Below, piece after piece: positions 1 through 63,776 of a DNA stretch of 63,776 bases. The translations under genes were made by a program, and so were the position numbers. The notes beneath the pieces were generated by a model. It worked only from the letters and a program-made list of their open reading frames with translations. It was not told the origin of the DNA and did not search any database. The DNA lies in the IMG/VR virus record IMGVR_UViG_3300009378_000008, positions 1 to 63,776 of that record; one strand, given 5' to 3'. The DNA comes from a virus. Positions within the stretch are counted from its first letter, which is position 1; every line of letters starts with the position of its first letter.

Positions 1-510
1 TCGCACTTTGATAGCATGGGGCCAACCCCTTTTATGTGAAATGTCATCCACCCGGGGTAACAGGGATTCTGCCGCTTCATCCCCAAATACTATCACGTTC
101 GTCGGATCCATCTTGCGAACAAACGCCTTTACTCGCTTAGAAGCAGCATCATTGGCGTGCTTACGTCGGGCACCTTTGAGGTGGTAGGTCTTGAAGAAAT
201 TGAAGTTGATAGTGGCATAAGCCACCGATTCCTCAATGGATTCTGGGTTGACAAGAGCACATTGTCGGCGGGCAAATTGTAGGAGGTTCGTGACAACGGT
301 GGCGCCGGTTCCTCGATCCAATAACGCCTTTTCCTTGAGGTCTTTACCATCCACATGTTCTACCACCAGAATAACACGGCGCCTGGCGGTCTTCCAGTTT
401 TTCGTTATAGGGATAGCTACGTCAAATGCGGGGCATTCCTTTGGGCTCCAACCCTCTGGAAGATCGTTTTGGAAAGTCACATAACGCATCTGCCGGCGGT
501 CTGTTATCAC
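1..510 (-). CDS. Unknown protein, N-terminal part only (runs off window)
   Basis: An open frame runs on the minus strand to the window edge, giving about 170 residues. The likely start is GTG at 510: its GTGA overlaps the tmk stop and a GGGAG ribosome site lies 7 nt upstream. An in-frame ATG at 489 lacks one. The fragment has an alpha/beta look with a segment reading NVIVFGDEAAESLLP near residue 145. This faintly recalls the uracil-DNA-glycosylase-like domain at the N-terminus of some phage DNA polymerases, but the fragment is too short to decide. It is translationally coupled to tmk, which fits nucleotide or DNA metabolism. Confidence 0.6.
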   Translation of the reverse strand, partial: MITDRRQMRYVTFQNDLPEGWSPKECPAFDVAIPITKNWKTARRRVILVVEHVDGKDLKEKALLDRGTGATVVTNLLQFARRQCALVNPESIEESVAYATINFNFFKTYHLKGARRKHANDAASKRVKAFVRKMDPTNVIVFGDEAAESLLPRVDDISHKRGWPHAIKVR

Positions 511-1145
511 TGGCGTGCTCCCAGTTGAGGGTGTTTTTGGATGGCAGACTGGGCGGCTGCCAGTATATCTTCTGGTGGTTGGTCGGCATTGATTTGGTCT
601 ACTGACCTGCCCCTGAACAAGGGAGATCGGTGTAGGTTCTCAAAGTTGTAGGCTACGCGGTCGAAGAAAGCCCGATCCTCTTGTTCCATTCGATCCAACC
701 CACGTTCAATCCTGGCCATTGCTTTAACCGGATCCATCAGCAACAAAAGAGTCAGGTGTGGGAACACTCCCTGGACGGCCATGGCAGAAGCGGCCCGAAA
801 ATTGTCAACTGAAGTACGGCGACCACCTACTTGGTAAGCGAACGTACTGTCAATAAACCTATCACAGATAACCCAGTCTCCTCGGTCCAAAGCAGGCTGG
901 ATTACCTGGTGTACGTGTTGACAACGAGCGGCTGACACCAACAATAACTCGGCATCCCCACATAGGTCAGTCTCTGGGTCCAGAAGGATACTACGCATCC
1001 TTTCTCCAGCGGGAGTCCCGCCAGGTTCCCTTGTCACGACTACCTCCACCCCTTGGGTCTCTTTAACCCAAGGGATCAGACCTTTCAAAAGGGTGGTCTT
1101 CCCTGTACCTTCACCACCCTCAATAGCAATAAACCTTCCGCTCAT
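507..1145 (-). CDS. tmk: Thymidylate kinase
   Basis: Phosphorylates dTMP to dTDP with ATP, feeding phage DNA synthesis in the cytoplasm. The 212-residue product has the usual length. The P-loop GGEGTGKT is at residues 10-17, the REPGGTPAGE substrate loop near 39-48 and the DRFIDST signature near 96. An ATG six bases upstream (1151) is also possible, but AAGGAG lies only 1 nt from it and 7 nt from the ATG at 1145, so 1145 is preferred. It has its own TGTAAATA element at 1192-1199, just after a terminator for the upstream gene. Confidence 0.96.
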   Translation of the reverse strand: MSGRFIAIEGGEGTGKTTLLKGLIPWVKETQGVEVVVTREPGGTPAGERMRSILLDPETDLCGDAELLLVSAARCQHVHQVIQPALDRGDWVICDRFIDSTFAYQVGGRRTSVDNFRAASAMAVQGVFPHLTLLLLMDPVKAMARIERGLDRMEQEDRAFFDRVAYNFENLHRSPLFRGRSVDQINADQPPEDILAAAQSAIQKHPQLGARQ

Positions 1146-1191
1146 AGCCATGCTCCTTCTTTGTACCTGTGATGGTCATTTCCTTGAATTC

Positions 1192-1199
1192 TATTTACA
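1192..1199 (-). promoter_or_regulatory. TGTAAATA element upstream of tmk
   Basis: Exact octamer on the minus strand, 41-47 bp before the tmk start and 4 bp beyond the U-run of a terminator. One of 14 such elements in the window and the probable phage-specific promoter box. Confidence 0.7.
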
Positions 1200-1203
1200 G
1201 TTC

Positions 1204-1229
1204 AAAAAAAGAGGCCCGCGAAGGGCCCC
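1204..1229 (-). terminator. Rho-independent terminator after the 178-aa gene
   Basis: On the minus strand a 7-bp GC-rich stem (GGGGCCC/GGGCCTC with one G-U) closes a TTCGC loop and is followed by seven T. It separates the 1262-1798 gene from the tmk promoter. Confidence 0.85.
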
Positions 1230-1261
1230 AGTATAACATCCAAGGAAAGGAGAGTGGTTGG

Positions 1262-1798
1262 TCAGTCAGGACGCGTGTTTTCTTCGGTCGGCTCGTCGGC
1301 CCGTATGAGACCTACCTGGGAGGCAGTCACAGAAGCGGGATGTGGGTGGGCTTGCTGTTTCTCAGGTCGGGCATCCGGATCCACCGACTTGGGCTTTTGC
1401 TGGACCGCTTTGGGTTCTCCCTCGGGTTTTTCTTGGCGTCGGGGGCCTTTGCCTTTCCGAGAACCAGGAGGGGTTACAGGACCGCTGGAGGGAGGTCGAA
1501 TGGTGGCCGCCGTTTTGGGTGGCATGATGGGTTTGGGTGTCGCTTTGGCAGGAGCCGGATCTGGTTTCGCAGCAGGTTCTTCCACCAGCAAGCCTCGCAA
1601 AACAGGTTCTAGGCTTTCCATGTTGACAGGTTGAGAATTACGAACCAACCGAGAGGCGCCCTGCGCAGCACACCAACCAAAGTAGGCTTTACTTGTTACG
1701 TGGTCCCAGATTCCCGTGGTTTTGCCTGATAGGAATCCCTTATCAATCAACACCTGTTGGATCTGGGTGATTTCTTTGTGTCCAATATCGTCGTTCAT
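1262..1798 (-). CDS. Unknown protein with peptidoglycan-binding-like N-terminus and proline-rich tail
   Basis: 178 residues. Residues 10-45 follow the spacing of a PG_binding_1 repeat (QQVLIDKGFLSGKTTGIWD, then a helix), the fold that lets lytic enzymes hold cell wall. The rest is low-complexity, rich in Pro, Lys and Glu, and probably disordered. No catalytic domain is visible. It starts one base after the helicase stop and ends in a terminator, so it is the last gene of the helicase transcript. A cell-wall or virion role is possible, but the domain call rests on pattern only. Confidence 0.6.
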   Translation of the reverse strand: MNDDIGHKEITQIQQVLIDKGFLSGKTTGIWDHVTSKAYFGWCAAQGASRLVRNSQPVNMESLEPVLRGLLVEEPAAKPDPAPAKATPKPIMPPKTAATIRPPSSGPVTPPGSRKGKGPRRQEKPEGEPKAVQQKPKSVDPDARPEKQQAHPHPASVTASQVGLIRADEPTEENTRPD

Positions 1799-1799
1799 G

Positions 1800-4700
1800 T
1801 TATTCGTTGCCTCCTGAGTCTTGTTTGGTAACCTTGAGTTGTTTATACTCTTCCTTCACTTGGTCGAGGTTACGAATATCATAACCTGCATCTACCATCT
1901 CCTTTACCTTGTCCTTGGCATCGTTCTTGGACTTGGCGAAGTAGAACCACTCTCCATTGGAACGCTCCCACTTGACTCCCGGTACCTTGGCTTTCTGCCT
2001 CAGCGTCTTGGAAGCAGGTTGGGTGGGAATCGTAGCACAGATAAAGAGCTGGCCGTCTTGGATAACCGGGTACGGCCGCAGTATGGTTGGTTTTCCAACA
2101 GGGCGGAACCGCATACGGAAGAAGTTCTTGATATCCATCTGAGTGGCTTTAGGTACGTTCAACAGGCGTCCTTTGCCTTGGTCAAATGCCTGTTGAAGGC
2201 GACGAAGGGTACGGACGAAACTGCTCCGCATTTCGTAACCCTCGACTAAGGCATCCACCATAAGCGCCATCTTTTGCTTGTTCGGGATATAGGCAAAAGC
2301 GTAAGCCGGGATCAGATGGAACCCAAGATCCTGCATCTCACTTGCAGGCGGAGCATCAGGGTCGTCGTCATCAACGGTCACACAAATGATGTTGTTGGCG
2401 ACCGTCAAGAACGCCTCAAAGCCATTACCTGCCTGCTTGTCACCTGTTGGAACAGGCTTCCGAACTTGGTCCCCACTTGGGCCCACCGGCTGTTCATCCT
2501 GGTCTTCGACTACCTCTGTGGGATCAACATCCATGCGGGGTTCTTCTTCGGCAGGAGGCTCTTCTTCCATCTGTTGTTGGGCATCATCCATGAGATCTTC
2601 AACATGGTCTTCTGCCTGCTTCTTAAGCTGGTCTTTATGGTCCTCGGCTTGTTTCTGTTCTTCCTCCTCATTGGTGGGCTCCTGTTCAACCTTAAGTTCC
2701 TTGATACCCTCACCTTCCGGCTGTTCGTCTGTAGGTGGAAGTCCTTCGTCCACCGGAGCCTCTGGAGTCTCCTCTGGTCCCATCTCTTGCGTTTGTTTCA
2801 TAACCCGACGTAGGCGCCTACGTTCACGCCGCAATTCCTTTTCCAGTTCCTCGTTACCTTCTTGTACAGCCTGCTTGATCTTGACGGCAGTTTGTTTAAT
2901 CTCCATCTGGAGTTCTTCAACCGTACGCCCGTCAGGCACCAAAGCACGCCGACGTTTTTGTTGACGTGAGGCTTTACCCGCTTTGGTCGCCGGGGCATTG
3001 GTTTTGTCACGCTGGACCTGAGCGTCAGAGCCAGTGTCTGGAACATTAACGGGCTCACCAACATCAATAACCCCTACCGTGGGTAAGCCTAGCAAACCAA
3101 CCAGACGTTCTTGGACCGGAGCGGTATCCTCAGACTGGATGATAAAACTCCGCATCTTGAAAGCCGACACTGTTTGACCACTTGCCAGCTTGACCCTGAT
3201 CTTGTTCTTAGTACCCCCAACAATAACACCATCCCCGAACTCTGTGTGGACACGGGCATTCACCGGGGTGAAATCATCCAACTCTTGCCCGTTGTCCTCC
3301 GCATAGTTGGCAAACGTCGATACCCCGAGTTCGTCCATGTATGGCAACACCTGCCCGTCAATGTAGGGCACACCTACCATATACTGAGAACCCTCGAGGT
3401 CTGGGGCCGTAGCCACCAACCTTGGCTTTTTGTGGTGCTTGGGGTTGTTCTTATAGTTCTGGAAGTCCTTATGCTCTGCCTCCTTGTATGTGTGGAAGCC
3501 TTCCAGATACTGAGACAGGTTGGTCTCGAAATCGTTCTTCTCAGTGATCGAATCCAGTGTCATCGACACCAGTGGAAGGTTCGGTACTCCATCGTACAGC
3601 GGGTTACCTTGCTCATCGAAACGAACCTTGGCCAACATTTTGGAGATCAAGCGGCTGATCTTGGTGACATCAATGGATTGGTCACAAATCACCCAGTCAA
3701 AGTACACTTTGTCACGCTCGGCAAACTGCCCTTTCGGATCCGGCCGGAAGATACGCGACTCTGCCTGGTCCAACGCTCCGGGGCTCCACACCGACTCAAC
3801 CCTAATCAACCGACTCGCCATTTGGAGGTTGAGGCCTTCCTCCAGAGACTTGCCCACACCGATCAGGATCTGGATACGGTCATCCTTCATGAACTGGGCG
3901 ACATGCTTGGCTTTCTCCGAAGCATGGTACCGAAGGGCCCGGCTCTGCAAGTCAGGAGGCAGGCCCTCGTACATGGCATCTGCTGATCGGTTGTAACCGC
4001 AGAACACCAGAATCTTGCCCGGGATACCCTGGCTGATGTGCTGGTTGCACAGCTTCGTAACCTGCATGGCTTTGGGGCTGACCTGGTCTGCGGGGTCCTT
4101 CAGGAGGGCTTCACCATCGTGGTCCATCGCAGGCGCCGACAGGAACTTTTCCATCCGTTGCATGTAGGGCCGTAGCAAAAACTCGATGTTCTCAGCTTCT
4201 ACTTCATCACCAGACCTCAACTTGGACAAGAGGTCTTCGTTTTGGGCGATGAGCTCCAACGTCTGCTTGAGGATCGAATCGTAGACCGTCCGTTGGTTGG
4301 GCCTCATCTTGACAAAGTGGAAGTTCTCCACACGCTTTGGCAGGAGAGCCGCCCATTCCTTCCTCTTAATGGTAACAAGGTTGGAAAACTGGCCTACTCG
4401 TTGGGCGATCTTCCGCTCAGCGTCAGGCTTCCAGCTCAAGACCTTTCCACCACGCCAATCCGAGGCATAGGCTTCGATGAACTTTTTCCTATTGCCAAAG
4501 GTAGCGGGGTCGATCATGTTAAACTGACCGACAATATCCGTCATCTGGTCAGTAACAAAGGTACCAGTTGCCAGCCTACGATAAGGGATATCTGCCGCTA
4601 GCCGTTGAGTAACCTGGCTACGAGTGGACGCTGGGTTCTTGACATTGTGGCTTTCATCCAGCGCGATGTAGTCGAACCCAAAGGACCGCAGCATCTCGCT

Positions 4701-7205
4701 GTTGTCACCAATCTTAATCGGTTCTGGACCGTAGGACTCTTCGCGGACACGACCCTTGATGAAGTCGTAGTCAGATACCACGATGGTATTCCGAGGTGCC
4801 TGTTCCAGGACTTTCTGGAGGCCTTCCTCTCCATATTGACGGAAAGTCTGGGTGGTGATTGGGATCATGTTCATCTTCCCTTTGAACAGGAAGACGCCAT
4901 CCTCAATGTAGTTCCGCACCAAGTACCCAGGACACAAGATAATACCTCGCGTTACCTTGCCAGCCTGGACCAACCGAATCAGGTCCGTCAAGATCAAAAT
5001 CGTTTTTCCGCCCCCCGGCGACACATCCAGGATCGCAAACTGCGGATCCTGCACAAGATAGTTCTGGGTCTTCATCTGATGAGGCAGGAACGAAAACCCT
5101 TCGACATAAGGGAGAGCCGTAGGCTCTGCGTTGGGGTCGATCTGTGGATCGATGTAGGGTTGGCGCCTCTTGAGGTCAGCAGCAACCACCTGGTCATACT
5201 TGGAAGCGTACTTGGCAATACACAGGAGTTGGGCAACCTCTTTCATACCGTTTAGTACCGAACGCCCTGAGAGGGCCGCTGTCGGGTCCCCCTCAACCAA
5301 CTTCCAAGCGGCTTCGACCATACGCCCGAGGGGACGGAGGGCCGGGACAGGGCTGTTGGAGGACACCAGGTGGAGTTTCCAGTCATCCATGGACGAATGT
5401 TGTTCCACCCATTCAGGCACATCAGCGGGGTTGGCAGACCGATCGTAGTCGTAGTAGGTCTTCAGATCGCGGACTGCGGAGTGTACTTTCCTGACGATCT
5501 CCCCTGGCGACATGTCAAAATAACCTCCTAGGATGTTGCGGAGACCCCAAGGTACACTGTACTTGTCGTCAGGGCTGTACTTTTCTGCCTGGGCAGGGTT
5601 CAGCAAAGACAAGAGTTCATCCGACTGACCAACGGGACCATCACCCATGAAAGAGTTAAGGTCGGTACCTCCGTCAGTCAAACGGTTGGCGGCGCGGCCG
5701 AGGTTCTCTAAGAGTTCTTCTTCCTCGTTATATCCAAACAACGGACGCTCCAACAAAGAAGCAATCGCGGTAGACTGGCCACTGGCAAAGCCTTCCAGGC
5801 TCCAGATTTTGAGAGCCGCACTCGTATCAGTGTAAGCAAGCCGGTTGTTTACCCAGTCTGTGTACACCAACATATTGGCGGGGAGTTTCTTTGGCTTGAC
5901 GGGTTCTTCACCTTCATCCACAGATACTCGACGGCGCCGACCAGATGGTTGTTTGACATCCTGGAAGGTGACTTCTTCCCCACCATGTTGGGAAGCAAAA
6001 TCTTTCACTTCCTGGTCATAGGCGTCAACGTTATCAGATGTTGGAATCCAAACCAAATCCCCTTGGAAGGTGATGGACAGACCATCCTCGTTAACACGAG
6101 GCTTCACATCACCCTGCACATCGCTGTTAGAGTCACGGATGTTGCGGATGGGGTTCATCCGCGGTTGCCACTTTTCACCCTTCTTGAACAACCCTTGGAT
6201 CCATTGTTGACTCCACAAGAGCATGTCACTGGCTTCTGCCTGGGCAAAGGGCGTTTGGATTATGTACTCCGCGTACTCAGCAGGAACGTGCAACACCATT
6301 GATGTAAAGAAGTCCCGAGAGTTCAATGCCTGTGCGGCGAATCCAATTGGATTGGCGGCGTCTTTGATGCTGGTCAGTGGACTCTCTTTGTTGATGTCGG
6401 ACTCATTGTATAGACCGCCACCATACCCCAAATCCTTGGCATCCAACGGAGGTGACATGAGGCGGATCATCTTGACGTATTTTTTGAACAACGCCAGAGA
6501 GTCCTTGGAAACCGCCAAATCAGAATGGGTGGGGTCGAACCAAGGGCTTGTCTCAACAGCATCAGACGCCCTGTAGGTGTGATCGACTGCTTGGGATATG
6601 TCGAAGAGGGCAGGACCTGGGAATTTATTCAACGCCTCAATCATTTGTTGTTTAAGTGCGTTGGCCTCTGGGTTGTTGTCACCCCAAGGCATATAGGTAT
6701 CAACACTGCGTGCGATGCTGGAGAAATCAAAAGCGGCCCCAATGGTACCACCAAGAGGGATCGTAAGGAGGAAACCATCATCGGCTTTTTTGACACGAAT
6801 CTGGTTGGTTTTCTCTGCAATGGCTGCATGAGAGGCATCAGAAATTGCTAACCTTGGGTTCGGCTCCTTGGGCTCGTCCCGCTGTACCTGGAGGTTATCC
6901 ATAAAATGAGTAATGAATTCGTTCTGGGCCCCACTTACTGCCAGCCGAACAAACTCCCCAAACTTATGCAGGACAGGCTTCAAAAAAGCCTTCTTGAAAG
7001 ACTTGGGCTCAGGCACTGCCGCCTGGAGTTGGCTGCGAACGCCTGCTTCTTCCAAATAATGGAAGGGTTTGACCTTGGACACCAATGGAACCGGGCGTTG
7101 CCAGCTGGAACGTGTGTTAACACGCCCGGTCACGCCGTTACGGCGTTGTACCTTCAGGCCCTTTATGACTTTACGGTTCGGGATCCTTAGTTTCAGTCGT
7201 CGCAT
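1800..7205 (-). CDS. Giant SNF2/DEAD-box superfamily 2 helicase
   Basis: 1,801 residues. The ATPase core spans about residues 690-1190: Walker A PGGGKT near 730, Walker B DESH near 850, an ATGT motif III shortly after, then the second RecA lobe with the SNF2-type motifs EGLNLQ and QAESRIFR near 1120-1150. SNF2 enzymes translocate on duplex DNA and remodel protein-DNA complexes; the target here is unknown. About 690 residues of unrecognised sequence precede the core, and a Glu/Gln/Lys-rich, coiled-coil-prone acidic stretch follows (about 1380-1580) before a last globular part. It is far longer than a minimal SNF2 motor. It heads the transcript with the 178-aa gene behind it. Confidence 0.92.
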   Translation of the reverse strand: MRRLKLRIPNRKVIKGLKVQRRNGVTGRVNTRSSWQRPVPLVSKVKPFHYLEEAGVRSQLQAAVPEPKSFKKAFLKPVLHKFGEFVRLAVSGAQNEFITHFMDNLQVQRDEPKEPNPRLAISDASHAAIAEKTNQIRVKKADDGFLLTIPLGGTIGAAFDFSSIARSVDTYMPWGDNNPEANALKQQMIEALNKFPGPALFDISQAVDHTYRASDAVETSPWFDPTHSDLAVSKDSLALFKKYVKMIRLMSPPLDAKDLGYGGGLYNESDINKESPLTSIKDAANPIGFAAQALNSRDFFTSMVLHVPAEYAEYIIQTPFAQAEASDMLLWSQQWIQGLFKKGEKWQPRMNPIRNIRDSNSDVQGDVKPRVNEDGLSITFQGDLVWIPTSDNVDAYDQEVKDFASQHGGEEVTFQDVKQPSGRRRRVSVDEGEEPVKPKKLPANMLVYTDWVNNRLAYTDTSAALKIWSLEGFASGQSTAIASLLERPLFGYNEEEELLENLGRAANRLTDGGTDLNSFMGDGPVGQSDELLSLLNPAQAEKYSPDDKYSVPWGLRNILGGYFDMSPGEIVRKVHSAVRDLKTYYDYDRSANPADVPEWVEQHSSMDDWKLHLVSSNSPVPALRPLGRMVEAAWKLVEGDPTAALSGRSVLNGMKEVAQLLCIAKYASKYDQVVAADLKRRQPYIDPQIDPNAEPTALPYVEGFSFLPHQMKTQNYLVQDPQFAILDVSPGGGKTILILTDLIRLVQAGKVTRGIILCPGYLVRNYIEDGVFLFKGKMNMIPITTQTFRQYGEEGLQKVLEQAPRNTIVVSDYDFIKGRVREESYGPEPIKIGDNSEMLRSFGFDYIALDESHNVKNPASTRSQVTQRLAADIPYRRLATGTFVTDQMTDIVGQFNMIDPATFGNRKKFIEAYASDWRGGKVLSWKPDAERKIAQRVGQFSNLVTIKRKEWAALLPKRVENFHFVKMRPNQRTVYDSILKQTLELIAQNEDLLSKLRSGDEVEAENIEFLLRPYMQRMEKFLSAPAMDHDGEALLKDPADQVSPKAMQVTKLCNQHISQGIPGKILVFCGYNRSADAMYEGLPPDLQSRALRYHASEKAKHVAQFMKDDRIQILIGVGKSLEEGLNLQMASRLIRVESVWSPGALDQAESRIFRPDPKGQFAERDKVYFDWVICDQSIDVTKISRLISKMLAKVRFDEQGNPLYDGVPNLPLVSMTLDSITEKNDFETNLSQYLEGFHTYKEAEHKDFQNYKNNPKHHKKPRLVATAPDLEGSQYMVGVPYIDGQVLPYMDELGVSTFANYAEDNGQELDDFTPVNARVHTEFGDGVIVGGTKNKIRVKLASGQTVSAFKMRSFIIQSEDTAPVQERLVGLLGLPTVGVIDVGEPVNVPDTGSDAQVQRDKTNAPATKAGKASRQQKRRRALVPDGRTVEELQMEIKQTAVKIKQAVQEGNEELEKELRRERRRLRRVMKQTQEMGPEETPEAPVDEGLPPTDEQPEGEGIKELKVEQEPTNEEEEQKQAEDHKDQLKKQAEDHVEDLMDDAQQQMEEEPPAEEEPRMDVDPTEVVEDQDEQPVGPSGDQVRKPVPTGDKQAGNGFEAFLTVANNIICVTVDDDDPDAPPASEMQDLGFHLIPAYAFAYIPNKQKMALMVDALVEGYEMRSSFVRTLRRLQQAFDQGKGRLLNVPKATQMDIKNFFRMRFRPVGKPTILRPYPVIQDGQLFICATIPTQPASKTLRQKAKVPGVKWERSNGEWFYFAKSKNDAKDKVKEMVDAGYDIRNLDQVKEEYKQLKVTKQDSGGNE

Positions 7206-7226
7206 GTCACTTGTCCTCTATTATGC

Positions 7227-7661
7227 TTATTCAGCCGCCCGTTCCCAGACACGGTAGGCGCCGGATGGACCAAAATGGTTCAGGAGTGCTTCTGCCAATT
7301 GCCGTGCAAATGTTCGGTCTTCTTGTTGTTGGAAAAAATCTTGGTTATACATACGGGTGGCCCGTTCAAACCCAGCAGGCTGGCCCATGTCTTTTAGGTC
7401 GGAAACAATACGACCAATGGTACGATCACGCTCTTCATCGGTAAACGACACCAATTGCATGTACTTGGCGTGTAACTTATCGTATGCCTCTGACAAAGAG
7501 TCCATTTGTTGGTTCAGGCGGGCATTGCGGGCATCCACCTGGTCCTCTGTCATGCCAGGGTCATACCCCTGTTTGAGGTCCTGCCGCAGTTCTGCCAACT
7601 CTTTGCCCATCTCATGGACTGGCTGTTGGAGGCCGATGATCCTAAGGGACTTTATGGTCAT
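7227..7661 (-). CDS. Unknown 144-residue protein with N-terminal leader motif
   Basis: Mostly helical and charged, with no recognised domain. The N-terminus (TIKSLRIIGL) matches the MKxLRxLA-type leader seen on several neighbouring proteins. It has its own TGTAAATA element 29 bp upstream and lies 21 bp before the helicase gene, so it probably begins the helicase operon. Confidence 0.75.
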   Translation of the reverse strand: MTIKSLRIIGLQQPVHEMGKELAELRQDLKQGYDPGMTEDQVDARNARLNQQMDSLSEAYDKLHAKYMQLVSFTDEERDRTIGRIVSDLKDMGQPAGFERATRMYNQDFFQQQEDRTFARQLAEALLNHFGPSGAYRVWERAAE

Positions 7662-7689
7662 TTCTCATGCTCCTGTTCTACCGTGAATT

Positions 7690-7697
7690 TATTTACA
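7690..7697 (-). promoter_or_regulatory. TGTAAATA element upstream of the 144-aa gene
   Basis: Exact octamer on the minus strand, 29 bp before the start codon at 7661. A perfect inverted repeat lies just upstream. Confidence 0.7.
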
Positions 7698-7699
7698 GT

Positions 7700-7728
7700 A
7701 GAACCATATGAAATTAGCGTATGGTTCT
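7700..7728 (-). terminator. Hairpin (9-bp perfect inverted repeat) between genes
   Basis: AGAACCATA pairs with TATGGTTCT across an 11-nt loop. There is no T-run, so it is a weak or processed terminator for the 246-aa gene rather than a classical one. Confidence 0.45.
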
Positions 7729-7734
7729 TGTGGT

Positions 7735-8475
7735 TCAGAATAAACTCTTGGGGTTTTTGAGGGTCTTGAAGCGGTTCGCCCTCACAACTGGCAACCAAAG
7801 GCGCCGTTCAACAAAGGATAGGAACTGCTTCTTTGACACTACCCCATTACCCCTTACCCGAATAACCGGGTCCTGGTGGACCTCCACGGTGTAGGACAGG
7901 GTTGGACGACGATTGAGCTGTACACGTACCCCAGGGCAGACCTGACGCTGGAGGGACCCTCCCCTGGGCATTGTGAACCCATGACCAGATAACTGTTTCA
8001 CCAGGTCCCCGTACGCCGATAGAGTAGGGACCTTCAATTCGGCAGAGCTGGTGATCAGGAACCCAGAGTTTCGTTGAGCAACCAACCGATGAGGTTTCAT
8101 CAAGCGAGCCGTTGACAGGAGCCCTGTTTTATCCAGAGCCGCCACCAGTTTACGCCGACCGTTGCCAAGGTAGTTCTCAATACGTTTGTTGGCCGATGCC
8201 CCTGAGGTATCCTGAACAGCCACCACATTGGCGTTCCGTGCCCGTTTCATGAACTCGGAGAGCGCCATCCGCCATTGGCTTTCGGGTGTTCCCAGGGCCC
8301 CCATCATCCCCAAGAACTCCTTGGACGCCATCATCTTGTCCCAGATTTTCCGGGCATCAGGGTTAAACCGTGGAGGATAAGCAGATTTGGTAGGACGTTT
8401 ACCATGGTGGCGTGCTGCTACCCCAAGAGACTGGAGGTTAACCGAACCCTCCTCAATGTGTGTAAGTTCTTTCAT
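7735..8475 (-). CDS. Unknown 246-residue protein
   Basis: No recognised family. The product is basic and begins MKELTHI, a variant of the leader motif of this block. It follows the DUF5662-like gene by 7 bp and ends before a hairpin. The basic character and location among probable virion genes would fit a packaged or DNA-binding protein, but nothing in the sequence proves it. Confidence 0.7.
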   Translation of the reverse strand: MKELTHIEEGSVNLQSLGVAARHHGKRPTKSAYPPRFNPDARKIWDKMMASKEFLGMMGALGTPESQWRMALSEFMKRARNANVVAVQDTSGASANKRIENYLGNGRRKLVAALDKTGLLSTARLMKPHRLVAQRNSGFLITSSAELKVPTLSAYGDLVKQLSGHGFTMPRGGSLQRQVCPGVRVQLNRRPTLSYTVEVHQDPVIRVRGNGVVSKKQFLSFVERRLWLPVVRANRFKTLKNPKSLF

Positions 8476-8482
8476 AGGGCCC

Positions 8483-9007
8483 TCACTTAATACCTGTCAT
8501 GTCTACGAGGTCCCAGATGGTTTGGACCTGTTGAGTGGTAAAAGAATAATTTGGTATATCTTTGGCAGCCCATTCCCTTAAGGAGGTTCCTAATTCCAGG
8601 GACATGCCACCCCAGTCTGCAACCATGTCCACCAAATCCACATCTTGCATCCTGTCGTCCGCTCCATGGGCCTCGGGGTGGTGTAAGTTCATCCGCACAT
8701 GGTGCTCAGAAGCACGATGAGTCCAGGCTTCAATCCCAGGAGGGTACTCATAAGGTGTAGGGGTGTCCTTGTGCTTATACCACCAGGAAATGAAGATGTA
8801 GGGCACCCGCTCTTGAGGGCCATACTTGGTACGATCATGGCCCTTCAGACGCTGCTTGAACAACGTAAGGTCCTCTGGATCAGCAAAGAACCTGAACAAA
8901 GAGGTGCCAGCCCGTTGTACTAACTTAATGTGTCGGGCCGTCCGATGCTCAAACCACCGCTCCATCTCTGCGGTGTATGTAGGAACCTTTACCGCCAACT
9001 CCTTCAC
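8483..9007 (-). CDS. DUF5662-like (HD-like) protein
   Basis: 174 residues with a histidine/aspartate pattern: HD near residue 57, HH near 101 and 109, and DLVDMVADW near 125-133. This recalls the phage DUF5662 family, whose members look like metal-binding HD-type proteins of unknown reaction. It begins MKELAVKV, again a leader-like start, and overlaps the upstream HNH gene by 4 nt. A phosphohydrolase role is only an inference. Confidence 0.55.
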   Translation of the reverse strand: MKELAVKVPTYTAEMERWFEHRTARHIKLVQRAGTSLFRFFADPEDLTLFKQRLKGHDRTKYGPQERVPYIFISWWYKHKDTPTPYEYPPGIEAWTHRASEHHVRMNLHHPEAHGADDRMQDVDLVDMVADWGGMSLELGTSLREWAAKDIPNYSFTTQQVQTIWDLVDMTGIK

Positions 9008-9309
9008 CGTGAGCCTCTCATGTGTTTGTGTTTACGGACGTGGCACCGATCACACACGGCCATCAAGTTACTCATGGAATCGGAACCTCCCCTAGACTTT
9101 GGGCGAATATGGTGGGCTTCTAACTTCCCACCTCGCGCCTTACGGGCTGACGTGGTCTCACCGCATGACCGACAAGTGTGGTTATCTCGTTCACGAACAC
9201 GGGCTGATAACTGGGCCCACTGGGACCCATACCCAGGACGTTGGATACGGGTCACCCCACCGGATTTACGATAAAAGCGTGTCATCCTTGTAACCACCAA
9301 GGTAGGCAC
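9004..9309 (-). CDS. HNH endonuclease
   Basis: About 100 residues with a CxxC pair (CRSC), the LEAHHIRP core and a second CDRC pair, which is the complete HNH nuclease fold with a structural zinc. Such genes nick or cut DNA and are common as free-standing homing nucleases or packaging-associated nucleases. The listed start is GTG at 9309; an ATG at 9285 is an alternative. Its stop overlaps the next start by ATGA. Confidence 0.88.
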   Translation of the reverse strand: MPTLVVTRMTRFYRKSGGVTRIQRPGYGSQWAQLSARVRERDNHTCRSCGETTSARKARGGKLEAHHIRPKSRGGSDSMSNLMAVCDRCHVRKHKHMRGSR

Positions 9310-9331
9310 CCGAGGTATCCATCCATACCGT

Positions 9332-9979
9332 TTACTCCATTGATTCGACCATCTTTTCCTTTATGTGCCCTCGCTGTGACTCAATGTATCGAGCAATCGT
9401 ACCGGCACTCTCACGCGCCAAATTGTTCAATTGAGGATGCCTGTGCTCTGGCACATAGGTTTCCAATGATCTCTTGAGATTGTGTAAGCTATCAATCACC
9501 ACCTGCGCGATACCGATAAAGGCGGGATCGATTATTTCCGATGACAGTTGCAGAGCCAGTTGCCTACCATCCCTCTCTGCCTGCATGTCTGCAATTAGCT
9601 CCCTTGCTTGGGAAACCAGACTGTTTAAGGCATAGGCAGCCCTCTCTGAACCCTCCTGCCTGTACTTGTCTTCTGCTATGGGTATCAGGTCCATCAGGGA
9701 CTTCAACATAGTACGCTGAAACCGATTGACCGCGCTCTCTGTCTGCTGGTCTTCCAGTAGGGATGCGATTTCTGTTACGTCATCCTTAAACAAAGAACGC
9801 AGGTTCTTCAAACGACGTGCTTGTTGACGCTGTTTCTTGGTCAAGCCGCTAGACGGGGGCCTCCCCTCTTTATGAGAGGAAGAGACCTTGCCCGCCCGCG
9901 ATTTTTTTAACCGCTGCGACTTAACATGTGATACAGCCACATCCCGACGTTGGGCATATTGCTTACCCCTGACTGTCAT
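9332..9979 (-). CDS. Unknown basic, helical 215-residue protein
   Basis: The first 60 residues are very Arg/Lys/Ser-rich and the rest is predicted long helix with no recognisable domain. It is preceded by a TGTAAATT variant of the phage promoter box near 10140 and a GGAGG ribosome site. It may be a nucleic-acid-binding or virion protein; this is inference from composition. Confidence 0.7.
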   Translation of the reverse strand: MTVRGKQYAQRRDVAVSHVKSQRLKKSRAGKVSSSHKEGRPPSSGLTKKQRQQARRLKNLRSLFKDDVTEIASLLEDQQTESAVNRFQRTMLKSLMDLIPIAEDKYRQEGSERAAYALNSLVSQARELIADMQAERDGRQLALQLSSEIIDPAFIGIAQVVIDSLHNLKRSLETYVPEHRHPQLNNLARESAGTIARYIESQRGHIKEKMVESME

Positions 9980-10138
9980 TAGGCTCCCTCCAGTTAATAT
10001 TCAGGATGTGTTGGACCCTTACCAATCAGAGAGATAGTTTATGCCCGTGTCCTGACGGCCACAACTACACTGGTACCCGGAAACAGGTAACCCACACGAA
10101 ATCCCATTGTTACAAACCCAGTCTCAAATCTCATAAAT
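9980..10138. other. Short intergenic leader
   Basis: About 160 bp without a convincing gene. A 31-codon minus-strand frame begins just after the TGTAAATT element, but it has no ribosome site and is not called. Confidence 0.5.
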
Positions 10139-10146
10139 AATTTACA
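10139..10146 (-). promoter_or_regulatory. TGTAAATT variant promoter element
   Basis: One mismatch from the octamer, overlapping the stop codon of the upstream gene and about 160 bp before the 215-aa gene. Confidence 0.4.
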
Positions 10147-10504
10147 TTGGTCCCACATAGATGGTCTTTGAGTGCGGAGACAGCACGATACCGTTGTATT
10201 CCCCGGACTTCCCAAAGGTTGGCGGAACAATATAATATTCTGGACCATTCCCCATATTAACATCCGGGAAGTCCGTGTCCTCGTCAGGAGTGGGTTTCCA
10301 CTTGGCGGCCCTCATCGCCTTTTTGAGAGCACCCTCACCAGCAAAACGTAGGAGCTTGTAGGTATCCATAGTACCGGTAACCTTGGGCCCGATCTTGAAA
10401 CCATTGGCCACCAGTTGTTCCACCATCACCTCGTAAGGTTCGCCCCAAGGTTCATCCTCGGCTGTTTCTTTAAGACGAGCCAGTGCCTGTTGGTGGGTGT
10501 TCAT
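10142..10504 (-). CDS. Unknown protein with HQQALARL leader
   Basis: 120 residues. The start is ATG at 10504, set by GGAG 5 nt upstream, and yields MNTHQQALARLKETAED, the clearest copy of an N-terminal leader repeated on at least six proteins here. The remainder has an alpha/beta look and ends at a TGTAAATT element. It follows the STAS gene with overlap. The function is unknown; the leader may direct sorting or packaging. Confidence 0.75.
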   Translation of the reverse strand: MNTHQQALARLKETAEDEPWGEPYEVMVEQLVANGFKIGPKVTGTMDTYKLLRFAGEGALKKAMRAAKWKPTPDEDTDFPDVNMGNGPEYYIVPPTFGKSGEYNGIVLSPHSKTIYVGPM

Positions 10505-10506
10505 GG

Positions 10507-10803
10507 TCACTCCATCTTGAAAAGTTTTTGAAAGTTGGCTACTTCCAGTATTCTACGGACGCCAGGACGTGCGTGACGTAATACTACACGCTTGGGTCCT
10601 AGCTTTTCGTTGGCTATTAACAGAATACCAAGGGCAGCACTATCAATGTACCTGGCATGTCTTAGGTCAACCACAAGATTCTGGTCGGGTTTAACCTGGT
10701 CCATAGCCTTCCGAAACATACCATGACATTCAAATTGGAAGGTACTGGGTGGTACAAACACCACTTCCTTACTATCCGAGTGTATTTTGCACTCCTGTTC
10801 CAC
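10507..10803 (-). CDS. STAS-domain protein (anti-sigma-factor-antagonist fold)
   Basis: 98 residues, the size of a lone STAS domain as in SpoIIAA/RsbV. The core reads LVVDLRHARYIDSAALGILL, and Ser55 sits where the phosphorylated serine of SpoIIAA lies. In bacteria such proteins bind anti-sigma kinases and free a sigma factor. It starts with GTG at 10803, overlapping the preceding stop as TAGTG, with GGAG 7 nt upstream. In a phage it could interfere with host sigma control; no partner kinase is visible in the window. Confidence 0.8.
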   Translation of the reverse strand: MEQECKIHSDSKEVVFVPPSTFQFECHGMFRKAMDQVKPDQNLVVDLRHARYIDSAALGILLIANEKLGPKRVVLRHARPGVRRILEVANFQKLFKME

Positions 10804-11507
10804 TATGATACTCCACTTGCGAAGTCTATTGCCATCTGCTTCGCGTCATCCATCGTTTCCGCCTGCCACTCCCCACGCCCTCTGTTAAACTGCTCAACAT
10901 GGTCTGTATAGATGGCCTGACTTTCATCACCTTTTGGCCAAATTTCATAGGATACATGGATGTTTACACTGTCACCGTCCTCGTGGAGAGTGATCTCTTT
11001 GTTCTGGTACATGTCATCTGAGTACCATGCCTCAACGTCCTCGAGGAATTCCTGTGGGTCGGAAGGGTGAAAAGCACAATCACCTTTCTTGACTTTGGAG
11101 CCGACTCCAAACCCATACATGGCGCGGTGACTCCACCCATACCACTTTTGTTTGGCCTCACAGTATCCAACAGAGCAGACATTGTGGTCGGGTGCTGACA
11201 GTTCGGGTACGATTCCTCGTTTTGCCAAAGAGGCAGCGAACTCGGGATCCCCTATATAATCCCCATCTAGGTTGTATGCACTCTTCATCTCCAGCGGCTT
11301 ATTGGAACCCGACTCTCCAGGCGGAATCTCTTCGGTCCTCACTTGGTAAGTAGGGAACGTCTGTATGCTTAGGACCTTTCGCAAACTCGACAAGGAGAGC
11401 CGGGCTAGGGCCTGAAACCTCAGGCCCTTGCTAGGCACCATGGCACAAACTTGGCCGCGGTGTATTACTGGAATACGTGGAAGCAGGACAACCCGTAGGG
11501 ATTTCAT
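10803..11507 (-). CDS. Unknown 234-residue protein with leader-like N-terminus
   Basis: It begins MKSLRVVLL, and RFQALARL occurs near residue 30, so both recurring leader patterns are suggested. The C-terminal part (from about residue 75) is more protein-like, with the motif WYGWSHRAMYGFGVG near 125-140. No ribosome site precedes ATG 11507; coupling to the frameshifted gene just upstream would allow reinitiation. The function is unknown. Confidence 0.65.
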   Translation of the reverse strand: MKSLRVVLLPRIPVIHRGQVCAMVPSKGLRFQALARLSLSSLRKVLSIQTFPTYQVRTEEIPPGESGSNKPLEMKSAYNLDGDYIGDPEFAASLAKRGIVPELSAPDHNVCSVGYCEAKQKWYGWSHRAMYGFGVGSKVKKGDCAFHPSDPQEFLEDVEAWYSDDMYQNKEITLHEDGDSVNIHVSYEIWPKGDESQAIYTDHVEQFNRGRGEWQAETMDDAKQMAIDFASGVS

Positions 11508-11510
11508 AAA

Positions 11511-11757
11511 TCAGGCTTGGAACAAGGCATTACCCTTACCCTTCATATCACGCATGGAATCGGAATATTGGCCTTTACGGCGGAGCAAGGACCAGAAAGC
11601 TTTGGCTTTCTTCCGGTCACCGTCAGGGAGCGGCGTAAACAACAGTTGTTCGAAGAACACCAGGTCTTCAGGGATTTGGAGTTCATTGCGTGTATGTTCG
11701 TAGGAAGTCGCCTGCTGTTTCCTGAAGGCGAGCCAACGCCTGTTGGTGGATGTTCAT
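11511..11757 (-). pseudogene. Frameshifted leader-bearing gene
   Basis: Translation from ATG 11757 (ribosome site GAGGA, 7 nt) gives MNIHQQALARLQ and stops after 24 codons. The +1 frame continues as good protein (NELQIPEDLVFFEQLL and onward) to a TGA at 11511-11513. The total of 247 nt is 82 codons plus one base. A single inserted base after the ALARL codons, a +1 programmed shift at CUU-C, or a sequencing error would each explain this. If joined, the product is about 81 residues. It lies between the basic 57-aa gene and the 234-aa gene. Confidence 0.7.
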
Positions 11758-11759
11758 GG

Positions 11760-11933
11760 TTATTTCCTCTTGGCACGCCGCACAGCAATCTTTTTCTTGT
11801 TCTTCTTGCGGTACTGTTGCTGCTGCTTCTGGATCTTGGCCTTGTTCTTTTGGTAGTACTTCTGGCGGGCCTTCTTCTTGGCCGGATTTTTCTCAGGCTT
11901 CCGCTTGGGCTTCAGGGCAGTGACGGTGGGCAT
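11760..11933 (-). CDS. Small, extremely basic protein (57 aa)
   Basis: Roughly half of the residues are Lys or Arg, with a Gln-rich helix in the middle (KIQKQQQQYRKKNKKK). AAGGAG lies 8 nt before the ATG. Such a peptide should bind nucleic acid and could be a DNA-condensing internal virion protein. It sits directly between two leader-bearing genes. No family is recognised. Confidence 0.75.
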   Translation of the reverse strand: MPTVTALKPKRKPEKNPAKKKARQKYYQKNKAKIQKQQQQYRKKNKKKIAVRRAKRK

Positions 11934-11938
11934 CTGCT

Positions 11939-12046
11939 TTACTCCTTAACTTGAGTGGTTTTACGTTCGTGATTACGTACCGCCATATCATTGGCAGCAC
12001 TCCAGGCCTGACGCAGCCGGGCCAATGCTTCTTTGTGTGGGTCCAT
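11939..12046 (-). CDS. 35-residue leader-family peptide
   Basis: The start ATG 12046 has GGGAGG 5 nt upstream. The product begins MDPHKEALARLRQ, matching the recurrent leader, then about 20 more residues. Its stop lies 6 bp before the next gene. It overlaps the end of the 65-aa membrane ORF in another frame. It may be a remnant whose body has been lost, or a peptide made of little but the leader. Confidence 0.6.
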   Translation of the reverse strand: MDPHKEALARLRQAWSAANDMAVRNHERKTTQVKE

Positions 12047-12185
12047 TGAGACCTCCCTTTTTGAAAAGTTGACGCCAAGATACGTTACAGCTCAAGACGC
12101 CGCTGATAAAACCAATGGTTAAAGCCGGCATTCCAATAATGATGAGTGCCGAAACAAGGTCGAGGGGCGGAATAAAATCAAACAT
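11988..12185 (-). CDS. Small membrane protein (65 aa)
   Basis: The start ATG 12185 has GGAGG 6 nt upstream. One clear transmembrane helix lies at about residues 10-33, followed by a basic segment. The last 20 residues overlap the 35-aa leader peptide in another frame and look less protein-like. Two small membrane proteins in a row could be lysis-related, but no holin family is recognised. Confidence 0.5.
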   Translation of the reverse strand: MFDFIPPLDLVSALIIIGMPALTIGFISGVLSCNVSWRQLFKKGGLNGPTQRSIGPAASGLECCQ

Positions 12186-12214
12186 GGCGGGCCTCCAATT
12201 GATGGGTCCACCAT

Positions 12215-12334
12215 TCACATTCCCAGCAACAGCCTCATTTTTACCCATGCAAAAAACATCGCACCACCTACTATATACAGTAATCCCATAAAGAACAGCT
12301 CTTCCTTCCAGTGAGGGCCCCTTGGATCTTTCAT
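12215..12334 (-). CDS. Small membrane protein (39 aa)
   Basis: It starts by ATGA overlap with the ligase C-part stop. It has an N-terminal charged stretch, then one hydrophobic helix (about residues 14-30) and a short basic end. It is probably an inner-membrane peptide of unknown role. Confidence 0.5.
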   Translation of the reverse strand: MKDPRGPHWKEELFFMGLLYIVGGAMFFAWVKMRLLLGM

Positions 12335-13299
12335 TTTTCTAGGTTGAACGTCTCAACCAGCTCTTCCCTAGTCATGATCTTGATGCCAAGGTTAACCGCT
12401 TTCCGCTCCTTGGAACTGCCAGTACCTTTAAGTTTCATCACCAGGACTGTCACTTTCCTGGAGATGCCGCTGGCGATAGTACCGCCCTCACGTTCGATTT
12501 GTTCTTGTAAGTCTTTATCCCTGAAGCCGGTAAACACCACAATCTCACCCGACATCTTGTCACCCTCTGGAGGAGCCACAGGACCTAGTGTTTCAATGGT
12601 AATCAGGCGTTTGATGGGTTTTACGAAGGCCCGGAATTTGGGAAATCCTTGGGCAAACTGCTTGGCACGCTTACTGCTGAACCCAGATACAGACAGGGCC
12701 ATATGCTCCAAGTCCCGAGGGTTAGGTCTGTTAAGATCCATGATCTGCGGGTATTTCTCAACCAGTGGTGTTAACTGCCGTACACCAAAGCCAGGACCGA
12801 ATACCCCAGAAGCCGCCATCAATACGGGCAGAGACACTGGATTCAAAGCTTTCTTAATCCCGGTGACGATGGTGGTGGCCGTTTTATCCTGGATGCCAGG
12901 AACCGCCATCAAGTCTTTTTTCGTGGCTCGGATAACGGCTTCGATGGAGTCGATTCCATGAGTAGCCAACCGTTGGATTGTACCTTGAGCAAAGTTTTCG
13001 ACTTCAATGGCCTTAAAAAACCAAGCAATTTGTTTTACCAACTGTTCGTCGGTGTCCCCCGTGGCGCGTATATCGACACCAGAGGAAGTCCATTCAAAGT
13101 TACCGTCTTCCGGTAATCCTGCCTTGCGGCTAGGAGCAACAACCTCCAAAATATGCGGGATAACATCTCCACTCCTTGTAATCTTGAGGACCGCACCAGG
13201 CCCTACCTTGTTGTCGTTGATGAACTTGGCATTGAAACCAGTTACCCGACGGATAGTTACCCCTCCCAATCTAACACCAGGACGTACACTTTTAGCCAT
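12331..13299 (-). CDS. NAD-dependent DNA ligase, C-terminal part (OB, HhH, BRCT)
   Basis: 322 residues that continue the N-terminal part encoded at 14329-15312. It begins inside the OB fold (VRPGVRLGGVTIRR, then GDVIPH, as in LigA), continues with helix-hairpin-helix repeats (about 110-200) and ends in a BRCT domain from about 245 (GEIVVFTGFRD). It lacks the adenylation site, so it must work with the other part. The small zinc finger of LigA is not obvious. Its start overlaps the stop of the intervening nuclease gene, so all three genes are translationally coupled. Confidence 0.9.
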   Translation of the reverse strand: MAKSVRPGVRLGGVTIRRVTGFNAKFINDNKVGPGAVLKITRSGDVIPHILEVVAPSRKAGLPEDGNFEWTSSGVDIRATGDTDEQLVKQIAWFFKAIEVENFAQGTIQRLATHGIDSIEAVIRATKKDLMAVPGIQDKTATTIVTGIKKALNPVSLPVLMAASGVFGPGFGVRQLTPLVEKYPQIMDLNRPNPRDLEHMALSVSGFSSKRAKQFAQGFPKFRAFVKPIKRLITIETLGPVAPPEGDKMSGEIVVFTGFRDKDLQEQIEREGGTIASGISRKVTVLVMKLKGTGSSKERKAVNLGIKIMTREELVETFNLEK

Positions 13300-14329
13300 G
13301 GTGTATCCCCTTTAAAATCTGAGTGCGTGTCTTCCGATACCAACCTCGTGGCAAAACTATGCGTTTGGGGGAGCCGTTATCATTTTGCATAACCAAAAGT
13401 CGAAAGATAAAACCATCCTTCATTGTCTGTCGGGCTTTAGCACACAAAATGTGCCATAAACGGTCAGGGGAGCTTTTATGTAATCTATGGTTTGTTAATC
13501 CTGCCGTGTGTAAAGACTTTACTTCTATAAGTATGTTACGGTCCGGGAGGAACAAATCGGGGTAGTACCTACGGTTCTTTCCGTCAAGTTGGTAATATAC
13601 AACCGGCACTTCGCGGTCACTAAATACTCGGATCCTTGAAGGATCCACCCCTTTTTTGTGGAGTAACCAATCCAATGCTAGGTCTTCATATCCTTGTACC
13701 TGAACGACCCGGGAACCTAACGTATAAGAATGATAAAATCTTGTGCTGGAACAAGCATTACATGCCAAGCCTCGTTTAGCCAACACGGAAGAAGGGCGGG
13801 CCGTAAATAAGGCACCGCAAGAAAGGCATTTATGTTCTATTGGAACACTAATACCCTTATACACTCCTATAGGCTGTAGGGCTTTACCTAATTTCTCCAA
13901 CCTCTCACCGTATCTCTCTGTGGTATGTAGGCCATGTTTTGACGGGTTGCATGATCGACAACCAACACCACGTTTAACAGCCTCTGTGGTATACCAATCC
14001 TGGGTATTACAAAACTTACATTGATACAGGTTTTTGGCATTCTTCAACCGACGATAACCTTCCATAACATAAAAGGAAGAGTTACGGATTTCTGTCATAT
14101 GGTTGCACATCGAATGGAAATTCTGCAACCTATCAGAGCAGGCAGGGCAGTTAAGGAACCCGTTTTTCGTGGTCCTGGGTTTAGTTATAAACCCATTACC
14201 GCAGATCTTACAATAATGGCTACAAGGTACGTGAACACCGGAATACCCGGAAAGGTACCCTACCAAAGTAGAATCCAAGGATTTAATGTACTCTTGTTCT
14301 CTTACCTCGAGAGATTTAGACATACCCAT
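13292..14329 (-). CDS. Zinc-finger PD-(D/E)xK (Vsr-like) homing-type endonuclease
   Basis: 345 residues. Several CxxC pairs in the first 200 residues form repeated zinc ribbons (CKICG, CPAC, CKFC, CRSC, CLSC, CNAC). The nuclease core YYPDLFLPDRNILIEVKS lies near 250-268, the Vsr-like arrangement found in homing endonucleases that sit beside split genes. It lies exactly between the two ligase parts, overlapping each (TAATG and ATGGCTAA). The probable role is self-mobilisation by cutting ligase genes that lack the insertion. Intein end motifs are absent, so protein splicing is not expected. Confidence 0.82.
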   Translation of the reverse strand: MGMSKSLEVREQEYIKSLDSTLVGYLSGYSGVHVPCSHYCKICGNGFITKPRTTKNGFLNCPACSDRLQNFHSMCNHMTEIRNSSFYVMEGYRRLKNAKNLYQCKFCNTQDWYTTEAVKRGVGCRSCNPSKHGLHTTERYGERLEKLGKALQPIGVYKGISVPIEHKCLSCGALFTARPSSVLAKRGLACNACSSTRFYHSYTLGSRVVQVQGYEDLALDWLLHKKGVDPSRIRVFSDREVPVVYYQLDGKNRRYYPDLFLPDRNILIEVKSLHTAGLTNHRLHKSSPDRLWHILCAKARQTMKDGFIFRLLVMQNDNGSPKRIVLPRGWYRKTRTQILKGIHHG

Positions 14330-15312
14330 TACATCGGTTCCACTATGACAGTAGGTTTCAAAATACCATGCTTAGACACGTTCCATTCTACACTCACCAC
14401 CCTACATTTCACTATCTGATCCTCCATCAACATCTTGAAGGCTACGCTGTACCGAGGGTTGCCAGATGTGGCGCGTTTGTATATTGAGTCCTGTGTGACC
14501 ACCAGACCGTCTATGGCAAACTTAGAGCTCTTCCGCCTCGCAATGAGTCTGTCAGAGAGTGTCTGGGCGTCCAGGACCTTATAGGCCTTGGCAGGAGCGA
14601 CCGTGAATCCAAGCTGGTGTTTCAGGTAGTTGAGCTGTTCGGAGGGTTTCTTGCGTGGAACGATGAGTTCGTAGCACACCAAGGTGGCGTCTTTGAGGGC
14701 AGGGCTGACATCCGGGCGGTTGACCAACCCACCCATGAAATTCCGTGGGTTTGCGAAGTCCTTGGCGTACTTCTTGAACGCCGTCTCGGACATGATGATC
14801 TCGGCCCGTACCGCGAAGGTGTCCTGTGTCTTGGGAAGCCCAAGAATTGGCACCATGGACGTTACATCCTGTCCGACCTTACCGTTACCTCGGGTAAACA
14901 GTTGGTACCGGCCCTTGGTACAGATGATAAGCATTGAGATGCCGTCCATCTTGTCCGACACCACGTAGGGCCCTGGGTTGGCGTCAAACCAACGGTCAAG
15001 GTCTGGAGTGTTGGGTTTGATCTTGTCGAGGGAACCCATCCAATAGGGCAGTTTTTGTTTCTTACCCTGATCGACAGGAGCGCCTACTTTTTGGAGCAAA
15101 GGGCTGTCAGGGAACCTCTGGCGGAACGTATCCTCAATCGCGTCAAACTCGGCGTCTGACAAGAAAGGGCTTCCCTTGTAGTACGTGTTCTTGGCCCGGC
15201 GGTATAACTGACGTAGCAGCCGAGCGGACAACTTTGAGGCATAACCTCCAGGGTCTGCCTTTAGGGCTGTCAAATCGAACTCATACGCTGCCACTTCCCT
15301 CAACCTTTTCAT
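14329..15312 (-). CDS. NAD-dependent DNA ligase, N-terminal part (adenylation domain)
   Basis: 327 residues. It carries the Ia-like N-terminus (YYKGSPFLSDAEFDAIED), the adenylation lysine in DKMDGISM near residue 119, TRGNGKVGQDVT, and FAIDGLVVTQDS near 265. It stops at IVEPM, where LigA continues its OB fold. It seals nicks using NAD only if it associates with the C-terminal part. It begins MKRLREVAAY, a leader-like start unlike LigA, and overlaps the upstream stop by ATGA. Confidence 0.92.
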   Translation of the reverse strand: MKRLREVAAYEFDLTALKADPGGYASKLSARLLRQLYRRAKNTYYKGSPFLSDAEFDAIEDTFRQRFPDSPLLQKVGAPVDQGKKQKLPYWMGSLDKIKPNTPDLDRWFDANPGPYVVSDKMDGISMLIICTKGRYQLFTRGNGKVGQDVTSMVPILGLPKTQDTFAVRAEIIMSETAFKKYAKDFANPRNFMGGLVNRPDVSPALKDATLVCYELIVPRKKPSEQLNYLKHQLGFTVAPAKAYKVLDAQTLSDRLIARRKSSKFAIDGLVVTQDSIYKRATSGNPRYSVAFKMLMEDQIVKCRVVSVEWNVSKHGILKPTVIVEPM

Positions 15313-15626
15313 CCGTCCAGTACCTGCTCTGTGGATGACTCATCATAATCTTCGTCCGCGTCACCAGCCTGACTTACCTCCATCTCCATGTCTTCCAACA
15401 AGGAACTTGCTTGGCTGAGCAGAGCATGGAGTTTCTTACTGTCACCAAGGAAACCAGGATCCAGACGCTTGAGTTCCTTGGACAGAGGAGACCCTGGAGT
15501 TTTGGTCATCGTCAAGGCATCTTCGACCATCGTGTATAATTTGTCGATGATTTTCAGGGCAGGGTCTGCGGTACCTGCCTGTTGGCATTGTCTGAGGCGT
15601 GCCACCGCTTGTCGTGTCGTGGTCAT
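15309..15626 (-). CDS. Leader-bearing unknown protein (105 aa)
   Basis: The start ATG 15626 (AAGGAAG upstream) gives MTTTRQAVARLRQ, a member of the shared N-terminal family. The body is helical, with an acidic end. The frame stays open 51 nt further upstream, but without a better start. It sits in a run of three consecutive leader-bearing genes. Confidence 0.75.
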   Translation of the reverse strand: MTTTRQAVARLRQCQQAGTADPALKIIDKLYTMVEDALTMTKTPGSPLSKELKRLDPGFLGDSKKLHALLSQASSLLEDMEMEVSQAGDADEDYDESSTEQVLDG

Positions 15627-15642
15627 TTCGTCTTCCTTTGGG

Positions 15643-16077
15643 TTACAGGGATTTGTAAACCAAGTCATCCAATTCACGGATAACCTGGTGGGTAGAAGAG
15701 CGTAAACACCGCAGGGTATCTTGTGGTGTACCCTGCTTATAAAGCAAGTTGGCTAGGCCCCGGGCTTTGCTTCTCTTTTCTAACCAACGTTGGCACAATT
15801 CTTGGGCAGTAGTAAGGGCCTTTAAAGCATGAAGAATATATAACCGCCCTGCGAGTTCCTGGACATCGTAGTAATCCAGGCTAGATACCCCATCAAACAA
15901 GGTAAGAACCTGAAGAACATCTTGTGGGTATTGTTGGTCAGACTGGGCTACAAAATCATCAAGATCAAAGTCTGAGCCAGACCCAGACCGAGTGGGCTCC
16001 AAGGCGTCAAAACTTGCGTTAACCGAGGAGCGGCCCATTCTTTTCAGGCGAGTTAAGGCTTGTTTGTGGGTGCTCAT
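15643..16077 (-). CDS. Leader-bearing unknown protein (144 aa)
   Basis: It begins MSTHKQALTRLKRMGRS. A Ser/Asp-rich linker follows, then a helical domain from about residue 45. No family is recognised. The start overlaps the previous stop by 4 nt. Confidence 0.75.
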   Translation of the reverse strand: MSTHKQALTRLKRMGRSSVNASFDALEPTRSGSGSDFDLDDFVAQSDQQYPQDVLQVLTLFDGVSSLDYYDVQELAGRLYILHALKALTTAQELCQRWLEKRSKARGLANLLYKQGTPQDTLRCLRSSTHQVIRELDDLVYKSL

Positions 16078-16448
16078 TCCATTTCCCCTTCAGCCTCAGG
16101 CTCTTCTCCGTGGGTTTGTTGGAGACGCAGGAACAGGTCGATCCCGAAAGTATCGAGGTCCGACGTCAACTTAGTGACCTGCCGAGCTGCAACAGATGCC
16201 CGTTTCTTGAATGCGATGAGTGCCTGTATCACCTCATCACTATACTCAAGTTCGCGGGCCACATCCAGGATCGTCCACAATACCTGGTCGGAGATCACCC
16301 CTTGTAGAGGTTCCAGTTGGTCTACGATTTTCTTTTCTTGGGGTCCCAGACCACCCAGCTTCTTCCGGTCGAAGCCTGCCAAAACAGGCTCCCTACCGGT
16401 AAAGCGAAGGCGTCCGAGAGCCTGTTGGTGTGCAAGCTCACGTTTCAT
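16074..16448 (-). CDS. Leader-bearing unknown protein (124 aa)
   Basis: It begins MKRELAHQQALGRLRFTGREP. The body is helical and ends in an acidic tail (GEEPEAEGEME). It overlaps genes on both sides by a few bases, so it belongs to the same transcript as the 306-aa protein upstream. Confidence 0.75.
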   Translation of the reverse strand: MKRELAHQQALGRLRFTGREPVLAGFDRKKLGGLGPQEKKIVDQLEPLQGVISDQVLWTILDVARELEYSDEVIQALIAFKKRASVAARQVTKLTSDLDTFGIDLFLRLQQTHGEEPEAEGEME

Positions 16449-17368
16449 CAGACGACTCCATGGGTACGCATCAGTTGTTCGAGGTTGCTGTAGTAGCTGG
16501 GATCCTGTTGGTATAGGTCGGCGTAGTACTGCTTGAGGTCGGTCTCCGTCAAGTCCTCTGGGTCTTCGACCGTGATGGGCTTGATTTCGTCCGCAACCTC
16601 TTGTTTCTTGGCCCAGGCTTTCAACTTCTCCTCGGGGATGTAGGTAGGTCGTGCCTTGGCCGTCACCTGCATTTTGGGTTCGCTGTCACCCAAGGAAGCC
16701 ACCTCCACGATCAGGTCAGGGTGCGTGGCCACAGCCTCTTCGTCCCGCACCGCAATCAGCACGTCGCCGGAGTCCGTGCAGGAGGTTAGGACGTAACCGA
16801 ACTTGACAATGCCCTCGGCTGGATCGACAAACCCAACGTAGGACCTCTCAGGGCTGGCAATACGTGCGATCTCCTGAATCTGTGGAACACCTACCCGACG
16901 GGTGCGGGCATGGGCCAGCAACTCAGACAGGTCTTCGTCTTGGTCACGGCACAGGAACTTCTGACCACCGCTTGTCTTGACGTTCCACAAGCTTTGGTCT
17001 TTGGCATCCATCAGGATATTGGATGCCATCACCCGCATGTCCTTGACACGCTCATCGGTGTAGGGTTCAACCACACGGTTGGGAACAACGAAACCCGAAA
17101 GGATTGGCCGGTTACCTCGGATGTTTACCAACTGGCGGAAAGAGTCAGGTACGATCACGGCCTTACCGTCAAAGGCGTTGTTGATAGCCGCCTGGATGGC
17201 TTTCCGGTCAGAGGTAGGGGACGACAGGCCAACGATAACTTGGCCCACTTGACCCTCCGCCAACACATTGAATTCATGGACGGTTGCAAGCAGACGGCGG
17301 CTGTTACGCTTCTGCAATTTCTTGGCAACCCGCGCGGGGTCAAAGTAACGACTACGATTGGCGTTCAT
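16448..17368 (-). CDS. Unknown 306-residue protein
   Basis: A basic N-terminus (about residues 1-30) precedes a mostly beta-rich body and an acidic, helical C-terminal part. No recognised domain. It is the first gene after a TGTAAATA element 32 bp upstream, so it starts the transcript that carries the leader-bearing genes and the split ligase. A virion role is possible by context. Confidence 0.7.
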   Translation of the reverse strand: MNANRSRYFDPARVAKKLQKRNSRRLLATVHEFNVLAEGQVGQVIVGLSSPTSDRKAIQAAINNAFDGKAVIVPDSFRQLVNIRGNRPILSGFVVPNRVVEPYTDERVKDMRVMASNILMDAKDQSLWNVKTSGGQKFLCRDQDEDLSELLAHARTRRVGVPQIQEIARIASPERSYVGFVDPAEGIVKFGYVLTSCTDSGDVLIAVRDEEAVATHPDLIVEVASLGDSEPKMQVTAKARPTYIPEEKLKAWAKKQEVADEIKPITVEDPEDLTETDLKQYYADLYQQDPSYYSNLEQLMRTHGVV

Positions 17369-17399
17369 TTACGCTCTCCTACTGGGGTGTTATGCCTTG

Positions 17400-17407
17400 T
17401 ATTTACA
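17400..17407 (-). promoter_or_regulatory. TGTAAATA element before the 306-aa gene
   Basis: Exact octamer on the minus strand, preceded by CT and followed by CA, 32 bp before the start codon at 17368. Confidence 0.7.
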
Positions 17408-17415
17408 AGACGGGT

Positions 17416-17895
17416 TCATTGGTCAGGCAGAGCCTGGACTTCCTTGATGACACCGGCCACCATCTTTTCCTGAGCCATCATGACACTCGCCCACATTTTT
17501 TCCAGTTTGCGGAACTTGGCGTTCATCACGTGACCCTTTTTGATTAACGGATTGATCACGGCTTTAAAGGGCTTGAGACGCCACTGCTCTGCCAACCACT
17601 GCTGTACTTTCTTGGCATCAAGGGATCCAGACACAGATACCACGATAAACGCCTTCCCGGGCTTGGCTCCGGAGTACGGAGCGGCACCACTACCATCCAG
17701 CTTTAACTCGAGGGCTTCTTCCATTTCATCGGTATCAATCACCAGGTAATGCCCGTCAACGTCATACGTTTCACCGTCAACGATCTCCATCAACAGGTCG
17801 ATACGTCGTAACATACCACGAAACTTGCGGACCAGCTCTTTGAAATGCTGGTTTTCTTCTGGGCCGAGGTCGGCCAACACACGTAGTTTCCTCAT
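17416..17895 (-). CDS. Unknown 159-residue protein with MRKLRVLA leader
   Basis: The start ATG 17895 overlaps the previous stop as ATGA and gives MRKLRVLADLGPEENQ, nearly the same leader as the topoisomerase IB gene nearby. The body is a small alpha/beta domain with a helical end. The function is unknown; it is the last gene before the promoter at 17400. Confidence 0.75.
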   Translation of the reverse strand: MRKLRVLADLGPEENQHFKELVRKFRGMLRRIDLLMEIVDGETYDVDGHYLVIDTDEMEEALELKLDGSGAAPYSGAKPGKAFIVVSVSGSLDAKKVQQWLAEQWRLKPFKAVINPLIKKGHVMNAKFRKLEKMWASVMMAQEKMVAGVIKEVQALPDQ

Positions 17896-19040
17896 CGCCC
17901 TACTGCCCTCCCGGCTTGACTGACCAGACTCATCTGGACACCGCATACTCCAACCCGGCTGGCGTTGGCGCCTGCGTTCTCAGACCCATCCCCTCCGATA
18001 ATGCCCTTCTTACGAGCCTGCCGTTTAAAACGCTCTGCATTCTCTTGGAGGTAGGACTCAGCGTTTGATAGTTGACTTTCAAGGTACCCTGTAACATCGG
18101 TGGACAGACTGATGGCTTGCCCTCCAAAGTCAAAGCTTTTCTCGCCTTCAGCCAGGTACTGACTACGGAGGGCCACTGCCTTGGCGGCTGTGATCCAGAA
18201 ATGAGCAATAGGTCCTTTGGCCCGTGTCATGGAAAAGGTAGTGACCTGATCCAGAGTGTTAAAATAATCAGCCCCGCTCTTAAGGAACGACATCATGTCA
18301 ACCATCGTATACTGGGCTTCTTCCAGGCCAGTATCCGTGTGGAGCCTGTTAATCCAATCACCGAGTTCCTTCTGAGCCTGCAAAATAGATGGAGTGGTCA
18401 CAAATAGACGGCCAAGTTCCTGTTGGGGAACTCGATCGACTCTGTAGTTCCATATAACTGAGTATGGAACGAGGGAAGGGACCAACTTATTGGTCACTAG
18501 GTCAACGGCATCAACAAAGCGGTACTTGCCATTATCCCCGGCAGAGGAACGGATTACCTGCTTGGAGTAAAGGGAGACGTTATCTTCGTTGAACACCGTG
18601 ACAGAAGCGGTTGGAATACGACCACCAATAGGAAGGATACAAATCAGCTCAGCAGATCCCATGCCATATATCTCCACGGCATCCATAGGACCAAAGGGAT
18701 CAGTAACAGGTGGATAAACCAGGAAAGACTCAAAATAATGTAGGTCTTCTTCACCGTCAAAGTCAAAAATCCACTTAACTTGGTATTCGGTACCATAGTC
18801 GTCGGCTTCGAGGTTATCAGGTAAAGAGAAGTAAGCGGTCGCAGTGGTACGTCGGGTCATGACCTCCACGTGTGGGGCAAACCCGCGGGCATACTCAACA
18901 CCGTCTGGGTCTTGGAGGATCCAAGTCACTACGACGTGTTCTACCTCTTCCAACGGTTCTGGAATCTGGACGACAGCCCGCGCGGTTACTTGATGTCCTA
19001 CCACCGCTTTGAGAATAGCCTCGATGGTATCGTGACTCAC
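17892..19040 (-). CDS. Probable virion protein (382 aa)
   Basis: The first 210 residues are beta-rich, in the style of an immunoglobulin-like or baseplate domain. The rest is helical and ends in a Gly/Ser-rich tail. No family is recognised. It overlaps the topoisomerase gene by ATGA. The structural role is inferred from composition. Confidence 0.6.
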   Translation of the reverse strand: MSHDTIEAILKAVVGHQVTARAVVQIPEPLEEVEHVVVTWILQDPDGVEYARGFAPHVEVMTRRTTATAYFSLPDNLEADDYGTEYQVKWIFDFDGEEDLHYFESFLVYPPVTDPFGPMDAVEIYGMGSAELICILPIGGRIPTASVTVFNEDNVSLYSKQVIRSSAGDNGKYRFVDAVDLVTNKLVPSLVPYSVIWNYRVDRVPQQELGRLFVTTPSILQAQKELGDWINRLHTDTGLEEAQYTMVDMMSFLKSGADYFNTLDQVTTFSMTRAKGPIAHFWITAAKAVALRSQYLAEGEKSFDFGGQAISLSTDVTGYLESQLSNAESYLQENAERFKRQARKKGIIGGDGSENAGANASRVGVCGVQMSLVSQAGRAVGR

Positions 19041-20605
19041 AATTCGGCTCCTTCAAAAGCACGTTGCATACTGCTAACCGAACTCATCATACGCAACAAG
19101 GGTTGTGGTGTGCGAACACCAATCGACCGGAAATGCTGAATCATGATCGATGGGTCAATGTAGTTTTGTATGGCCGTGTCTGGAGTGAGCTTATCCCCAC
19201 TGTAATGGCCCAACGCCTTTGCTACCTTCATCAGCAACAAACGAAATTCTTGTAGGGCCTCCTTTTGGGAAGGCGGGACCCCTTGTCTATGGTACCTGCT
19301 ACCCTTCAATACCTGTTCCGCCAAAAGAGTACCGCGGAGGGTGCGTAACTTGTGGATGGTAACAGGACTTCCGATCCCTTTGAAATAAGCGTTCACCACG
19401 GTAGCAGAGACATGGGCTCCTGATGGTCCGCGAAACACCAAGTCATCTGGTTCCAGACCTTCTGTCAGGATCTTGAGCAAAGCCATTACCTTGCGGCTCC
19501 ATTTGGTGTCCGGAATAATAGCATGCTTATGAGAAATACCGTCCTTGCCCTTATAATGCAGTACCGCAGTGTTTCCCTTAAGCTGGATATGTTTGGCCCT
19601 CAGCGTGGACAAACCATAGGTACTCTGTCCTTTGGTCGAAGAACCAGGGGTCCCTATACGACCCTGTGTAAGGTAAGCAATTTCCACCAGCAAAGCCGGA
19701 ATCTGCTTCTTGGAGCCATCCGACATCAGGTCACGGCGCCATTTCTTGAGAAGGGCTTCGATACCTTTGACCAGCTTAGCCACCTTGGCAAACTTTTCCT
19801 TGGTACGGGCCTTGTGGTACTTTTCGGTATAGTAATACTTGAACTTGGTCCCTTTTGGAGGCTGACCTTTAAACACCCAAGTGTCATCAGATTTGGGGTC
19901 ATACTTAGGGTTCATTTCGATCGTACCAGCAGGAACCCCATTAATCTTTTGTCGTGCCTTGGTATACAGGCCACCGTCTTCCCCAACAAATCCGGTAAAC
20001 CCCTCTGGTATCTTGACCGCCACCCCTTCTTGGGACGCAGCGGTCCTTACATCAGAGGCATCCAAGATTGGTTTACCGCTACTCCGAATGTGGTTAAGTA
20101 ACCACTCTTTTGGTGTGCTCGGTGGGTCCTCATGGACAAAAAGCTTATTGATATGGGGGTCTTTCAATACACCTATGTTCTTATGAAACCGCTTGTAGGC
20201 GGCAGGGCTAGGCTTGGCAGACAGGACGGAAAAGTCTTTCAGGAGAGCAAAATATTCCTCTGGAATTGAGTCCTCAGTGGCTCCGTATATATTAGGAAAT
20301 TTGACCTTCAGGATGGAACCCAAAGCGAGTAGGGCCTTGCTTTCATCCGAGGCGGTGCCACCCTGCTCTAGCTTATCTACAACCTTGCGTAGAGGCGGGA
20401 CTTTGATACCGAATTGGGTGAGGAAGTCCTCAGCTTGGGCAAAGAGCTGGTTCAAACGTACCCTTTGCTGGACCTGTAAGGGCCTTCCAGACTTGACAGA
20501 ATAGATGATATATGCAAGGGTGCGAAAGAAGGAAAGGACGGCTTCAGGGGTTAAATCCACCTGTAACGCGATCTCTACATTGGCAAGAACCCGCAACTCT
20601 TTCAT
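19037..20605 (-). CDS. Type IB DNA topoisomerase
   Basis: 522 residues. It relaxes supercoils through a 3-prime phosphotyrosine. The C-terminal half has the catalytic set: RIGTPG and YGLSTLRAKHI near 320-340, GKDGISHKH near 350, HKLRTLRG near 418, LGHYSGD near 465 and the active-site tyrosine in NYIDP near 480. About 220 residues of unrecognised sequence come first, starting with the leader MKELRVLAN. Viral and bacterial type IB enzymes are usually shorter, about 320 residues. The leader on an enzyme suggests a sorting signal rather than part of the fold. Confidence 0.9.
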   Translation of the reverse strand: MKELRVLANVEIALQVDLTPEAVLSFFRTLAYIIYSVKSGRPLQVQQRVRLNQLFAQAEDFLTQFGIKVPPLRKVVDKLEQGGTASDESKALLALGSILKVKFPNIYGATEDSIPEEYFALLKDFSVLSAKPSPAAYKRFHKNIGVLKDPHINKLFVHEDPPSTPKEWLLNHIRSSGKPILDASDVRTAASQEGVAVKIPEGFTGFVGEDGGLYTKARQKINGVPAGTIEMNPKYDPKSDDTWVFKGQPPKGTKFKYYYTEKYHKARTKEKFAKVAKLVKGIEALLKKWRRDLMSDGSKKQIPALLVEIAYLTQGRIGTPGSSTKGQSTYGLSTLRAKHIQLKGNTAVLHYKGKDGISHKHAIIPDTKWSRKVMALLKILTEGLEPDDLVFRGPSGAHVSATVVNAYFKGIGSPVTIHKLRTLRGTLLAEQVLKGSRYHRQGVPPSQKEALQEFRLLLMKVAKALGHYSGDKLTPDTAIQNYIDPSIMIQHFRSIGVRTPQPLLRMMSSVSSMQRAFEGAEL

Positions 20606-21372
20606 GGCATGTGCTCCAACATTTGTACCTTGGATGAAACGAGGAGGTTCTCTTCAGCCAACAAGGAAGGGAGGAGGGAGAGACCTTCACGGAGGGAAGT
20701 AAATTGCTTGGCACCGGAATGGGTGCTCAGTGGTGTAAATGATGGGGACAGTGAAAGGGAAAATTGAAAACCAGATTTTGTTTGTGTGCCAGATACGATG
20801 ACATGGAAGGAGTCGTAGGTAAAACCTTCTGGGTCCGTTACTCCTGCCAACTCAAGTACCGAAGTGAAAAGAGGGGAATCATTTTCAGCAGACACGTGAC
20901 TATGTATACGGTGATGGTCAAACCTGCCTGAAAGAAGGCGCCGACTCCGTTTATGGATGCCTTTTGCCACTGCTCTTACTTTCGTAGGCATTACCTTCAA
21001 CGTAGCTTTTTCTGTGCAGGCCCTTATAGTAAGGAGTTCAGCACGGACCAAAGCTTGGAGTTCCTCGATCTCCCCGAAGACCTTGCCTAGCTTGTTTTCG
21101 TTATGGAACTGGTATGTTAACTGTGCCTTTAGGGCACCCAAGGTATCCAATTTGGTTCCATAGACTTGCAAGGCTTCAAGATGCCGGTCCAACGTCAACA
21201 GGGAGGGCCCTACCTCATCCTCTTGTAGTTGGTCGAAAGCAGCAGAGAGTTTGTTTACCCGGGAACGCACACCACGTAAGTAACGAGAAACGTCGGGCAG
21301 ACTGCGAAACTTGGGTTCCCCATTTCGACTTAGGATGCGTATTTCCTTCAGCAATTTCTGTTGGACACTCAA
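20602..21372 (-). CDS. Unknown 256-residue protein
   Basis: A coiled-coil-prone N-terminal 150 residues is followed by a beta-rich end. The start contains LLKEIRILSRNGEP, similar to the MKxLRVLA leader. It overlaps the topoisomerase start by 4 nt. No family is recognised; a virion role is possible. Confidence 0.7.
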   Translation of the reverse strand: MSVQQKLLKEIRILSRNGEPKFRSLPDVSRYLRGVRSRVNKLSAAFDQLQEDEVGPSLLTLDRHLEALQVYGTKLDTLGALKAQLTYQFHNENKLGKVFGEIEELQALVRAELLTIRACTEKATLKVMPTKVRAVAKGIHKRSRRLLSGRFDHHRIHSHVSAENDSPLFTSVLELAGVTDPEGFTYDSFHVIVSGTQTKSGFQFSLSLSPSFTPLSTHSGAKQFTSLREGLSLLPSLLAEENLLVSSKVQMLEHMP

Positions 21373-21375
21373 CGG

Positions 21376-22545
21376 TCAAATCCTCTCAATAGGGTTACCA
21401 GCTTTCATCGCTTTGTTACCTCCGTGTGGTAACATGGTGCCCAACTCAAATTCTTTTAATGGAAAGGCGTTACACTCGTGCCCGTAAACATGACCGCGGG
21501 CATCCATCAATGGGTCAGAATCTGTGGTACGCCAATATCGGCTATATACGTGGTCAAACAACATGGACAGCTTGGGTACCTCAGCCACCAGGGAGGGTAA
21601 AACAATAGTGCCCGTTGCAAGTCCTTCCAACAGGATGATGTCCTGCAGGTCCTGAATCTTGGAGAAGTCCGCCAGTAACATTTCACTGGACAGACGGAAT
21701 TGCAGTTCAATGTGAGTAATCTTGGCACCACGGACAGGAAACTCCAGCTTCAGGAGGCTTTTCACACCTGTGGCAAAGGCCAGGATAGACTCTGGGGAAC
21801 ATCCACCCTCACCGCCCAACAATACGTTGTTGACAGACAGGGGTAAAAACACCTGTTGCTGGTTATCAAAGATGCGGATAGATTCGACCGCTACCGCGTT
21901 CTTGGGTACCATTATATTAAACAGTACAAACGCGCCTTCTCGTTCCGCCATCAGCTTATTGGGTGCCGAGGTATGGTCAATGGAAACGCCCTCTGCATCT
22001 TTAAAATTAGAGGGCGTGAGCACTGTGCGAGAACCTCGAAAAACGTTGTACCCGCCAATATAAGAGGTACCAAAGCAAACGGGACACGAGGTCCCAGAAA
22101 AGCCAAATGGGTTGGTGGATGGTGTGGACATGGACTCATCTATTTCCCCGAGATCCACGATTTCTTCGTCGGCTGTCAATGAATCAGGTGTACGCTTGTT
22201 CTCTCCGGTACGCATACGAATGTTGGTTGTGTTGGTCAATGTCGACCGGTCAGCATGAGCACTGTCGGCAGGCGTCATCGTAACAGGGGATCCGCTCAAC
22301 AAGGTGTCCATCACTTCTGGTTTCATGGATCCATCAGAAGCCAAGGTATCGTTATAAGTGCAGGTACAACGATAACCATTGGTGAGAGGTAGGTACAAGG
22401 TTACAGGGTGCGGGTTCACCAAAAACGCATTGTTGAACTCATGCTGGGCTACTTCAGAGGTACGCTCCAACACACGATCTGCCACCTCTTTCACCCTGTG
22501 ATTCTTGGGCTTTCTCTGGCGCCCTCTTTGACGAACAACTGGCAT
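21376..22545 (-). CDS. Probable virion protein (389 aa)
   Basis: The start ATG 22545 has GAGGG 6 nt upstream. An Arg/Lys-rich N-terminus is followed by a beta-rich body with two cysteine clusters (CTC near 58 and CPVC near 145). There is no enzymatic motif. It is the first gene of this minus-strand transcript and diverges from the RuvC-like gene. The structural role is an inference. Confidence 0.65.
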   Translation of the reverse strand: MPVVRQRGRQRKPKNHRVKEVADRVLERTSEVAQHEFNNAFLVNPHPVTLYLPLTNGYRCTCTYNDTLASDGSMKPEVMDTLLSGSPVTMTPADSAHADRSTLTNTTNIRMRTGENKRTPDSLTADEEIVDLGEIDESMSTPSTNPFGFSGTSCPVCFGTSYIGGYNVFRGSRTVLTPSNFKDAEGVSIDHTSAPNKLMAEREGAFVLFNIMVPKNAVAVESIRIFDNQQQVFLPLSVNNVLLGGEGGCSPESILAFATGVKSLLKLEFPVRGAKITHIELQFRLSSEMLLADFSKIQDLQDIILLEGLATGTIVLPSLVAEVPKLSMLFDHVYSRYWRTTDSDPLMDARGHVYGHECNAFPLKEFELGTMLPHGGNKAMKAGNPIERI

Positions 22546-22605
22546 GAAAATCCCTCGTATAATCCAGAAAAAGTGCTGGTATCGGCCCAAACGCCCTTAG
22601 TTCCC

Positions 22606-22613
22606 TGTAAATT
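22606..22613 (+). promoter_or_regulatory. TGTAAATT element before the RuvC-like gene
   Basis: One mismatch from the octamer, on the plus strand, 24 bp before the start at 22637. Confidence 0.55.
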
Positions 22614-22636
22614 AAGAGAGTACAAGGCGTACCTAA

Positions 22637-23287
22637 ATGAAATTATTGACAGACGGGACAGATATAGTGGAAAAAGGAAGGATAAGGGTCATAGGGCATG
22701 ACCCAGGATCACGTAATTATGCCTACTCAGTGGTGGATGCTCGTGTGTGGGGGCACCTATTCCAGTACAAGGTACGCAAGTGTGGCATCATAGAAAAGGC
22801 AATACCTGCCCTTAAAGATGACCTCAAGGAGGGTACCGTTCAATTTATTAAAGAGGTAGATGGTATAATAGGAGACTTTAAACCTGTCAACTATTTCATC
22901 GCAGAGCGGTTCGTGAGTAGGGGGCTGCGTGGAGATATTGGGGAACGTGCCAATATCATGCTAGGCATCGCGCTAGCACTCACCACCAGAAAAAAGGTAG
23001 GTGTGGTGGAGACCCCCATGATTACCGCCTCCACCTGGAAGAACAGGACGAAAAAGATTTTGGACCTAAAAGAGTTATACAAGCAATGTCGGGTGCCACC
23101 ACATGAGGTAGACGCTACGTTAATTGCCTTGTTTATAGCGTGCCAGCATTTTAAAATTAAACCCTATTCCTTCTTCAAGTCGGTAAAACATGTCCGAAAG
23201 TTTGTAGACAGGGTGGAGTCGGCTACAACCAGCAAACACCGCAACATACGACCAAAAAAATCTTTTGACCAATGTTTTGTCCATTAA
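22637..23287 (+). CDS. RuvC-like Holliday-junction resolvase
   Basis: 216 residues. The RNase H-fold catalytic set is visible: Asp22 in VIGHDPGSRN, Glu in IAERF near residue 90, and the C-terminal HEVDAT acid pair near 156-160. Phage RuvC-like enzymes cut branched DNA before packaging. The last 50 residues are basic and extend past the usual core. It opens a three-gene plus-strand island with its own promoter element and overlaps the next gene by 16 nt. Confidence 0.88.
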   Translation: MKLLTDGTDIVEKGRIRVIGHDPGSRNYAYSVVDARVWGHLFQYKVRKCGIIEKAIPALKDDLKEGTVQFIKEVDGIIGDFKPVNYFIAERFVSRGLRGDIGERANIMLGIALALTTRKKVGVVETPMITASTWKNRTKKILDLKELYKQCRVPPHEVDATLIALFIACQHFKIKPYSFFKSVKHVRKFVDRVESATTSKHRNIRPKKSFDQCFVH

Positions 23288-23736
23288 TAGGGAACCGGTT
23301 GGCAGAGTGCCAACCATCATGTATGTGGCAATCCAACTCTGGGTGCCTGCACTCGGAGGACGAGATACCAGATAAAATTCTGGCCAAGGCTAAGGGAATA
23401 CCAGTACAAGAGGTAAAAAGGAGGAGGGAGGAGGGTGTGCGCAAAATCCACATCCTGATCATGTTACACCATTACCTAGAATACACGGCTAACAGGGCGG
23501 GACCCGCCCTGAACCCCTTGCAAGAGAGTTTACATATAAGGTATCCGTACAACCTACCAGACATTAAGGGGAAGCTAGGGTACGTCCTACCCGCAACCAA
23601 CAAAAATTTATTTAGGTCCTTTTTAAATGATACGAAGGCCCGACGAAGGTTTCCATTAAAAACCGTATTACACCTATCTGCCAAGGAGTTACACCGACTC
23701 CGACGCCACCACAAGGAGAACGAAACTGATGGATAA
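23272..23736 (+). CDS. Unknown 154-residue protein, cysteine-rich start
   Basis: Cysteines near residues 3, 13, 17 and 25 could bind one zinc. The rest is basic and helical. It overlaps both neighbours in the island, so it is translationally coupled with the resolvase. It might assist resolution or packaging, but no family is recognised. Confidence 0.65.
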   Translation: MFCPLIGNRLAECQPSCMWQSNSGCLHSEDEIPDKILAKAKGIPVQEVKRRREEGVRKIHILIMLHHYLEYTANRAGPALNPLQESLHIRYPYNLPDIKGKLGYVLPATNKNLFRSFLNDTKARRRFPLKTVLHLSAKELHRLRRHHKENETDG

Positions 23737-24376
23737 CGACCAAGCAATGCGCCCGAGTGAAGTTACCAGACTGGATTTCCACGAGTTGGAAAAGGCCAGC
23801 ATTGGTCCTGTATGGGTATTCAACAACACCAAGGGTACCAAACGTAGTGACATCATGTTCAGTAGTGCCCGACCCAATGGCACGGGTACCGACACAGTGA
23901 AAATACCTGTTACGTTCCTACCAATCGATCTCACCACCCAGGTCCCTCGTGAACAACTTATGACAGGCGCCGAGTTTCGGCGAGCGGTATCCGGGGGGCT
24001 TCTCAAAGTGGTGTCAGATACGGACGCCCGCGGTTACATGCGGTCGCTAGATCGGGAAAGCATCTCAGAAGAAAAACGGCGGCTGCGTGATCTGGATGCC
24101 ACCAGTGCTATCCAGAGCCAGTCTACCAGCATGGGACATTCTGCGGCGGAAGCCGTGGTGAGAAACAGTTTGGACGTGGATGGAGTATCACCGGCTGTAG
24201 TAAGCTTGATGGCAAGCGTGGGGGAAGACTCCCACCAATCCCAACTTAACAACACCTTGAGGTCCATGGCAGAGAGTCTGACCGATACGGATTGGGATCA
24301 CATCATGAGTGAAGCCCGTCGAAACAAGTTGAAGAAGACCCTCCAGTATGCGAAGAAGGAAAAAGAGCAGAGGTAA
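23729..24376 (+). CDS. Unknown 215-residue protein
   Basis: The N-terminal 85 residues are mixed alpha/beta and the rest helical, with a Lys-rich end. No recognised domain. It is the last gene before a strong terminator, which closes the plus-strand island. Confidence 0.65.
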   Translation: MDNDQAMRPSEVTRLDFHELEKASIGPVWVFNNTKGTKRSDIMFSSARPNGTGTDTVKIPVTFLPIDLTTQVPREQLMTGAEFRRAVSGGLLKVVSDTDARGYMRSLDRESISEEKRRLRDLDATSAIQSQSTSMGHSAAEAVVRNSLDVDGVSPAVVSLMASVGEDSHQSQLNNTLRSMAESLTDTDWDHIMSEARRNKLKKTLQYAKKEKEQR

Positions 24377-24405
24377 CACGCCCGTCACCTTTGCTGGTCC
24401 TGTGA

Positions 24406-24444
24406 GGGTCCAGGTCGGGTTTTAAGCCTGCCTGGACCCTTTTA
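24406..24444 (+). terminator. Rho-independent terminator of the RuvC island
   Basis: GGGTCCAGG pairs perfectly with CCTGGACCC over a 16-nt loop and is followed by TTTT. It separates convergent transcripts. Confidence 0.85.
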
Positions 24445-24484
24445 TCATGTGTGAGCTAAAAGTAGTGGAGAGGACCAGAGGAGG

Positions 24485-25594
24485 TCAGGAAAGGCGAACG
24501 CGGAGTTCTTGGAGGAAGGCAAGGCCCGTACGTTGTGGAACGTCCAGGGAACGAAGACAGTACCGGATGTAGCGGTGTAGGCGCCCGCAACCCAACAAAC
24601 GTTCAAAGTATTGTTCGTTGGTTACACCTTTACGTACCATCTTCTTTTCTTGTAGCCAGTCTGTGAACCGGGCATCATGAGTACCCGTAAGGAGTTCCAG
24701 GAACCTACGCTTTTTCCCACCGTACCCAGCCAGCAAGGATCTGGCGGTTAAAGCATCTTCGATTGTGAAAGCTCGATCACGGAAACTCTGTTGGGAACCT
24801 GTCAACGTCGATACCAAAAAGTCATCCGATTCCACCACGCGGAGGCTATCCCGTAACATATCCAATGACACCTTGAGGCTGGAGAAAGTACCATCATCAT
24901 TCCGGATGAGGTTATTCCTGCTCTTGGATGTATGCTTGAGGATCAGGTTCACACCATGGTTGTGGATACTGCGTTTGGCAATGTTCGTGCTGTGAAGCCG
25001 ACTGTCCACACAGGGGTACATCAACAACAGACTTTGGATACCCCTAAGCAACAAGTCCATCACAAGGTCTTCAAGGTCAATGCCATAGGACCGGGCCAGA
25101 AACCGCATTTTCTTGGTAACAAATTTTCGGGTATATATGTCCACCTCTTTTACCACCCGCTCTGTAGCGGCGTTAATGCCTCGTAGGGGCAAGGCCTTGT
25201 AGCGGTCTGTATAGGGGGGTAATGCCCGTCGAAGGTCCTTCGACCGTTTGAGATATCGGGCAAGCTCAGTGTCACGGCTTTTGACTTCAAATTCCTGGGA
25301 GGTCCTGGTGGCTTGCTGACGTGTCCAGTAGGCATTATGGACGTAGCTGTAGTATAACCAGGTTTTAATATTTTTTAAGATGTACCCTTGTACCCCCAAC
25401 TCTGCCCTAAATTCCCTGACGCTGATACCTTCACCAAGGAGGTCCTCCAACCGTCGGGTAAGCTCTCGGCTCTTAATACCCCTGAACAGGTAGAGCAGAA
25501 CGGCGGTAACTGCCCTACGTTGCCAGCTTAGGGGTATCCTTAAATAACTTGGGAAGTGGTGTATTAACATCAACTCGATGGTGTTTCGGCCCAT
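24485..25594 (-). CDS. Sigma-factor-like protein (candidate late sigma)
   Basis: 369 residues. Residues of about 155-235 resemble sigma-70 region 2: an Arg/Lys-rich helix, then DLVMDLLLRGIQSLL, then DSRLHSTNIAKRSIHNHGVNLI, in the order expected for core binding and -10 recognition. The last 100 residues are helical and basic and could be a region-4-like part. It is a candidate reader of the TGTAAATA boxes. The match is by pattern only; alternatives are another helical DNA-binding protein. Confidence 0.5.
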   Translation of the reverse strand: MGRNTIELMLIHHFPSYLRIPLSWQRRAVTAVLLYLFRGIKSRELTRRLEDLLGEGISVREFRAELGVQGYILKNIKTWLYYSYVHNAYWTRQQATRTSQEFEVKSRDTELARYLKRSKDLRRALPPYTDRYKALPLRGINAATERVVKEVDIYTRKFVTKKMRFLARSYGIDLEDLVMDLLLRGIQSLLLMYPCVDSRLHSTNIAKRSIHNHGVNLILKHTSKSRNNLIRNDDGTFSSLKVSLDMLRDSLRVVESDDFLVSTLTGSQQSFRDRAFTIEDALTARSLLAGYGGKKRRFLELLTGTHDARFTDWLQEKKMVRKGVTNEQYFERLLGCGRLHRYIRYCLRSLDVPQRTGLAFLQELRVRLS

Positions 25595-25605
25595 TTGTCA
25601 TCCCC

Positions 25606-26385
25606 TCACTTTTCGTCAAATTCGATGCTAACGGTAGCCCCTGTTTCATGGTCCCGGACCTTCATCGTGTCCCGTCTGCTGCGGGAACCGCGTTTCTTTT
25701 TTGGCTTTTTCCCTTGAGCCAAAGATTCCAAGTCTGAGGTACAAGCATCAATGGTGGGTGCTTCGTAACTATCCAGGTCTGACTTCTTTCGGATGACGGG
25801 CATACGCTTTTTGGTCAAAAGGTGGGAACGTAGATCTTTGGGCGTTTGGATTTTCCCTTCTTCCGTCAAACGTTCCGATAGGGCTGTAAACCGACTCTTG
25901 GACAGGACTGAGGCAATCGGAAGGGTTAAGAAAACCAACTTTTTGCGGTAACGTTTGGAACGGAGTGAGCTGGCAACATGGAGGTACTTGAGGTCCTTGG
26001 TGGCCCCAATGACACGCCCCTGAAACCAACAGTCGAGGTAGGATATACGGGGAGCCGACAAGTTCATAAAAATGGGCTGGCCAAATTTGTAACCCGTCTT
26101 TTGGACGGTGGCAGCGTACTTGAACAAGTAGGCCAATATGCGGAGTTGGCTGGGTTTGAGGTCCTTGGCGATTATCGCGATTTGCTCGATCGCGTCTTCC
26201 TGGACCGTCACCAGCTTGTAGGTATCTGGGGTAAAATCGTCACAGGCAGAAGCAAAGGACTGAACCCCGAGGTCCTTACACTTTTTATCATAAACAGCGG
26301 GCCCTCTCTTATGATGGAGGCATTCCCCGCACTTCATACCCAAACTTAGCTTCCCTGACTTGGAAGGCGTCCCTTTCTTCAACAT
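25606..26385 (-). CDS. Unknown protein with N-terminal zinc site (259 aa)
   Basis: The start holds CGEC (residues 19-22), a Cys near 36 and another near 48, a probable zinc knuckle ending ACDDF. A helical middle and a long Lys/Arg-rich disordered tail follow. It lies 11 bp upstream of the sigma-like gene in the same transcript. The function is unknown, though a role in transcription would fit the context. Confidence 0.65.
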   Translation of the reverse strand: MLKKGTPSKSGKLSLGMKCGECLHHKRGPAVYDKKCKDLGVQSFASACDDFTPDTYKLVTVQEDAIEQIAIIAKDLKPSQLRILAYLFKYAATVQKTGYKFGQPIFMNLSAPRISYLDCWFQGRVIGATKDLKYLHVASSLRSKRYRKKLVFLTLPIASVLSKSRFTALSERLTEEGKIQTPKDLRSHLLTKKRMPVIRKKSDLDSYEAPTIDACTSDLESLAQGKKPKKKRGSRSRRDTMKVRDHETGATVSIEFDEK

Positions 26386-26440
26386 AATGATTCCCCGGTT
26401 GGTAGGTGAGCGTTATACGCTCACGGTTGGTAGTTGGTAT

Positions 26441-26935
26441 CTAGTGCCCTATGTGCCTCATATATACCACTTTAATTCCCTCTTTCACCACTTGGTCCTG
26501 CGTTAACCCTAGACCCTTCGCTGATAGTTTTAACATACGATGGGTTGCAGCGTCAAGCGTTGTCATGTATTTCACGGGTCGGTGGTCGGAACCCTTTGAT
26601 ATTTCGTTCGCTTTGGAGATGACAGAAGCCAGATAAACCGCTTGGTCTACCTGGCCGGAACCCTTCCATTTGGAACAGAGTTGGGTGATATACTGGGTAC
26701 CATACTTGACATACTGGGGAATGCGTATCTGGTGGGTGTTATAATGACAAATCCCGCACAGGGTTACAGTAGGACCGGTTTCCCCTCCGCAATGCCGAGG
26801 TACCACATGGTGTTCTTCCAAGCCATCTTTGTCTTGGCAAATCCAACAGTGGTCCAACTTCAATGTACGCTTAATTTCCAAACGTTGTGCCCTTGTTAAT
26901 ACTTTAACTTGATGGAGCCGTGCGGGTTTGCCCAT
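26441..26935 (-). CDS. HNH endonuclease (164 aa)
   Basis: CWIC, then GLEEHHVVPRHCGG and a second CGIC form the HNH core in the first 75 residues. The rest is helical with a possible ribbon-helix-helix-like end. The frame is open to 27082, but a sigma-70 promoter at 26954-26982 places transcription start near 26948, so ATG 26935 or GTG 26944 is the real start. The mRNA would be nearly leaderless. Confidence 0.85.
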   Translation of the reverse strand: MGKPARLHQVKVLTRAQRLEIKRTLKLDHCWICQDKDGLEEHHVVPRHCGGETGPTVTLCGICHYNTHQIRIPQYVKYGTQYITQLCSKWKGSGQVDQAVYLASVISKANEISKGSDHRPVKYMTTLDAATHRMLKLSAKGLGLTQDQVVKEGIKVVYMRHIGH

Positions 26936-26953
26936 ACCCAACACTACGACACC

Positions 26954-26982
26954 ATTGTAACATATACCAACAGAAGAGTCAA
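26954..26982 (-). promoter_or_regulatory. Sigma-70 promoter of the HNH gene
   Basis: TTGACT, exactly 17 bp, TACAAT on the minus strand. It lies only about 20 bp from the start codon. Confidence 0.8.
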
Positions 26983-26989
26983 GTAAAAT

Positions 26990-27165
26990 TTCATGACTCG
27001 AAAAACCCAAGGATTTCAATGTCTTGCCATAGAAGAGCCCAGATGGAGGCAGGCAACGTTGGGCATGGACGTTAGGCGGCACTCGGAGACCGGGGAGATC
27101 ACACTATACACCTGGGCCCTTCTATGGCAAGGCAGGCACACCTACTTGGGACCCTGCCCTCATGG
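26990..27165 (-). ncRNA. Candidate structured RNA with 23-bp helix
   Basis: Minus-strand transcript candidate just downstream of a TGTAAATA element. Bases 27131-27109 pair with 27045-27023 over 23 consecutive positions (21 Watson-Crick, 2 G-U), closing a 63-nt loop that holds an AACGT/ACGTT hairpin. A GGCAGG/CCTGCC hairpin precedes it. No protein is convincing in this stretch on either strand. It resembles no RNA I can name. It ends just before the HNH promoter. Confidence 0.55.
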
Positions 27166-27167
27166 TT

Positions 27168-27175
27168 TATTTACA
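27168..27175 (-). promoter_or_regulatory. TGTAAATA element before the structured RNA
   Basis: Exact octamer with the common CTTGTAAATAAA context, lying between the tRNA at 27203 and the 23-bp-helix RNA. Confidence 0.65.
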
Positions 27176-27202
27176 AGAAATTATTATAAACTGAGCCAAA
27201 AA

Positions 27203-27290
27203 TGGAGCCAGGAACAGGATTCGAACCTGCGTTGGGTTTTCGCCGTCGGCTTACAAAGCCGCTCCTCTCGGCCGCTGGAGGGACCCTGGC
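27203..27290 (-). tRNA. tRNA with long variable arm, anticodon TGT by geometry
   Basis: 88 nt with encoded CCA. The acceptor GCCAGGG/TCCTGGC, a 4-bp D stem, and a T arm GCAGG/CCTGT with TTCGAAT loop all pair. The anticodon stem GCGGC/GCCGA leaves loop TTTGTAA, hence TGT (Thr), with one G-A mismatch at its base. A 15-nt variable region is class-II-like, odd for Thr. Tyr (GTA) would fit the class but breaks the stem. Confidence 0.8.
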
Positions 27291-27393
27291 AAATCAAGAT
27301 TAGACTAGAGATATGGACCTGCGTTTGGGTAGAACCAACAACCTAAGGCTTAACAGGCCCTCACTTTACCAACCAAACTACTGTGGATTAAGA

Positions 27394-27501
27394 TGGCACG
27401 TAGTAGGAATCGAACCTACGATTCTCGCTTAAACGGTTGATCAGTCCGCTATCGGCGAGCACAGACTCTGCCTGCGCGTTTACCACTCCGCCATACGTGC
27501 C
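27394..27501 (-). tRNA. tRNA-like element with aberrant anticodon region
   Basis: 108 nt. Ends GGCACGTA/TACGTGCC pair over 8 bp directly beside a perfect T arm (GTAGG, loop TTCGATT, CCTAC), and a D-arm-like segment is present. Instead of a normal anticodon arm there are two stems: CGCAG/CTGTG with loop GCAGAGT, whose position 33 is C rather than T, and CTCGC/GCGAG enclosing about 26 nt. It has no canonical anticodon and no full CCA. It may be a degenerate tRNA, or a tRNA mimic. It starts 10 nt after the 23S-like RNA. Confidence 0.6.
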
Positions 27502-27511
27502 ACAAAGAAAA

Positions 27512-27764
27512 TATGGTGTGCTATTACGCCAAAGAGGAGTTCACCCTTACCATCTCTGGGGTGGCTTACTACTTCACCAAGTGGCGCCCGTCGCCTATCC
27601 CTCATAGCAGGTGGTCCTGCAGAGCTCTTTATTTGGATGCCGCCACCCAAACGTTAGCCTAGAGGTTTCCCTGGTTCATGCCCTTGCAATCCAGGTACGT
27701 ACTACAACTAACGGCCTTTGCCTCACTCTTTAAAGGATGGCTGCTTCTAAGCCAACCTCCCATA
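27512..27764 (-). ncRNA. RNA mimicking the 23S rRNA GTPase-associated centre, with 195-nt insertion
   Basis: Read on the minus strand, 27756-27726 reproduces E. coli 23S about 1059-1089 almost base for base (helix 43, including GGCTTAGAAGC with the A1067 position). Bases 27530-27518 reproduce about 1091-1103 (GGCGTAATAGCAC with the A1095 position). TATGG/CCATA closes the unit like helix 42. Between them lie 195 nt, closed by AAAGAG/CTCTTT plus GAG/CTC and holding further perfect stems (CGTTAG/CTAACG, CCTGG/CCAGG, TTTGG/CCAAA, GCAGG/CCTGC). This centre binds ribosomal protein L11 and contacts translation GTPases; the role here is inferred only. Confidence 0.8.
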
Positions 27765-27777
27765 CCTTATAGTATAT

Positions 27778-28149
27778 TCAATACCACGTTCGATGTTGTT
27801 CAAATACCCATTCACGACCATCGTCAGCTTCACCGATACTCCACTTAATGTCCTCCGGAATCTCTATGACCTTCAGGTCAGGGGCCAAATCCTGGTGTTG
27901 GTTGAATGCTTCCAAGAGAGCAGGGTCATCACGCGGTATATCAAACACTGGGCAAAATCGTTCACCATCCTTGGTGTAGTTAAAGGATGCATGTGGTTCG
28001 TCTTCATGGGCCTGGTCTTTATAAGATTGGACATACACTCCGTCCAGTTCCCACTGGAGATCAACACCAGTAGCCTGTGCCCAGGCCATCACAATTTTGT
28101 GTGGAAGGGAAAACCCACCGATTTCTTTGTTAATGAGTATATGCCTCAC
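27778..28149 (-). CDS. Unknown 123-residue protein
   Basis: It begins MRHILINKEIGGFSLP. An aspartate/glutamate-rich body follows with no catalytic signature. I believe similar short phage proteins exist but cannot give a role. The stop lies 14 bp before the 23S-like RNA, so that RNA may be cut from the 3-prime end of this transcript. Confidence 0.75.
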   Translation of the reverse strand: MRHILINKEIGGFSLPHKIVMAWAQATGVDLQWELDGVYVQSYKDQAHEDEPHASFNYTKDGERFCPVFDIPRDDPALLEAFNQHQDLAPDLKVIEIPEDIKWSIGEADDGREWVFEQHRTWY

Positions 28150-28176
28150 GAGTAACTACCTTAAGTACTGGTTGAT

Positions 28177-28253
28177 TGGCTGGCCCCCCTGGATTCGAAC
28201 CAGGGATACACAGAATCAAAATCTGTTGCCTTACCAAACTTGGCTAAGGGCCA
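28177..28253 (-). tRNA. tRNA-Gln (TTG)
   Basis: 77 nt with encoded CCA. Acceptor TGGCCCT/GGGGCCA, D arm GCC/GGC, anticodon stem ACAGA/TCTGT with loop TTTTGAT (anticodon TTG), and T arm CCTGG/CCAGG with TTCGAAT all fit. Confidence 0.95.
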
Positions 28254-28259
28254 ATCGAA

Positions 28260-28349
28260 TACCACAGGCTGGGCGTTACTCCAGCTACACGGTTTCTCAC
28301 CAGGAATATAACCGGGATCACCTGGTAATTCGCACGAGCTACACTGGCA
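28260..28349 (-). other. Hairpin-rich spacer before tRNA-Gln
   Basis: No gene. On the minus strand ACCAGG/CCTGGT and GCTGG/CCAGC each form a stem, and GTGTAGCT occurs twice. It could be part of the RNA cluster or a processing signal for the tRNA. Confidence 0.35.
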
Positions 28350-28682
28350 TCAGGCCCTTATCCCTTGCCATTTGGGCAATATCCCTCCTGTCACCAGGAG
28401 GCCCCCGTTTACCGCGGGGCGGTACAACGCAATTATGCCACTCCCATATATATTATTATTATATAGAGATGTGTCCTGTTTCCCCCGCCCGATCAGGTGA
28501 CGGGCCTGACGCTCGGTGCCGACACGCCAGTCTTGTTCTTGAGCGAGTTTGGCAAAGGCAAGGGCCAATAGGTTGCGATCATAATAGGCGGCCTCCAATG
28601 CTTGCCCCTCCGCTCGCAACTTAACCACTTCTGCCTTTCGCAGTTCCTCAGCATGAGCGCCTGATAATTGGACATTACACAT
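28350..28682 (-). CDS. Unknown 110-residue protein
   Basis: The first 70 residues are helical, Ala/Glu/Lys-rich and convincing, with a TAGGA ribosome site before the start. The last 40 residues are encoded by an AT-repeat stretch and two perfect hairpins (28384-28401 and 28403-28419) and look less like protein. The true C-terminus may therefore derive from read-through into a structured segment. Confidence 0.65.
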   Translation of the reverse strand: MCNVQLSGAHAEELRKAEVVKLRAEGQALEAAYYDRNLLALAFAKLAQEQDWRVGTERQARHLIGRGKQDTSLYNNNIYGSGIIALYRPAVNGGLLVTGGILPKWQGIRA

Positions 28683-28691
28683 GGTCAGTTC

Positions 28692-28880
28692 CTAATCAAC
28701 AATAGTAAAATCAAAGGCCCCATAATCCAAGATCACGCTTTTACCTGGAGGAACATGTGTCAGAACAAACTGTTCAAAGGTAGGGTCGTTTCCTTTTAAA
28801 CGGAGAAACCGTTCATCCTTTGGCATTCCTTCCCACTGCTCCTTAACCATCTTTTCCAGTTCGTCATAGGTTAACTTCAT
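28692..28880 (-). CDS. Unknown 62-residue acidic protein
   Basis: It begins MKLTYDELEKM with ATGA overlap to the zinc-ribbon gene upstream. It is alpha/beta by appearance, with no recognised family. Confidence 0.7.
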   Translation of the reverse strand: MKLTYDELEKMVKEQWEGMPKDERFLRLKGNDPTFEQFVLTHVPPGKSVILDYGAFDFTIVD

Positions 28881-29056
28881 GATAGTGACCCTAAGTTACC
28901 ACCCCAAGTATTTTTGATCACATGGCCACGCCACATGTGAAGACCCTCCTCCGTGGCGTGGCACCTTTTGCAAATACAGGCCCCTGCATAAAACCTATAT
29001 ATCTCGTTGTCTTCCTTGGGCTGGTGGCAACAAACACAATTCAGAGTTTCTTCCAT
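28877..29056 (-). CDS. Small zinc-ribbon protein (59 aa)
   Basis: Two cysteine clusters, CVCC at residues 7-10 and CICKRC at 27-32, fit one zinc ribbon. It lies between tRNA-Ala and the 62-aa gene, overlapping the latter by ATGA. Small zinc ribbons often bind nucleic acids or RNA polymerase; no partner is evident. Confidence 0.75.
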   Translation of the reverse strand: MEETLNCVCCHQPKEDNEIYRFYAGACICKRCHATEEGLHMWRGHVIKNTWGGNLGSLS

Positions 29057-29075
29057 GGAACCATGCCTTTAAGTT

Positions 29076-29151
29076 TGGTGGAGACGGACGGAATCGAACC
29101 GCCGACATCCTGCTTGCAAAGCAGGCGCTCTCCCAACTGAGCTACGCCCCC
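29076..29151 (-). tRNA. tRNA-Ala (TGC)
   Basis: 76 nt with encoded CCA. The anticodon stem CCTGC/GCAGG encloses TTTGCAA, giving TGC. The D and T arms are canonical; the acceptor has two G-U pairs. Confidence 0.96.
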
Positions 29152-29162
29152 ACGAGATAAAA

Positions 29163-29702
29163 TTACTTCTTTTGGAAAACCAACATCAAAGCCCCAAGGA
29201 TCGATGCAAGACCAGCAAAAAGTTGACCGGGCAAAGGGTTAGTGTTGTTCGGAGTCTGCGCCAGCTGGACCGCCGCCACCCGAAGCTGGTTCAGAAACAT
29301 TGGGTTGGTCAAATCCATGGCCCCGCTTTGCTGAGGAATCTGGGCAGGAGCAGAGGGACCACCCCCAACCACAGGAAACACCTGCTTCTCCTCAGGGTTC
29401 ACAGCAACCTTCTGATCAACCAGGAACCCCTGTCCCGCTGTCAGGTGCTGCTTGAGCTGGTCAATGGTCCACAACATTCCTGCGTGGTCGGGTGGGGCCG
29501 GAGGGGGGCGGCGGAGGTTACGTGGTTTGAACCCTTGTTCCAAGGCAGACATGTACAGGACCTCAACACCATTCTGGCGGGTGTACAGGCTGACGTTGAA
29601 CACTGTGTTATCCGCTACTCCATAGATACGTACCTGTTGGCCTGGGGTAAATTTACGAAGCTGCTCCAAATCAGCTGGTTTGTGGACTTCGATTACACTC
29701 AT
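29163..29702 (-). CDS. Unknown protein with C-terminal membrane anchor (179 aa)
   Basis: A beta-rich N-terminal domain (about 1-65) is followed by a proline-rich linker, a second small domain and a hydrophobic helix at about residues 157-176 ending in KK. The arrangement suggests a tail-anchored membrane protein, or a virion protein with a hydrophobic end. No family is recognised. Confidence 0.65.
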   Translation of the reverse strand: MSVIEVHKPADLEQLRKFTPGQQVRIYGVADNTVFNVSLYTRQNGVEVLYMSALEQGFKPRNLRRPPPAPPDHAGMLWTIDQLKQHLTAGQGFLVDQKVAVNPEEKQVFPVVGGGPSAPAQIPQQSGAMDLTNPMFLNQLRVAAVQLAQTPNNTNPLPGQLFAGLASILGALMLVFQKK

Positions 29703-29781
29703 CTCGGCTCCTTTGTTCTACTGTTCCCACTGAACATGATCTAACCTCTGATAACCCAAAACCACCTCGGCTCTCAATAAT

Positions 29782-29869
29782 TGGTAGGGCTGGAGGGAGT
29801 TGAACCCACGGTAGGTCGCCCTACGTCGGTTTTCAAGACCGGTACCTTTAACCACTCGGCCACCCTTCC
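29782..29869 (-). tRNA. tRNA-Ser (TGA), imperfect acceptor stem
   Basis: 88 nt with CCA end. The anticodon loop CTTGAAA on stem CGGT/ACCG gives TGA, and a long variable arm is present. The 5-prime GGAAGGG does not pair properly with the 3-prime CAGCCCT, and one T-stem pair is a mismatch. It may be decaying or need an unusual fold. Confidence 0.8.
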
Positions 29870-29875
29870 ACAAAC

Positions 29876-30130
29876 CTACAAGGATTCCTCTAGGCAGGAG
29901 AACTCTGTGTGCCCGCAGTTTGGACATACGTCATCCTCCAGCTCTTCTGTTGTAAACTCTTGATTACACTGCAGGCACTCACAAAGCTTACCGTAAGTGG
30001 TAGTTTCCCCTTCTGGTTCCGCGGTCCAATGGAGTTCATCGTTCCCACAGTTAGGGCAAGCATCACTGTATAATTTATCAGGTGGACCTTCCCAACAACA
30101 ATCCGGACACTCACAAACTCGATCACTCAT
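29876..30130 (-). CDS. Double zinc-ribbon protein (84 aa)
   Basis: Four cysteine pairs (CECPDC, CPNC, CECLQC, CPNC) make two zinc ribbons of the rubredoxin/RNA-polymerase-subunit style. The start ATG 30130 has GGAG 6 nt upstream and overlaps the previous gene. It may bind RNA polymerase, DNA or a ribosomal site; unproven. Confidence 0.75.
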   Translation of the reverse strand: MSDRVCECPDCCWEGPPDKLYSDACPNCGNDELHWTAEPEGETTTYGKLCECLQCNQEFTTEELEDDVCPNCGHTEFSCLEESL

Positions 30131-30425
30131 CCCACACTCCAATTATTCCTTGGTAGGCATCTGGTGGTGGTCCATGGCCAGGTCGTGGTCTCCAACGTAA
30201 CGATGCCTTAATTTGGCCCGACTTTTCAGAACACCAGTAAGCTTCAACGGTACCACTTACGTTCAAAGGTGAGCCTATGCCCACCCTGTATACTGGTGTT
30301 GTGGTTGTTAACGAGAACTTTGCGAGGACTTCGTTGTTATGGGGGACCTCCACCTGACAGGTTTTGGACTCCAGATAACGTTCCCAACGAACCTTGATAG
30401 GACCTAAGATTATCATTTCGCTCAT
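30123..30425 (-). CDS. Unknown 100-residue beta-rich protein
   Basis: Predicted to be mostly strands with two cysteines and no catalytic pattern. It overlaps the zinc-ribbon gene downstream. The function is unknown. Confidence 0.65.
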   Translation of the reverse strand: MSEMIILGPIKVRWERYLESKTCQVEVPHNNEVLAKFSLTTTTPVYRVGIGSPLNVSGTVEAYWCSEKSGQIKASLRWRPRPGHGPPPDAYQGIIGVWDE

Positions 30426-30432
30426 TGCGGCT

Positions 30433-30517
30433 CCTCAGAGGGCCACCCAAGCACTTTAGGTCCTTGAGAGTCCAAAGATATGTCCAAAGATAAAAACCCG
30501 ACAGAAGTCCTCTGAGG
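30433..30517 (-). terminator. Inverted repeat / possible terminator
   Basis: CCTCAGAGG and CCTCTGAGG form a 9-bp inverted repeat about 67 nt apart, and TTTTT follows the downstream arm on the minus strand. It may end the 127-aa transcript; the fit is weak. Confidence 0.35.
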
Positions 30518-30521
30518 GCGT

Positions 30522-30905
30522 TTATGAGGTAAAGGGTATTGACGGGGCTTTAGGTCCCAGTTTGAAGAACTGCTGGTTCCCGTCTTTGTAATCCTCTGTC
30601 AACCATCCCTTATCCAACCACTTGCGGATGGTCTTCCACTGAGCACCTTTTGACCTATACACCACCCGTTCACCCTCCCGTACTTCATTTGTGACCTTAC
30701 CTTTATCATCGGTTGAGGTGTAAGGTACCTTCTTGACCACACGTTCGATGACCACAGAGACACGGCCGCGAGCGGCAGCCCGCAACACTCGCAACTGACG
30801 ACGATCAGCGATACCAGGAGGGAGTGGTTGTTTCTTATTTAACCTTCCGTCAATGCCGGAGGGTTGACGGGAAGTCTTCTCTTGTTTCGGTTTCTTGGCA
30901 CTCAT
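30522..30905 (-). CDS. Unknown basic protein (127 aa)
   Basis: The start ATG 30905 (GGGA upstream) gives a Lys/Arg/Pro-rich N-terminus, then a compact domain ending in a winged-helix-like segment (WKTIRKWLDKGWLTED). It could be a DNA- or RNA-binding protein. RRQLRVLR near residue 35 resembles the block leader but is internal. Confidence 0.65.
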   Translation of the reverse strand: MSAKKPKQEKTSRQPSGIDGRLNKKQPLPPGIADRRQLRVLRAAARGRVSVVIERVVKKVPYTSTDDKGKVTNEVREGERVVYRSKGAQWKTIRKWLDKGWLTEDYKDGNQQFFKLGPKAPSIPFTS

Positions 30906-30952
30906 TTCAACGTCCCTTTGGGTACCCAGCCAACTAAGCCGGTTCGTTAAAG

Positions 30953-31924
30953 TTAAAAACCTAAGCCCCAACCGCGTATCTTCATGGAGCGATCAGTGCC
31001 CACCATATGGTTATATTGTGATTCTGGAATCAACCAAATATAGGAGAACCCTGTGCCCTCATGAGTGGCAGTGGTTTCTGAGGGCACGAATGAAAATCCA
31101 AGCCGTTCCGTCAATAAGTGCTGGATACGCTTCAGATAGTTTAATGGAGTAAGCCCACGCTTCTTTAGGTAACGTTGGTTAATCCCAACGACTGGTTGGC
31201 CCTTCAGGATCACGTAGGTTTCCATCACTCGAATATCAAAGCCTGCCTGTGCCAAGTCTTCTCGGTTAATGAAGCCTTCAAACACAGGGGCTACCGGCAA
31301 TTTCAGTACCTGAAATTTTTTCCTGCTCGTTTTTACGTTAGGCAAAAGGTCCTTAAAATGTTGTACCTCCGCCAACACACCTTTAGCTTGTTCCATGGTA
31401 CGAGTGGCTTTTCGGTCGGACTCTGCTTGGTTGGGATCGTTCGTATCTACCACCACCGTCTCACGGGCCTTGGCTTGTTCCATGGCGGCATTAAGTCCAT
31501 CATTCCATTCCATGGATCTAGAAAGCCCCTCCTTTAATTTAACAGGAGCAGAGCCTACTCGTTCATCCTCAAGAGCTACCGCGACCCTCAGTAAATCGTG
31601 CAACCGGGATCCGACCTGGGCTTTGACACTACGGAGGTCATCTACTTCCAAGTCACCCTCTTCCAAAGCCTCCAGCGCACTCTCCACAGCGTTGTGACAG
31701 TAATCAATGCCTTCCCGGATCTCCTTCAAAAACTGCGGCAGGCGTTTACTAGCACGGGAAGCTAAGGCTTCCCTGGCGGTTTTTAAAAATGTGACCAGCA
31801 CTCCTAAGATATCTACACCTTCGGTCTCTGCCGTTTTACGGTTAAGACGACGGAGTTCCTTCTGGGCTTCCTGTAGGTGCAGGACCAGTGCCTCTTTCCG
31901 ACTCTTGCTGATCCTCGTTGCCAT
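30953..31924 (-). CDS. Unknown coiled-coil protein (323 aa)
   Basis: The first 190 residues are long, charged helices with heptad character. The last 110 are alpha/beta. No recognised family. It lies downstream of the topoisomerase A-subunit gene and overlaps the zinc protein gene by 83 nt. Confidence 0.7.
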   Translation of the reverse strand: MATRISKSRKEALVLHLQEAQKELRRLNRKTAETEGVDILGVLVTFLKTAREALASRASKRLPQFLKEIREGIDYCHNAVESALEALEEGDLEVDDLRSVKAQVGSRLHDLLRVAVALEDERVGSAPVKLKEGLSRSMEWNDGLNAAMEQAKARETVVVDTNDPNQAESDRKATRTMEQAKGVLAEVQHFKDLLPNVKTSRKKFQVLKLPVAPVFEGFINREDLAQAGFDIRVMETYVILKGQPVVGINQRYLKKRGLTPLNYLKRIQHLLTERLGFSFVPSETTATHEGTGFSYIWLIPESQYNHMVGTDRSMKIRGWGLGF

Positions 31925-32168
31925 GATTTTCCTCCTGATTGATTGTCGGGGTAGTACCCCTTGTTGGTTGGTGTTCTTGTGTTAATATCTCTTTACAGTC
32001 TGCCAAACAGTGGGAACAAATGCATACACGTTCTTCCTGTTTGGCGCCTTCTATGACCTGCATAGGGCCTAAAGCCACTTCCTTTGGAGGTCGTAACTCC
32101 ATGCAAAAATGGCAACGAAAGGCACTCCATTTTAGTAACGACTTTTCTCCAGGAAGGATCTCTGTCAT
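31842..32168 (-). CDS. Zinc-finger protein (108 aa)
   Basis: CHFC (residues 19-22) and CICSHC (near 49-54) make one zinc site; the remainder is polar and disordered. The start is TAATG-coupled to the topoisomerase stop, which supports the reading. Its tail overlaps the next gene for 83 nt in another frame. Confidence 0.65.
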   Translation of the reverse strand: MTEILPGEKSLLKWSAFRCHFCMELRPPKEVALGPMQVIEGAKQEERVCICSHCLADCKEILTQEHQPTRGTTPTINQEENHGNEDQQESERGTGPAPTGSPEGTPSS

Positions 32169-33634
32169 TACACCGTCACCTTGGCAAACTCGCGAAGGTC
32201 CTCCACCATTTTTGGGCGTGGGTCTTTAAGGTGGTATCGCAGATCATCCCTCTGTTTATTCAAATTATTAATGCGGGCCTCAAGGTCCTCGATATTCCAG
32301 CGGTGTAACTGCAGGATCTTAAACCCCAATATCTGGTCAGCCTCTTCCAAGGTAATACCCTCGAGGTGCTTAACCAAGTAATTGGCAGGCTCCTCATCAT
32401 CCAAGGACTTCAATACCGTGTCTTTATTCAGGGACGCCAGCAGACGTAGTTCCAAGTCCCGTATCTTTTTATCCAGCACTCGTATTAGGTACCGCAAGCT
32501 ACGACGTTCCTGTTTGAGCCTCCAAGCCACCCAGTTTTTCAGTAACTTGGGGATCGAGGTCCTACGGAACCGGGCCCTCATCTTCCCAGTACTGGCATCG
32601 AATGACCTACTGACAATGTTGACGCGGAAGTCTAGTTTGGAATCAAAGTAGGACACCACCTCTTGGGATAACGTAACAAAGCGTGAAGCCGCGGTCTTCT
32701 TCAAGAATACCGTATACCTTGGACCCGTCTCTAGGGAAGTCTCATCGTCTACAGAGGCAACGTAGGACAGCTCTCGTACTTTGGCAACCACTTTTCCGAT
32801 ATTCAGATTGGGTGCGAATCCGGTAAACGTGAGGGAAAGCTGGTGTTGGTTTACGTGATGGGGCGAGCTGAACCACACCCCACCTGTGCCCTGTTCGTAG
32901 AAAGCCCTTAGGTCTGCCAGACCTTCTTTGTCCAGGATGGCTTCCCCACCATATTTATACCGGAATTTCAGATGTTTAACACACTCGGCAACACCCACTG
33001 GTTCATCGTCCAATAAACGTTGGACCAATGTGATGAGACCCTTGAGCTCATAACTTGGTATGTGGGCGGTACCGCCCATTGCGATCCCGAAAGTACCATT
33101 CACCAAGATATTGGGGACTAGGGAGGGCAGCACTACAGGCTCCACCGCCTTTCCATCATACGTGGGCATCTCCTCAAGGGTAGGTACGTAGTCAGGGTGG
33201 AAGAGACCCTTGTCTGCATATTTGGTGAGGCGACCCTCTGTGTACCGCATAGCAGCGGGCCCGTCTGTTAGCGAACCCCAGTTACCTTTACCATCGATGA
33301 GGGGCGTACTGAGGTTTGCCATGGTGACAGCGGCCCCATAGATGGCACTGTCACCATGTGGGTGGAACTTACCCATTGTATCACCAACAATCCTGGCGGC
33401 TTTCAAAACCCCGGCGTTATGGGTAAGCCCTAACTTGTGCATCGCCCAAAGGATGCGACGTTGGACTGGCTTGAGTCCATCTCGGAAGTCGGCAATTGCC
33501 CGGTCCTCCAAGGTGTACTTTCCATAGTCCATCATCGCCCCTCGGGCGTACTCCAATAAACCTACCTCTGGAACATGGGCAACACTCGCAGGGGCTTGGA
33601 GCGCGGGGTTAACTTTTCGTGTTCGTCGGCTCAT
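32168..33634 (-). CDS. Type II topoisomerase subunit A (GyrA/ParC-like, short)
   Basis: 488 residues. The breakage-reunion core is present: the DGLKPVQRR motif near residue 52, KFHPHGDSAIY near 90, and the catalytic tyrosine of AAMRYTE near 130. It ends in a coiled coil without the C-terminal DNA-wrapping beta-pinwheel that GyrA (about 850 aa) has, so it is closer to T4-type phage topoisomerase. It works with the 626-aa B subunit, encoded 3 kb upstream. A consensus sigma-70 promoter precedes it. Confidence 0.94.
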   Translation of the reverse strand: MSRRTRKVNPALQAPASVAHVPEVGLLEYARGAMMDYGKYTLEDRAIADFRDGLKPVQRRILWAMHKLGLTHNAGVLKAARIVGDTMGKFHPHGDSAIYGAAVTMANLSTPLIDGKGNWGSLTDGPAAMRYTEGRLTKYADKGLFHPDYVPTLEEMPTYDGKAVEPVVLPSLVPNILVNGTFGIAMGGTAHIPSYELKGLITLVQRLLDDEPVGVAECVKHLKFRYKYGGEAILDKEGLADLRAFYEQGTGGVWFSSPHHVNQHQLSLTFTGFAPNLNIGKVVAKVRELSYVASVDDETSLETGPRYTVFLKKTAASRFVTLSQEVVSYFDSKLDFRVNIVSRSFDASTGKMRARFRRTSIPKLLKNWVAWRLKQERRSLRYLIRVLDKKIRDLELRLLASLNKDTVLKSLDDEEPANYLVKHLEGITLEEADQILGFKILQLHRWNIEDLEARINNLNKQRDDLRYHLKDPRPKMVEDLREFAKVTV

Positions 33635-33683
33635 ATGTTATTTCCTTGGACCTTTCTACGTTGGACCATTGTTTACCCCTATA

Positions 33684-33712
33684 AGTATAACATCGGGCGA
33701 GCCCAATGTCAA
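33684..33712 (-). promoter_or_regulatory. Sigma-70 promoter of topoisomerase subunit A
   Basis: TTGACA, 17 bp, TATACT on the minus strand, about 50 bp before the start at 33634. Confidence 0.85.
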
Positions 33713-33729
33713 GCGAGTGTTTTTGACCA

Positions 33730-34137
33730 CTATTGACAGATTGGCACCACGTTTGTCATGTTGTTTCCACTACCTTCTGGGAGCGCAGAGGTTCCAGCAG
33801 GGATGATGCCGGTCATTGCCTGGATGTACTTGTCCTGGATATCCTTCTTGGGGAAGTAGGGCATGGTTTCCACCTGACTGAAGTGGAACCGCATGTCAGA
33901 GGTCGGCAACTTCATCTGGTTGGTGGGTTCCTGCATGTAGTATGAGATGGGTACGAATCCAATCTGGGCGACCTTGACGGGCTTTCCCGTGGCGGGATCC
34001 GTTTGATTCTGGACCGCCAGTTGCAACAGGACGGCATTGTCCAAGTAGATCATTTGCTGCTCTTGGTCAATACGACACTGGCCCAGATACTCGCGGTTTG
34101 GTGACCGCATGACAACCATGATGGTACTTCTGTCCAT
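33730..34137 (-). CDS. Unknown 135-residue protein
   Basis: The start ATG 34137 (AAGGAG, 7 nt) is preferred over one six codons upstream. The N-terminal half is strand-rich (STIMVVMRSPNREYLG, IDQEQQMIYL), in the manner of an Sm-like barrel, and the C-terminal half is polar. No firm family. It follows queC in the same transcript. Confidence 0.7.
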   Translation of the reverse strand: MDRSTIMVVMRSPNREYLGQCRIDQEQQMIYLDNAVLLQLAVQNQTDPATGKPVKVAQIGFVPISYYMQEPTNQMKLPTSDMRFHFSQVETMPYFPKKDIQDKYIQAMTGIIPAGTSALPEGSGNNMTNVVPICQ

Positions 34138-34148
34138 TGTTCTGCTCC

Positions 34149-34850
34149 TTAACAAACATCAAAGTGGTTGAGGCGTTCCAGTAGGGGATCGGATAACCCA
34201 GCATCCGCAAAACCCTTGGCACGCAATAAGCAACTACGGCACTTGGTACATGGGGATTTACCCCCTTCATAGCAAGTGGTGGTGAAGGCCAATAATTCCA
34301 TACCACGCGGCAACGACTGAGCAAACTCTACCACCCCTTGCTTACCCCACTGCATTAGAGGAGTAAGTACCTGGAAGTGGTAGTCCATTCCTTTCGTCAG
34401 AGCCTCGGCCATGGCATCCGCAAAGTCACGGCGAGCGTCTGGGTACCCGCCCAACCCCTGTTCAGATATGCCAAACACCAGGTTAGGGCAATCCAAAGCA
34501 TAGGCCCTGTTCGCGAGCAAAATGGAAAACAGGATGTTACGCCCTGGAACGAACGTAAGGTCCTTGCCACCATCTGGGATCTCCGACGCGTCTTCGTATC
34601 GTTTGACTTCGTTCGCGCTGTTTACCAGTGGACTGGTGGACCGCAAGAGCTCATTCGGGACACTGATAATATCCTGACGTATGCCAAGTTGGCGGCATAT
34701 GGTCTGGGAAGCAAGCCGTTCCGCTTCCCATGTTTTGTGTCCATAGTTGAAGGTGATAGCGCGAACCTCGTCAAACTCTTGCTGGGCCCAAATCAGGGCA
34801 AGAGTCGAGTCGAGGCCTCCGGATAAACTGACAAGGGCTTTCGTTGTCAT
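34149..34850 (-). CDS. queC: 7-cyano-7-deazaguanine synthase
   Basis: Makes preQ0 from 7-carboxy-7-deazaguanine, ammonia and ATP. 233 residues, normal length. The PP-loop SGGLDS is at residues 9-14, FVPGRN near 100, and the zinc cysteines CYEGGKSPCTKCRSC near 190-205 are complete. Phages use such genes either to feed queuosine or to place deazaguanines in their own DNA. No folE, queD, queE or DNA-inserting transglycosylase lies in this window. It has its own TGTAAATA promoter. Confidence 0.95.
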   Translation of the reverse strand: MTTKALVSLSGGLDSTLALIWAQQEFDEVRAITFNYGHKTWEAERLASQTICRQLGIRQDIISVPNELLRSTSPLVNSANEVKRYEDASEIPDGGKDLTFVPGRNILFSILLANRAYALDCPNLVFGISEQGLGGYPDARRDFADAMAEALTKGMDYHFQVLTPLMQWGKQGVVEFAQSLPRGMELLAFTTTCYEGGKSPCTKCRSCLLRAKGFADAGLSDPLLERLNHFDVC

Positions 34851-34885
34851 GGTAGGTTCCTTTCAATAAAATTATGGCTACCCTT

Positions 34886-34893
34886 TATTTACA
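34886..34893 (-). promoter_or_regulatory. TGTAAATA element before queC
   Basis: Exact octamer, 36 bp before the start codon and 13 bp beyond a terminator stem. Confidence 0.7.
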
Positions 34894-34905
34894 TTATACA
34901 AATCA

Positions 34906-34939
34906 AAAGGGCCAACGTCGTGTTTAACGTTGGCCCTTT
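34906..34939 (-). terminator. Terminator after the 78-aa gene
   Basis: A perfect 13-bp stem (AAAGGGCCAACGT/ACGTTGGCCCTTT) with an 8-nt loop and a short T-rich end on the minus strand. Confidence 0.8.
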
Positions 34940-34975
34940 GTTGGAAATCCTATTGGGTTGTCAGGTTCCGAGGTG

Positions 34976-35212
34976 TTAACTGTCGTCACTTTCTGATCGG
35001 TCCATCATCTCTGTCAACAGGTCTTCAAAGTCATCACCCCCTGTAACCTGTTCTCCTCCGTCATTATCCCAGACCAGAAACGACACGCCAGCGTCATGGT
35101 CCTCGGGAAGTGGGTATAGGTTGACCCTGAAACTCCCGCCTGTTCCCTCAACTACCAATACATCCCTGTGGCCTGTGGGAGTTTCCTGGTTTCTGATTGC
35201 GTAAATAGCCAT
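34976..35212 (-). CDS. Unknown acidic protein (78 aa)
   Basis: The start ATG 35212 follows AAGGAGG. A small beta-rich protein with an acidic C-terminus. No family is recognised. It ends just before a terminator. Confidence 0.65.
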   Translation of the reverse strand: MAIYAIRNQETPTGHRDVLVVEGTGGSFRVNLYPLPEDHDAGVSFLVWDNDGGEQVTGGDDFEDLLTEMMDRSESDDS

Positions 35213-35266
35213 CTTGTCCTCCTTGGCTTCCACCCTTGCTGGTCCTCATAGGGCCTCCTGCAGGTC

Positions 35267-35476
35267 CTACATGTTTTCGGGTATATTTGGGTTACCCGGA
35301 TCCCCTGTCCGATTGCGGGCGGGCTTCTCTTCGGTAGCACCTTGTAAACGTTGGTCCAACCACTCGATCTTTGCATCCAAGGAATTCGGGGACATTGCGT
35401 CATGAAAAAGTTTGGATAATGTTCCTCCGAAAACCCGAAGGGGTGTGGGTTGGAGTCCTTCATATACGATCCTCAT
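35267..35476 (-). CDS. Unknown 69-residue protein sharing a repeat with its neighbour
   Basis: The start ATG 35476 follows GGAGG. The C-terminal part includes GATEEKPAR, encoded by a 31-bp stretch identical to one inside the 152-aa alpha-CTD-like gene. This suggests copying between the two loci. The rest matches nothing known. Confidence 0.55.
   Translation of the reverse strand: MRIVYEGLQPTPLRVFGGTLSKLFHDAMSPNSLDAKIEWLDQRLQGATEEKPARNRTGDPGNPNIPENM
35313..35343. repeat. 31-bp direct repeat, copy 1
   Basis: Identical to 35790-35820 and read in the same frame in both genes, giving GATEEKPAR. Confidence 0.85.
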
Positions 35477-35499
35477 TTTGACCTCCACATTTTACCTTG

Positions 35500-35534
35500 G
35501 AGGGGTTGGGATCAAACTTATTTCCCAACCCCTC
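35500..35534 (-). terminator. Hairpin after the first alpha-CTD-like gene
   Basis: A perfect 12-bp stem (GAGGGGTTGGGA/TCCCAACCCCTC) with an 11-nt loop. No T-run follows, so termination strength is uncertain. Confidence 0.6.
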
Positions 35535-35548
35535 GAGGGGCCACCATG

Positions 35549-36007
35549 TTACTTGGAGGCTTTGAAAGCGAGGCCGTGAGAGGCCAAAGCATCCTTGACA
35601 GCCCTAACCGACCGGCGACCCAAGCCTGAGATATCGCTCATCTCGGCATGGGTTTTGGCCTTGAGCTGGGAAACGGTCTTGATTCCAGACTTGGCCAGTG
35701 TCTCAACCACACGATCAGTCACACCCAGGTCTGCCACGTTCCGCGGGGCCTTGTCACTGGAAGCCTTGGTTTGGGTTCCCCGACGGGACTTGCGGGCGGG
35801 CTTCTCTTCGGTAGCACCTTCGGTGGCCTTGGCAGTGGGCTTGCGGACGCGAGTCTTTTTGCCTTCGGTCTGACGCTTTTTGAGCTCCTGCTCCCACTGC
35901 TCCGCGAAATCGAAAGCCTTGGCAGCAACGTTCTCAGTTTCACCAGACTCGATCAAAGCGGCCATGGCGAGGATGGAAACCTGGGTTTTGTTAGACTGAC
36001 TGTTCAT
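35549..36007 (-). CDS. RNA polymerase alpha-CTD-like protein 1 (152 aa)
   Basis: Residues of about 94-149 match the alpha-subunit C-terminal domain: LGVTDRVVETLAKSGI, SQLKAKTHAEM, GLGRRSVRAVKDALASHGL. Against E. coli alpha, Arg265, Gly296 and Ser299 are kept and Lys298 is Arg, but Asn268 becomes Glu. The CTD binds UP elements and activators. A helical N-terminal domain (10-45) and a basic linker replace the alpha N-terminal domain, so it cannot assemble RNA polymerase itself. A strong sigma-70 promoter drives it. It could redirect or block host polymerase. Confidence 0.82.
   Translation of the reverse strand: MNSQSNKTQVSILAMAALIESGETENVAAKAFDFAEQWEQELKKRQTEGKKTRVRKPTAKATEGATEEKPARKSRRGTQTKASSDKAPRNVADLGVTDRVVETLAKSGIKTVSQLKAKTHAEMSDISGLGRRSVRAVKDALASHGLAFKASK
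35790..35820. repeat. 31-bp direct repeat, copy 2
   Basis: Second copy of the 35313-35343 sequence, in the linker of the alpha-CTD-like gene. Confidence 0.85.
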
Positions 36008-36106
36008 CGTTTTGTTCTCCTATGAAATGGTTGCGGGCAAAAACACGCCCTCTTTTTGGTCCTGCTCCTTGCTACCTGCTTCTCGTCATTCCTAACCTTC
36101 GCCTAC

Positions 36107-36135
36107 ATTGCAGCCTACCGGCCTCCTGGAGGCAA
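36107..36135 (-). promoter_or_regulatory. Sigma-70 promoter of alpha-CTD-like gene 1
   Basis: TTGCCT, 17 bp, TGCAAT, followed by the leader start ATGTAGGCGAAGGTTAGG shared with promoters at 41104 and 48668. Upstream A- and T-tracts (GATACGAAAAAT to GCATTTTT) also match the 48.7-kb promoter. Confidence 0.75.
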
Positions 36136-36189
36136 ATAAAAAAATGCGCGTGGTGGTGGATTTTTCGTATCTGGCTGGAAGGAGTACCT

Positions 36190-36591
36190 TTATCTTACCT
36201 TTAGCTTATGACGAATCCCCTTGTCATTTAACTTATCGATGATCCTCTGACGAGCGTGCTTACCCAGTCCTGTGATGGCTACGAAGTCCTCTTGGGAAAG
36301 CTTTGCCACCAGTGACCTGTCCAAACCAGCTTTCCGCAAGGCGTTGTCGATGCGAGTCCCAAGAGCATCACGCTTTTTCTTCGACTCTACTTTCTTGGGT
36401 TCAGCTTTGGGTTCTGTGGTCGATCGCCGGGAGGCGTTGGTCGGTTGGGTAGTGGTACTTCTCTCCACCCCTAGAAAAGCGTCTGCATATTTAAAAGCCT
36501 CTTGAGCCGCCTCTGTGTGGTGTTGGTGGCGACCCACCTGTATGATGGCATTCAATGCTGCCAACGCTATATCTGATCTACGTTTATCCAT
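36190..36591 (-). CDS. RNA polymerase alpha-CTD-like protein 2 (133 aa)
   Basis: A paralogue of the 152-aa protein: similar N-terminal helices (ALAALNAIIQVG, AAQEAFKYADAF), a charged linker, and a C-terminal helix-hairpin-helix domain (IDNALRKAGL, LVAKLSQEDF, ITGLGKHARQRIIDKL). The alpha-CTD match is weaker: Gly of GLG is kept but the Ser299 position is not. It has a TGTAAATA promoter, so the pair appears to be expressed from different promoter classes. Confidence 0.7.
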   Translation of the reverse strand: MDKRRSDIALAALNAIIQVGRHQHHTEAAQEAFKYADAFLGVERSTTTQPTNASRRSTTEPKAEPKKVESKKKRDALGTRIDNALRKAGLDRSLVAKLSQEDFVAITGLGKHARQRIIDKLNDKGIRHKLKVR

Positions 36592-36636
36592 TAGGTTCTC
36601 CTTGACAAAACAAGCAGGGGTATGAATCTTGCTTTT

Positions 36637-36644
36637 TATTTACA
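36637..36644 (-). promoter_or_regulatory. TGTAAATA element before alpha-CTD-like gene 2
   Basis: Exact octamer, 46 bp before the start and 28 bp beyond the terminator of the topoisomerase B gene. Confidence 0.7.
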
Positions 36645-36666
36645 GCCCTAGCCCGATTCCAGAACA

Positions 36667-36697
36667 AGAAAAAGCCCTGTGAGGGCACACAGGGCTT
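36667..36697 (-). terminator. Terminator of the topoisomerase B-subunit gene
   Basis: A perfect 10-bp stem (AAGCCCTGTG/CACAGGGCTT) with a 6-nt loop, then TTTTC on the minus strand. Confidence 0.88.
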
Positions 36698-36716
36698 CGA
36701 TTATTGGGAAGCGAGT

Positions 36717-38597
36717 TCAGATACCCAACAGTTCTCGGCGGTACGCTGGGTTGTCGGCCATCAAGAGGCGGAACTCAGCCATCTGTTTTTTGGAAGGAGC
36801 CCCAATCCTAACCATGCGTCGGGTTGATGGATCGAAAGCTAGAGGACGCAGGTCCTCTGGATCTATCTCTCCCCACCCTTTCAGGTAGGTTACTTGCTTC
36901 GGATCCATCTTTGGGCATTGCTTCCGAATCTCGTCTACGGTATCCCCGAAATATTTTTTGCTCCTGTGGGTTCCTGCATACCTTGGACCCTGTATGGCGT
37001 AAATGAGCCCCCTGTCAAACATCCCTGGTAGGTACTGTGCAATGAGAGCAAGGATGAGGGTGTTAATATGTCCACCATCGTAGTCGGAGTCTGACAAGAG
37101 TATTAAGCGTCCAATACGAAGGTTACCAAGAGGGTCGGTGTGTCGAGGGTTGAAGCCTAGGACTTTGAGGATGTTCATCACCTCGTCGGATGTGAAGGCC
37201 CGGCCCTCCTTGGCCTTCATCACGTTCAAGATCTTACCCTTTAGCGGGAGCACGCCTTGGAATTTACGGTGTCTGGCTTGTCGAGCGGATCCCCCGGCTG
37301 AGTCCCCTTCCACCAGATAACATTCCCGTTTATGTGCAGGGCACCCACGGGCAGCGTCAGTATACTTGGACGGGAGAACCGACCCACCTACCTTGGCATT
37401 CAGTTTCCTTAACGCCTGTTTATTAAGGGTGAACTCCTCACGAGCGGCCCGAATGTCTGCCGCTCGCTTACACCAAGCCCGCGCCAGTTTCTTGTTCTTG
37501 GTAAAGAACGCTGATAAAACCCCGGCCAGCACATCTTCAACAGGTTTCTTGGCTCTTGGATCCACCAGCTTCTCTTTTGTCTGCGAAGAGAATTGAGGTT
37601 CATCAAGTTTGGCATTCACCAACCCAATGATGCCATCCCGAAGATCCGGCCCCATGAAAGAATTGCGGCCCTTATATGGCATGAGGGCCTTTGTCAACGC
37701 CGCCCAGAGGGCTGTGACCTGGACACCCCCATCAGCGTTGAGGCTACTGTTGGTGTATGCTTCTACCTTCTCTCCATCATTATTGGTAAAAGAAAGCGCT
37801 ACGTCAACGTTGGTGTCACGAACGACAAAATGTGGTCCCTGACTTTGGACCTTCAGTTTTTCGGCCCGAGCGAACAGATAATCTTCAAGGCCCCTCTTAA
37901 ACCACCAGCTCTTCTTTGTGCCATTGAACGCCAGTTGGATGCGGAGTCCTTCATTGAGGTAGGCAGTAATCTCGGCCCACTCTTCAATCGGGGTTTTTGA
38001 CAGCTTAGCCCGCTTATCAAAAATGGTAGGATCGTGCTCAAAACAGATAACCGTACCAGACTTTGGGCGTGGTACTCTGAAGGGTAGCCTGGGTGGTCCT
38101 CCACACGTTCCTACGGCATCCTGTTCCTCTCCTTGGGCAAAGGTAGTGGTCCACCATTTATGGTTCCTGAAGGTCCATACCTGCATGTACTGAGTAAGGG
38201 CGTTCACGACTGTCAAACCAACACCGTGAGTGCCCCTAGCATTTTTGTAGGCCTTGGCGTCAAACTTCCCTCCGGCATGAAGCTTGGTCAGGATCGTGGT
38301 CAGGGTGGAGGTTCCTGTCGAGCGATTTTTCTGGACTGGGATGCCTGCCCCGTTGTCAATCACCCAGACTCTCTTTTTGTCCACCAATATCATAATGCGG
38401 TCGTTACGGCCGGCGGCTGCTTCATCCACCGAATTATCCGCCACCTCTTTCAACAGCTGGAACAGGCCCTGGCTATTGGTAGGACCCAAATACATGCCGG
38501 GACGTTTCCGTATACCCTCGATGGTGCCCAAAGCTTGGATGTGGCTTTCATCATAGGCCTTGGTACCTCGGTTTCTTGTCGTTCGAGCCACTGTCAT
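36717..38597 (-). CDS. Type II topoisomerase subunit B (GyrB/ParE-like)
   Basis: 626 residues, the ParE size. The GHKL ATPase site is complete: EVADNSVDEA near 52, DNGAGIP near 82 and GTHGVGLTVVNAL near 122-134. The TOPRIM site has EGDSAGG near 430 and DSDYDGGH near 505 (bacterial form DxDVDGxH). It provides ATP-driven gate closing for the 488-aa A subunit. Upstream lie, in order, a sigma-70 promoter, a terminator hairpin and a TGTAAATA box. Confidence 0.95.
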   Translation of the reverse strand: MTVARTTRNRGTKAYDESHIQALGTIEGIRKRPGMYLGPTNSQGLFQLLKEVADNSVDEAAAGRNDRIMILVDKKRVWVIDNGAGIPVQKNRSTGTSTLTTILTKLHAGGKFDAKAYKNARGTHGVGLTVVNALTQYMQVWTFRNHKWWTTTFAQGEEQDAVGTCGGPPRLPFRVPRPKSGTVICFEHDPTIFDKRAKLSKTPIEEWAEITAYLNEGLRIQLAFNGTKKSWWFKRGLEDYLFARAEKLKVQSQGPHFVVRDTNVDVALSFTNNDGEKVEAYTNSSLNADGGVQVTALWAALTKALMPYKGRNSFMGPDLRDGIIGLVNAKLDEPQFSSQTKEKLVDPRAKKPVEDVLAGVLSAFFTKNKKLARAWCKRAADIRAAREEFTLNKQALRKLNAKVGGSVLPSKYTDAARGCPAHKRECYLVEGDSAGGSARQARHRKFQGVLPLKGKILNVMKAKEGRAFTSDEVMNILKVLGFNPRHTDPLGNLRIGRLILLSDSDYDGGHINTLILALIAQYLPGMFDRGLIYAIQGPRYAGTHRSKKYFGDTVDEIRKQCPKMDPKQVTYLKGWGEIDPEDLRPLAFDPSTRRMVRIGAPSKKQMAEFRLLMADNPAYRRELLGI

Positions 38598-38626
38598 CTC
38601 CTGGCTTGGGTTAATAATCCTTAGTC

Positions 38627-38634
38627 TATTTACA
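38627..38634 (-). promoter_or_regulatory. TGTAAATA element before topoisomerase subunit B
   Basis: Exact octamer, 30 bp before the start and 12 bp beyond a terminator. Confidence 0.7.
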
Positions 38635-38641
38635 ACTCAAC

Positions 38642-38673
38642 AAAAAGGCGGCCTATCCCGAAGGATGCCGCCT
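38642..38673 (-). terminator. Terminator between sigma-70 promoter and topoisomerase B gene
   Basis: GGCGGC and ATCC pair with GCCGCC and GGAT around a TTCG tetraloop, with a 2-nt bulge, then TTTTTG. Confidence 0.8.
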
Positions 38674-38691
38674 CCAACACCCTTCATGGGT

Positions 38692-38720
38692 ATTGTAACA
38701 TAATTTCTTGCGCCTGTCAA
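38692..38720 (-). promoter_or_regulatory. Sigma-70 promoter upstream of the terminator
   Basis: TTGACA, 17 bp, TACAAT on the minus strand. Transcripts from it would meet the terminator after about 12 nt, an attenuator-like layout. Confidence 0.8.
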
Positions 38721-38747
38721 GACCACACATAGGTAGAGCCCCACCAT

Positions 38748-39038
38748 TTAATAAAACCCTCGGTGTGTGAACAGGACGGGGTTAAGGAACACCGAGGTAC
38801 ACTTATCACAAACACGAGCCGCTATCTCCCCCATCTTAAAGGTGTGGTACTTGCGACCCAAACATATAGGACAACGAAAATTGCTGGAGGCGTGCTTTTC
38901 ATTGTAGGTGGACAACCTTTTCAACTCTCCCAAAGGTATGCGGTTTAATTTTTCCGCCTCCACATCATAGATTCGATCGGCTTCCTGCCTTATTTCCCGT
39001 ATGCCCAAGAGTCGTTCATTTTCGTCAGGGCCCGCCAT
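38748..39038 (-). CDS. Zinc-ribbon protein (96 aa)
   Basis: The start ATG 39038 has AAGGAG 8 nt upstream. Helical first half; CPIC near residue 56 and CDKC near 78 form a zinc ribbon. The role is unknown. Confidence 0.72.
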   Translation of the reverse strand: MAGPDENERLLGIREIRQEADRIYDVEAEKLNRIPLGELKRLSTYNEKHASSNFRCPICLGRKYHTFKMGEIAARVCDKCTSVFLNPVLFTHRGFY

Positions 39039-39043
39039 GGGTG

Positions 39044-39628
39044 TCACTCCTTATCCAAAAGGAGCTTCACTATTTCAGATGTGGCCTTCACCGAAAAGAA
39101 AAAATTGACCTTTATGTTATGGTTCCGAGAACGTTTGTCTTCCATTTTTACTGTACTGGTTTGCTGTAGATCAACCGATACCTTTATACTGTCAGGTATC
39201 AGTGGTTGACCACCTAAGTGAAAGGGTGACAAGGACACGCAAACCTGTAATTGTATCACCGCGTCATGGATTTTTTGATTAAGGGTGGTACGGAATATCT
39301 TGGATCCCTCCAGGCTGTCCAATGTCTTCCCAGCAAGGGCTTCTTCCAACATGGAACCCAGGTCCTCGATAACAGCGAATCGAATGGGTATTTTCCCTTT
39401 GCTGTATAGCTTGGTAACTCGGACAACAGCCACCTCCGAATCTCCCTCAATAGGACGGCTCTTGCTGTCGAGTGCTATCTTCGGTCCTCCATCAGTAGTC
39501 CATTGAGGTACACAGAAAGGGCCTTTCGCTTTTGGATGGGTACGAAAACTGGTAATAAGGAGTTGACGTTCCTGGAACCTTCCTGTGATCCAATCTGACA
39601 TAAAAGTAAAGGCTGCTTGAACATTCAT
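39044..39628 (-). CDS. Unknown 194-residue protein
   Basis: The start ATG 39628 (AGAAGG upstream) is chosen because a longer frame would run through a hairpin at 39649-39690. An alpha/beta domain with no recognised motif. Confidence 0.65.
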   Translation of the reverse strand: MNVQAAFTFMSDWITGRFQERQLLITSFRTHPKAKGPFCVPQWTTDGGPKIALDSKSRPIEGDSEVAVVRVTKLYSKGKIPIRFAVIEDLGSMLEEALAGKTLDSLEGSKIFRTTLNQKIHDAVIQLQVCVSLSPFHLGGQPLIPDSIKVSVDLQQTSTVKMEDKRSRNHNIKVNFFFSVKATSEIVKLLLDKE

Positions 39629-39646
39629 TGGTATACCCTTCTTAGT

Positions 39647-39692
39647 GATAAGGGGACCCCTTAACCTATGTACAAACCTGGGGGTCCCCTTT
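39647..39692 (-). terminator. Hairpin between two minus-strand genes
   Basis: AAGGGGACCCC and GGGGTCCCCTT form an 11-bp stem around about 20 nt. No T-run, so it may be a processing or pausing site. Confidence 0.5.
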
Positions 39693-39732
39693 ATCTTTCC
39701 GCGTACGGTGATGAAAGACGCGCTTACAAACA

Positions 39733-40197
39733 TCAAGAGCCAGTGGGTTGCGGTTCCTCCTGGCTGGGGGTTTCCCCATCAACAAGGGAAATGTCCACCA
39801 CCTTTTGGAGGCCCATCTGGAACACGCGTTCTGAAACACGAGGCCCCAGCTTTTTCAACTTCTGGCAAATTTTCCCCAACCGCGAGGGGTCGGCATCCAG
39901 GAGGGCCTCGACGAAGCCATCGCTGGCTTTGTCAAAATCGGTACCCACATAACCCTCCGTTGTGGCCGCAGGACATTGGTGGTTCCCTTGTGAAAAATGG
40001 CATTCATCGTAGGTCTTTTCTTCATGATCGAAAAGGTATTTGCACTGGGTACACTCCTTGCGGTACAATAACAAGGCATCCTTTTTGACCTGTTGCTGGG
40101 CGTTCTCTTGTGTGATGGCATCGGCCTCGGGTTCCGGCCGATCATCGACGTTTTCAGCTACCTCCTGAGGAGGGGTTTTTATTTCGGCATCAGGCAT
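39733..40197 (-). CDS. Cysteine-containing unknown protein (154 aa)
   Basis: The start ATG 40197 avoids a hairpin at 40225-40253. An acidic, Pro/Glu-rich first 45 residues is followed by a CTQC-DEC-HQC cluster that probably binds zinc, then a helical end. Confidence 0.65.
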   Translation of the reverse strand: MPDAEIKTPPQEVAENVDDRPEPEADAITQENAQQQVKKDALLLYRKECTQCKYLFDHEEKTYDECHFSQGNHQCPAATTEGYVGTDFDKASDGFVEALLDADPSRLGKICQKLKKLGPRVSERVFQMGLQKVVDISLVDGETPSQEEPQPTGS

Positions 40198-40224
40198 AAC
40201 GTTTTCCACCAAGGTGAGGGAAGA

Positions 40225-40253
40225 CGGGAGGGGTAAAACCGCTACCCCTCCCG
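40225..40253 (-). terminator. Hairpin after the Ser-rich gene
   Basis: A perfect 11-bp stem CGGGAGGGGTA/TACCCCTCCCG with a 7-nt loop and no T-run. Confidence 0.55.
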
Positions 40254-40279
40254 ACAAATCAGTAAGACCCTGTTAAGGT

Positions 40280-40930
40280 CTACCAGTCACCGTGGCCGTC
40301 TTCACCCTCATCATCTTCACCTTCGTAGTCACCGTCTTCACCCTCATCTCCGTCGTAATCGGCCTCGGGTTCCGGCTCCTTCTTCTTACGACTCCGCTTG
40401 GGCTTCTCTTCCCCAGCGTCCTCTTCTTTGGACTTCCTGCTCCGACGGCTGGAGGAAGACTTCCGCCCCTCCCCGTCCTCTTCCATCACCACCGTGGTAC
40501 CCTCGGCAGGAACCTGGATTTCGGAACCGTCTTCCAAGGTACAAAGGAATCCAGCTTCGGTGGCGGTAACTTCACTGGCCAAGAAGCTCTCGACCTGCAC
40601 CGGCAGATCATTCCGCTTGATGACACCGGCATCGGCCTTGCCGTCAGCACCCGACATGGAGGCAATCACGCTGTTGTGGACCATCTGGTTGAGTACCTTG
40701 CTCGACCCTGGCTTACTGTGACGGATGGTAGCAGCGTTCTCATCGGCGGAGGTAATGGTACCTGGTTGCCGACGATTGGCGCCAAGGGCCGTCAAACCGA
40801 TAGGGCTAACCGTGTTGACCTGCCACATCCCCTGGGCCCGTTGCCGACGGCTCGGGCGACGATTGCGGGAAGAGGTTTTGGAGGCAGTGGTTTTTTTGCT
40901 GCTGCTGGAACTGCTGGAACGTCGTGCCAT
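40280..40930 (-). CDS. Ser/Arg-rich, acidic-tailed protein (216 aa)
   Basis: The N-terminus is a run of Ser, Lys and Arg. A small beta domain (about 100-150) follows, then basic and finally very acidic repeats ending GDEGEDGDYEGEDDEGEDG. It is preceded by a strong sigma-70 promoter and a long leader, so it is probably abundant and early. It could be a DNA mimic or host-takeover protein; this is inference from charge only. Confidence 0.7.
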   Translation of the reverse strand: MARRSSSSSSSKKTTASKTSSRNRRPSRRQRAQGMWQVNTVSPIGLTALGANRRQPGTITSADENAATIRHSKPGSSKVLNQMVHNSVIASMSGADGKADAGVIKRNDLPVQVESFLASEVTATEAGFLCTLEDGSEIQVPAEGTTVVMEEDGEGRKSSSSRRSRKSKEEDAGEEKPKRSRKKKEPEPEADYDGDEGEDGDYEGEDDEGEDGHGDW

Positions 40931-41103
40931 GGTTGGCTTCTCCTTTGAAAGTGGAATGAGCTTTCGGCTCTGTAAAACATCAACTGTAGTACTACATCGT
41001 GTGACTGTTCTTTGCTTTCCCTAAACTTACTGTTTAATGTTTATCTGTGTCGGCCCTCCTTATGTTCTCCTCGTTTACACCTGCTGCCCTAACGCTCGCC
41101 TAC

Positions 41104-41132
41104 ATTGTATCGAATCCTTGGGCGCCTGTCAA
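41104..41132 (-). promoter_or_regulatory. Sigma-70 promoter of the Ser-rich gene
   Basis: TTGACA, 17 bp, TACAAT, then the shared leader start ATGTAGGCGAGCGTTAGGG. Confidence 0.88.
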
Positions 41133-41232
41133 GGAAAAAATCCTGCATCACATCCCTACGATTCTCAGCAAGTTAGGCACAACGCCTCGGCCCAACAAAC
41201 CATGCCTTGCAAAAATCCTTGCTTACACCTTC

Positions 41233-41240
41233 TATTTACA
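41233..41240 (-). promoter_or_regulatory. TGTAAATA element
   Basis: Exact octamer about 100 bp upstream of the sigma-70 promoter; far (about 300 bp) from the start codon compared with other copies. Confidence 0.5.
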
Positions 41241-41302
41241 ACGTTGGGCTCAAATCTGGTCAGAAAGCCCTGGATTAAAAAATTTCATTGGATAACACGA
41301 CG

Positions 41303-42157
41303 TTAGGCACCCACAAAGAACCTAGGTACCAATTCACAACGAGATGGCAGAGAAGACCTCTCAAGGGAGTGGCCCTGTAACCGGTGCAAACGGCGCCCTC
41401 TTTGGCTCCAATACAGGAAGGGTGCAGCCAAGACCGGTGCTAGGTGCCTGTTAGAAGTCAGACACAAGTCCAAAATATGGGCTTCATTTTCACAAAACGT
41501 AACTATCGCCGCACCCTGCACTGTTGTTTGGGCTTTATCCAGCAACACCAGTATGCCTTGTTCTCTGATATGAATGTCCTTCAAAAGGACCTTTAAATAA
41601 GGCTGGGAAGTGTTACCCCGCTTGGTGTCCTCCAAGCGCCGTAAAGCATATACCTCTGTCAGGTCAAAATCTTGGATAAGTTGGGCACGGCTACGAGGAC
41701 TCTCGGCTATGCGTAATCTACCAGAGTCTAACAGCTTTTGGGTCCTTGTATAAACAGAGGACCCAACATCCAACTCATGTATGTAGTGGCGGGCGGTCCC
41801 GGAGAACTGGAAGGTAGGTATGTTCATCCCTGATAATACCCTCTGTTCTTCCCTTGTCCAAAAAGGTGCTATGAATTTGCTTAAAAGTTCGAACCCATGC
41901 GGAGGCATTAGGCCGCGCATGTTAGACACCAAAGGGATGGATACATCTTGCACTACACCTATGGCTACGGTAAAAGGTTCCTGATCCAATAAATGACTTA
42001 AACATTGGAGGCGCTCTAGTGACAGCATCAAATTGTGTAGCGTATCCACGGTCGGGGCATACCTGTGGTGGTTGGTACGTTCAATCCATGTATCCAGACC
42101 CCCCACTATAAGTGACCAATCCGCACGTATGGCTTCAGCACCAATAATAACGTTCAT
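41303..42157 (-). CDS. Unknown 284-residue protein
   Basis: The start ATG 42157 overlaps the preceding gene by 23 nt. It is mixed alpha/beta; the last 80 residues (AAIVTFCENEAHILDLCL and onward) have a faint acetyltransferase-like rhythm but no confirmed acetyl-CoA loop. Co-transcribed with the ligase-like gene. Confidence 0.6.
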   Translation of the reverse strand: MNVIIGAEAIRADWSLIVGGLDTWIERTNHHRYAPTVDTLHNLMLSLERLQCLSHLLDQEPFTVAIGVVQDVSIPLVSNMRGLMPPHGFELLSKFIAPFWTREEQRVLSGMNIPTFQFSGTARHYIHELDVGSSVYTRTQKLLDSGRLRIAESPRSRAQLIQDFDLTEVYALRRLEDTKRGNTSQPYLKVLLKDIHIREQGILVLLDKAQTTVQGAAIVTFCENEAHILDLCLTSNRHLAPVLAAPFLYWSQRGRRLHRLQGHSLERSSLPSRCELVPRFFVGA

Positions 42158-42863
42158 CAGTTTTCCAAATGTAATGTGAAGGACTCTGGTTTTTATGGGT
42201 ACGTAGGTCAACGCTATTGACCTCTAATACCAGACCAGACGTAGGATAGGGAAATTGTGGACTGTCAAGGCGCCCAAACACCTTTTGTAAACGGGCCTCC
42301 ACTGTTGCGAGTGATAAGGTTCCTATGTCTCGACACAAGAAAGCAGGAGAGGCATGAGGTGTCAGGAAGGGTACACCCGCAAGTAAGTCTAACTCACCTA
42401 GCCTGTTTATAAGTTCCTTTTCCGGTGTCCTGAGGCTATGAGCCGCGAACGCCAAATAGCGTGTCCTCCTCACCCAGATTTGCTCATCCTGTTGCGTCAC
42501 GGTTGCATGTAGGGCACCTAAAGTAGCGAGTCCTAACGTTCCCTTGAACAAGTGTCTGTCTACGGTCAAGGTCCCAAATACGGATATCCTAGGTTCCTTA
42601 AACCCACCAAACACCTTACCCTTGGCAATCAACCGTTGTGGCAACAAAGGACCCAGACGTTCGGTAAAGCACGCTTCTTGTCCAAGGGAGTTCATGTACA
42701 CCACCCTATCAAGTTTGTATTTGTCGTAACGTACTTCCAGTGGGAGCCCTTGCAGGACAGGGCGCACTAACAGGTAACACTTACCCGTGCTCTTGGACTG
42801 TAAAGTGGAAAGAAAATTGTGGAGCCCTTCTCTTTTTTGTTGGTTTAAAGAAAACATGGACAC
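42135..42863 (-). CDS. Degenerate NAD-dependent-ligase-like protein (242 aa)
   Basis: The layout follows the LigA adenylation domain: a strand pair at 28-50 where the active-site KxDG should lie (here RPVLQGLPLEV, no lysine-DG), a strand resembling the EVRGE region (ISVFGTLTV, near 95), and FPYPTSGLVLEVNSVDL near 207-223, which mirrors LPFEIDGVVxKVxxL. Without the catalytic lysine it should not ligate DNA. It could be a regulatory or structural paralogue. TGTAAATA lies 46 bp upstream. Confidence 0.45.
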   Translation of the reverse strand: MSMFSLNQQKREGLHNFLSTLQSKSTGKCYLLVRPVLQGLPLEVRYDKYKLDRVVYMNSLGQEACFTERLGPLLPQRLIAKGKVFGGFKEPRISVFGTLTVDRHLFKGTLGLATLGALHATVTQQDEQIWVRRTRYLAFAAHSLRTPEKELINRLGELDLLAGVPFLTPHASPAFLCRDIGTLSLATVEARLQKVFGRLDSPQFPYPTSGLVLEVNSVDLRTHKNQSPSHYIWKTDERYYWC

Positions 42864-42908
42864 CTCGATAAAAATTTTTGGGTACCTAATGATATGCGAC
42901 CTACCGTC

Positions 42909-42916
42909 TATTTACA
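42909..42916 (-). promoter_or_regulatory. TGTAAATA element before the ligase-like gene
   Basis: Exact octamer with CT before and GA after, 46 bp from the start. Confidence 0.7.
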
Positions 42917-43427
42917 AGAAAATTTCCATTTTAGGGTTGGTCAAATCTTGATCTTATTTGGACAATTTTTCAATGAATTTGGTATGGCGTAAAATGAGGT
43001 TGAAAACCAAAACGTATAGGGTATAAGAGAAACTTAGGGCACCACATAAAGGGAGGTGGGGCCTATGAAGGAAGGGCGGGTAGAAAGTTAAGATCCAAAA
43101 TCGGTTCAAACTTGGAAAAGCGGGATTTCAGAATACCTCTTAATCCAGTATAAATACCGAAAGGATAAAGCGAATAGGTTGAAGGATTTTGGTCAAAAAT
43201 CGTGATCCACAAGAAAATCTTTACCAAACCAAATCCTGCCTATCCAATTAATCCAAGGTAACGTCTGAGGTTAATGATAGGTAAAAAGCATATGGGTACC
43301 ACCACTTGGGAGAACTATATAGAAGTAGCGAGTCGGGCCAGCGGGTATTGGTTTCTAACATTGGGACTGGATCTCACAAGGGACATGGATCTAAAGATAT
43401 CCAAAAACCCTAGGGTATACCCTGTTA

Positions 43428-43464
43428 CAGAAGGCGTCGCGGCGCGGAGCGCGTGCGCCTTCTG
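43428..43464. repeat. Hairpin 1: 9-bp stem with inner GCGC stem
   Basis: CAGAAGGCG/CGCCTTCTG with GCGC/GCGC inside; very GC-rich against an AT-rich surround. Confidence 0.75.
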
Positions 43465-43474
43465 GTGGACTAAG

Positions 43475-43565
43475 GACCGTCCCCACTCATCCTAGACATG
43501 TAAAATTGGATACCACCTCTTCCTCCATTTGGTAGGTTCAATGTCTAGGATGAGTGGGGACGGTC
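43475..43565. repeat. Hairpin 2: perfect 25-bp inverted repeat
   Basis: 43475-43499 is the exact reverse complement of 43541-43565, with a 41-nt spacer. The longest perfect inverted repeat I see in the window. Confidence 0.95.
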
Positions 43566-43576
43566 AAGGATAGAAA

Positions 43577-43616
43577 GAGATGTAGGCTGTCGCTACGCTC
43601 CAGGCGCCTACATCTC
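43577..43616. repeat. Hairpin 3: perfect 11-bp inverted repeat
   Basis: GAGATGTAGGC/GCCTACATCTC with an 18-nt loop. Its loop contains CTACGC, which can also pair with GCGTAG in hairpin 4. Confidence 0.85.
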
Positions 43617-43618
43617 CC

Positions 43619-43639
43619 TCCAGTAGGGCGTAGCCCTGG
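43619..43639. repeat. Hairpin 4: short stem
   Basis: GGGC/GCCC with outer CCA/TGG around a GTA loop. Confidence 0.6.
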
Positions 43640-43758
43640 TGTTTAGGTAAGGAAAGAAATTTAAGACCTCCTCCAGAATCGGAGTAATCACCACTGGGTC
43701 TGACTAATTTAAAATTGAAGATGGTTGATTTGCGGTGTACCGCCCTACTCTAATTTCT

Positions 43759-43766
43759 TGTAAATA
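43759..43766 (+). promoter_or_regulatory. TGTAAATA element before the polymerase-like gene
   Basis: Exact octamer on the plus strand, 46 bp before ATG 43812. Confidence 0.7.
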
Positions 43767-43811
43767 AATTGGGAATGAGGATGGTCACAATCAACCGTGA
43801 ATGAGGATGGT

Positions 43812-45317
43812 ATGAGATTGAAGGATCATGTATTTGAGCCGGCCCTGGCATCCTACCTAGAGGAGTTGGTTCCGATTCAATGGGATCAACGATTTTTTAC
43901 CAATAGGGAGAGAAGCCAGATTAAGAGGTTCCTGTGTCACCTAGCCTACGAAGGCTTGTTTGGGTTAGGGAGATCTACGTTTAAGGTTTGGGTACCTATT
44001 CCCTGGACCACCTTACATGTAGAAGCCAGAACCGTTACCCGTTCTTTTGGTACCGACAAAGGTTACGAGCTCCTGGAAAAGCTGGGTCTCATTGAAACCA
44101 CCAATTATGATAGGCACCGTCGGTTGTGCCGCGAGTACCGACTCGCGTGGAAACACCTTAAGGCTCTTATCATTAGGATGGTTTCTTTATTTCATCTGGA
44201 CCACCATCCTTGGGGCCAGGACAGGCGGCAAGATCATATTTTATTGAAAGCGGTCCTCGGTAGGGTAGAAGGAAAGCGGTTACCTAGGAACAAGATATCG
44301 GTACCACTTACCACCCACAGTCTACGCGTTATGAAAAACCGATACGTGGATTTTCCTGGACTGGTGACCCACATGTATCAGAGTTATAGAGATCGGGCAA
44401 AGAATGTTGGCGGCTCTTGGAACCGGTTTAAAGCCAACCTTCGGGTATGTTATTTTTTGTTGAGGCACCTCAAGCTGGATACAATAGGATGGTATTACCG
44501 TCCGCGGTATAAGAGTGGTACGACCGGACGTATCCACGAAATAGGTGGTGGACTGCAAAACGCTCCTGTAGAAATGAAAGTTCGATCTCTCACCACAGGG
44601 CAGGTCAATTACGACCTAGCGGCATCTCAACCAACAATATTGATTTCTGAATTTGAACAACACGGTATCGACACCCAATGGTTGGAGAACTATGTTGAGA
44701 ATCCAAAGGCCAAGGAAAACGCCGCCCAGCGGTGTGGTATTTCTGTAGCTTGCTGGAAGACTATTTTTTGTGCCCTCCTGACAGGCGCCCGTCTTGTCAA
44801 ACATCCTCAAAGCTCTATCATGCAAGAACTAGAGCACCATCTTGGAACATGGGATGCCGCCTGCGAGGCATTTGATCGGTTCCACTCTTACACACAACCA
44901 CTCCAAAAAGGTATCAAGGACTGGATCCAGGTTTTACTGGATACCCCTGCTGGTGTTCGCGGTGGTAAAAAATGGTGGCGTAACAAAATCGGTTTGAGGT
45001 TCGTACACCACCGAAATTGTGGCCAGCGTCTGATGGCGTTTATGGTACAGGGACAGGAGTCGGCTTTCATCCAAACATTGGTCATTGAACTGGCCAAGGT
45101 GGGAATTCCTGTTGTGGCCAATGAACACGATGGGTTTATTGCTGTCGGGGACCTGCCCTTGGGGGCCTGTCAACAAGCAGCAGAGAAGGTGGGTCAGGGA
45201 AGGTGGCGTTTTAAGATAGACGCTGTAGGGCCCTCAGAGGGCCAGGGGAGGTCTTTGGAACCATACCTGAGGGAAGTAGAAGCGGGGTACAAGAAACAGC
45301 AAGGAAGGACCGTATAG
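43812..45317 (+). CDS. Palm-type polymerase-like protein (501 aa)
   Basis: The start ATG 43812 (GAGG, 5 nt) is preferred over GTG 43797. Motifs fit a family-A/single-subunit polymerase palm: an acidic strand VNYDLAASQPTIL near 265-275 (motif A), a helix KENAAQRCGIS then WKTIFCALLTGARL (motif B-like), and NEHDGFIAVG near 437-446 (motif C, compare HDSFG and VHDE). About 240 unrecognised residues precede it. It might be a replication initiator or primer-making polymerase. It lies beside the hairpin field and interrupts a minus-strand region, so it may be a mobile or replicon-like module. Identity is by motif only. Confidence 0.55.
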   Translation: MRLKDHVFEPALASYLEELVPIQWDQRFFTNRERSQIKRFLCHLAYEGLFGLGRSTFKVWVPIPWTTLHVEARTVTRSFGTDKGYELLEKLGLIETTNYDRHRRLCREYRLAWKHLKALIIRMVSLFHLDHHPWGQDRRQDHILLKAVLGRVEGKRLPRNKISVPLTTHSLRVMKNRYVDFPGLVTHMYQSYRDRAKNVGGSWNRFKANLRVCYFLLRHLKLDTIGWYYRPRYKSGTTGRIHEIGGGLQNAPVEMKVRSLTTGQVNYDLAASQPTILISEFEQHGIDTQWLENYVENPKAKENAAQRCGISVACWKTIFCALLTGARLVKHPQSSIMQELEHHLGTWDAACEAFDRFHSYTQPLQKGIKDWIQVLLDTPAGVRGGKKWWRNKIGLRFVHHRNCGQRLMAFMVQGQESAFIQTLVIELAKVGIPVVANEHDGFIAVGDLPLGACQQAAEKVGQGRWRFKIDAVGPSEGQGRSLEPYLREVEAGYKKQQGRTV

Positions 45318-45320
45318 GCA

Positions 45321-45362
45321 GATGGGGGCGGATCCCGGAGCCGATTCGGAACCCACCCCCAT
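45321..45362 (+). terminator. Possible terminator after the polymerase-like gene
   Basis: ATGGGGG/CCCCCAT with a paired interior (CCG/CGG) but no T-run. Confidence 0.35.
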
Positions 45363-45419
45363 GGTGGAGAAGCAACGCCCGATGAGGCTATAATTACCCT
45401 TCACGAACGTCACTATAAA

Positions 45420-45818
45420 TTAGTCAGAGCCTTGAGTTGGTTGGACAGTCAAATATTTGGCGGCATACTCAGGTGTGGAAAAAAGCCTGGTGACTCCCAC
45501 TATGTCCCCAAAGTTATTCCTTACAGTGCTACCCCAACTGGTGTCAGGTGCGAACACGTCAGGGCGGCTTCTTATATGGGTGATGACCAGGCGACTGACC
45601 AGGTATACAGTGCCCTCTTGAGGATCTGGAAGCCCCTCAATAAACTCCGGTTCGCTAAGGGGGTTCACAGGTACCGGAAGTCCCTCCACCAGTCGGAGGC
45701 TTTTCTTTTTGAACTTGATGCGGGCTATCTTTCCAGATGGTGGTATCTCGGTTATACCCGCTTTACCGATTAAACTGATCGGGTGTTTGGTCAAGTTGAT
45801 CATTTTGGTGATTTCCAT
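45420..45818 (-). CDS. Unknown 132-residue protein
   Basis: Beta-rich N-terminus (INLTKHPISLI), then GLPDPQEGTVYLVSRLV and RPDVFAPDT. The pattern resembles a small phage protein family I cannot name. It converges on the polymerase-like gene and ends about 100 bp from it. Confidence 0.7.
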   Translation of the reverse strand: MEITKMINLTKHPISLIGKAGITEIPPSGKIARIKFKKKSLRLVEGLPVPVNPLSEPEFIEGLPDPQEGTVYLVSRLVITHIRSRPDVFAPDTSWGSTVRNNFGDIVGVTRLFSTPEYAAKYLTVQPTQGSD

Positions 45819-45855
45819 TTTTGTCCTTGCCGTGGTTGACTAATAAGCATGTAAC

Positions 45856-46335
45856 TCAACGACGGTCGGTTTTCCTTATTGGCCGCCACATGTCTTGAGG
45901 GTTATAGACTCCTGGTGGTATAGGGAACCAACGGTCCTTATATCGTTGGATGGTTTTCAAGGGGATCCCTTTTGTGTTGTGTCTCTGGCATCCCTCAGGG
46001 TCCCAAGCCCAGTCTGTAGTGGGTTCCATGATATGGACGGATGCTCGATGCTCATAAGCGATCTGGAAATAAGGTAGGAGCTCTTGGAGTCGAGTCAGGG
46101 TATTTGATACCACTCCCCCACCACGTTCCTCTAGTGCTCTTTTAATACCCTCCCTACACCACCTGTGTGCTGACCGTAGTTTCTTTGCGTCATGGGCATA
46201 CCGGCCCGAGTTGGCGTCTACCATTAACATGTCCACTTCATAGTGGGACACGCCATATTCTCGGGCTACGTGCTGGGCCAGGGTGGTTTTCCCTGACCCA
46301 GGCAGTCCCCTGACAATCCAGAGGTTGTTTGACAT
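45856..46335 (-). CDS. P-loop nucleic-acid or nucleotide kinase-like protein (159 aa)
   Basis: Walker A GLPGSGKTT at residues 10-18, then an acidic DM near 35 and an Arg-rich helix. The overall length matches AAA_33/polynucleotide-kinase-type phage kinases. The substrate cannot be told. It overlaps the upstream zinc protein stop by one base. Confidence 0.8.
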   Translation of the reverse strand: MSNNLWIVRGLPGSGKTTLAQHVAREYGVSHYEVDMLMVDANSGRYAHDAKKLRSAHRWCREGIKRALEERGGGVVSNTLTRLQELLPYFQIAYEHRASVHIMEPTTDWAWDPEGCQRHNTKGIPLKTIQRYKDRWFPIPPGVYNPQDMWRPIRKTDRR

Positions 46336-47519
46336 TACTTACTCCAATCGTTGTTTACTTCGCGTTTCGTGTAACACTCCTCACAGAACGCTCTCTCAAC
46401 CTCAGAGTTCTCATCCTTGTTGTCCGGAACACCCCATCCCTTCCGCCCCAGTTCTGCTGTGCAATCGGAACATTTCCGCTTCTCAGGCTCTCCCCAACAT
46501 TCGTCACATAGGTCGTCCCCTCCGTCGATTTCCTCTTGAGACAGGCGCCCACCACAGTTGTCACAGAATCCCATCGACACTGTTTTGGTATCCTGGACCT
46601 CCACTGTTCCTTCCTCGAAGCCTTCCTGGTCTTTGTACAATATCTTCCGCCTTGCCTCGTACACTTCTGGGGAGACAAACGTGGCACCCTTGCGGTGTTT
46701 GACGAGTCCGCTGTAGCTGAATTTCAGGAACCGGAATAAGGCCAGCACATCCTCAGCCACTGCCTCCTTCCCTTCCGCTTTTAGTAATCCCTTGGCCTGT
46801 AATGCTTTAAGATGTACCAAGGTATCCCCTGTAGCGGCCCCCTCTATAAACGCCTCTCCGTTTATCCCCCAATTAAACAGAGTTGCCATAATATCAACTT
46901 TAAATTCCTCTCTACCCTTAACTGAAGTGTCATCAACTCGGATGATAGCCACACCTGGAATGTGGAACTTGGTTTTGTGGGTGGGTTCTCCATAAAGTTT
47001 TCGTTCCGTCATGGCCCTATAGAGGTCCCCTTGTGTCATCATGTAGCCATGCCAGTCAGAGAATGGGCGTAGGATCGGTTTCAGAGAGGGTTTTTTGTGT
47101 TGTTTAACCACATTTCTTGGTACTAGAAGGGGAAGGACGTATTCGGTTTTGGGCGGGCAGAAAGCTGGCTTGGTATCAGGAACCAAAAGTCTATCTTCCT
47201 CAGGAAGCGGTTCCTGTTTTTCAGGAATCTGTGGCGGTTGGACCTCAACGGGTAGAGGTTTTTTGGGCTCCTCTTTTTCTGTAGTGGGTACCACGCTCAA
47301 TGGTGGTACTTGGGTGCGGAGTTGAGGGATAGCATCCAAATCGGGGAGTCGGTCCGCCATGTAGAGTTCCAACGAACGATACCCAAGCACATACCATCCC
47401 TTGTGTTTGATGAAGTCCTGTAGGTTGGCGTTGAACCGAGACGCTTGTTCCACGTGCTCTTTGCTCCTGGCTTGAGCTTCGGCGAATGTTATTTCTTTTT
47501 GCGCGGGATTTATCATCAC
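46335..47519 (-). CDS. Unknown protein with C-terminal zinc ribbons (394 aa)
   Basis: A helical start and a proline/glutamate-rich linker (75-130) precede a central alpha/beta domain. The last 85 residues carry CDNC, CDEC, CSDC and CEEC pairs, i.e. two zinc ribbons. AGGAGG lies 9 nt before the start. The role is unknown. Confidence 0.7.
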   Translation of the reverse strand: MMINPAQKEITFAEAQARSKEHVEQASRFNANLQDFIKHKGWYVLGYRSLELYMADRLPDLDAIPQLRTQVPPLSVVPTTEKEEPKKPLPVEVQPPQIPEKQEPLPEEDRLLVPDTKPAFCPPKTEYVLPLLVPRNVVKQHKKPSLKPILRPFSDWHGYMMTQGDLYRAMTERKLYGEPTHKTKFHIPGVAIIRVDDTSVKGREEFKVDIMATLFNWGINGEAFIEGAATGDTLVHLKALQAKGLLKAEGKEAVAEDVLALFRFLKFSYSGLVKHRKGATFVSPEVYEARRKILYKDQEGFEEGTVEVQDTKTVSMGFCDNCGGRLSQEEIDGGDDLCDECWGEPEKRKCSDCTAELGRKGWGVPDNKDENSEVERAFCEECYTKREVNNDWSK

Positions 47520-47687
47520 TATTGACCTCCTGCTGTTTTCTAGGGTCTTTTAATACAACTGTGGCCATTATAAATGTGGGTTCGTCTGGGGAGAGAATCG
47601 GAAGGAGGTCCTGTGGTGGGTGTTGCTGGGCGATCTTATCGCGGGGACCCTTCTCATGGATAATATCCTCAGGGAACGTTCAACATT

Positions 47688-47695
47688 TATTTACA
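47688..47695 (-). promoter_or_regulatory. TGTAAATA element before the 394-aa gene
   Basis: Exact octamer right after a long hairpin, about 170 bp before the start, further than usual. Confidence 0.6.
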
Positions 47696-47696
47696 A

Positions 47697-47744
47697 GCTC
47701 TCGGGCGGCGGCCCAGGAAACCTGGGAACACCACCCTCAAGAGC
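47697..47744 (-). terminator. Long hairpin after the SWIM-type gene
   Basis: Three paired segments in register: GCTCT/AGAGC, a GGGTGG-type segment with GCCGCCC, and CCCAGG/CCTGGG around TTT. Confidence 0.6.
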
Positions 47745-47755
47745 CCTTTGTTTGG

Positions 47756-48589
47756 TTATGCGGGCATTGCCACCTGACCGTTGTTGATTAACATGGCCAT
47801 CTGGCTGTCCGTAAGCTTCAGTTCAACAGCTTCCCGGTCTTCGGGGTTCATCATGGCCATCATGGCTTGGGTGAGGAATTTGGTTCCACCCTCAACCGCT
47901 TTCTTCGCCCGACGTTTGGCCACTGCCTTGATCTGGGCCAGCCTCTCTTTGGTAGCTGCCGGGTTTTTCTTGGTCTCGACTTTTTCGGCCATGGCTACCG
48001 CTTCCTGGGCTCCCGCTTTCTTGGCCGCTCTGCGGGCCTTGCGGGTGGCTTTCTTTTTGGTCTCGACTTCCACTTTATTGTCGGCGGTCCTGGCGAGCCT
48101 GAACATACCCTGCTCTTCCATCAACCGGACGGTACCTTCGATGTGCTTGCAAACGCCGGGGATATGCTCGGGATTGCGGGGCTTGCCTGTGCCTTTGGGC
48201 TTCTCATACTTAAATGCTGGGCCCGTCATCTGCTCGGTCTCTTTCAGGGTGGGTGCCCAAGTAAATTTGAAATCCTGGCAAGAACACCGAACCTGCGGAG
48301 TCGAGCGGGTCGTGATCGGGCGGATGAAAACTGGGCGGTTTTTGCGGCCTCTCTTATAGACCGCGGCTTCGACCGAATAACGCCGGCTCTTGGTCTCGGT
48401 CATCAGTACCTTGTCAAAAACCATCTGGACTTCGTAGTTTTCACCGGTTCCTTCGACTCGGGCAACGATGCGGGCCCTGGTGCTGTCCTTGGGATTAATC
48501 TGAACTTTTTGAATCGTGACCTTGTTGGTCGGGATGTGGTTGACTTTGCGAAGTTTTTCGCCGCTTGCGATCAATGCTTGGATATTCAT
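47756..48589 (-). CDS. SWIM-type zinc-finger protein (277 aa)
   Basis: RCSCQDF near residue 100 and GVCKHI near 147 give the CxC...CxH zinc pattern of SWIM domains, which bind DNA or proteins. A Lys/Ala-rich helical tail (175-230) follows. It has a strong sigma-70 promoter with the shared leader, so it is probably early and abundant. The target is unknown. Confidence 0.78.
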   Translation of the reverse strand: MNIQALIASGEKLRKVNHIPTNKVTIQKVQINPKDSTRARIVARVEGTGENYEVQMVFDKVLMTETKSRRYSVEAAVYKRGRKNRPVFIRPITTRSTPQVRCSCQDFKFTWAPTLKETEQMTGPAFKYEKPKGTGKPRNPEHIPGVCKHIEGTVRLMEEQGMFRLARTADNKVEVETKKKATRKARRAAKKAGAQEAVAMAEKVETKKNPAATKERLAQIKAVAKRRAKKAVEGGTKFLTQAMMAMMNPEDREAVELKLTDSQMAMLINNGQVAMPA

Positions 48590-48667
48590 CTGTTTACCGC
48601 TCCTACGTTTGGGTTGTGGCCTATGGCATCCTGCCTGCCCCTGCTCTCTTCCCTAATCTTCACCTAC

Positions 48668-48696
48668 ATTGTATATGAACCCTCCGGTGCCGTCAA
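48668..48696 (-). promoter_or_regulatory. Sigma-70 promoter of the SWIM-type gene
   Basis: TTGACG, 17 bp, TACAAT, then leader start ATGTAGGTGAAGATTAGGG. The upstream block GATACGAAAAAT to GCATTTTT matches the 36.1-kb promoter. Confidence 0.85.
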
Positions 48697-48896
48697 GATA
48701 AAAATGCACGTGGAGGCGCATTTTTCGTATCCGTTTGGTTTGGCACCTGTTTTTGACGCGCATTCCACGCTATACAGCTCTCCCAATTTTTTCATCCCTG
48801 GAAAATTTTCGGTCCTGGGCCTTAAATCGAGGTCAAATTTTTGCACAATCTAATTTTATCCCAAGTCAGCTTGGCTCCTTCGGCGGTGCCCAAGTC

Positions 48897-48904
48897 TGTA
48901 AGTA
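48897..48904 (+). promoter_or_regulatory. TGTAAGTA variant before the virion operon
   Basis: One mismatch from the octamer, 54 bp before the start of the first structural gene. Confidence 0.5.
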
Positions 48905-48957
48905 TGCAAAGGGTCCTAGTACACATTTGAAACACACATGCGTGTAAGGAGAAACAC

Positions 48958-50343
48958 ATGAAGAAACGTCGGAAAAAGGTCACGGCGGGTGAAAGCCTCC
49001 ATGGCCAGAATCTTGTTTCTTCGGTCGTGGTTGCCTCCGAGGCCGCGGTGCCAACAGGACTGAAAGTTACGGCGCACAAGTGCCGTGGGTGTGACACTAC
49101 TTTCGCAACCAACGCAGACATCAAACCATTTTGCGTACATTGCGGGAGTGATAGTGTGATTACTGTCAATGACATGGGTGGCCGTAAGGTCGAGTCCATG
49201 GCAGATGAGAGTAAACTGTCAAGTGTCCAATGCCCAGGGTGCCAAAACCGTAACATTCTGTCCGACACCACTGCCAAAGCCTTGGAAGGTTATATGGCTT
49301 GCGTGGTGTGCTCTCACGACATCCTTTTTGAAACCGTTGCTGAGGATGATGAGCCACCCGCCGCCGAAGATCCCATGGTCGATGACACAGACCAACCAAC
49401 TGAAGATCCCGCTCTCGAAGGTGACACCGCTGATGGTGAATCCGACATTGGTGGGGATGATGTAGGTGGTGAGCCCGAAGAAGAAGACGAGGTTTTGATG
49501 AACTTGTCTGAGCTCGCTTTGGCTTCCGCCCCTGATAGAAAGGTCGTTTTCGTCCGTGCAGGTAAGAGTTCCATCTGCGCCTACGTCGGAGACGTGTCCA
49601 TTGCTCGACTGAAACAAGCCGATGCTGGTGACAACGAGGATCTATTCCAAGAGCAAGCTTTCCTCAAGTCAATCCGTCAATCCATGGCGACAGCTGGTTT
49701 GGACAAAACGCTTGACGATTTTGGTTTTACCAAAACTCAGGTGGCTTTGTCCGGCTCTCACCTCCGTAAGTTCAAGATCTCTGAAGCGGTTACTGCCGAA
49801 CGGGAGATCATCCGCAAGGAAATGGCAGATTCCCAGGCGGTGTTGCAACAGTGCCTCCAGATTGCTGCTGCTGGCTTGAATAAAGGCTTTTTCAAAGATC
49901 GTGTTCATGTCCTGAAAGCCAAGTTGTATGAGTCACTGGTTGAAGCCGGCATGAAGAGTCCCAACGTGGTGATTGATCAAGTCTTTTCTGCCCATTCGGA
50001 TGAGTACAACACCACGCTGTTGGCGTTAGCTACCGAGTTGTTGGGTAAATCCGAGGACGTTCGTAACGAACTTGCGGACACCATCCAAGGTACCAACTAC
50101 CAATTGGCGGAGGATGAACCAACCGAAGACGACGAACTGGAGTTGGAAGAAGAGTTCACCGAGGATGACCTGGAGGATGCCCCTCTGGAGTCACGATTGG
50201 AGGCCTCTTTGCGCCCATCTCGCCCAAGGCGTTTGAATGGTAAAGCAGCCGTTCATTCCCATACGGGTGAACCACCCCGGTCCGTTGCGGATATCCGTCA
50301 TCACGTTACCAGTCAGGCGGGCCAGAACCTGTTTAGCCGGTAA
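48958..50343 (+). CDS. Probable prohead core/scaffold protein (461 aa)
   Basis: First gene of the capsid cassette. Two zinc ribbons (CRGC/CVHC near 42-63; CPGC/CVVC near 92-118) are followed by a very acidic region (128-180), a helical domain, and a second acidic stretch before a basic end. Charge-rich helical proteins just upstream of the major capsid gene often act as scaffold or core. The zinc ribbons are unusual for that role. Confidence 0.6.
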   Translation: MKKRRKKVTAGESLHGQNLVSSVVVASEAAVPTGLKVTAHKCRGCDTTFATNADIKPFCVHCGSDSVITVNDMGGRKVESMADESKLSSVQCPGCQNRNILSDTTAKALEGYMACVVCSHDILFETVAEDDEPPAAEDPMVDDTDQPTEDPALEGDTADGESDIGGDDVGGEPEEEDEVLMNLSELALASAPDRKVVFVRAGKSSICAYVGDVSIARLKQADAGDNEDLFQEQAFLKSIRQSMATAGLDKTLDDFGFTKTQVALSGSHLRKFKISEAVTAEREIIRKEMADSQAVLQQCLQIAAAGLNKGFFKDRVHVLKAKLYESLVEAGMKSPNVVIDQVFSAHSDEYNTTLLALATELLGKSEDVRNELADTIQGTNYQLAEDEPTEDDELELEEEFTEDDLEDAPLESRLEASLRPSRPRRLNGKAAVHSHTGEPPRSVADIRHHVTSQAGQNLFSR

Positions 50344-50380
50344 TAGGGCCACTCAAAACTGTTTATAAGGAGTTTCAACC

Positions 50381-51043
50381 ATGTTGCAACTGGACAAAAG
50401 TCGTTTTCGTGACAGTGTTGAGCGGCCCGTGGCAGATGGATATTCCATCACTGCCGAAGGGCAAGCTCTCATTGGCGAACTGATGGATGGCGTTTTCGGC
50501 GTCCGTCCATCAACCGGGGCGGCTGACGAAGTTTTCGCCGGCGTCTCTATCGCTCAAACCATCAATGTCGAGCTGATGCCTGAAGTGGCCGATGTCGTGC
50601 TCGATGCCAACAAAAAAGCCATGCTCCCGCATGAACCGGTTGCCGGTTCAATCCGTGTGCTGGATGCTGCTGGCACCACTATCGCTCCTGCCAATTATAC
50701 CATCACAGGGAAAGAAATCGAAGTTCCTGGCGGGGCAGAGGGTGACGCAGTTCAGGTGCGGTCCAAGTATGTTCCCAACGTTCAGGAAGCCAAATTGCTG
50801 CAAGGCGATGAAGCTCCCGGTGGAACAGCCGCAGCTTTCATGTCCTCAGTGGGTACCATTACCGAGGGCGATGTTTACACCACCGAGTATGATACGGCTG
50901 CGGATTGGAGTGGAACCAATCCCGAGGTCAAACTCGGTCCCGGAGGACTGTTCACCACGGCCGGAAGCGGTACTGCTGTGAACGGTTTCGTCATTCAGGT
51001 TCCCACGGCGGCAGACCCCACGCTGGGCCTGGTACTTCGGTAA
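50381..51043 (+). CDS. Probable capsid decoration protein (220 aa)
   Basis: Beta-rich and Gly/Ala/Thr-rich with a domain reminiscent of Ig-like strands (SIRVLDAAGTTIAPANYTI). It lies directly before the major capsid gene, the usual place for head decoration or stabilising proteins. GGAG precedes the start. Confidence 0.6.
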   Translation: MLQLDKSRFRDSVERPVADGYSITAEGQALIGELMDGVFGVRPSTGAADEVFAGVSIAQTINVELMPEVADVVLDANKKAMLPHEPVAGSIRVLDAAGTTIAPANYTITGKEIEVPGGAEGDAVQVRSKYVPNVQEAKLLQGDEAPGGTAAAFMSSVGTITEGDVYTTEYDTAADWSGTNPEVKLGPGGLFTTAGSGTAVNGFVIQVPTAADPTLGLVLR

Positions 51044-51077
51044 TCGGGTTCCACACCAAGGAGAATGGAGATAAACT

Positions 51078-52193
51078 ATGCGTAAGCGTAAAAACAATCC
51101 TTACAGTGGGGTCCAGTTTCAACATGCTGGTGCCTCACAGCAGGTTCTGGCAACAGACTTGCGTCTTCCCGGTACCACTGAGCGTTTTGTTGGACAAGAC
51201 GGTCATGTGAATGCTGGTTCCAACCAAGAGCTGGCTCGGAAAGTTGCAGAGCTGGCCAAGTATATCGAGACCAGCGGTCGCGATGTGGTGACCGAATCTG
51301 AAGCCCAACAGCGGCAAGAGCTGGCGGCCGCCCATCGTGAGATGGTATTGGCAGCTTTTGAAGACCGCGCGGAATTGGCGTCTCTCGGTGAAGTATTGGC
51401 CGAAGAGATTTACATGACCAGCAACCGCGAAGGCTTTATGCGGCGCTTCATGCTTCGCCAAGACCTGGGGCAAGGCCAAATTCCACAGATTGACGTGGAT
51501 CAAAAGAACGTCGTGGCCATCGTTTCGACCTCGCCGGTCAAAATCGAAACCCAGTTGGTACGTGACTCCGTCCTGTACCCACCAGAGTTTTACATTTCCA
51601 GCCGGCCCTTCATCGAGCAGCGTGACATCGCCCGCTCCAACACCGACATCCTCGAGAAGAAGTATCTCGAAGCCCTTGAGGGTGTCATGGTAGAAGAGGA
51701 CCGGGTGTGGTTGCGTCTAGCCAATGCCACCGTCAACGTCGTCAACACCATGAGCACTGTTGTCGGTACTATGACTCCAGCGGCTTTGGGTGCCATGTCC
51801 AACCAGGTTACTCGGTGGGGTATCCCTGCCTTGTACTGGCTTATCGCCAATGACATCTGGCAGGATGTGGTGGCCGACGAAGGTTTTCAAACCATCATCG
51901 ACCAGGTGAGCAAGTTTGAATTGCTCAAGACCGGGAAACTCGGTACCATCCTGGGCATGGAGGTCATCTCCGACGCCTTCCGTCATCCGCAACACAAGGT
52001 TTTGTCTCGCGGTGAGATGTACATTATCGGGGATGCAACCAACCATGGTCAGTACACTGATCGTGGTGGTGTGGATTCCAAGCCCATCGACGAAACCCAT
52101 GAGAAGGTTCCTGGGCGCGGTTGGGTCATGACCGAACTGATGAGCATGGCTATCGCCAACGCTCGCTCCGTCGCCAAAGGCGAGCGTGAGTAA
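51078..52193 (+). CDS. Major capsid protein
   Basis: 371 residues. It has the layout of a HK97-fold capsid protein of the T4/jumbo type: a polar N-arm, long helix (70-135), and a beta/alpha core ending WVMTELMSMAIANARSVAKG. The position between probable scaffold, decoration and tail genes and strong upstream ribosome sites support it. A propeptide cut site cannot be placed. Confidence 0.8.
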   Translation: MRKRKNNPYSGVQFQHAGASQQVLATDLRLPGTTERFVGQDGHVNAGSNQELARKVAELAKYIETSGRDVVTESEAQQRQELAAAHREMVLAAFEDRAELASLGEVLAEEIYMTSNREGFMRRFMLRQDLGQGQIPQIDVDQKNVVAIVSTSPVKIETQLVRDSVLYPPEFYISSRPFIEQRDIARSNTDILEKKYLEALEGVMVEEDRVWLRLANATVNVVNTMSTVVGTMTPAALGAMSNQVTRWGIPALYWLIANDIWQDVVADEGFQTIIDQVSKFELLKTGKLGTILGMEVISDAFRHPQHKVLSRGEMYIIGDATNHGQYTDRGGVDSKPIDETHEKVPGRGWVMTELMSMAIANARSVAKGERE

Positions 52194-52220
52194 CCCTTGA
52201 GAATGTGAACGGAGATAACC

Positions 52221-52679
52221 ATGCGATTCAAAGCGTATAGTCGTGAACTCGACCATGTGATTGCTGCCCTTGGATTCATCCGGAAGGGACAATCCAAACT
52301 GGCTCGCAAGCATCTGCTTGCAGCCGCCAAATCCAAGAAAACTGGCGCCCTGCTGGCTTCTTTGGGTCAGGCCAACCAACAGGCTTTGGCCCGTGCCACT
52401 GCCCACACCAAACGCCGTGTCCAAGCCGAGGACGATCTGGGTCTGGATGACCTGGACCTCGAAATGGAGGAAGATCTTGAACTCGATCCGGAAATGGACG
52501 ACATGGATATGGCCGGCGATGATGAAGGAATGGAGGAAGAGGACGTTGGTGAGGATGAGGAAATGGACCTCGAAGAGGATTCCACTGCCTTGACCGCCAG
52601 CGCCAAACGCCGTTTGTCTCGTGCCCAGGCCAATGCCAAGGCTTTGCATCAGAAGCGGCGCCAACAGCGTCAAAAGTAA
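52221..52679 (+). CDS. Probable internal head/core protein (152 aa)
   Basis: Basic helical start and end flank a very acidic Asp/Glu/Met middle (72-120). The N-terminal stretch SLGQANQQALARATA includes QALARA, close to the leader motif. Small acidic proteins beside the capsid gene are often prohead core parts. Confidence 0.55.
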   Translation: MRFKAYSRELDHVIAALGFIRKGQSKLARKHLLAAAKSKKTGALLASLGQANQQALARATAHTKRRVQAEDDLGLDDLDLEMEEDLELDPEMDDMDMAGDDEGMEEEDVGEDEEMDLEEDSTALTASAKRRLSRAQANAKALHQKRRQQRQK

Positions 52680-52732
52680 AACCTTAGGTGGGTGGGGTCC
52701 CTTGCGGCTCCACCCGCTTGTAGGTCCTTATA

Positions 52733-53359
52733 ATGACCGAAGAGACAACCACCAAGATACAACCACTATCCTACTATGTGTTTGCTGGTCTCCAGCAAAT
52801 GATAGCTCAGGACTTTGCTGTGAAACCACCCATCTTTTCCACAGCAGAGAACGTACAAGAGTTGTTGAGAACAGGTGTTAAACCCGAGTATCCCTTTTGT
52901 TACCTGCGTTTGGTAACAATGGGTGTATCAACCAAAAGTGATGATGGTAAGTCTCGGAACCCACATGAGATGGCACGTCTGGGTATGATGAATAGGTTTA
53001 ATACTGACCGATCAGAAGCCCAAATCACAGCAGCCATTCCTACTACCTATGCCATCGAACTCCATTTTATTACCGATAATTTCAACCAGGTGATGACATT
53101 TAACACCAGGTGGACGTTTGCTCATATTAGAAACCGTTTAGACTTCAAGCTTGGGTACATGGACTTTGACTACGATATTGGTATCGAGTTGGATCCGTCT
53201 TTAACCGTACCCACCCAGGAAGGGGACCTTTCATCCCCAGGGCCTTTTGAATTCGTTGGCAACCTCTCAGTGCGTGGATATCTCATTAACGATGACCCAC
53301 GAGACATCCGGGACGTGCCATTGGTTAAACACCTCAATTTACGGTTGCAAACGACATGA
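52733..53359 (+). CDS. Probable head-tail connector or tail-completion protein (208 aa)
   Basis: Alpha/beta protein between capsid and tail sheath genes, where tail terminators and connectors lie. No specific family is seen. It overlaps the next gene by 4 nt. Confidence 0.55.
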   Translation: MTEETTTKIQPLSYYVFAGLQQMIAQDFAVKPPIFSTAENVQELLRTGVKPEYPFCYLRLVTMGVSTKSDDGKSRNPHEMARLGMMNRFNTDRSEAQITAAIPTTYAIELHFITDNFNQVMTFNTRWTFAHIRNRLDFKLGYMDFDYDIGIELDPSLTVPTQEGDLSSPGPFEFVGNLSVRGYLINDDPRDIRDVPLVKHLNLRLQTT

Positions 53360-53703
53360 GTACTATTGTTTTAAGGCTTGATGCCTACCTATCAAAGGGT
53401 TCTGGTGCCCGACGATATCTTACCAAGGGTAGGCTGGCTGTAGAGGTGGCAGGCGAAGCCGACTGCCGGTGCATAACCATTGACAAAGACAGTGGGTACA
53501 TTCTGGATCCCTCTGTCAACAGCAATAAGGTTACTGCACTCGTTGCGTCCGCTCCTCTTGAAGTTGAGATCACCAGAGCCCCAGACCAGACCTTCAACTT
53601 CACCCTTGTAGGACTCTTTGTATTTCCAGACACCCTCCAGACCGTTCGATTGGTCAATACTGACACAAAGAACAAAGTGGAGGTAGAGTTAATCCACGGA
53701 TAA
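53356..53703 (+). CDS. Unknown virion-region protein (115 aa)
   Basis: Beta-rich, with a basic start. Coupled to its neighbour by ATGA. Probably structural by position. Confidence 0.6.
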   Translation: MSTIVLRLDAYLSKGSGARRYLTKGRLAVEVAGEADCRCITIDKDSGYILDPSVNSNKVTALVASAPLEVEITRAPDQTFNFTLVGLFVFPDTLQTVRLVNTDTKNKVEVELIHG

Positions 53704-53721
53704 CGTTGAAGGAGACGTTTC

Positions 53722-53934
53722 ATGACCGACGAAAGTCCTGTTCCTGCTCAGGAGCAAAAGGTTGTTATCGTGAGTCGGCGTGATCATCCGGTGCGGGTAA
53801 AGTTAAAGCCTGCACCTGGCGACCCGGAGAAAGGGAATTACATTATGATCCCTCCTCGTGGTCGCTCCCGGAAGATCGCCCAATCCCGGCTCGATGTGGT
53901 TCCACCTACTGTAGTTGCCGTTCCGGCAACTTAA
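53722..53934 (+). CDS. Unknown small virion-region protein (70 aa)
   Basis: A small beta-rich basic protein with GGAG before the start, lying just ahead of the sheath gene. Confidence 0.6.
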   Translation: MTDESPVPAQEQKVVIVSRRDHPVRVKLKPAPGDPEKGNYIMIPPRGRSRKIAQSRLDVVPPTVVAVPAT

Positions 53935-53948
53935 AGGAGATTTAAGGC

Positions 53949-55520
53949 ATGGGTGTAGCCACTGGTGTTCCAAAGGTCAATATTCGGGAGATCGACCTTA
54001 CCACAAAAGTACCGTCATTCCCTGGCGTGTACGGTGGTATTATTATTCCCGGCGCCAAGAAAGGTCCTGTGAGTGACCCGTACTTGTGCGCTTCTGAGAC
54101 TCAGTTCTTGCAGGTGTTTACACCTGACGAGCGGATTGAAGTCGGTTACGACTTGGCTTACTACTCAGCTATTGCGTTCCTGGCAAAGTCCAACAAACTC
54201 TGGGTCATCCGCGCTGCCATTAATTCGCTGTACGGCGGTGTTGCAATTTTGGAGTCTGGTGGTGGTTCCGCCATCCCTGTGACTGCCGGTATTGAAGACC
54301 CTGAAGCCTATGCTTTTGGTGGTAATGAGTGTCTGCTCATTACAGGCGCTAGCCAAGGCGACTGGGCAAATGACCTGTATGTTGAGGTCCTTGACAATGA
54401 CGAGAAGGAACCCGGCTCTTTTCGTATCAACGTCATCAAAAATGGTGTCGAAGTCGAGCGGTTTGTCTGTAGCCGGACTGCTGGTACAAAAGATGGTTAT
54501 GGTCGCAACATCTACGTTGAGGACGTGACCCGTGCCAGCCGGTATATCTCTGTCGTTGACAACATTGCCATCGATCCAGAGGTTTTGCCAGAGTTCACCA
54601 CAACCCCTGTTCAAATGGCGTCTGGTGACGATGGCGACCCTGTTACCGACAACGAGATGATCTTGAACCTCGACAAGTTCAGTAACAAGAACAATGCTCC
54701 AATGACGCTGCTCATGGATGGTGGCCGGGCAACTGAAGGCTACCAATTGGCACTTATCCAGCTGTGCGAAGCCCGCAAGGATTGTATCACCATCTTGTCG
54801 GTTCCGTTCGAAGCTGAGGATAGCGCGGATTACGTCAACGAGATCATCGACTATCGTGACAACCAACTCAATGCCAGTTCCAGCTATGCGGCGATGTACA
54901 GCCCGCATGTGCTGATCGAGGACAAGTTCAACGATCGTCAGATCTACGTCAGCCCGGATGGTTACGTCGGTGGTATCATTTCGGAAACCGCTGCCAACTA
55001 TGAAATCTGGTATCCGCCTGCTGGTGCCCGTCGTGGTACTTTGTTGGTGCTGGATGTTCGGCGTCGGTTCCTTGAAGGTGAGATGGACCTCTTGTTTGAC
55101 AAGGGTATCAACCCAATTCGTTTCCGTCCTGGTCAGGGTATTGCGGTTTGGGGTGACAAGACTTTGTTGGGTCGTCCGTCCAACCTCGATCAGTTGTCAA
55201 CTCGGTTGCTGTTGATCGTTCTGGAGCCTGCCATCGCAGAAGCGTTGGAAGACTTCGAGTTTGAACTCAATGATGTGGCGTCTCGTGCCCTTGTTGAATC
55301 CATGATCAACAGTTACATGGAAGGCATCAAGGCGCGGCGTGGTGTCTACGGCTTCATGACCGTGTGTAACGAGGACAACAACACGCCAGAGGACATTGGC
55401 AACGACCGCATGAACGTTGACTTGTTCGTGAAGCCCATCCGTGGTATCCGGTACATCGAGTTCACCACCATTATCACTCGGACGAGCATGGACTTCAAGC
55501 TCGCCCAACAGTCGATTTAA
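53949..55520 (+). CDS. Contractile tail sheath protein
   Basis: 523 residues. It has the sheath hallmarks: the N-terminal FPGVYGGIIIPGAKKGP segment, LVLDVRRRFLEGEMDLLFDKGINPIRFRPGQGIAVWGDKTL near 375-415 (the conserved C-terminal domain), and FVKPIRGIRYIEFTTIITR at the end. It polymerises around the tube and contracts to inject DNA. It defines the phage as a myovirus. Confidence 0.96.
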   Translation: MGVATGVPKVNIREIDLTTKVPSFPGVYGGIIIPGAKKGPVSDPYLCASETQFLQVFTPDERIEVGYDLAYYSAIAFLAKSNKLWVIRAAINSLYGGVAILESGGGSAIPVTAGIEDPEAYAFGGNECLLITGASQGDWANDLYVEVLDNDEKEPGSFRINVIKNGVEVERFVCSRTAGTKDGYGRNIYVEDVTRASRYISVVDNIAIDPEVLPEFTTTPVQMASGDDGDPVTDNEMILNLDKFSNKNNAPMTLLMDGGRATEGYQLALIQLCEARKDCITILSVPFEAEDSADYVNEIIDYRDNQLNASSSYAAMYSPHVLIEDKFNDRQIYVSPDGYVGGIISETAANYEIWYPPAGARRGTLLVLDVRRRFLEGEMDLLFDKGINPIRFRPGQGIAVWGDKTLLGRPSNLDQLSTRLLLIVLEPAIAEALEDFEFELNDVASRALVESMINSYMEGIKARRGVYGFMTVCNEDNNTPEDIGNDRMNVDLFVKPIRGIRYIEFTTIITRTSMDFKLAQQSI

Positions 55521-55535
55521 AGGAGGTAGCACGAT

Positions 55536-56138
55536 ATGCCGCGACCAACTATTGAGAACATTCGGGGCTTGCCTGATTTTGCTCCGATGTACAAATGGAA
55601 TGTGGAGATTTCGACACCGCCAAAGTCGGTTCCCACTCCACCAACCTTGAACTTCCAATGCCTGTCCTCTGAAATCCCCAAGATGGATGATGGCCAAGAC
55701 ATTGAGATCAAAATCCGTGGTCACAACATCCAACAGCCAGGTATCTATGACTATACCCACAGCCTGACCCTGAAGTTTGTTGAGACCATCGACAACGTGA
55801 TGAACATCTGGTTCCAGAAATGGCGGGAAGCCGTCTGGCAGACAGGAACCGGTATCCAGGAGATGCGTAAGGATACAGAAGCGGTTCTTAACCTGTTCCG
55901 CCTCAATCGGCAAGATGAACCGATCTGGCGTTATGAGGTAATCGGTTGCTTCCTCAAAGGGTACGACCCTTCCGGTGGTGAACTGGATGGTGAAAACTCG
56001 GAGATCCTGCGGCCCGAACTGATCTTGACCTACCACTATTTTAAGGACTATCCAATGTCCGGTGGTGGTGGTCGTGTCTCAGGTACTTCTGCCTCCACGG
56101 CAAGCGCACAATCCGGATCACAGGCGGCTGGAGCGTAA
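55536..56138 (+). CDS. Tail tube protein (gp19-like)
   Basis: 200 residues. The tube fold is suggested by the paired strand/helix layout and the position 15 bp after the sheath gene (KWNVEI, GHNIQQPGIYDYTHSLTLKFVET). The Gly/Ser/Ala-rich tail is probably flexible. It ends in the strongest terminator of the window. Confidence 0.85.
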   Translation: MPRPTIENIRGLPDFAPMYKWNVEISTPPKSVPTPPTLNFQCLSSEIPKMDDGQDIEIKIRGHNIQQPGIYDYTHSLTLKFVETIDNVMNIWFQKWREAVWQTGTGIQEMRKDTEAVLNLFRLNRQDEPIWRYEVIGCFLKGYDPSGGELDGENSEILRPELILTYHYFKDYPMSGGGGRVSGTSASTASAQSGSQAAGA

Positions 56139-56168
56139 AAGCTCCTCGCATCACAGTAGTACCCCGAG

Positions 56169-56208
56169 AAGGGCCAGCGAGGCACCAACCTGGCTGGCCC
56201 TTTTTTTT
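56169..56208 (+). terminator. Strong rho-independent terminator after the tube gene
   Basis: A perfect GC-rich stem GGGCCAGC/GCTGGCCC (extended by AA/TT) followed by eight T. Confidence 0.95.
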
Positions 56209-56224
56209 GTTTAAGGAGTATGGT

Positions 56225-56809
56225 ATGGCATTGTTTTTAAAGCATATCGAACAAGTCCGGTCTATTGACTGGGGAAAGGCCTACTTATGGGATATCCTAC
56301 TCCCTGACGCTCCTCCACCCTTTGATAAGTGGTTCCCCGCCACTGACGTGGAGGAACCCCTGTTCAATGTCGAGTCATTTAACTTCGACAGTTCCATGGG
56401 TGTGCATAAAATTCCATTAAGGAACGGTGGTGCCCCTGTGATGAAGATCATGTTTCTGGACAATGACCGCCACGCCCTCTCCGACTTTTTTGAGGAATGG
56501 GTAGATGATCAAGTCCTCCCAAAGGACCGGACAACTGTAAATTGGGTAGAGAGTGCTGTCAAATCCATCATGATCGCTAAGTATGATCATACCCACAGTA
56601 ACATCAAGACCGTTAATTACTGGGTGTACCCAGAAGGGGAACTTGGGTTCCACGGTTCCGGTGAATCCTCCTCGGAGCCTTTGGTGCTTGATTTCGTTAT
56701 TGTGGGTAAGCAAAAAGGTAGTGTGGGTGGAGTAGCCCCACAAATGTCCACGAGCCTTTCCAGTCTCATTCCAAATATCCCGAATGTCAGTGGACTTTTT
56801 TTAACGTAG
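56225..56809 (+). CDS. Second tube-fold-like or baseplate protein (194 aa)
   Basis: The start ATG 56225 (AAGGAG, 6 nt). It repeats the tube-style order (WDILLPD, VESFNFD, MKIMFLDND, then a C-terminal strand block). It may be a tube-initiator or tube-baseplate adaptor like T4 gp54, inferred from layout and place. Confidence 0.45.
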   Translation: MALFLKHIEQVRSIDWGKAYLWDILLPDAPPPFDKWFPATDVEEPLFNVESFNFDSSMGVHKIPLRNGGAPVMKIMFLDNDRHALSDFFEEWVDDQVLPKDRTTVNWVESAVKSIMIAKYDHTHSNIKTVNYWVYPEGELGFHGSGESSSEPLVLDFVIVGKQKGSVGGVAPQMSTSLSSLIPNIPNVSGLFLT

Positions 56810-56842
56810 AGCCGATAACAAAATAGGAGAAGGAGAGCCGAT

Positions 56843-57832
56843 ATGACAACACCGGAACAAAAGGCAGGTACTTTTGTACCACCTATGGGACCTGGAGTCC
56901 CTGGGGTATCCCCTGCCGCCGCGAGCACAGGGAACGATCCTAACGTGGCTATACCTAGCAGTCCCAAGGTAAAGCCAACTACTGTAACCGAAACTCCGTC
57001 AGATCCTCACAAGGATCGGTTTCCGACGAGTGCTCTCAACAAACCGGAGGACCTTCCGTCCCAAGGTAAAGCCTATGATAAAGGATACACTATTACCTAC
57101 CGGCCGTATTCCTTTGGAGAGATAAAAAAGTTCGGTCAATCCACTGGTATGTCTACCCATGACAAACTCCAGTTTTTGGCTAAAGGAGTAGAGACCTCTT
57201 TTGACGGCGCACTGAAGATGACCTTACAGGACTTCCTGTATGTGTGTTTCTTGCGAAAGTTATCCACGATGGGTGCCCAGCAATTTTTGTTGGACCTGGT
57301 GTGCCCACACTGTAAGCAAAAGCAGACCAAAACCTTACAGTTTGACGATATCGCGTTTGACGAGATCCAGGCCCCTGCCCTGCCCGCTATCGTTACCGTG
57401 GGTGGTCAAGAGCTTCACATCTCTCCGATTACGCTGGAGGGGTATCTAAAGGCTCTCAAGGATGGATACGCTGAACGTGAATTCCAACGTGGTACTGATG
57501 GTCAGGTGTTGACAGACCAGGAAGGGGAGCCATTACGCGAACCCGATGATGAGGTTGCGTTGATGGCACTCCAAGTAACGAACAAACCTTTTGACGAGGC
57601 GTATACCCTCATTGAGAGCGCGGTTGGGGAAGAGTCCTGGGTACTGCAGAGCCTGGACAATTATTTCTTTCATGGTGTGAAACCCCACGAAACAGCCTGC
57701 TCGAAGAAAACATGCGGAGGTAAGATGAGTGTTCGTATTGATGCAAAAGAAACACTCATCTATCCTTTTCGTGAAGGGGAGGACGCTATTCGAGATCGCG
57801 TTCAGTTTGGGGTACCGAATGCAGGGCCTTGA
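56843..57832 (+). CDS. Tail assembly chaperone / baseplate-hub chaperone (T4 gp26-like)
   Basis: 329 residues. A disordered N-terminus precedes the conserved YRPYSFGEIKKF, DFLYVCFLRKLST and CPHCKQKQ segments typical of the T4 gp26/hub-chaperone type. CPHC and CSKKTC probably bind zinc. It lies just before the tape-measure gene, and a short ORF overlaps its end in the +1 frame, as in chaperone pairs made by frameshift or coupling. Confidence 0.7.
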   Translation: MTTPEQKAGTFVPPMGPGVPGVSPAAASTGNDPNVAIPSSPKVKPTTVTETPSDPHKDRFPTSALNKPEDLPSQGKAYDKGYTITYRPYSFGEIKKFGQSTGMSTHDKLQFLAKGVETSFDGALKMTLQDFLYVCFLRKLSTMGAQQFLLDLVCPHCKQKQTKTLQFDDIAFDEIQAPALPAIVTVGGQELHISPITLEGYLKALKDGYAEREFQRGTDGQVLTDQEGEPLREPDDEVALMALQVTNKPFDEAYTLIESAVGEESWVLQSLDNYFFHGVKPHETACSKKTCGGKMSVRIDAKETLIYPFREGEDAIRDRVQFGVPNAGP

Positions 57833-57932
57833 CATAACTGGATTGGATAACTTGGACTACGGTGAGGTCCTGTTCTATGCTCAGCGTTTGGCCAAGCAAA
57901 TGAAGGAAGAGAGGAAGCATCTCGGTGGCTGA
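57819..57932 (+). CDS. Small chaperone-partner ORF (37 aa)
   Basis: It starts at ATG 57819 inside the chaperone gene (14-nt overlap, +1 frame), with GGGG 6 nt upstream, and reads MQGLDITGLDNLDYGEVLFYAQRLAKQ. Its stop overlaps the tape-measure start. It may be a separate peptide or the tail of a frameshift product. Confidence 0.6.
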   Translation: MQGLDITGLDNLDYGEVLFYAQRLAKQMKEERKHLGG

Positions 57933-60900
57933 TTTTCCTACCCTTGGTGGTGTGAGCGACAGCATCAGTAATGCCCTTGGAGGAGTCTTTGGGGAATCCT
58001 TCGGGGGTATCTTTGTTCCGGAGGCAGAAAAACTCCACCGACAACTCACCTCTGTAGTAGCCCGTCTAAAGACTACTGAAAAGTTTATCCAGGTTGATGC
58101 CGAAGCCAAGCTGACCTTAGAGCAAGAGTTGGCTACCGCTCGAGAGGACGACAACCAAGAACAAATCGACCTGTTAACTCGTCAGATGGAGGCGATGGAG
58201 CGCCTCCAAGAACTGATGGAGGACCAGGATGCTCAGTCCTACCAAGAGAAAGTCTTGGACCGCGAAGCCCTAAACGCGGAACAAGCAGCCGCCCTTATCA
58301 CTCACATGCGGCAGGTTTCAGAGAACATGGACGTTCTCCAAGATCGTATGGAAGGAAGCGGGGCCGACATCGTTGGGGCTTACCGTGATACCATCATGGA
58401 CCAACGTGTTGACAACGCCCACCGCATGACTATGCTTCAGGAACTTGTGTCGAATGTCAAAGAAACCGGCAAGTCTCCGGAAGTAGTAGCACAACTTGAA
58501 CGACTCTCACGCCAAAGCAACCTTACCGAAGCACAACTTGCTACTGTTGGGTCCACACTTGACGGGTACCAGAAACACCTCCAGGAGCTAGGGGGTATCC
58601 GGGATCTGCAAGAACAGACACAAGCTTTGCTGGATAACCAAGATGTTGACGCAGGTGTACGACAACAACAGCTAGAACAATTTATTTCTCACTTATCAAC
58701 TTTTGACGATTTTGGGTCTGAGGTCGCTTCTCTGCGGGATGCCACCAAAGATGGTGCCGATCTAAACAGAGAACAGTTGGAAGAAGTTCGGCGTGTGATG
58801 GACCGGGTATCCGATAAAACTACAGAGGCAAAAACCCTCCACAGTTTACGGGAACTCAATACCAACTTTGACCGCGCCATCATGACCAACGAGCAACTGT
58901 CAGAAGGTCTGACAGAGAATAAGCTCCAAGAAAAATTTAAGGCGAACCCCAGTTTGGTTGCTGAAGGCCGGGAGATGGCAAATACCGGCATGAGCTTGCT
59001 CTTGTCCCAGATCAGCCCCGCCCTCGGAATGGTTGATCAGGCCTTCGGAGGAGCCCTGTCCTCGATGTTAGAGGCCCTGCTTACCTCTGCTGTAGGTAAG
59101 ATCGGATCCGTCGTGGCAGCCCCTTTCAGGGGCATGGCTAACATGGTTACAAGTACGGTTAGCGGTATCTTGAGTCCTGTAAGGGATACTGCCACTGGGG
59201 CCTTCAGTTCCTTGACGGCTGGTGTCACTAATCGTGTAGGCATGGCCATGACGGCTATGAAAGATAAGCTCGCCCGTGGTGTTGGTTCTATGGTGGGTCA
59301 CGTACAAAATGGCTTAGGTAGCCTAGCCAACAGTCCGATGGTGACCTCGGCTTTCGATAGTATTAAAAACCTGGGCAACAAAGGTATGCTCAAGTTTGGG
59401 GAGATGGTAGGACATGTCCAAGGGTTTGCCTCCAAAGGTATGACGGCTTTGGGTGGCCTTACTTCTCGCGTCACTTCCTCAATAGGGTCTCTCGTATCTT
59501 CGGGTACCGCCTCCCTATCAGGAATGGCTGGTCAAGCACGTACAACCTTCGGTTCCTTAACCTCCTCTGTTACGTCCACACTTGGAGGACTTGCAGCCAA
59601 AGGTAAAGCGAGTTTGGCAGGTCTTGCATCTTCTGGACGTGGTTCTCTTGGTCGCCTTGCTTCAAAAGGTGTTGCGTCTCTCTCAGGTCTAGCCTCAAAA
59701 GGCTTGGACCTTCTAGGTTCCTTAAAAGACAAAATGGGTGAACCAGCACTTCCAGGGGGAGGTGGTCCTCTTCGTAAGATCGGCAAAATGTTTGGGCCCG
59801 TTGGTAAGCTTTTAAGTAAAGCGGCCCCGCTTTTAAGTAAAGCGGCACCCATTGCTATGGCAGGCATGGCACTTGTTGACGGTGTTTCTGCCATCAGCAG
59901 ATCTGCTGATATCTTTGGAAAAGCAGAAGGCGAAAAAACCTCCCTTGGTGAAGATATCTCCGCCGGTCTTGGTGGTGCCATATCAGGTTTTACTGGGGGG
60001 TTTATCGGGGAAGATACGCTCGCCAAGGGTATTCATGGGGTTGGTTCTGCTGTTAGCGATGCCGTATCTGGTATTGGGAATGTCCTTACCTTTGGCCTTT
60101 TCAGTGACGATGATGGGGGTAAGGAGGATAAAAAGAAGAAAGAAAAAGAGGTACCGAAGGTAGAGCCTAAGTACGTGGAACCACCATCCCTTCTCAATCG
60201 TATGTCTTTCGGATTATTTGGGGATGACGGTACTACCGAGGAAGAAGCGAAGGCCGCCAAGAGAAAGGCTATTATTCCGGCTCAGGTAGATGGTGTGGCA
60301 CCAGAGGAACAAAAAGCTCTGGTGGACACCCACATGCAGTCCTACATTTCAGATGCTGAAGTACCTGCTGGGGTAGCCGGAGACCAGTTTAAAACAAACC
60401 AGCTGGTATACGCCGAGCGATCTAATTGGGTATCTGAAGCCGAATCCGCCGACCTGCAACCTAACTTGATGGCTAAACGAAACTTTCGAGCTCAGATGAC
60501 CAGCAAGGTACATGGTCAATGGGCACCTGAACAACAAACACAAGAATCGGAGGTAGCACAAGCGGAAGCCAAGGCAGTAGCAACGGTTCCAGCCGGAGCG
60601 GAAGAATCCCCATCTATCTTGGACAAGGTGCTTGATGTCGCATCCATGGTATCCCCAATAGGTATCATAGGGAAAGGAATATCCGGCTTATTTGGAAAGG
60701 AAGACCCTGCTGTTGTTGATCAAGCAGTACTAGGAGCCGAAGCACAAGAACAATCCTTGTTGTCTAAGGTAGGGGACGCGGTATCCTCGATTAATCCCTT
60801 TGGTTTGATTTCCAAAGGGCTAGGCGCCATCTTTGGTGATGACTCAGCCCCAACGCCAGATGAAACCAAGGCCGCCGTTCAAAGTGCCGCTGATAGGGCA

Positions 60901-63306
60901 ATGTCGGCAGGGCAATCCTTGCTGACCGCCACTAAAAATATTGTAGACTCAGTACCTATCTTGAGTACTATTTCGTCAGGAATCTCCAGTTTATTTGGAG
61001 GAGACGCCTCCGTGGCGTCTCCTGTTGGAGTAGCCCCTGGTGCTACGGTGCCCCCTCAGACTATTGAACAACACATGGACCAATGGGTGGCTTCTGCCGC
61101 GGTCCCTAACTCTGTTGTACAAGCCTCTGAGAATACTCATTACTCTTTTGTTGAAGCCCAGCGGGTACAATGGGTACAAGAGGTAACGTCTGCTATTAGT
61201 GCCCCTTCTGGCGAAGACCTGCAGATGTTTAGGCTCAAGTTCCTGAAACGTTTGCGGGACCTCAAAACAGATTGGATGAAAGGACGTGAATCAGAGGCTC
61301 GCTCTTTGGCGGCGGAAGTTTCTGCTCCTGTGGAGAGTGGTTTCCTCGCAGGGCTAGGAAACCTTTGGGATTCTGTAGCATCAACTGCTCAGAACGTGAT
61401 ACAAGTCGTGGCCCCGAAAGTACAGGCCGCAATCCCTGCTATTACGGCGGCCACTCAAAAAGGACTGGAGTCGGTGGCTCCTGGTGTGTCTCAAAAGATA
61501 CAGTCTTTCACAGGAATCGACCAATCTACGATTAAAGGTACCGGGGGTACCCCTCCAGTGCCATCCGGTGCTATCACTTCCCCATCGTATGCCATGCCTC
61601 CAACTACCATGGGAGGACCGGGCGCAGCCTCTGGTGGGCAGTCGATACCTACTGGTTCCGCAGGGTCCGTGCGGGCTCCGCAGGAAGCGACTCGGGCAGT
61701 ACAAGAGCAAAAGATAGGAGATGCTACTCCTAAAGGTCCTACGGCCCAAGGAAGTACAAGACCTGTCGTGGCCTCGGCTCCGAGAATAACGGCTCCAACA
61801 CCACCTAGTACAACGACAAGGGTTGGGCCTGCCCCTGCTAAAGGTGGTGGAGGTTCGCCCGCACCGCCTAAGCCCCCAAAACCAGCGACACCCACAATCA
61901 AACTTCCATCGGGGCCTGTTCCGCCTTCCCCTGCTACTATGGCGGCAGCAGTAGGTCCTGCAAAACCAAAAGAAGGAGGTCTTTGGGGTGCCTTGAAGTC
62001 TGGTGCCTCTGCGGTGGCATCTGGGATCGGTTCGCTGTTCTTCGGAACAGCGGAAGCGGCGTCGGCTCCCACGACCAAGGGGTCTGCCCCTGCCCCTGGA
62101 AGTGCTGGTTCACCCACCAGCCAAGCACTTCCCGTGGTTGAGCCCGCCGCTATAACTACACCCGCACCTACTGCGTCTTCTACAGTCGTTCCTTCTGGTA
62201 CTCCTATCCAACCTCCCGCGAGATCCACAAAACCGAAAGGTCAAGTTACAGGTGGGATGGCCGGTGTAAAGGCCATGATTAAACAGCACGAGGGCCTACG
62301 TCTTAACGTGTACAACGATAGTGTTGGTCTACCAACAATTGGGTACGGCCACCTCTTGCGCCCACACGAGAAACATCTAAGGTCCATCTCAATGCCCCAA
62401 GCGGATGCCATGTTCGAGACGGACTTTACCCATCATAAAAAAGCCGCAGAACGGATTCCTGCTTTCCCCCAGATGAGTGAAGCTGGTCAGGGCGGACTTA
62501 TTGACCTAACATTCAACATGGGGCCTGCTTGGTACAAGAAGTGGCCTAACATGATGAGCCAACTCAAGAACGAAGATTACGAGGGCGCAGCCAATAATCT
62601 ACTGGACTCAAAGTACGCTCGACAGGTACATGGACGTGCCAACACTGTGGCATCCTTGATACGGGCAGGGGGTGACGGATCCCCATCGGCAGATTCAGGT
62701 CCTCCTCCCGAGACATCAGCTGCTATTGGTGAATCGGTATCTGCAGCTGTGCCCACAGGGGGTCCTCCAGCGGGATCTGGTGGCGGAGGGGCGCCAACAT
62801 CGCCTCAGGTCCCTGAAGTGCCTGGAGCGGCCTCTCCAAGGGCAGGAGGTGGTGCTATCCCGACAGGCGGAGCCATCATAAACGGTTCGACAGTTCCTGC
62901 AGGGCTTGGCCTTCCTTCTGTCCGCAGTGGTACCCAAGGTGAATCTCCTGGCTCTCGGGCAGGGTTCCCTTCCGTTCGTCGTGGTCGTAGGGGAGGTAAA
63001 GCGGCTCCCGCCCGTGGAAGAATTCGTGAACGCCAACGACCTTCCGTAGTATCGGGTGTGACCCAACCAGCACCGAATCCGTCTGCTGTGTTGGCAGAAG
63101 CAACATCCGCCAATAATTTACTTATGAGTGAACCCCGGGCCAAAAAAGAGGCCCGTGTTGCTTCGGGTGGTCCACCTCGTGGTGGAGGTGGTGCGGCTCC
63201 TGCTCCAACTGATGCTCGCGGTGGCAAAGGTGGGGGTGGTTCACCAGAAAAGAAAACATCCATCGACGACCCCTTGTTGATGCTGGCTTCTATGGAGTTA
63301 TTTTAA
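57925..63306 (+). CDS. Tape-measure protein with internal lysozyme domain
   Basis: 1,793 residues from a GTG start. Coiled coil at about 25-330, hydrophobic helical segments and Gly/Ala/Ser repeats at 350-620, then three related cassettes (each a SPIGIIGKGISGLFG-like segment; two have partner helices), a Pro/Ala linker, and a GH24 lysozyme domain near 1445-1590 (KQHEGLR, YNDSVGLPTIGYGHLL) with the T4-type Glu, Asp and Thr. The length sets tail length (roughly 0.15 nm per residue is the usual rule) and the lysozyme opens the cell wall during injection. Confidence 0.9.
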   Translation: MADFPTLGGVSDSISNALGGVFGESFGGIFVPEAEKLHRQLTSVVARLKTTEKFIQVDAEAKLTLEQELATAREDDNQEQIDLLTRQMEAMERLQELMEDQDAQSYQEKVLDREALNAEQAAALITHMRQVSENMDVLQDRMEGSGADIVGAYRDTIMDQRVDNAHRMTMLQELVSNVKETGKSPEVVAQLERLSRQSNLTEAQLATVGSTLDGYQKHLQELGGIRDLQEQTQALLDNQDVDAGVRQQQLEQFISHLSTFDDFGSEVASLRDATKDGADLNREQLEEVRRVMDRVSDKTTEAKTLHSLRELNTNFDRAIMTNEQLSEGLTENKLQEKFKANPSLVAEGREMANTGMSLLLSQISPALGMVDQAFGGALSSMLEALLTSAVGKIGSVVAAPFRGMANMVTSTVSGILSPVRDTATGAFSSLTAGVTNRVGMAMTAMKDKLARGVGSMVGHVQNGLGSLANSPMVTSAFDSIKNLGNKGMLKFGEMVGHVQGFASKGMTALGGLTSRVTSSIGSLVSSGTASLSGMAGQARTTFGSLTSSVTSTLGGLAAKGKASLAGLASSGRGSLGRLASKGVASLSGLASKGLDLLGSLKDKMGEPALPGGGGPLRKIGKMFGPVGKLLSKAAPLLSKAAPIAMAGMALVDGVSAISRSADIFGKAEGEKTSLGEDISAGLGGAISGFTGGFIGEDTLAKGIHGVGSAVSDAVSGIGNVLTFGLFSDDDGGKEDKKKKEKEVPKVEPKYVEPPSLLNRMSFGLFGDDGTTEEEAKAAKRKAIIPAQVDGVAPEEQKALVDTHMQSYISDAEVPAGVAGDQFKTNQLVYAERSNWVSEAESADLQPNLMAKRNFRAQMTSKVHGQWAPEQQTQESEVAQAEAKAVATVPAGAEESPSILDKVLDVASMVSPIGIIGKGISGLFGKEDPAVVDQAVLGAEAQEQSLLSKVGDAVSSINPFGLISKGLGAIFGDDSAPTPDETKAAVQSAADRAMSAGQSLLTATKNIVDSVPILSTISSGISSLFGGDASVASPVGVAPGATVPPQTIEQHMDQWVASAAVPNSVVQASENTHYSFVEAQRVQWVQEVTSAISAPSGEDLQMFRLKFLKRLRDLKTDWMKGRESEARSLAAEVSAPVESGFLAGLGNLWDSVASTAQNVIQVVAPKVQAAIPAITAATQKGLESVAPGVSQKIQSFTGIDQSTIKGTGGTPPVPSGAITSPSYAMPPTTMGGPGAASGGQSIPTGSAGSVRAPQEATRAVQEQKIGDATPKGPTAQGSTRPVVASAPRITAPTPPSTTTRVGPAPAKGGGGSPAPPKPPKPATPTIKLPSGPVPPSPATMAAAVGPAKPKEGGLWGALKSGASAVASGIGSLFFGTAEAASAPTTKGSAPAPGSAGSPTSQALPVVEPAAITTPAPTASSTVVPSGTPIQPPARSTKPKGQVTGGMAGVKAMIKQHEGLRLNVYNDSVGLPTIGYGHLLRPHEKHLRSISMPQADAMFETDFTHHKKAAERIPAFPQMSEAGQGGLIDLTFNMGPAWYKKWPNMMSQLKNEDYEGAANNLLDSKYARQVHGRANTVASLIRAGGDGSPSADSGPPPETSAAIGESVSAAVPTGGPPAGSGGGGAPTSPQVPEVPGAASPRAGGGAIPTGGAIINGSTVPAGLGLPSVRSGTQGESPGSRAGFPSVRRGRRGGKAAPARGRIRERQRPSVVSGVTQPAPNPSAVLAEATSANNLLMSEPRAKKEARVASGGPPRGGGGAAPAPTDARGGKGGGGSPEKKTSIDDPLLMLASMELF

Positions 63307-63776
63307 TGCCCTCAGTTATAGCCATTGATGCAGTTCGGCAGGATCCGAATTCTCAAATCCGATTGACCTCTGAAGACGGTGCCGTCCCTTCGATCATCGG
63401 GTTTATTACCGATGATATGCAGGTATCAGGTGCCGCTGAGTACAACGCTCCTTTTGAAACAGCGATGGCTAAGCAGAGCATACGATTAAACGCGCTCACC
63501 ACCTTGGCCAACGACTGGTTCGGTGCTAAGATTCCACAGATGCAACTCAAGTCACGGGCTCATACTGTGAACATGTGGGTGTCCTCGCAACGTCCTAGCT
63601 TCCTGGTGTCTTTCTTATACCCGGCTCTTCGTGAAGGGGAAGACATTGTGGCCAACGTAAAGTATCTGGTGGGTGCTACCTACCCGGATGCCGAAGATGG
63701 TGCCATGACCACCTTGTTGAAAGCACCTAACGGCTACGCTGTAGGCGCTGGCGGGGCTCGAGACTTGACAACTGGT
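63306..63776 (+). CDS. Baseplate or tail protein, N-terminal part only
   Basis: It starts by TAATG overlap with the tape-measure stop and runs off the window (157 codons seen). Beta-rich, with no motif recognised. Its place after the tape-measure gene suggests a hub or baseplate component. Confidence 0.65.
   Translation, partial: MPSVIAIDAVRQDPNSQIRLTSEDGAVPSIIGFITDDMQVSGAAEYNAPFETAMAKQSIRLNALTTLANDWFGAKIPQMQLKSRAHTVNMWVSSQRPSFLVSFLYPALREGEDIVANVKYLVGATYPDAEDGAMTTLLKAPNGYAVGAGGARDLTTG

Follow-up and report, generated by a model that had tools for sequence, protein, structure and literature searches.

A phage RNA that copies the GTPase-associated center of 23S rRNA and carries a variable insert

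The minus strand of a viral DNA stretch of 63,776 nucleotides (IMG/VR record IMGVR_UViG_3300009378_000008; the whole stretch is referred to as the window) carries at positions 27768-27508, as read directly from the sequence, a free-standing copy of the GTPase-associated center (GAC) of 23S rRNA. This copy comprises helices 43 and 44 together with a short closing helix, and at least 174 distinct elements of this kind have been collected from viral contigs, isolated phages, one plasmid and five bacterial assemblies. The features of the GAC fold found in these elements are the helix 43/44 sequence, the tertiary pair 1082-1086 and the contact positions U1060 and A1088. The preserved fold suggests that the phage RNA binds or decoys a part of the host protein-making machinery.

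All 23S positions below are given in E. coli numbering. When the window element is compared with a real bacterial 23S stretch (locus L249), 46 of 49 GAC positions are identical (both halves are given in Table 1), which bears out the original prediction of a 23S GAC copy on this strand. The three changes are 1058 U>G, 1080 A>C and 1101 U>A. Those at 1058 and 1080 form one compensatory pair (U-A to G-C), and A at 1101 could pair with U1090. Both signature adenines, A1067 and A1095, are kept as had been claimed, with their equivalents at 27748 and 27525, respectively. The 5' half contains helix 43, the UUAAA loop (1082-1086) and the start of helix 44, and the 3' half, which reads GCGUAAUAGCACAC, contains the helix 44 loop and the U1101 to A change.

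On the 5' side of its loop, helix 44 is interrupted by 195 extra nucleotides (27724-27530) that separate 1090 from 1091, precisely the insertion described initially. The unit is closed by a 9-bp helix with two G-U pairs (27768-27760 with 27516-27508), which stands in for helix 42 and covaries among the relatives, consistent with the short helix-42-like closing helix proposed earlier. The original prediction also had 9 bp closing the insert, while the relatives instead back a stem of 3-4 bp (27724-27721 with 27537-27534). Overall, the interpretation as an insert-bearing phage copy of the GAC in RNA form is supported, and the 9-bp insert-closing stem is not. The sequence of helix 42 proper is not retained in the element, and therefore neither is the L10 site that this helix presumably carries. 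The minimum-energy fold of the window RNA is unremarkable (z = -1.39, with 17 of 200 shuffles equally good), and such folding of the window element alone is not decisive.

Table 1. Features of the GAC element and of its surroundings in the window.
Feature	Position	Strand	Basis
Closing helix, 5' strand, helix-42-like	27760..27768	-	sequence; column covariation in 99 elements
GAC 5' half, 23S 1056-1090	27725..27759	-	33/35 identical to L249; covariation 1058-1080, 1057-1081, 1082-1086
Helix 44 insert, 195 nt, class I	27530..27724	-	insert stem columns covary (GC/AU/CG/UA), not selected for
Short stem closing the insert	27721-27724 with 27534-27537	-	covariation in relatives
Class I hairpin of the insert, CACCCC-A-GAGA-U-GGUAAGG	27545..27563	-	alignment of 25 class I elements
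GAC 3' half, 23S 1091-1104	27516..27529	-	13/14 identical to L249; blind localization 31/46
Closing helix, 3' strand (27516 is also the C1104 equivalent)	27508..27516	-	covariation, as for the 5' strand
tRNA-like gene, long variable region, 7 nt after the closing helix	27395..27500	-	Rfam RF00005, 43.7 bits; ARAGORN silent
tRNA-Gln, same-strand array	28177..28253	-	ARAGORN and Rfam
tRNA-Thr, same-strand array	27203..27290	-	ARAGORN and Rfam

The 175 collected entries lie in 173 loci (the window, 162 viral-contig, four named-phage, one plasmid and five bacterial-assembly loci), and one wrong pairing in phage Astolliot reduces them to 174 distinct elements; some of the IMG/VR contigs among the 162 viral-contig loci look like named isolates again. 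The helix 43 pattern, which fixes positions 1062-1079, was found in at least 119 viral stretches. The 3' half pattern, containing A1101 and the preceding UUUG (unlike rRNA), was found in 68, and a looser version of it in at least 120. Since these patterns fix 1062-1079 and the 3' half of helix 44, conservation in these regions is partly due to ascertainment. The two-part motif with the closing helix yielded 162 elements in 244 loci (one motif half had served to gather most of these loci), and none in 2.05 Mb of base-shuffled sequence of the same loci.

Hosts of the isolated phages belong to Pseudomonas, Aeromonas, Xanthomonas, Serratia, Cronobacter and other genera. Both halves are present in Pseudomonas phages Astolliot, Milchi, pf16 and UNO-G1W1, Aeromonas phage 4_4572, Xanthomonas phages XacN1, XaC1 and XbC2, Serratia phage BF, Cronobacter phage GAP32, Pectobacterium phage CBB and Erwinia phage Kaldavass, and, in a more changed form that was read by eye, in Acinetobacter phage ME3. 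In the records of these named phages that were examined, the element bears no RNA annotation. Two units per phage were observed for Astolliot, Milchi and L039, and two contigs were matched at two places each (L018 with L142, L132 with L149). In Astolliot (L171 2673-3170) and Milchi (L338 2241-2740) a degenerate class II unit is followed in tandem by a unit with a class I ending. A 42-kb viral contig (L011, around position 3724) contains a GAC-like hairpin that has no insert but has a closing helix of its own.

In a genome collection covering 84,980 species the exact 3' pattern was found at only six loci, four of them on contigs under 10 kb, and five of the six possess both halves. With so few loci, the element looks like an essentially phage RNA. 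The plasmid search matched 519 records, of which one, the 910-kb plasmid CP136011 of Pseudomonas sp. FeN3W, was examined and contains a true element; the remaining matched records are taken to be plasmid-borne rrn. The plasmid locus (L248, 749209-765245) holds 19 tRNA genes in 16 kb in addition to the GAC element, although the plasmid's gene table lists no RNA genes.

The inserts differ strongly in length and sequence among the relatives, the distance between the helix 43 and helix 44 anchors ranging from 55 to 653 (median 161). At least three insert classes can be told apart by their 3' ends, and many elements fit none of them. Class I, which includes the window element, has CACCCC-R-tetraloop-Y-GGUAAGG just before the stem. 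It was gathered by the CACCCC and GGUAAGG motifs, both of which are invariant in its 25 elements, and the closing pair of its hairpin varies (GU, AU, GC or UA). The class II insert ends with AGACCCNNAGAG, and a scan with the class II pattern matched 17 viral stretches, part of them overlapping the collection. The class III insert ends with GRUAAURGRAAUAUGAGAU. In a few elements, e.g. L234, there is an extra insert at the base of helix 43.

The correlation between alignment columns was measured as mutual information with average-product correction in 99 elements under 80% identical. These represent the 108 canonical-spacing elements among the 162; the other 54 comprise 37 without the spacer pattern and 12 and 5 with other spacing. 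The 16 top-scoring column pairs are 1058-1080, 1057-1081 and 1082-1086 together with those of the closing helix and of the insert stem, so that the covarying homologues in other phages that had been asked for are present. In particular, pair 1058-1080 is UA in 38, GC in 37, AU in 16 and CG in four of the 99 elements, and pair 1082-1086 is UA in 53 and CG in 35, position 1082 being limited to U or C by the spacer pattern. Moreover, position 1056 tracks the latter pair, with G accompanying UA in 38 elements, and A accompanying CG in 30 and UA in 14. In rRNA, position 1056 is known to form a base triple with 1082-1086. The crystal structure of the rRNA shows 1082-1086 as a Watson-Crick pair (PMC6689051).

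The occurrence of A1088 in all 99 elements is no evidence of conservation, as it had been fixed by the spacer pattern. The recount was therefore made over 173 5' halves with no spacer pattern applied, where U1060 is kept in 172, A1088 in 167 and A1067 in 158. Over the same 173 halves 1082-1086 is UA in 73, CG in 39 and AU in 16, while the imperfect combinations include a gap (14), CA (8), GG (6), TT (4) and CC (3), and part of these exceptions may come from misalignment. In the 25 class I elements, 94.7% of cells are paired, compared to 75.9% after shuffling (a level reached by none of 500 shuffles) and no more than 50.1% when the partners are slid; pair 1082-1086 is here UA in 13, AU in six and CG in four. 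RNAalifold alone finds the closing helix, helix 43, two pairs of helix 44 and the class I hairpin. ME3 and the first units of Astolliot and Milchi have, by our own reading, U-A rather than C-G as the helix 44 pair 1092-1099.

As the set of 162 elements and the earlier collection required the closing helix, the control was repeated with no stem requirement of any kind. Among 107 representatives, 7.97 of 10 closing-helix positions are paired, compared to 4.95 with swapped partners, and 3.11 of four insert-stem positions, compared to 1.86; in this control, 18 of 137 5' halves lack a 3' half at a distance of up to 500 nt. In a search for the 3' half guided only by complementarity to the closing helix, 31 of 46 best partners fell exactly on the helix 44 motif RGCGUANNAGCACAY, counted with up to three mismatches. 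Of the other 15 partners, which lie outside the motif, three miss it by a single base; for 32 of the 78 no partner was obtained. The 31 blindly located 3' halves have A1095 in 30 cases and A1101 in 30. Among 78 elements gathered through the 3' half, the 5' half was located by a loose motif (up to five substitutions) and the helix, and here A1067 is kept in 64, being replaced by G, C or U in some, while U1060 and C1072 are kept in all 78. Hence the 1067 and 1095 loops, whose loss in relatives would have spoken against the original prediction, are largely retained. The cellular rRNA was analyzed in the phylum of the genome behind L177 with a pattern that left 1080, 1082 and 1086 free, and in the 12 of 61 genomes that matched it these positions are uniform. 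Host rRNA is thus constant where the phage elements vary with compensation, and therefore the elements are not fresh rRNA copies.

The window belongs to a large tailed phage, since it encodes a tail sheath and topoisomerase II subunits, the large one being about 44% identical to that of Xanthomonas phage PhiXhv-15. The element sits inside a same-strand tRNA group, between the stop codon at 27778 of an upstream ORF matching phrog_16527 and the tRNA-like gene that starts at 27500. Three minus-strand segments (27395-27500, 27323-27380 and 29785-29866) are tRNA-like by Rfam, one of them below the threshold, and are not reported by ARAGORN. Among other genes of the window there are a eukaryotic-type topoisomerase I catalytic core (PF01028; 19037-20605, minus strand), present in a phage that has topoisomerase II subunits as well, and an NAD-dependent DNA ligase split over two minus-strand ORFs (12331-13299 and 14329-15312) with a further ORF between them, the adenylation domain being on one ORF and OB/HHH/BRCT on the other. 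A QueC homologue (PF06508, E 9e-50; 34149-34850, minus strand) may point to 7-deazaguanine DNA modification.

In the entire collection, ARAGORN predicts tRNAs in 122 of 173 loci and none in 51. Wherever the nearest tRNA is within 500 nt, it has the same strand as the element (99/99), and a tRNA lies within this distance for 57% of the entries against 40% of random positions in the same loci, a modest enrichment. XacN1 has no tRNA within 3 kb of its element. Within 200 nt downstream of the 175 entries there are 69 same-strand tRNA starts (tRNAs, not elements, being counted). In GAP32, BF and CBB the element precedes a coding gene, and judging by gene lengths and the CBB annotation it occupies an equal position in the gene order of GAP32, BF, Kaldavass, XbC2 and CBB. 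The commonest neighboring protein family, counted on either strand and either side, occurs at 11 loci of 160 non-redundant elements and, by its cysteine/histidine pattern, looks like an HNH homing endonuclease. In XaC1 a peptidyl-tRNA hydrolase is annotated 1.8 kb upstream of the element. A protein family is encoded 1.5-4 kb behind the element in L177, L133, L009 and L106, and the one member tested matches DUF2828, which presumably resembles the Ro60/TROVE RNA-binding proteins.

The window was compared with 4227 families of Rfam 15 by cmscan, and at the gathering score only tRNA was matched. GOLLD and ROOL, with which a comparison had been recommended and which we take to be included in Rfam, gave no match in 27000-28000 up to E 10, and LSU_rRNA_bacteria (RF02541) shows no match to the window element up to E 10. 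Among seven further loci scanned, L030 matches positions 1084-1153 of LSU_rRNA_bacteria (E 1.3e-6, 31.4 of 50 bits, below the gathering score), and the other six show no LSU rRNA match up to E 1.

The element resembles the 23S GAC in the helix 43/44 sequence, in 1082-1086 and U1060/A1088, and in loop bases 1067 and 1095, which are mostly kept, but it is free-standing, has an insert in helix 44 and A at 1101, and has, in place of helix 42, a short helix that covaries and is free in sequence. GOLLD and ROOL, ornate structured RNAs of phages and prophages located near tRNA genes, on which there is a cryo-EM paper (PMC12286853), are similar in being structured phage RNAs in such surroundings, whereas the element described here is smaller, holds an rRNA functional center and has no match to them in the window. 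Leaders of ribosomal protein genes (of the L1, L10, L20 and S15 type), which imitate rRNA and act in cis in bacterial operons, are likewise RNAs outside the ribosome that imitate a ribosomal protein site; the present element differs in being phage-borne and often located among tRNAs. No ribosomal protein gene was found directly downstream of it, the neighbor being the tRNA-like gene in the window and hypothetical proteins or tRNAs in the named phages. Stable RNAs C and D of T4, whose function is unknown, are also small stable phage RNAs in a tRNA cluster, but rnaC and rnaD lack the GAC motif; they were rejected as relatives, as loose motif matches (up to four substitutions) make no two-part GAC. 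In the open-access literature searched, by titles and beginnings of abstracts, there is no description of a phage GAC RNA.

Concerning the function, we lean slightly beyond an even chance towards a phage RNA that acts in trans: with its GAC-like fold it would bind host L11 and would disturb or shield the functions that depend on the GAC (translation GTPases, RelA). Such a non-coding RNA would probably be co-transcribed with the phage tRNA array, fold into the GAC tertiary structure and act in trans. Its main partner would be the host ribosomal protein L11, as the isolated GAC RNA (about 57-58 nt) folds alone and is what L11 binds. This RNA has been studied in isolation, as a domain that forms a tertiary fold of its own, whose Mg-dependent form is needed for L11, hardly any L11 binding being seen without Mg2+ (PMC8373061). 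Binding of L11 is also the cheapest explanation, because the fold-making positions are kept while other base pairs exchange freely, and the looser conservation of A1067 compared to the fold positions speaks more for L11 binding than for a trap that copies the factor site faithfully.

The RNA would lower or redirect GAC-dependent events during infection, either by holding L11 or by presenting a GAC to its factors. RelA activation would be the most attractive of these events, since the function of RelA partly depends on L11 (PMC7873864) and a phage with many tRNAs risks uncharged tRNA. Phage predation is reported to trigger the stringent response (PMC5244418), so that blunting RelA is an attractive but unproven role. 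Genes of the RelA/SpoT family were found in none of 50 element-bearing contigs, and an L12-family match over the cut-off in three, one of them clear, so there is no genomic link to the stringent response or to the stalk. Given the abundance of ribosomes, large amounts of the RNA would be required to titrate L11. The variable insert, which leaves helix 44 beside the factor-binding loop, would be a second module, either a stabilizer or a binding site of another partner. As for L12-like genes, ORFs partly matching the L12 C-terminal domain (approximately profile positions 8-37) were observed on contigs G034, G037, G011, G021 and G049, which correspond to L130, L133, L028, L050 and L212.

The RNA might instead serve as a decoy that spares the ribosomes from a host or competitor agent attacking their GAC (a toxin, an RNA-modifying enzyme or a thiopeptide-like antibiotic), which we regard as possible but unlikely. 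The loop bases exposed in the ribosome are largely kept, A1095 and A1067 alike, but the fold positions U1060 and A1088 are stricter than A1067, and we know of no phage defense system directed at the GAC. The frequent location of the element among tRNA genes is consistent with a decoy, as phage tRNA arrays may compensate for tRNA-cleaving defenses; a tRNA-cleaving defense is reported in PMC13096335. The wide spread and the rapid turnover of the insert would fit an arms race as well. A trap or sensor for the translation GTPases (EF-G, EF-Tu, IF2), slowing host translation or favoring phage mRNAs, is improbable. A1067 and A1095, the factor contact points in the ribosome, are largely retained, but A1067 tolerates G, C and U, the sarcin-ricin loop was not recognized in the elements in an unsystematic look, and L12-family genes are as rare as given above.

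Even less credit is due to a cis-acting leader, where L11 or another factor would bind the element and control the downstream phage gene, like in autoregulation by ribosomal protein leaders. The common strand with the neighboring tRNAs and the coding genes behind the element in GAP32, BF and CBB would agree with it, but the downstream neighbor varies between phages and is often a tRNA, and even the commonest neighboring family occurs at few loci. The probability that the elements are host rRNA contamination or a recent functionless capture is close to nil, although some records of "phages" do contain plain host 23S, several according to annotation and Paenibacillus phage Pd_22F by sequence. 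Contamination was ruled out by the covariation, with compensatory changes throughout, by the insert, A1101 and the unique flanks, by the shared gene-order position in GAP32, BF, Kaldavass, XbC2 and CBB, and by the mere six loci with the exact 3' pattern in the genome collection. An assembly artifact from host rRNA, the objection raised with the original prediction, is unlikely because IMG/VR contigs L067 (169 kb) and L075 (128 kb) carry the same element. Pd_22F and the other phage records with host 23S were left out of the collection as rRNA; among the "phage" records containing host 23S are MZ092003 (by sequence), KM209255 and OR845016 (by annotation or similarity).

The preferred reading, with L11 as the main partner, is directly testable by L11 binding and knockout, since cultured phages whose hosts are tractable (Pseudomonas putida phage pf16, Serratia phage BF and Aeromonas phage 4_4572) carry the element. 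The element is spread over numerous large phages without being annotated in the phage records examined, and its collection offers well over 100 natural versions of an RNA tertiary fold that is among the best studied. To our knowledge, it would be the first viral RNA imitating a tertiary center of the large ribosomal subunit, and it may connect phage tRNA arrays with translation control or the stringent response. Whether widespread, previously undescribed trans-acting phage RNAs rebuild a ribosomal center and capture L11 (possibly RelA or GTPases), with exchangeable inserted effector domains, is in our estimate an evenly balanced question. If true, this would represent RNA-level molecular mimicry of the ribosome as a strategy of takeover or counter-defense.
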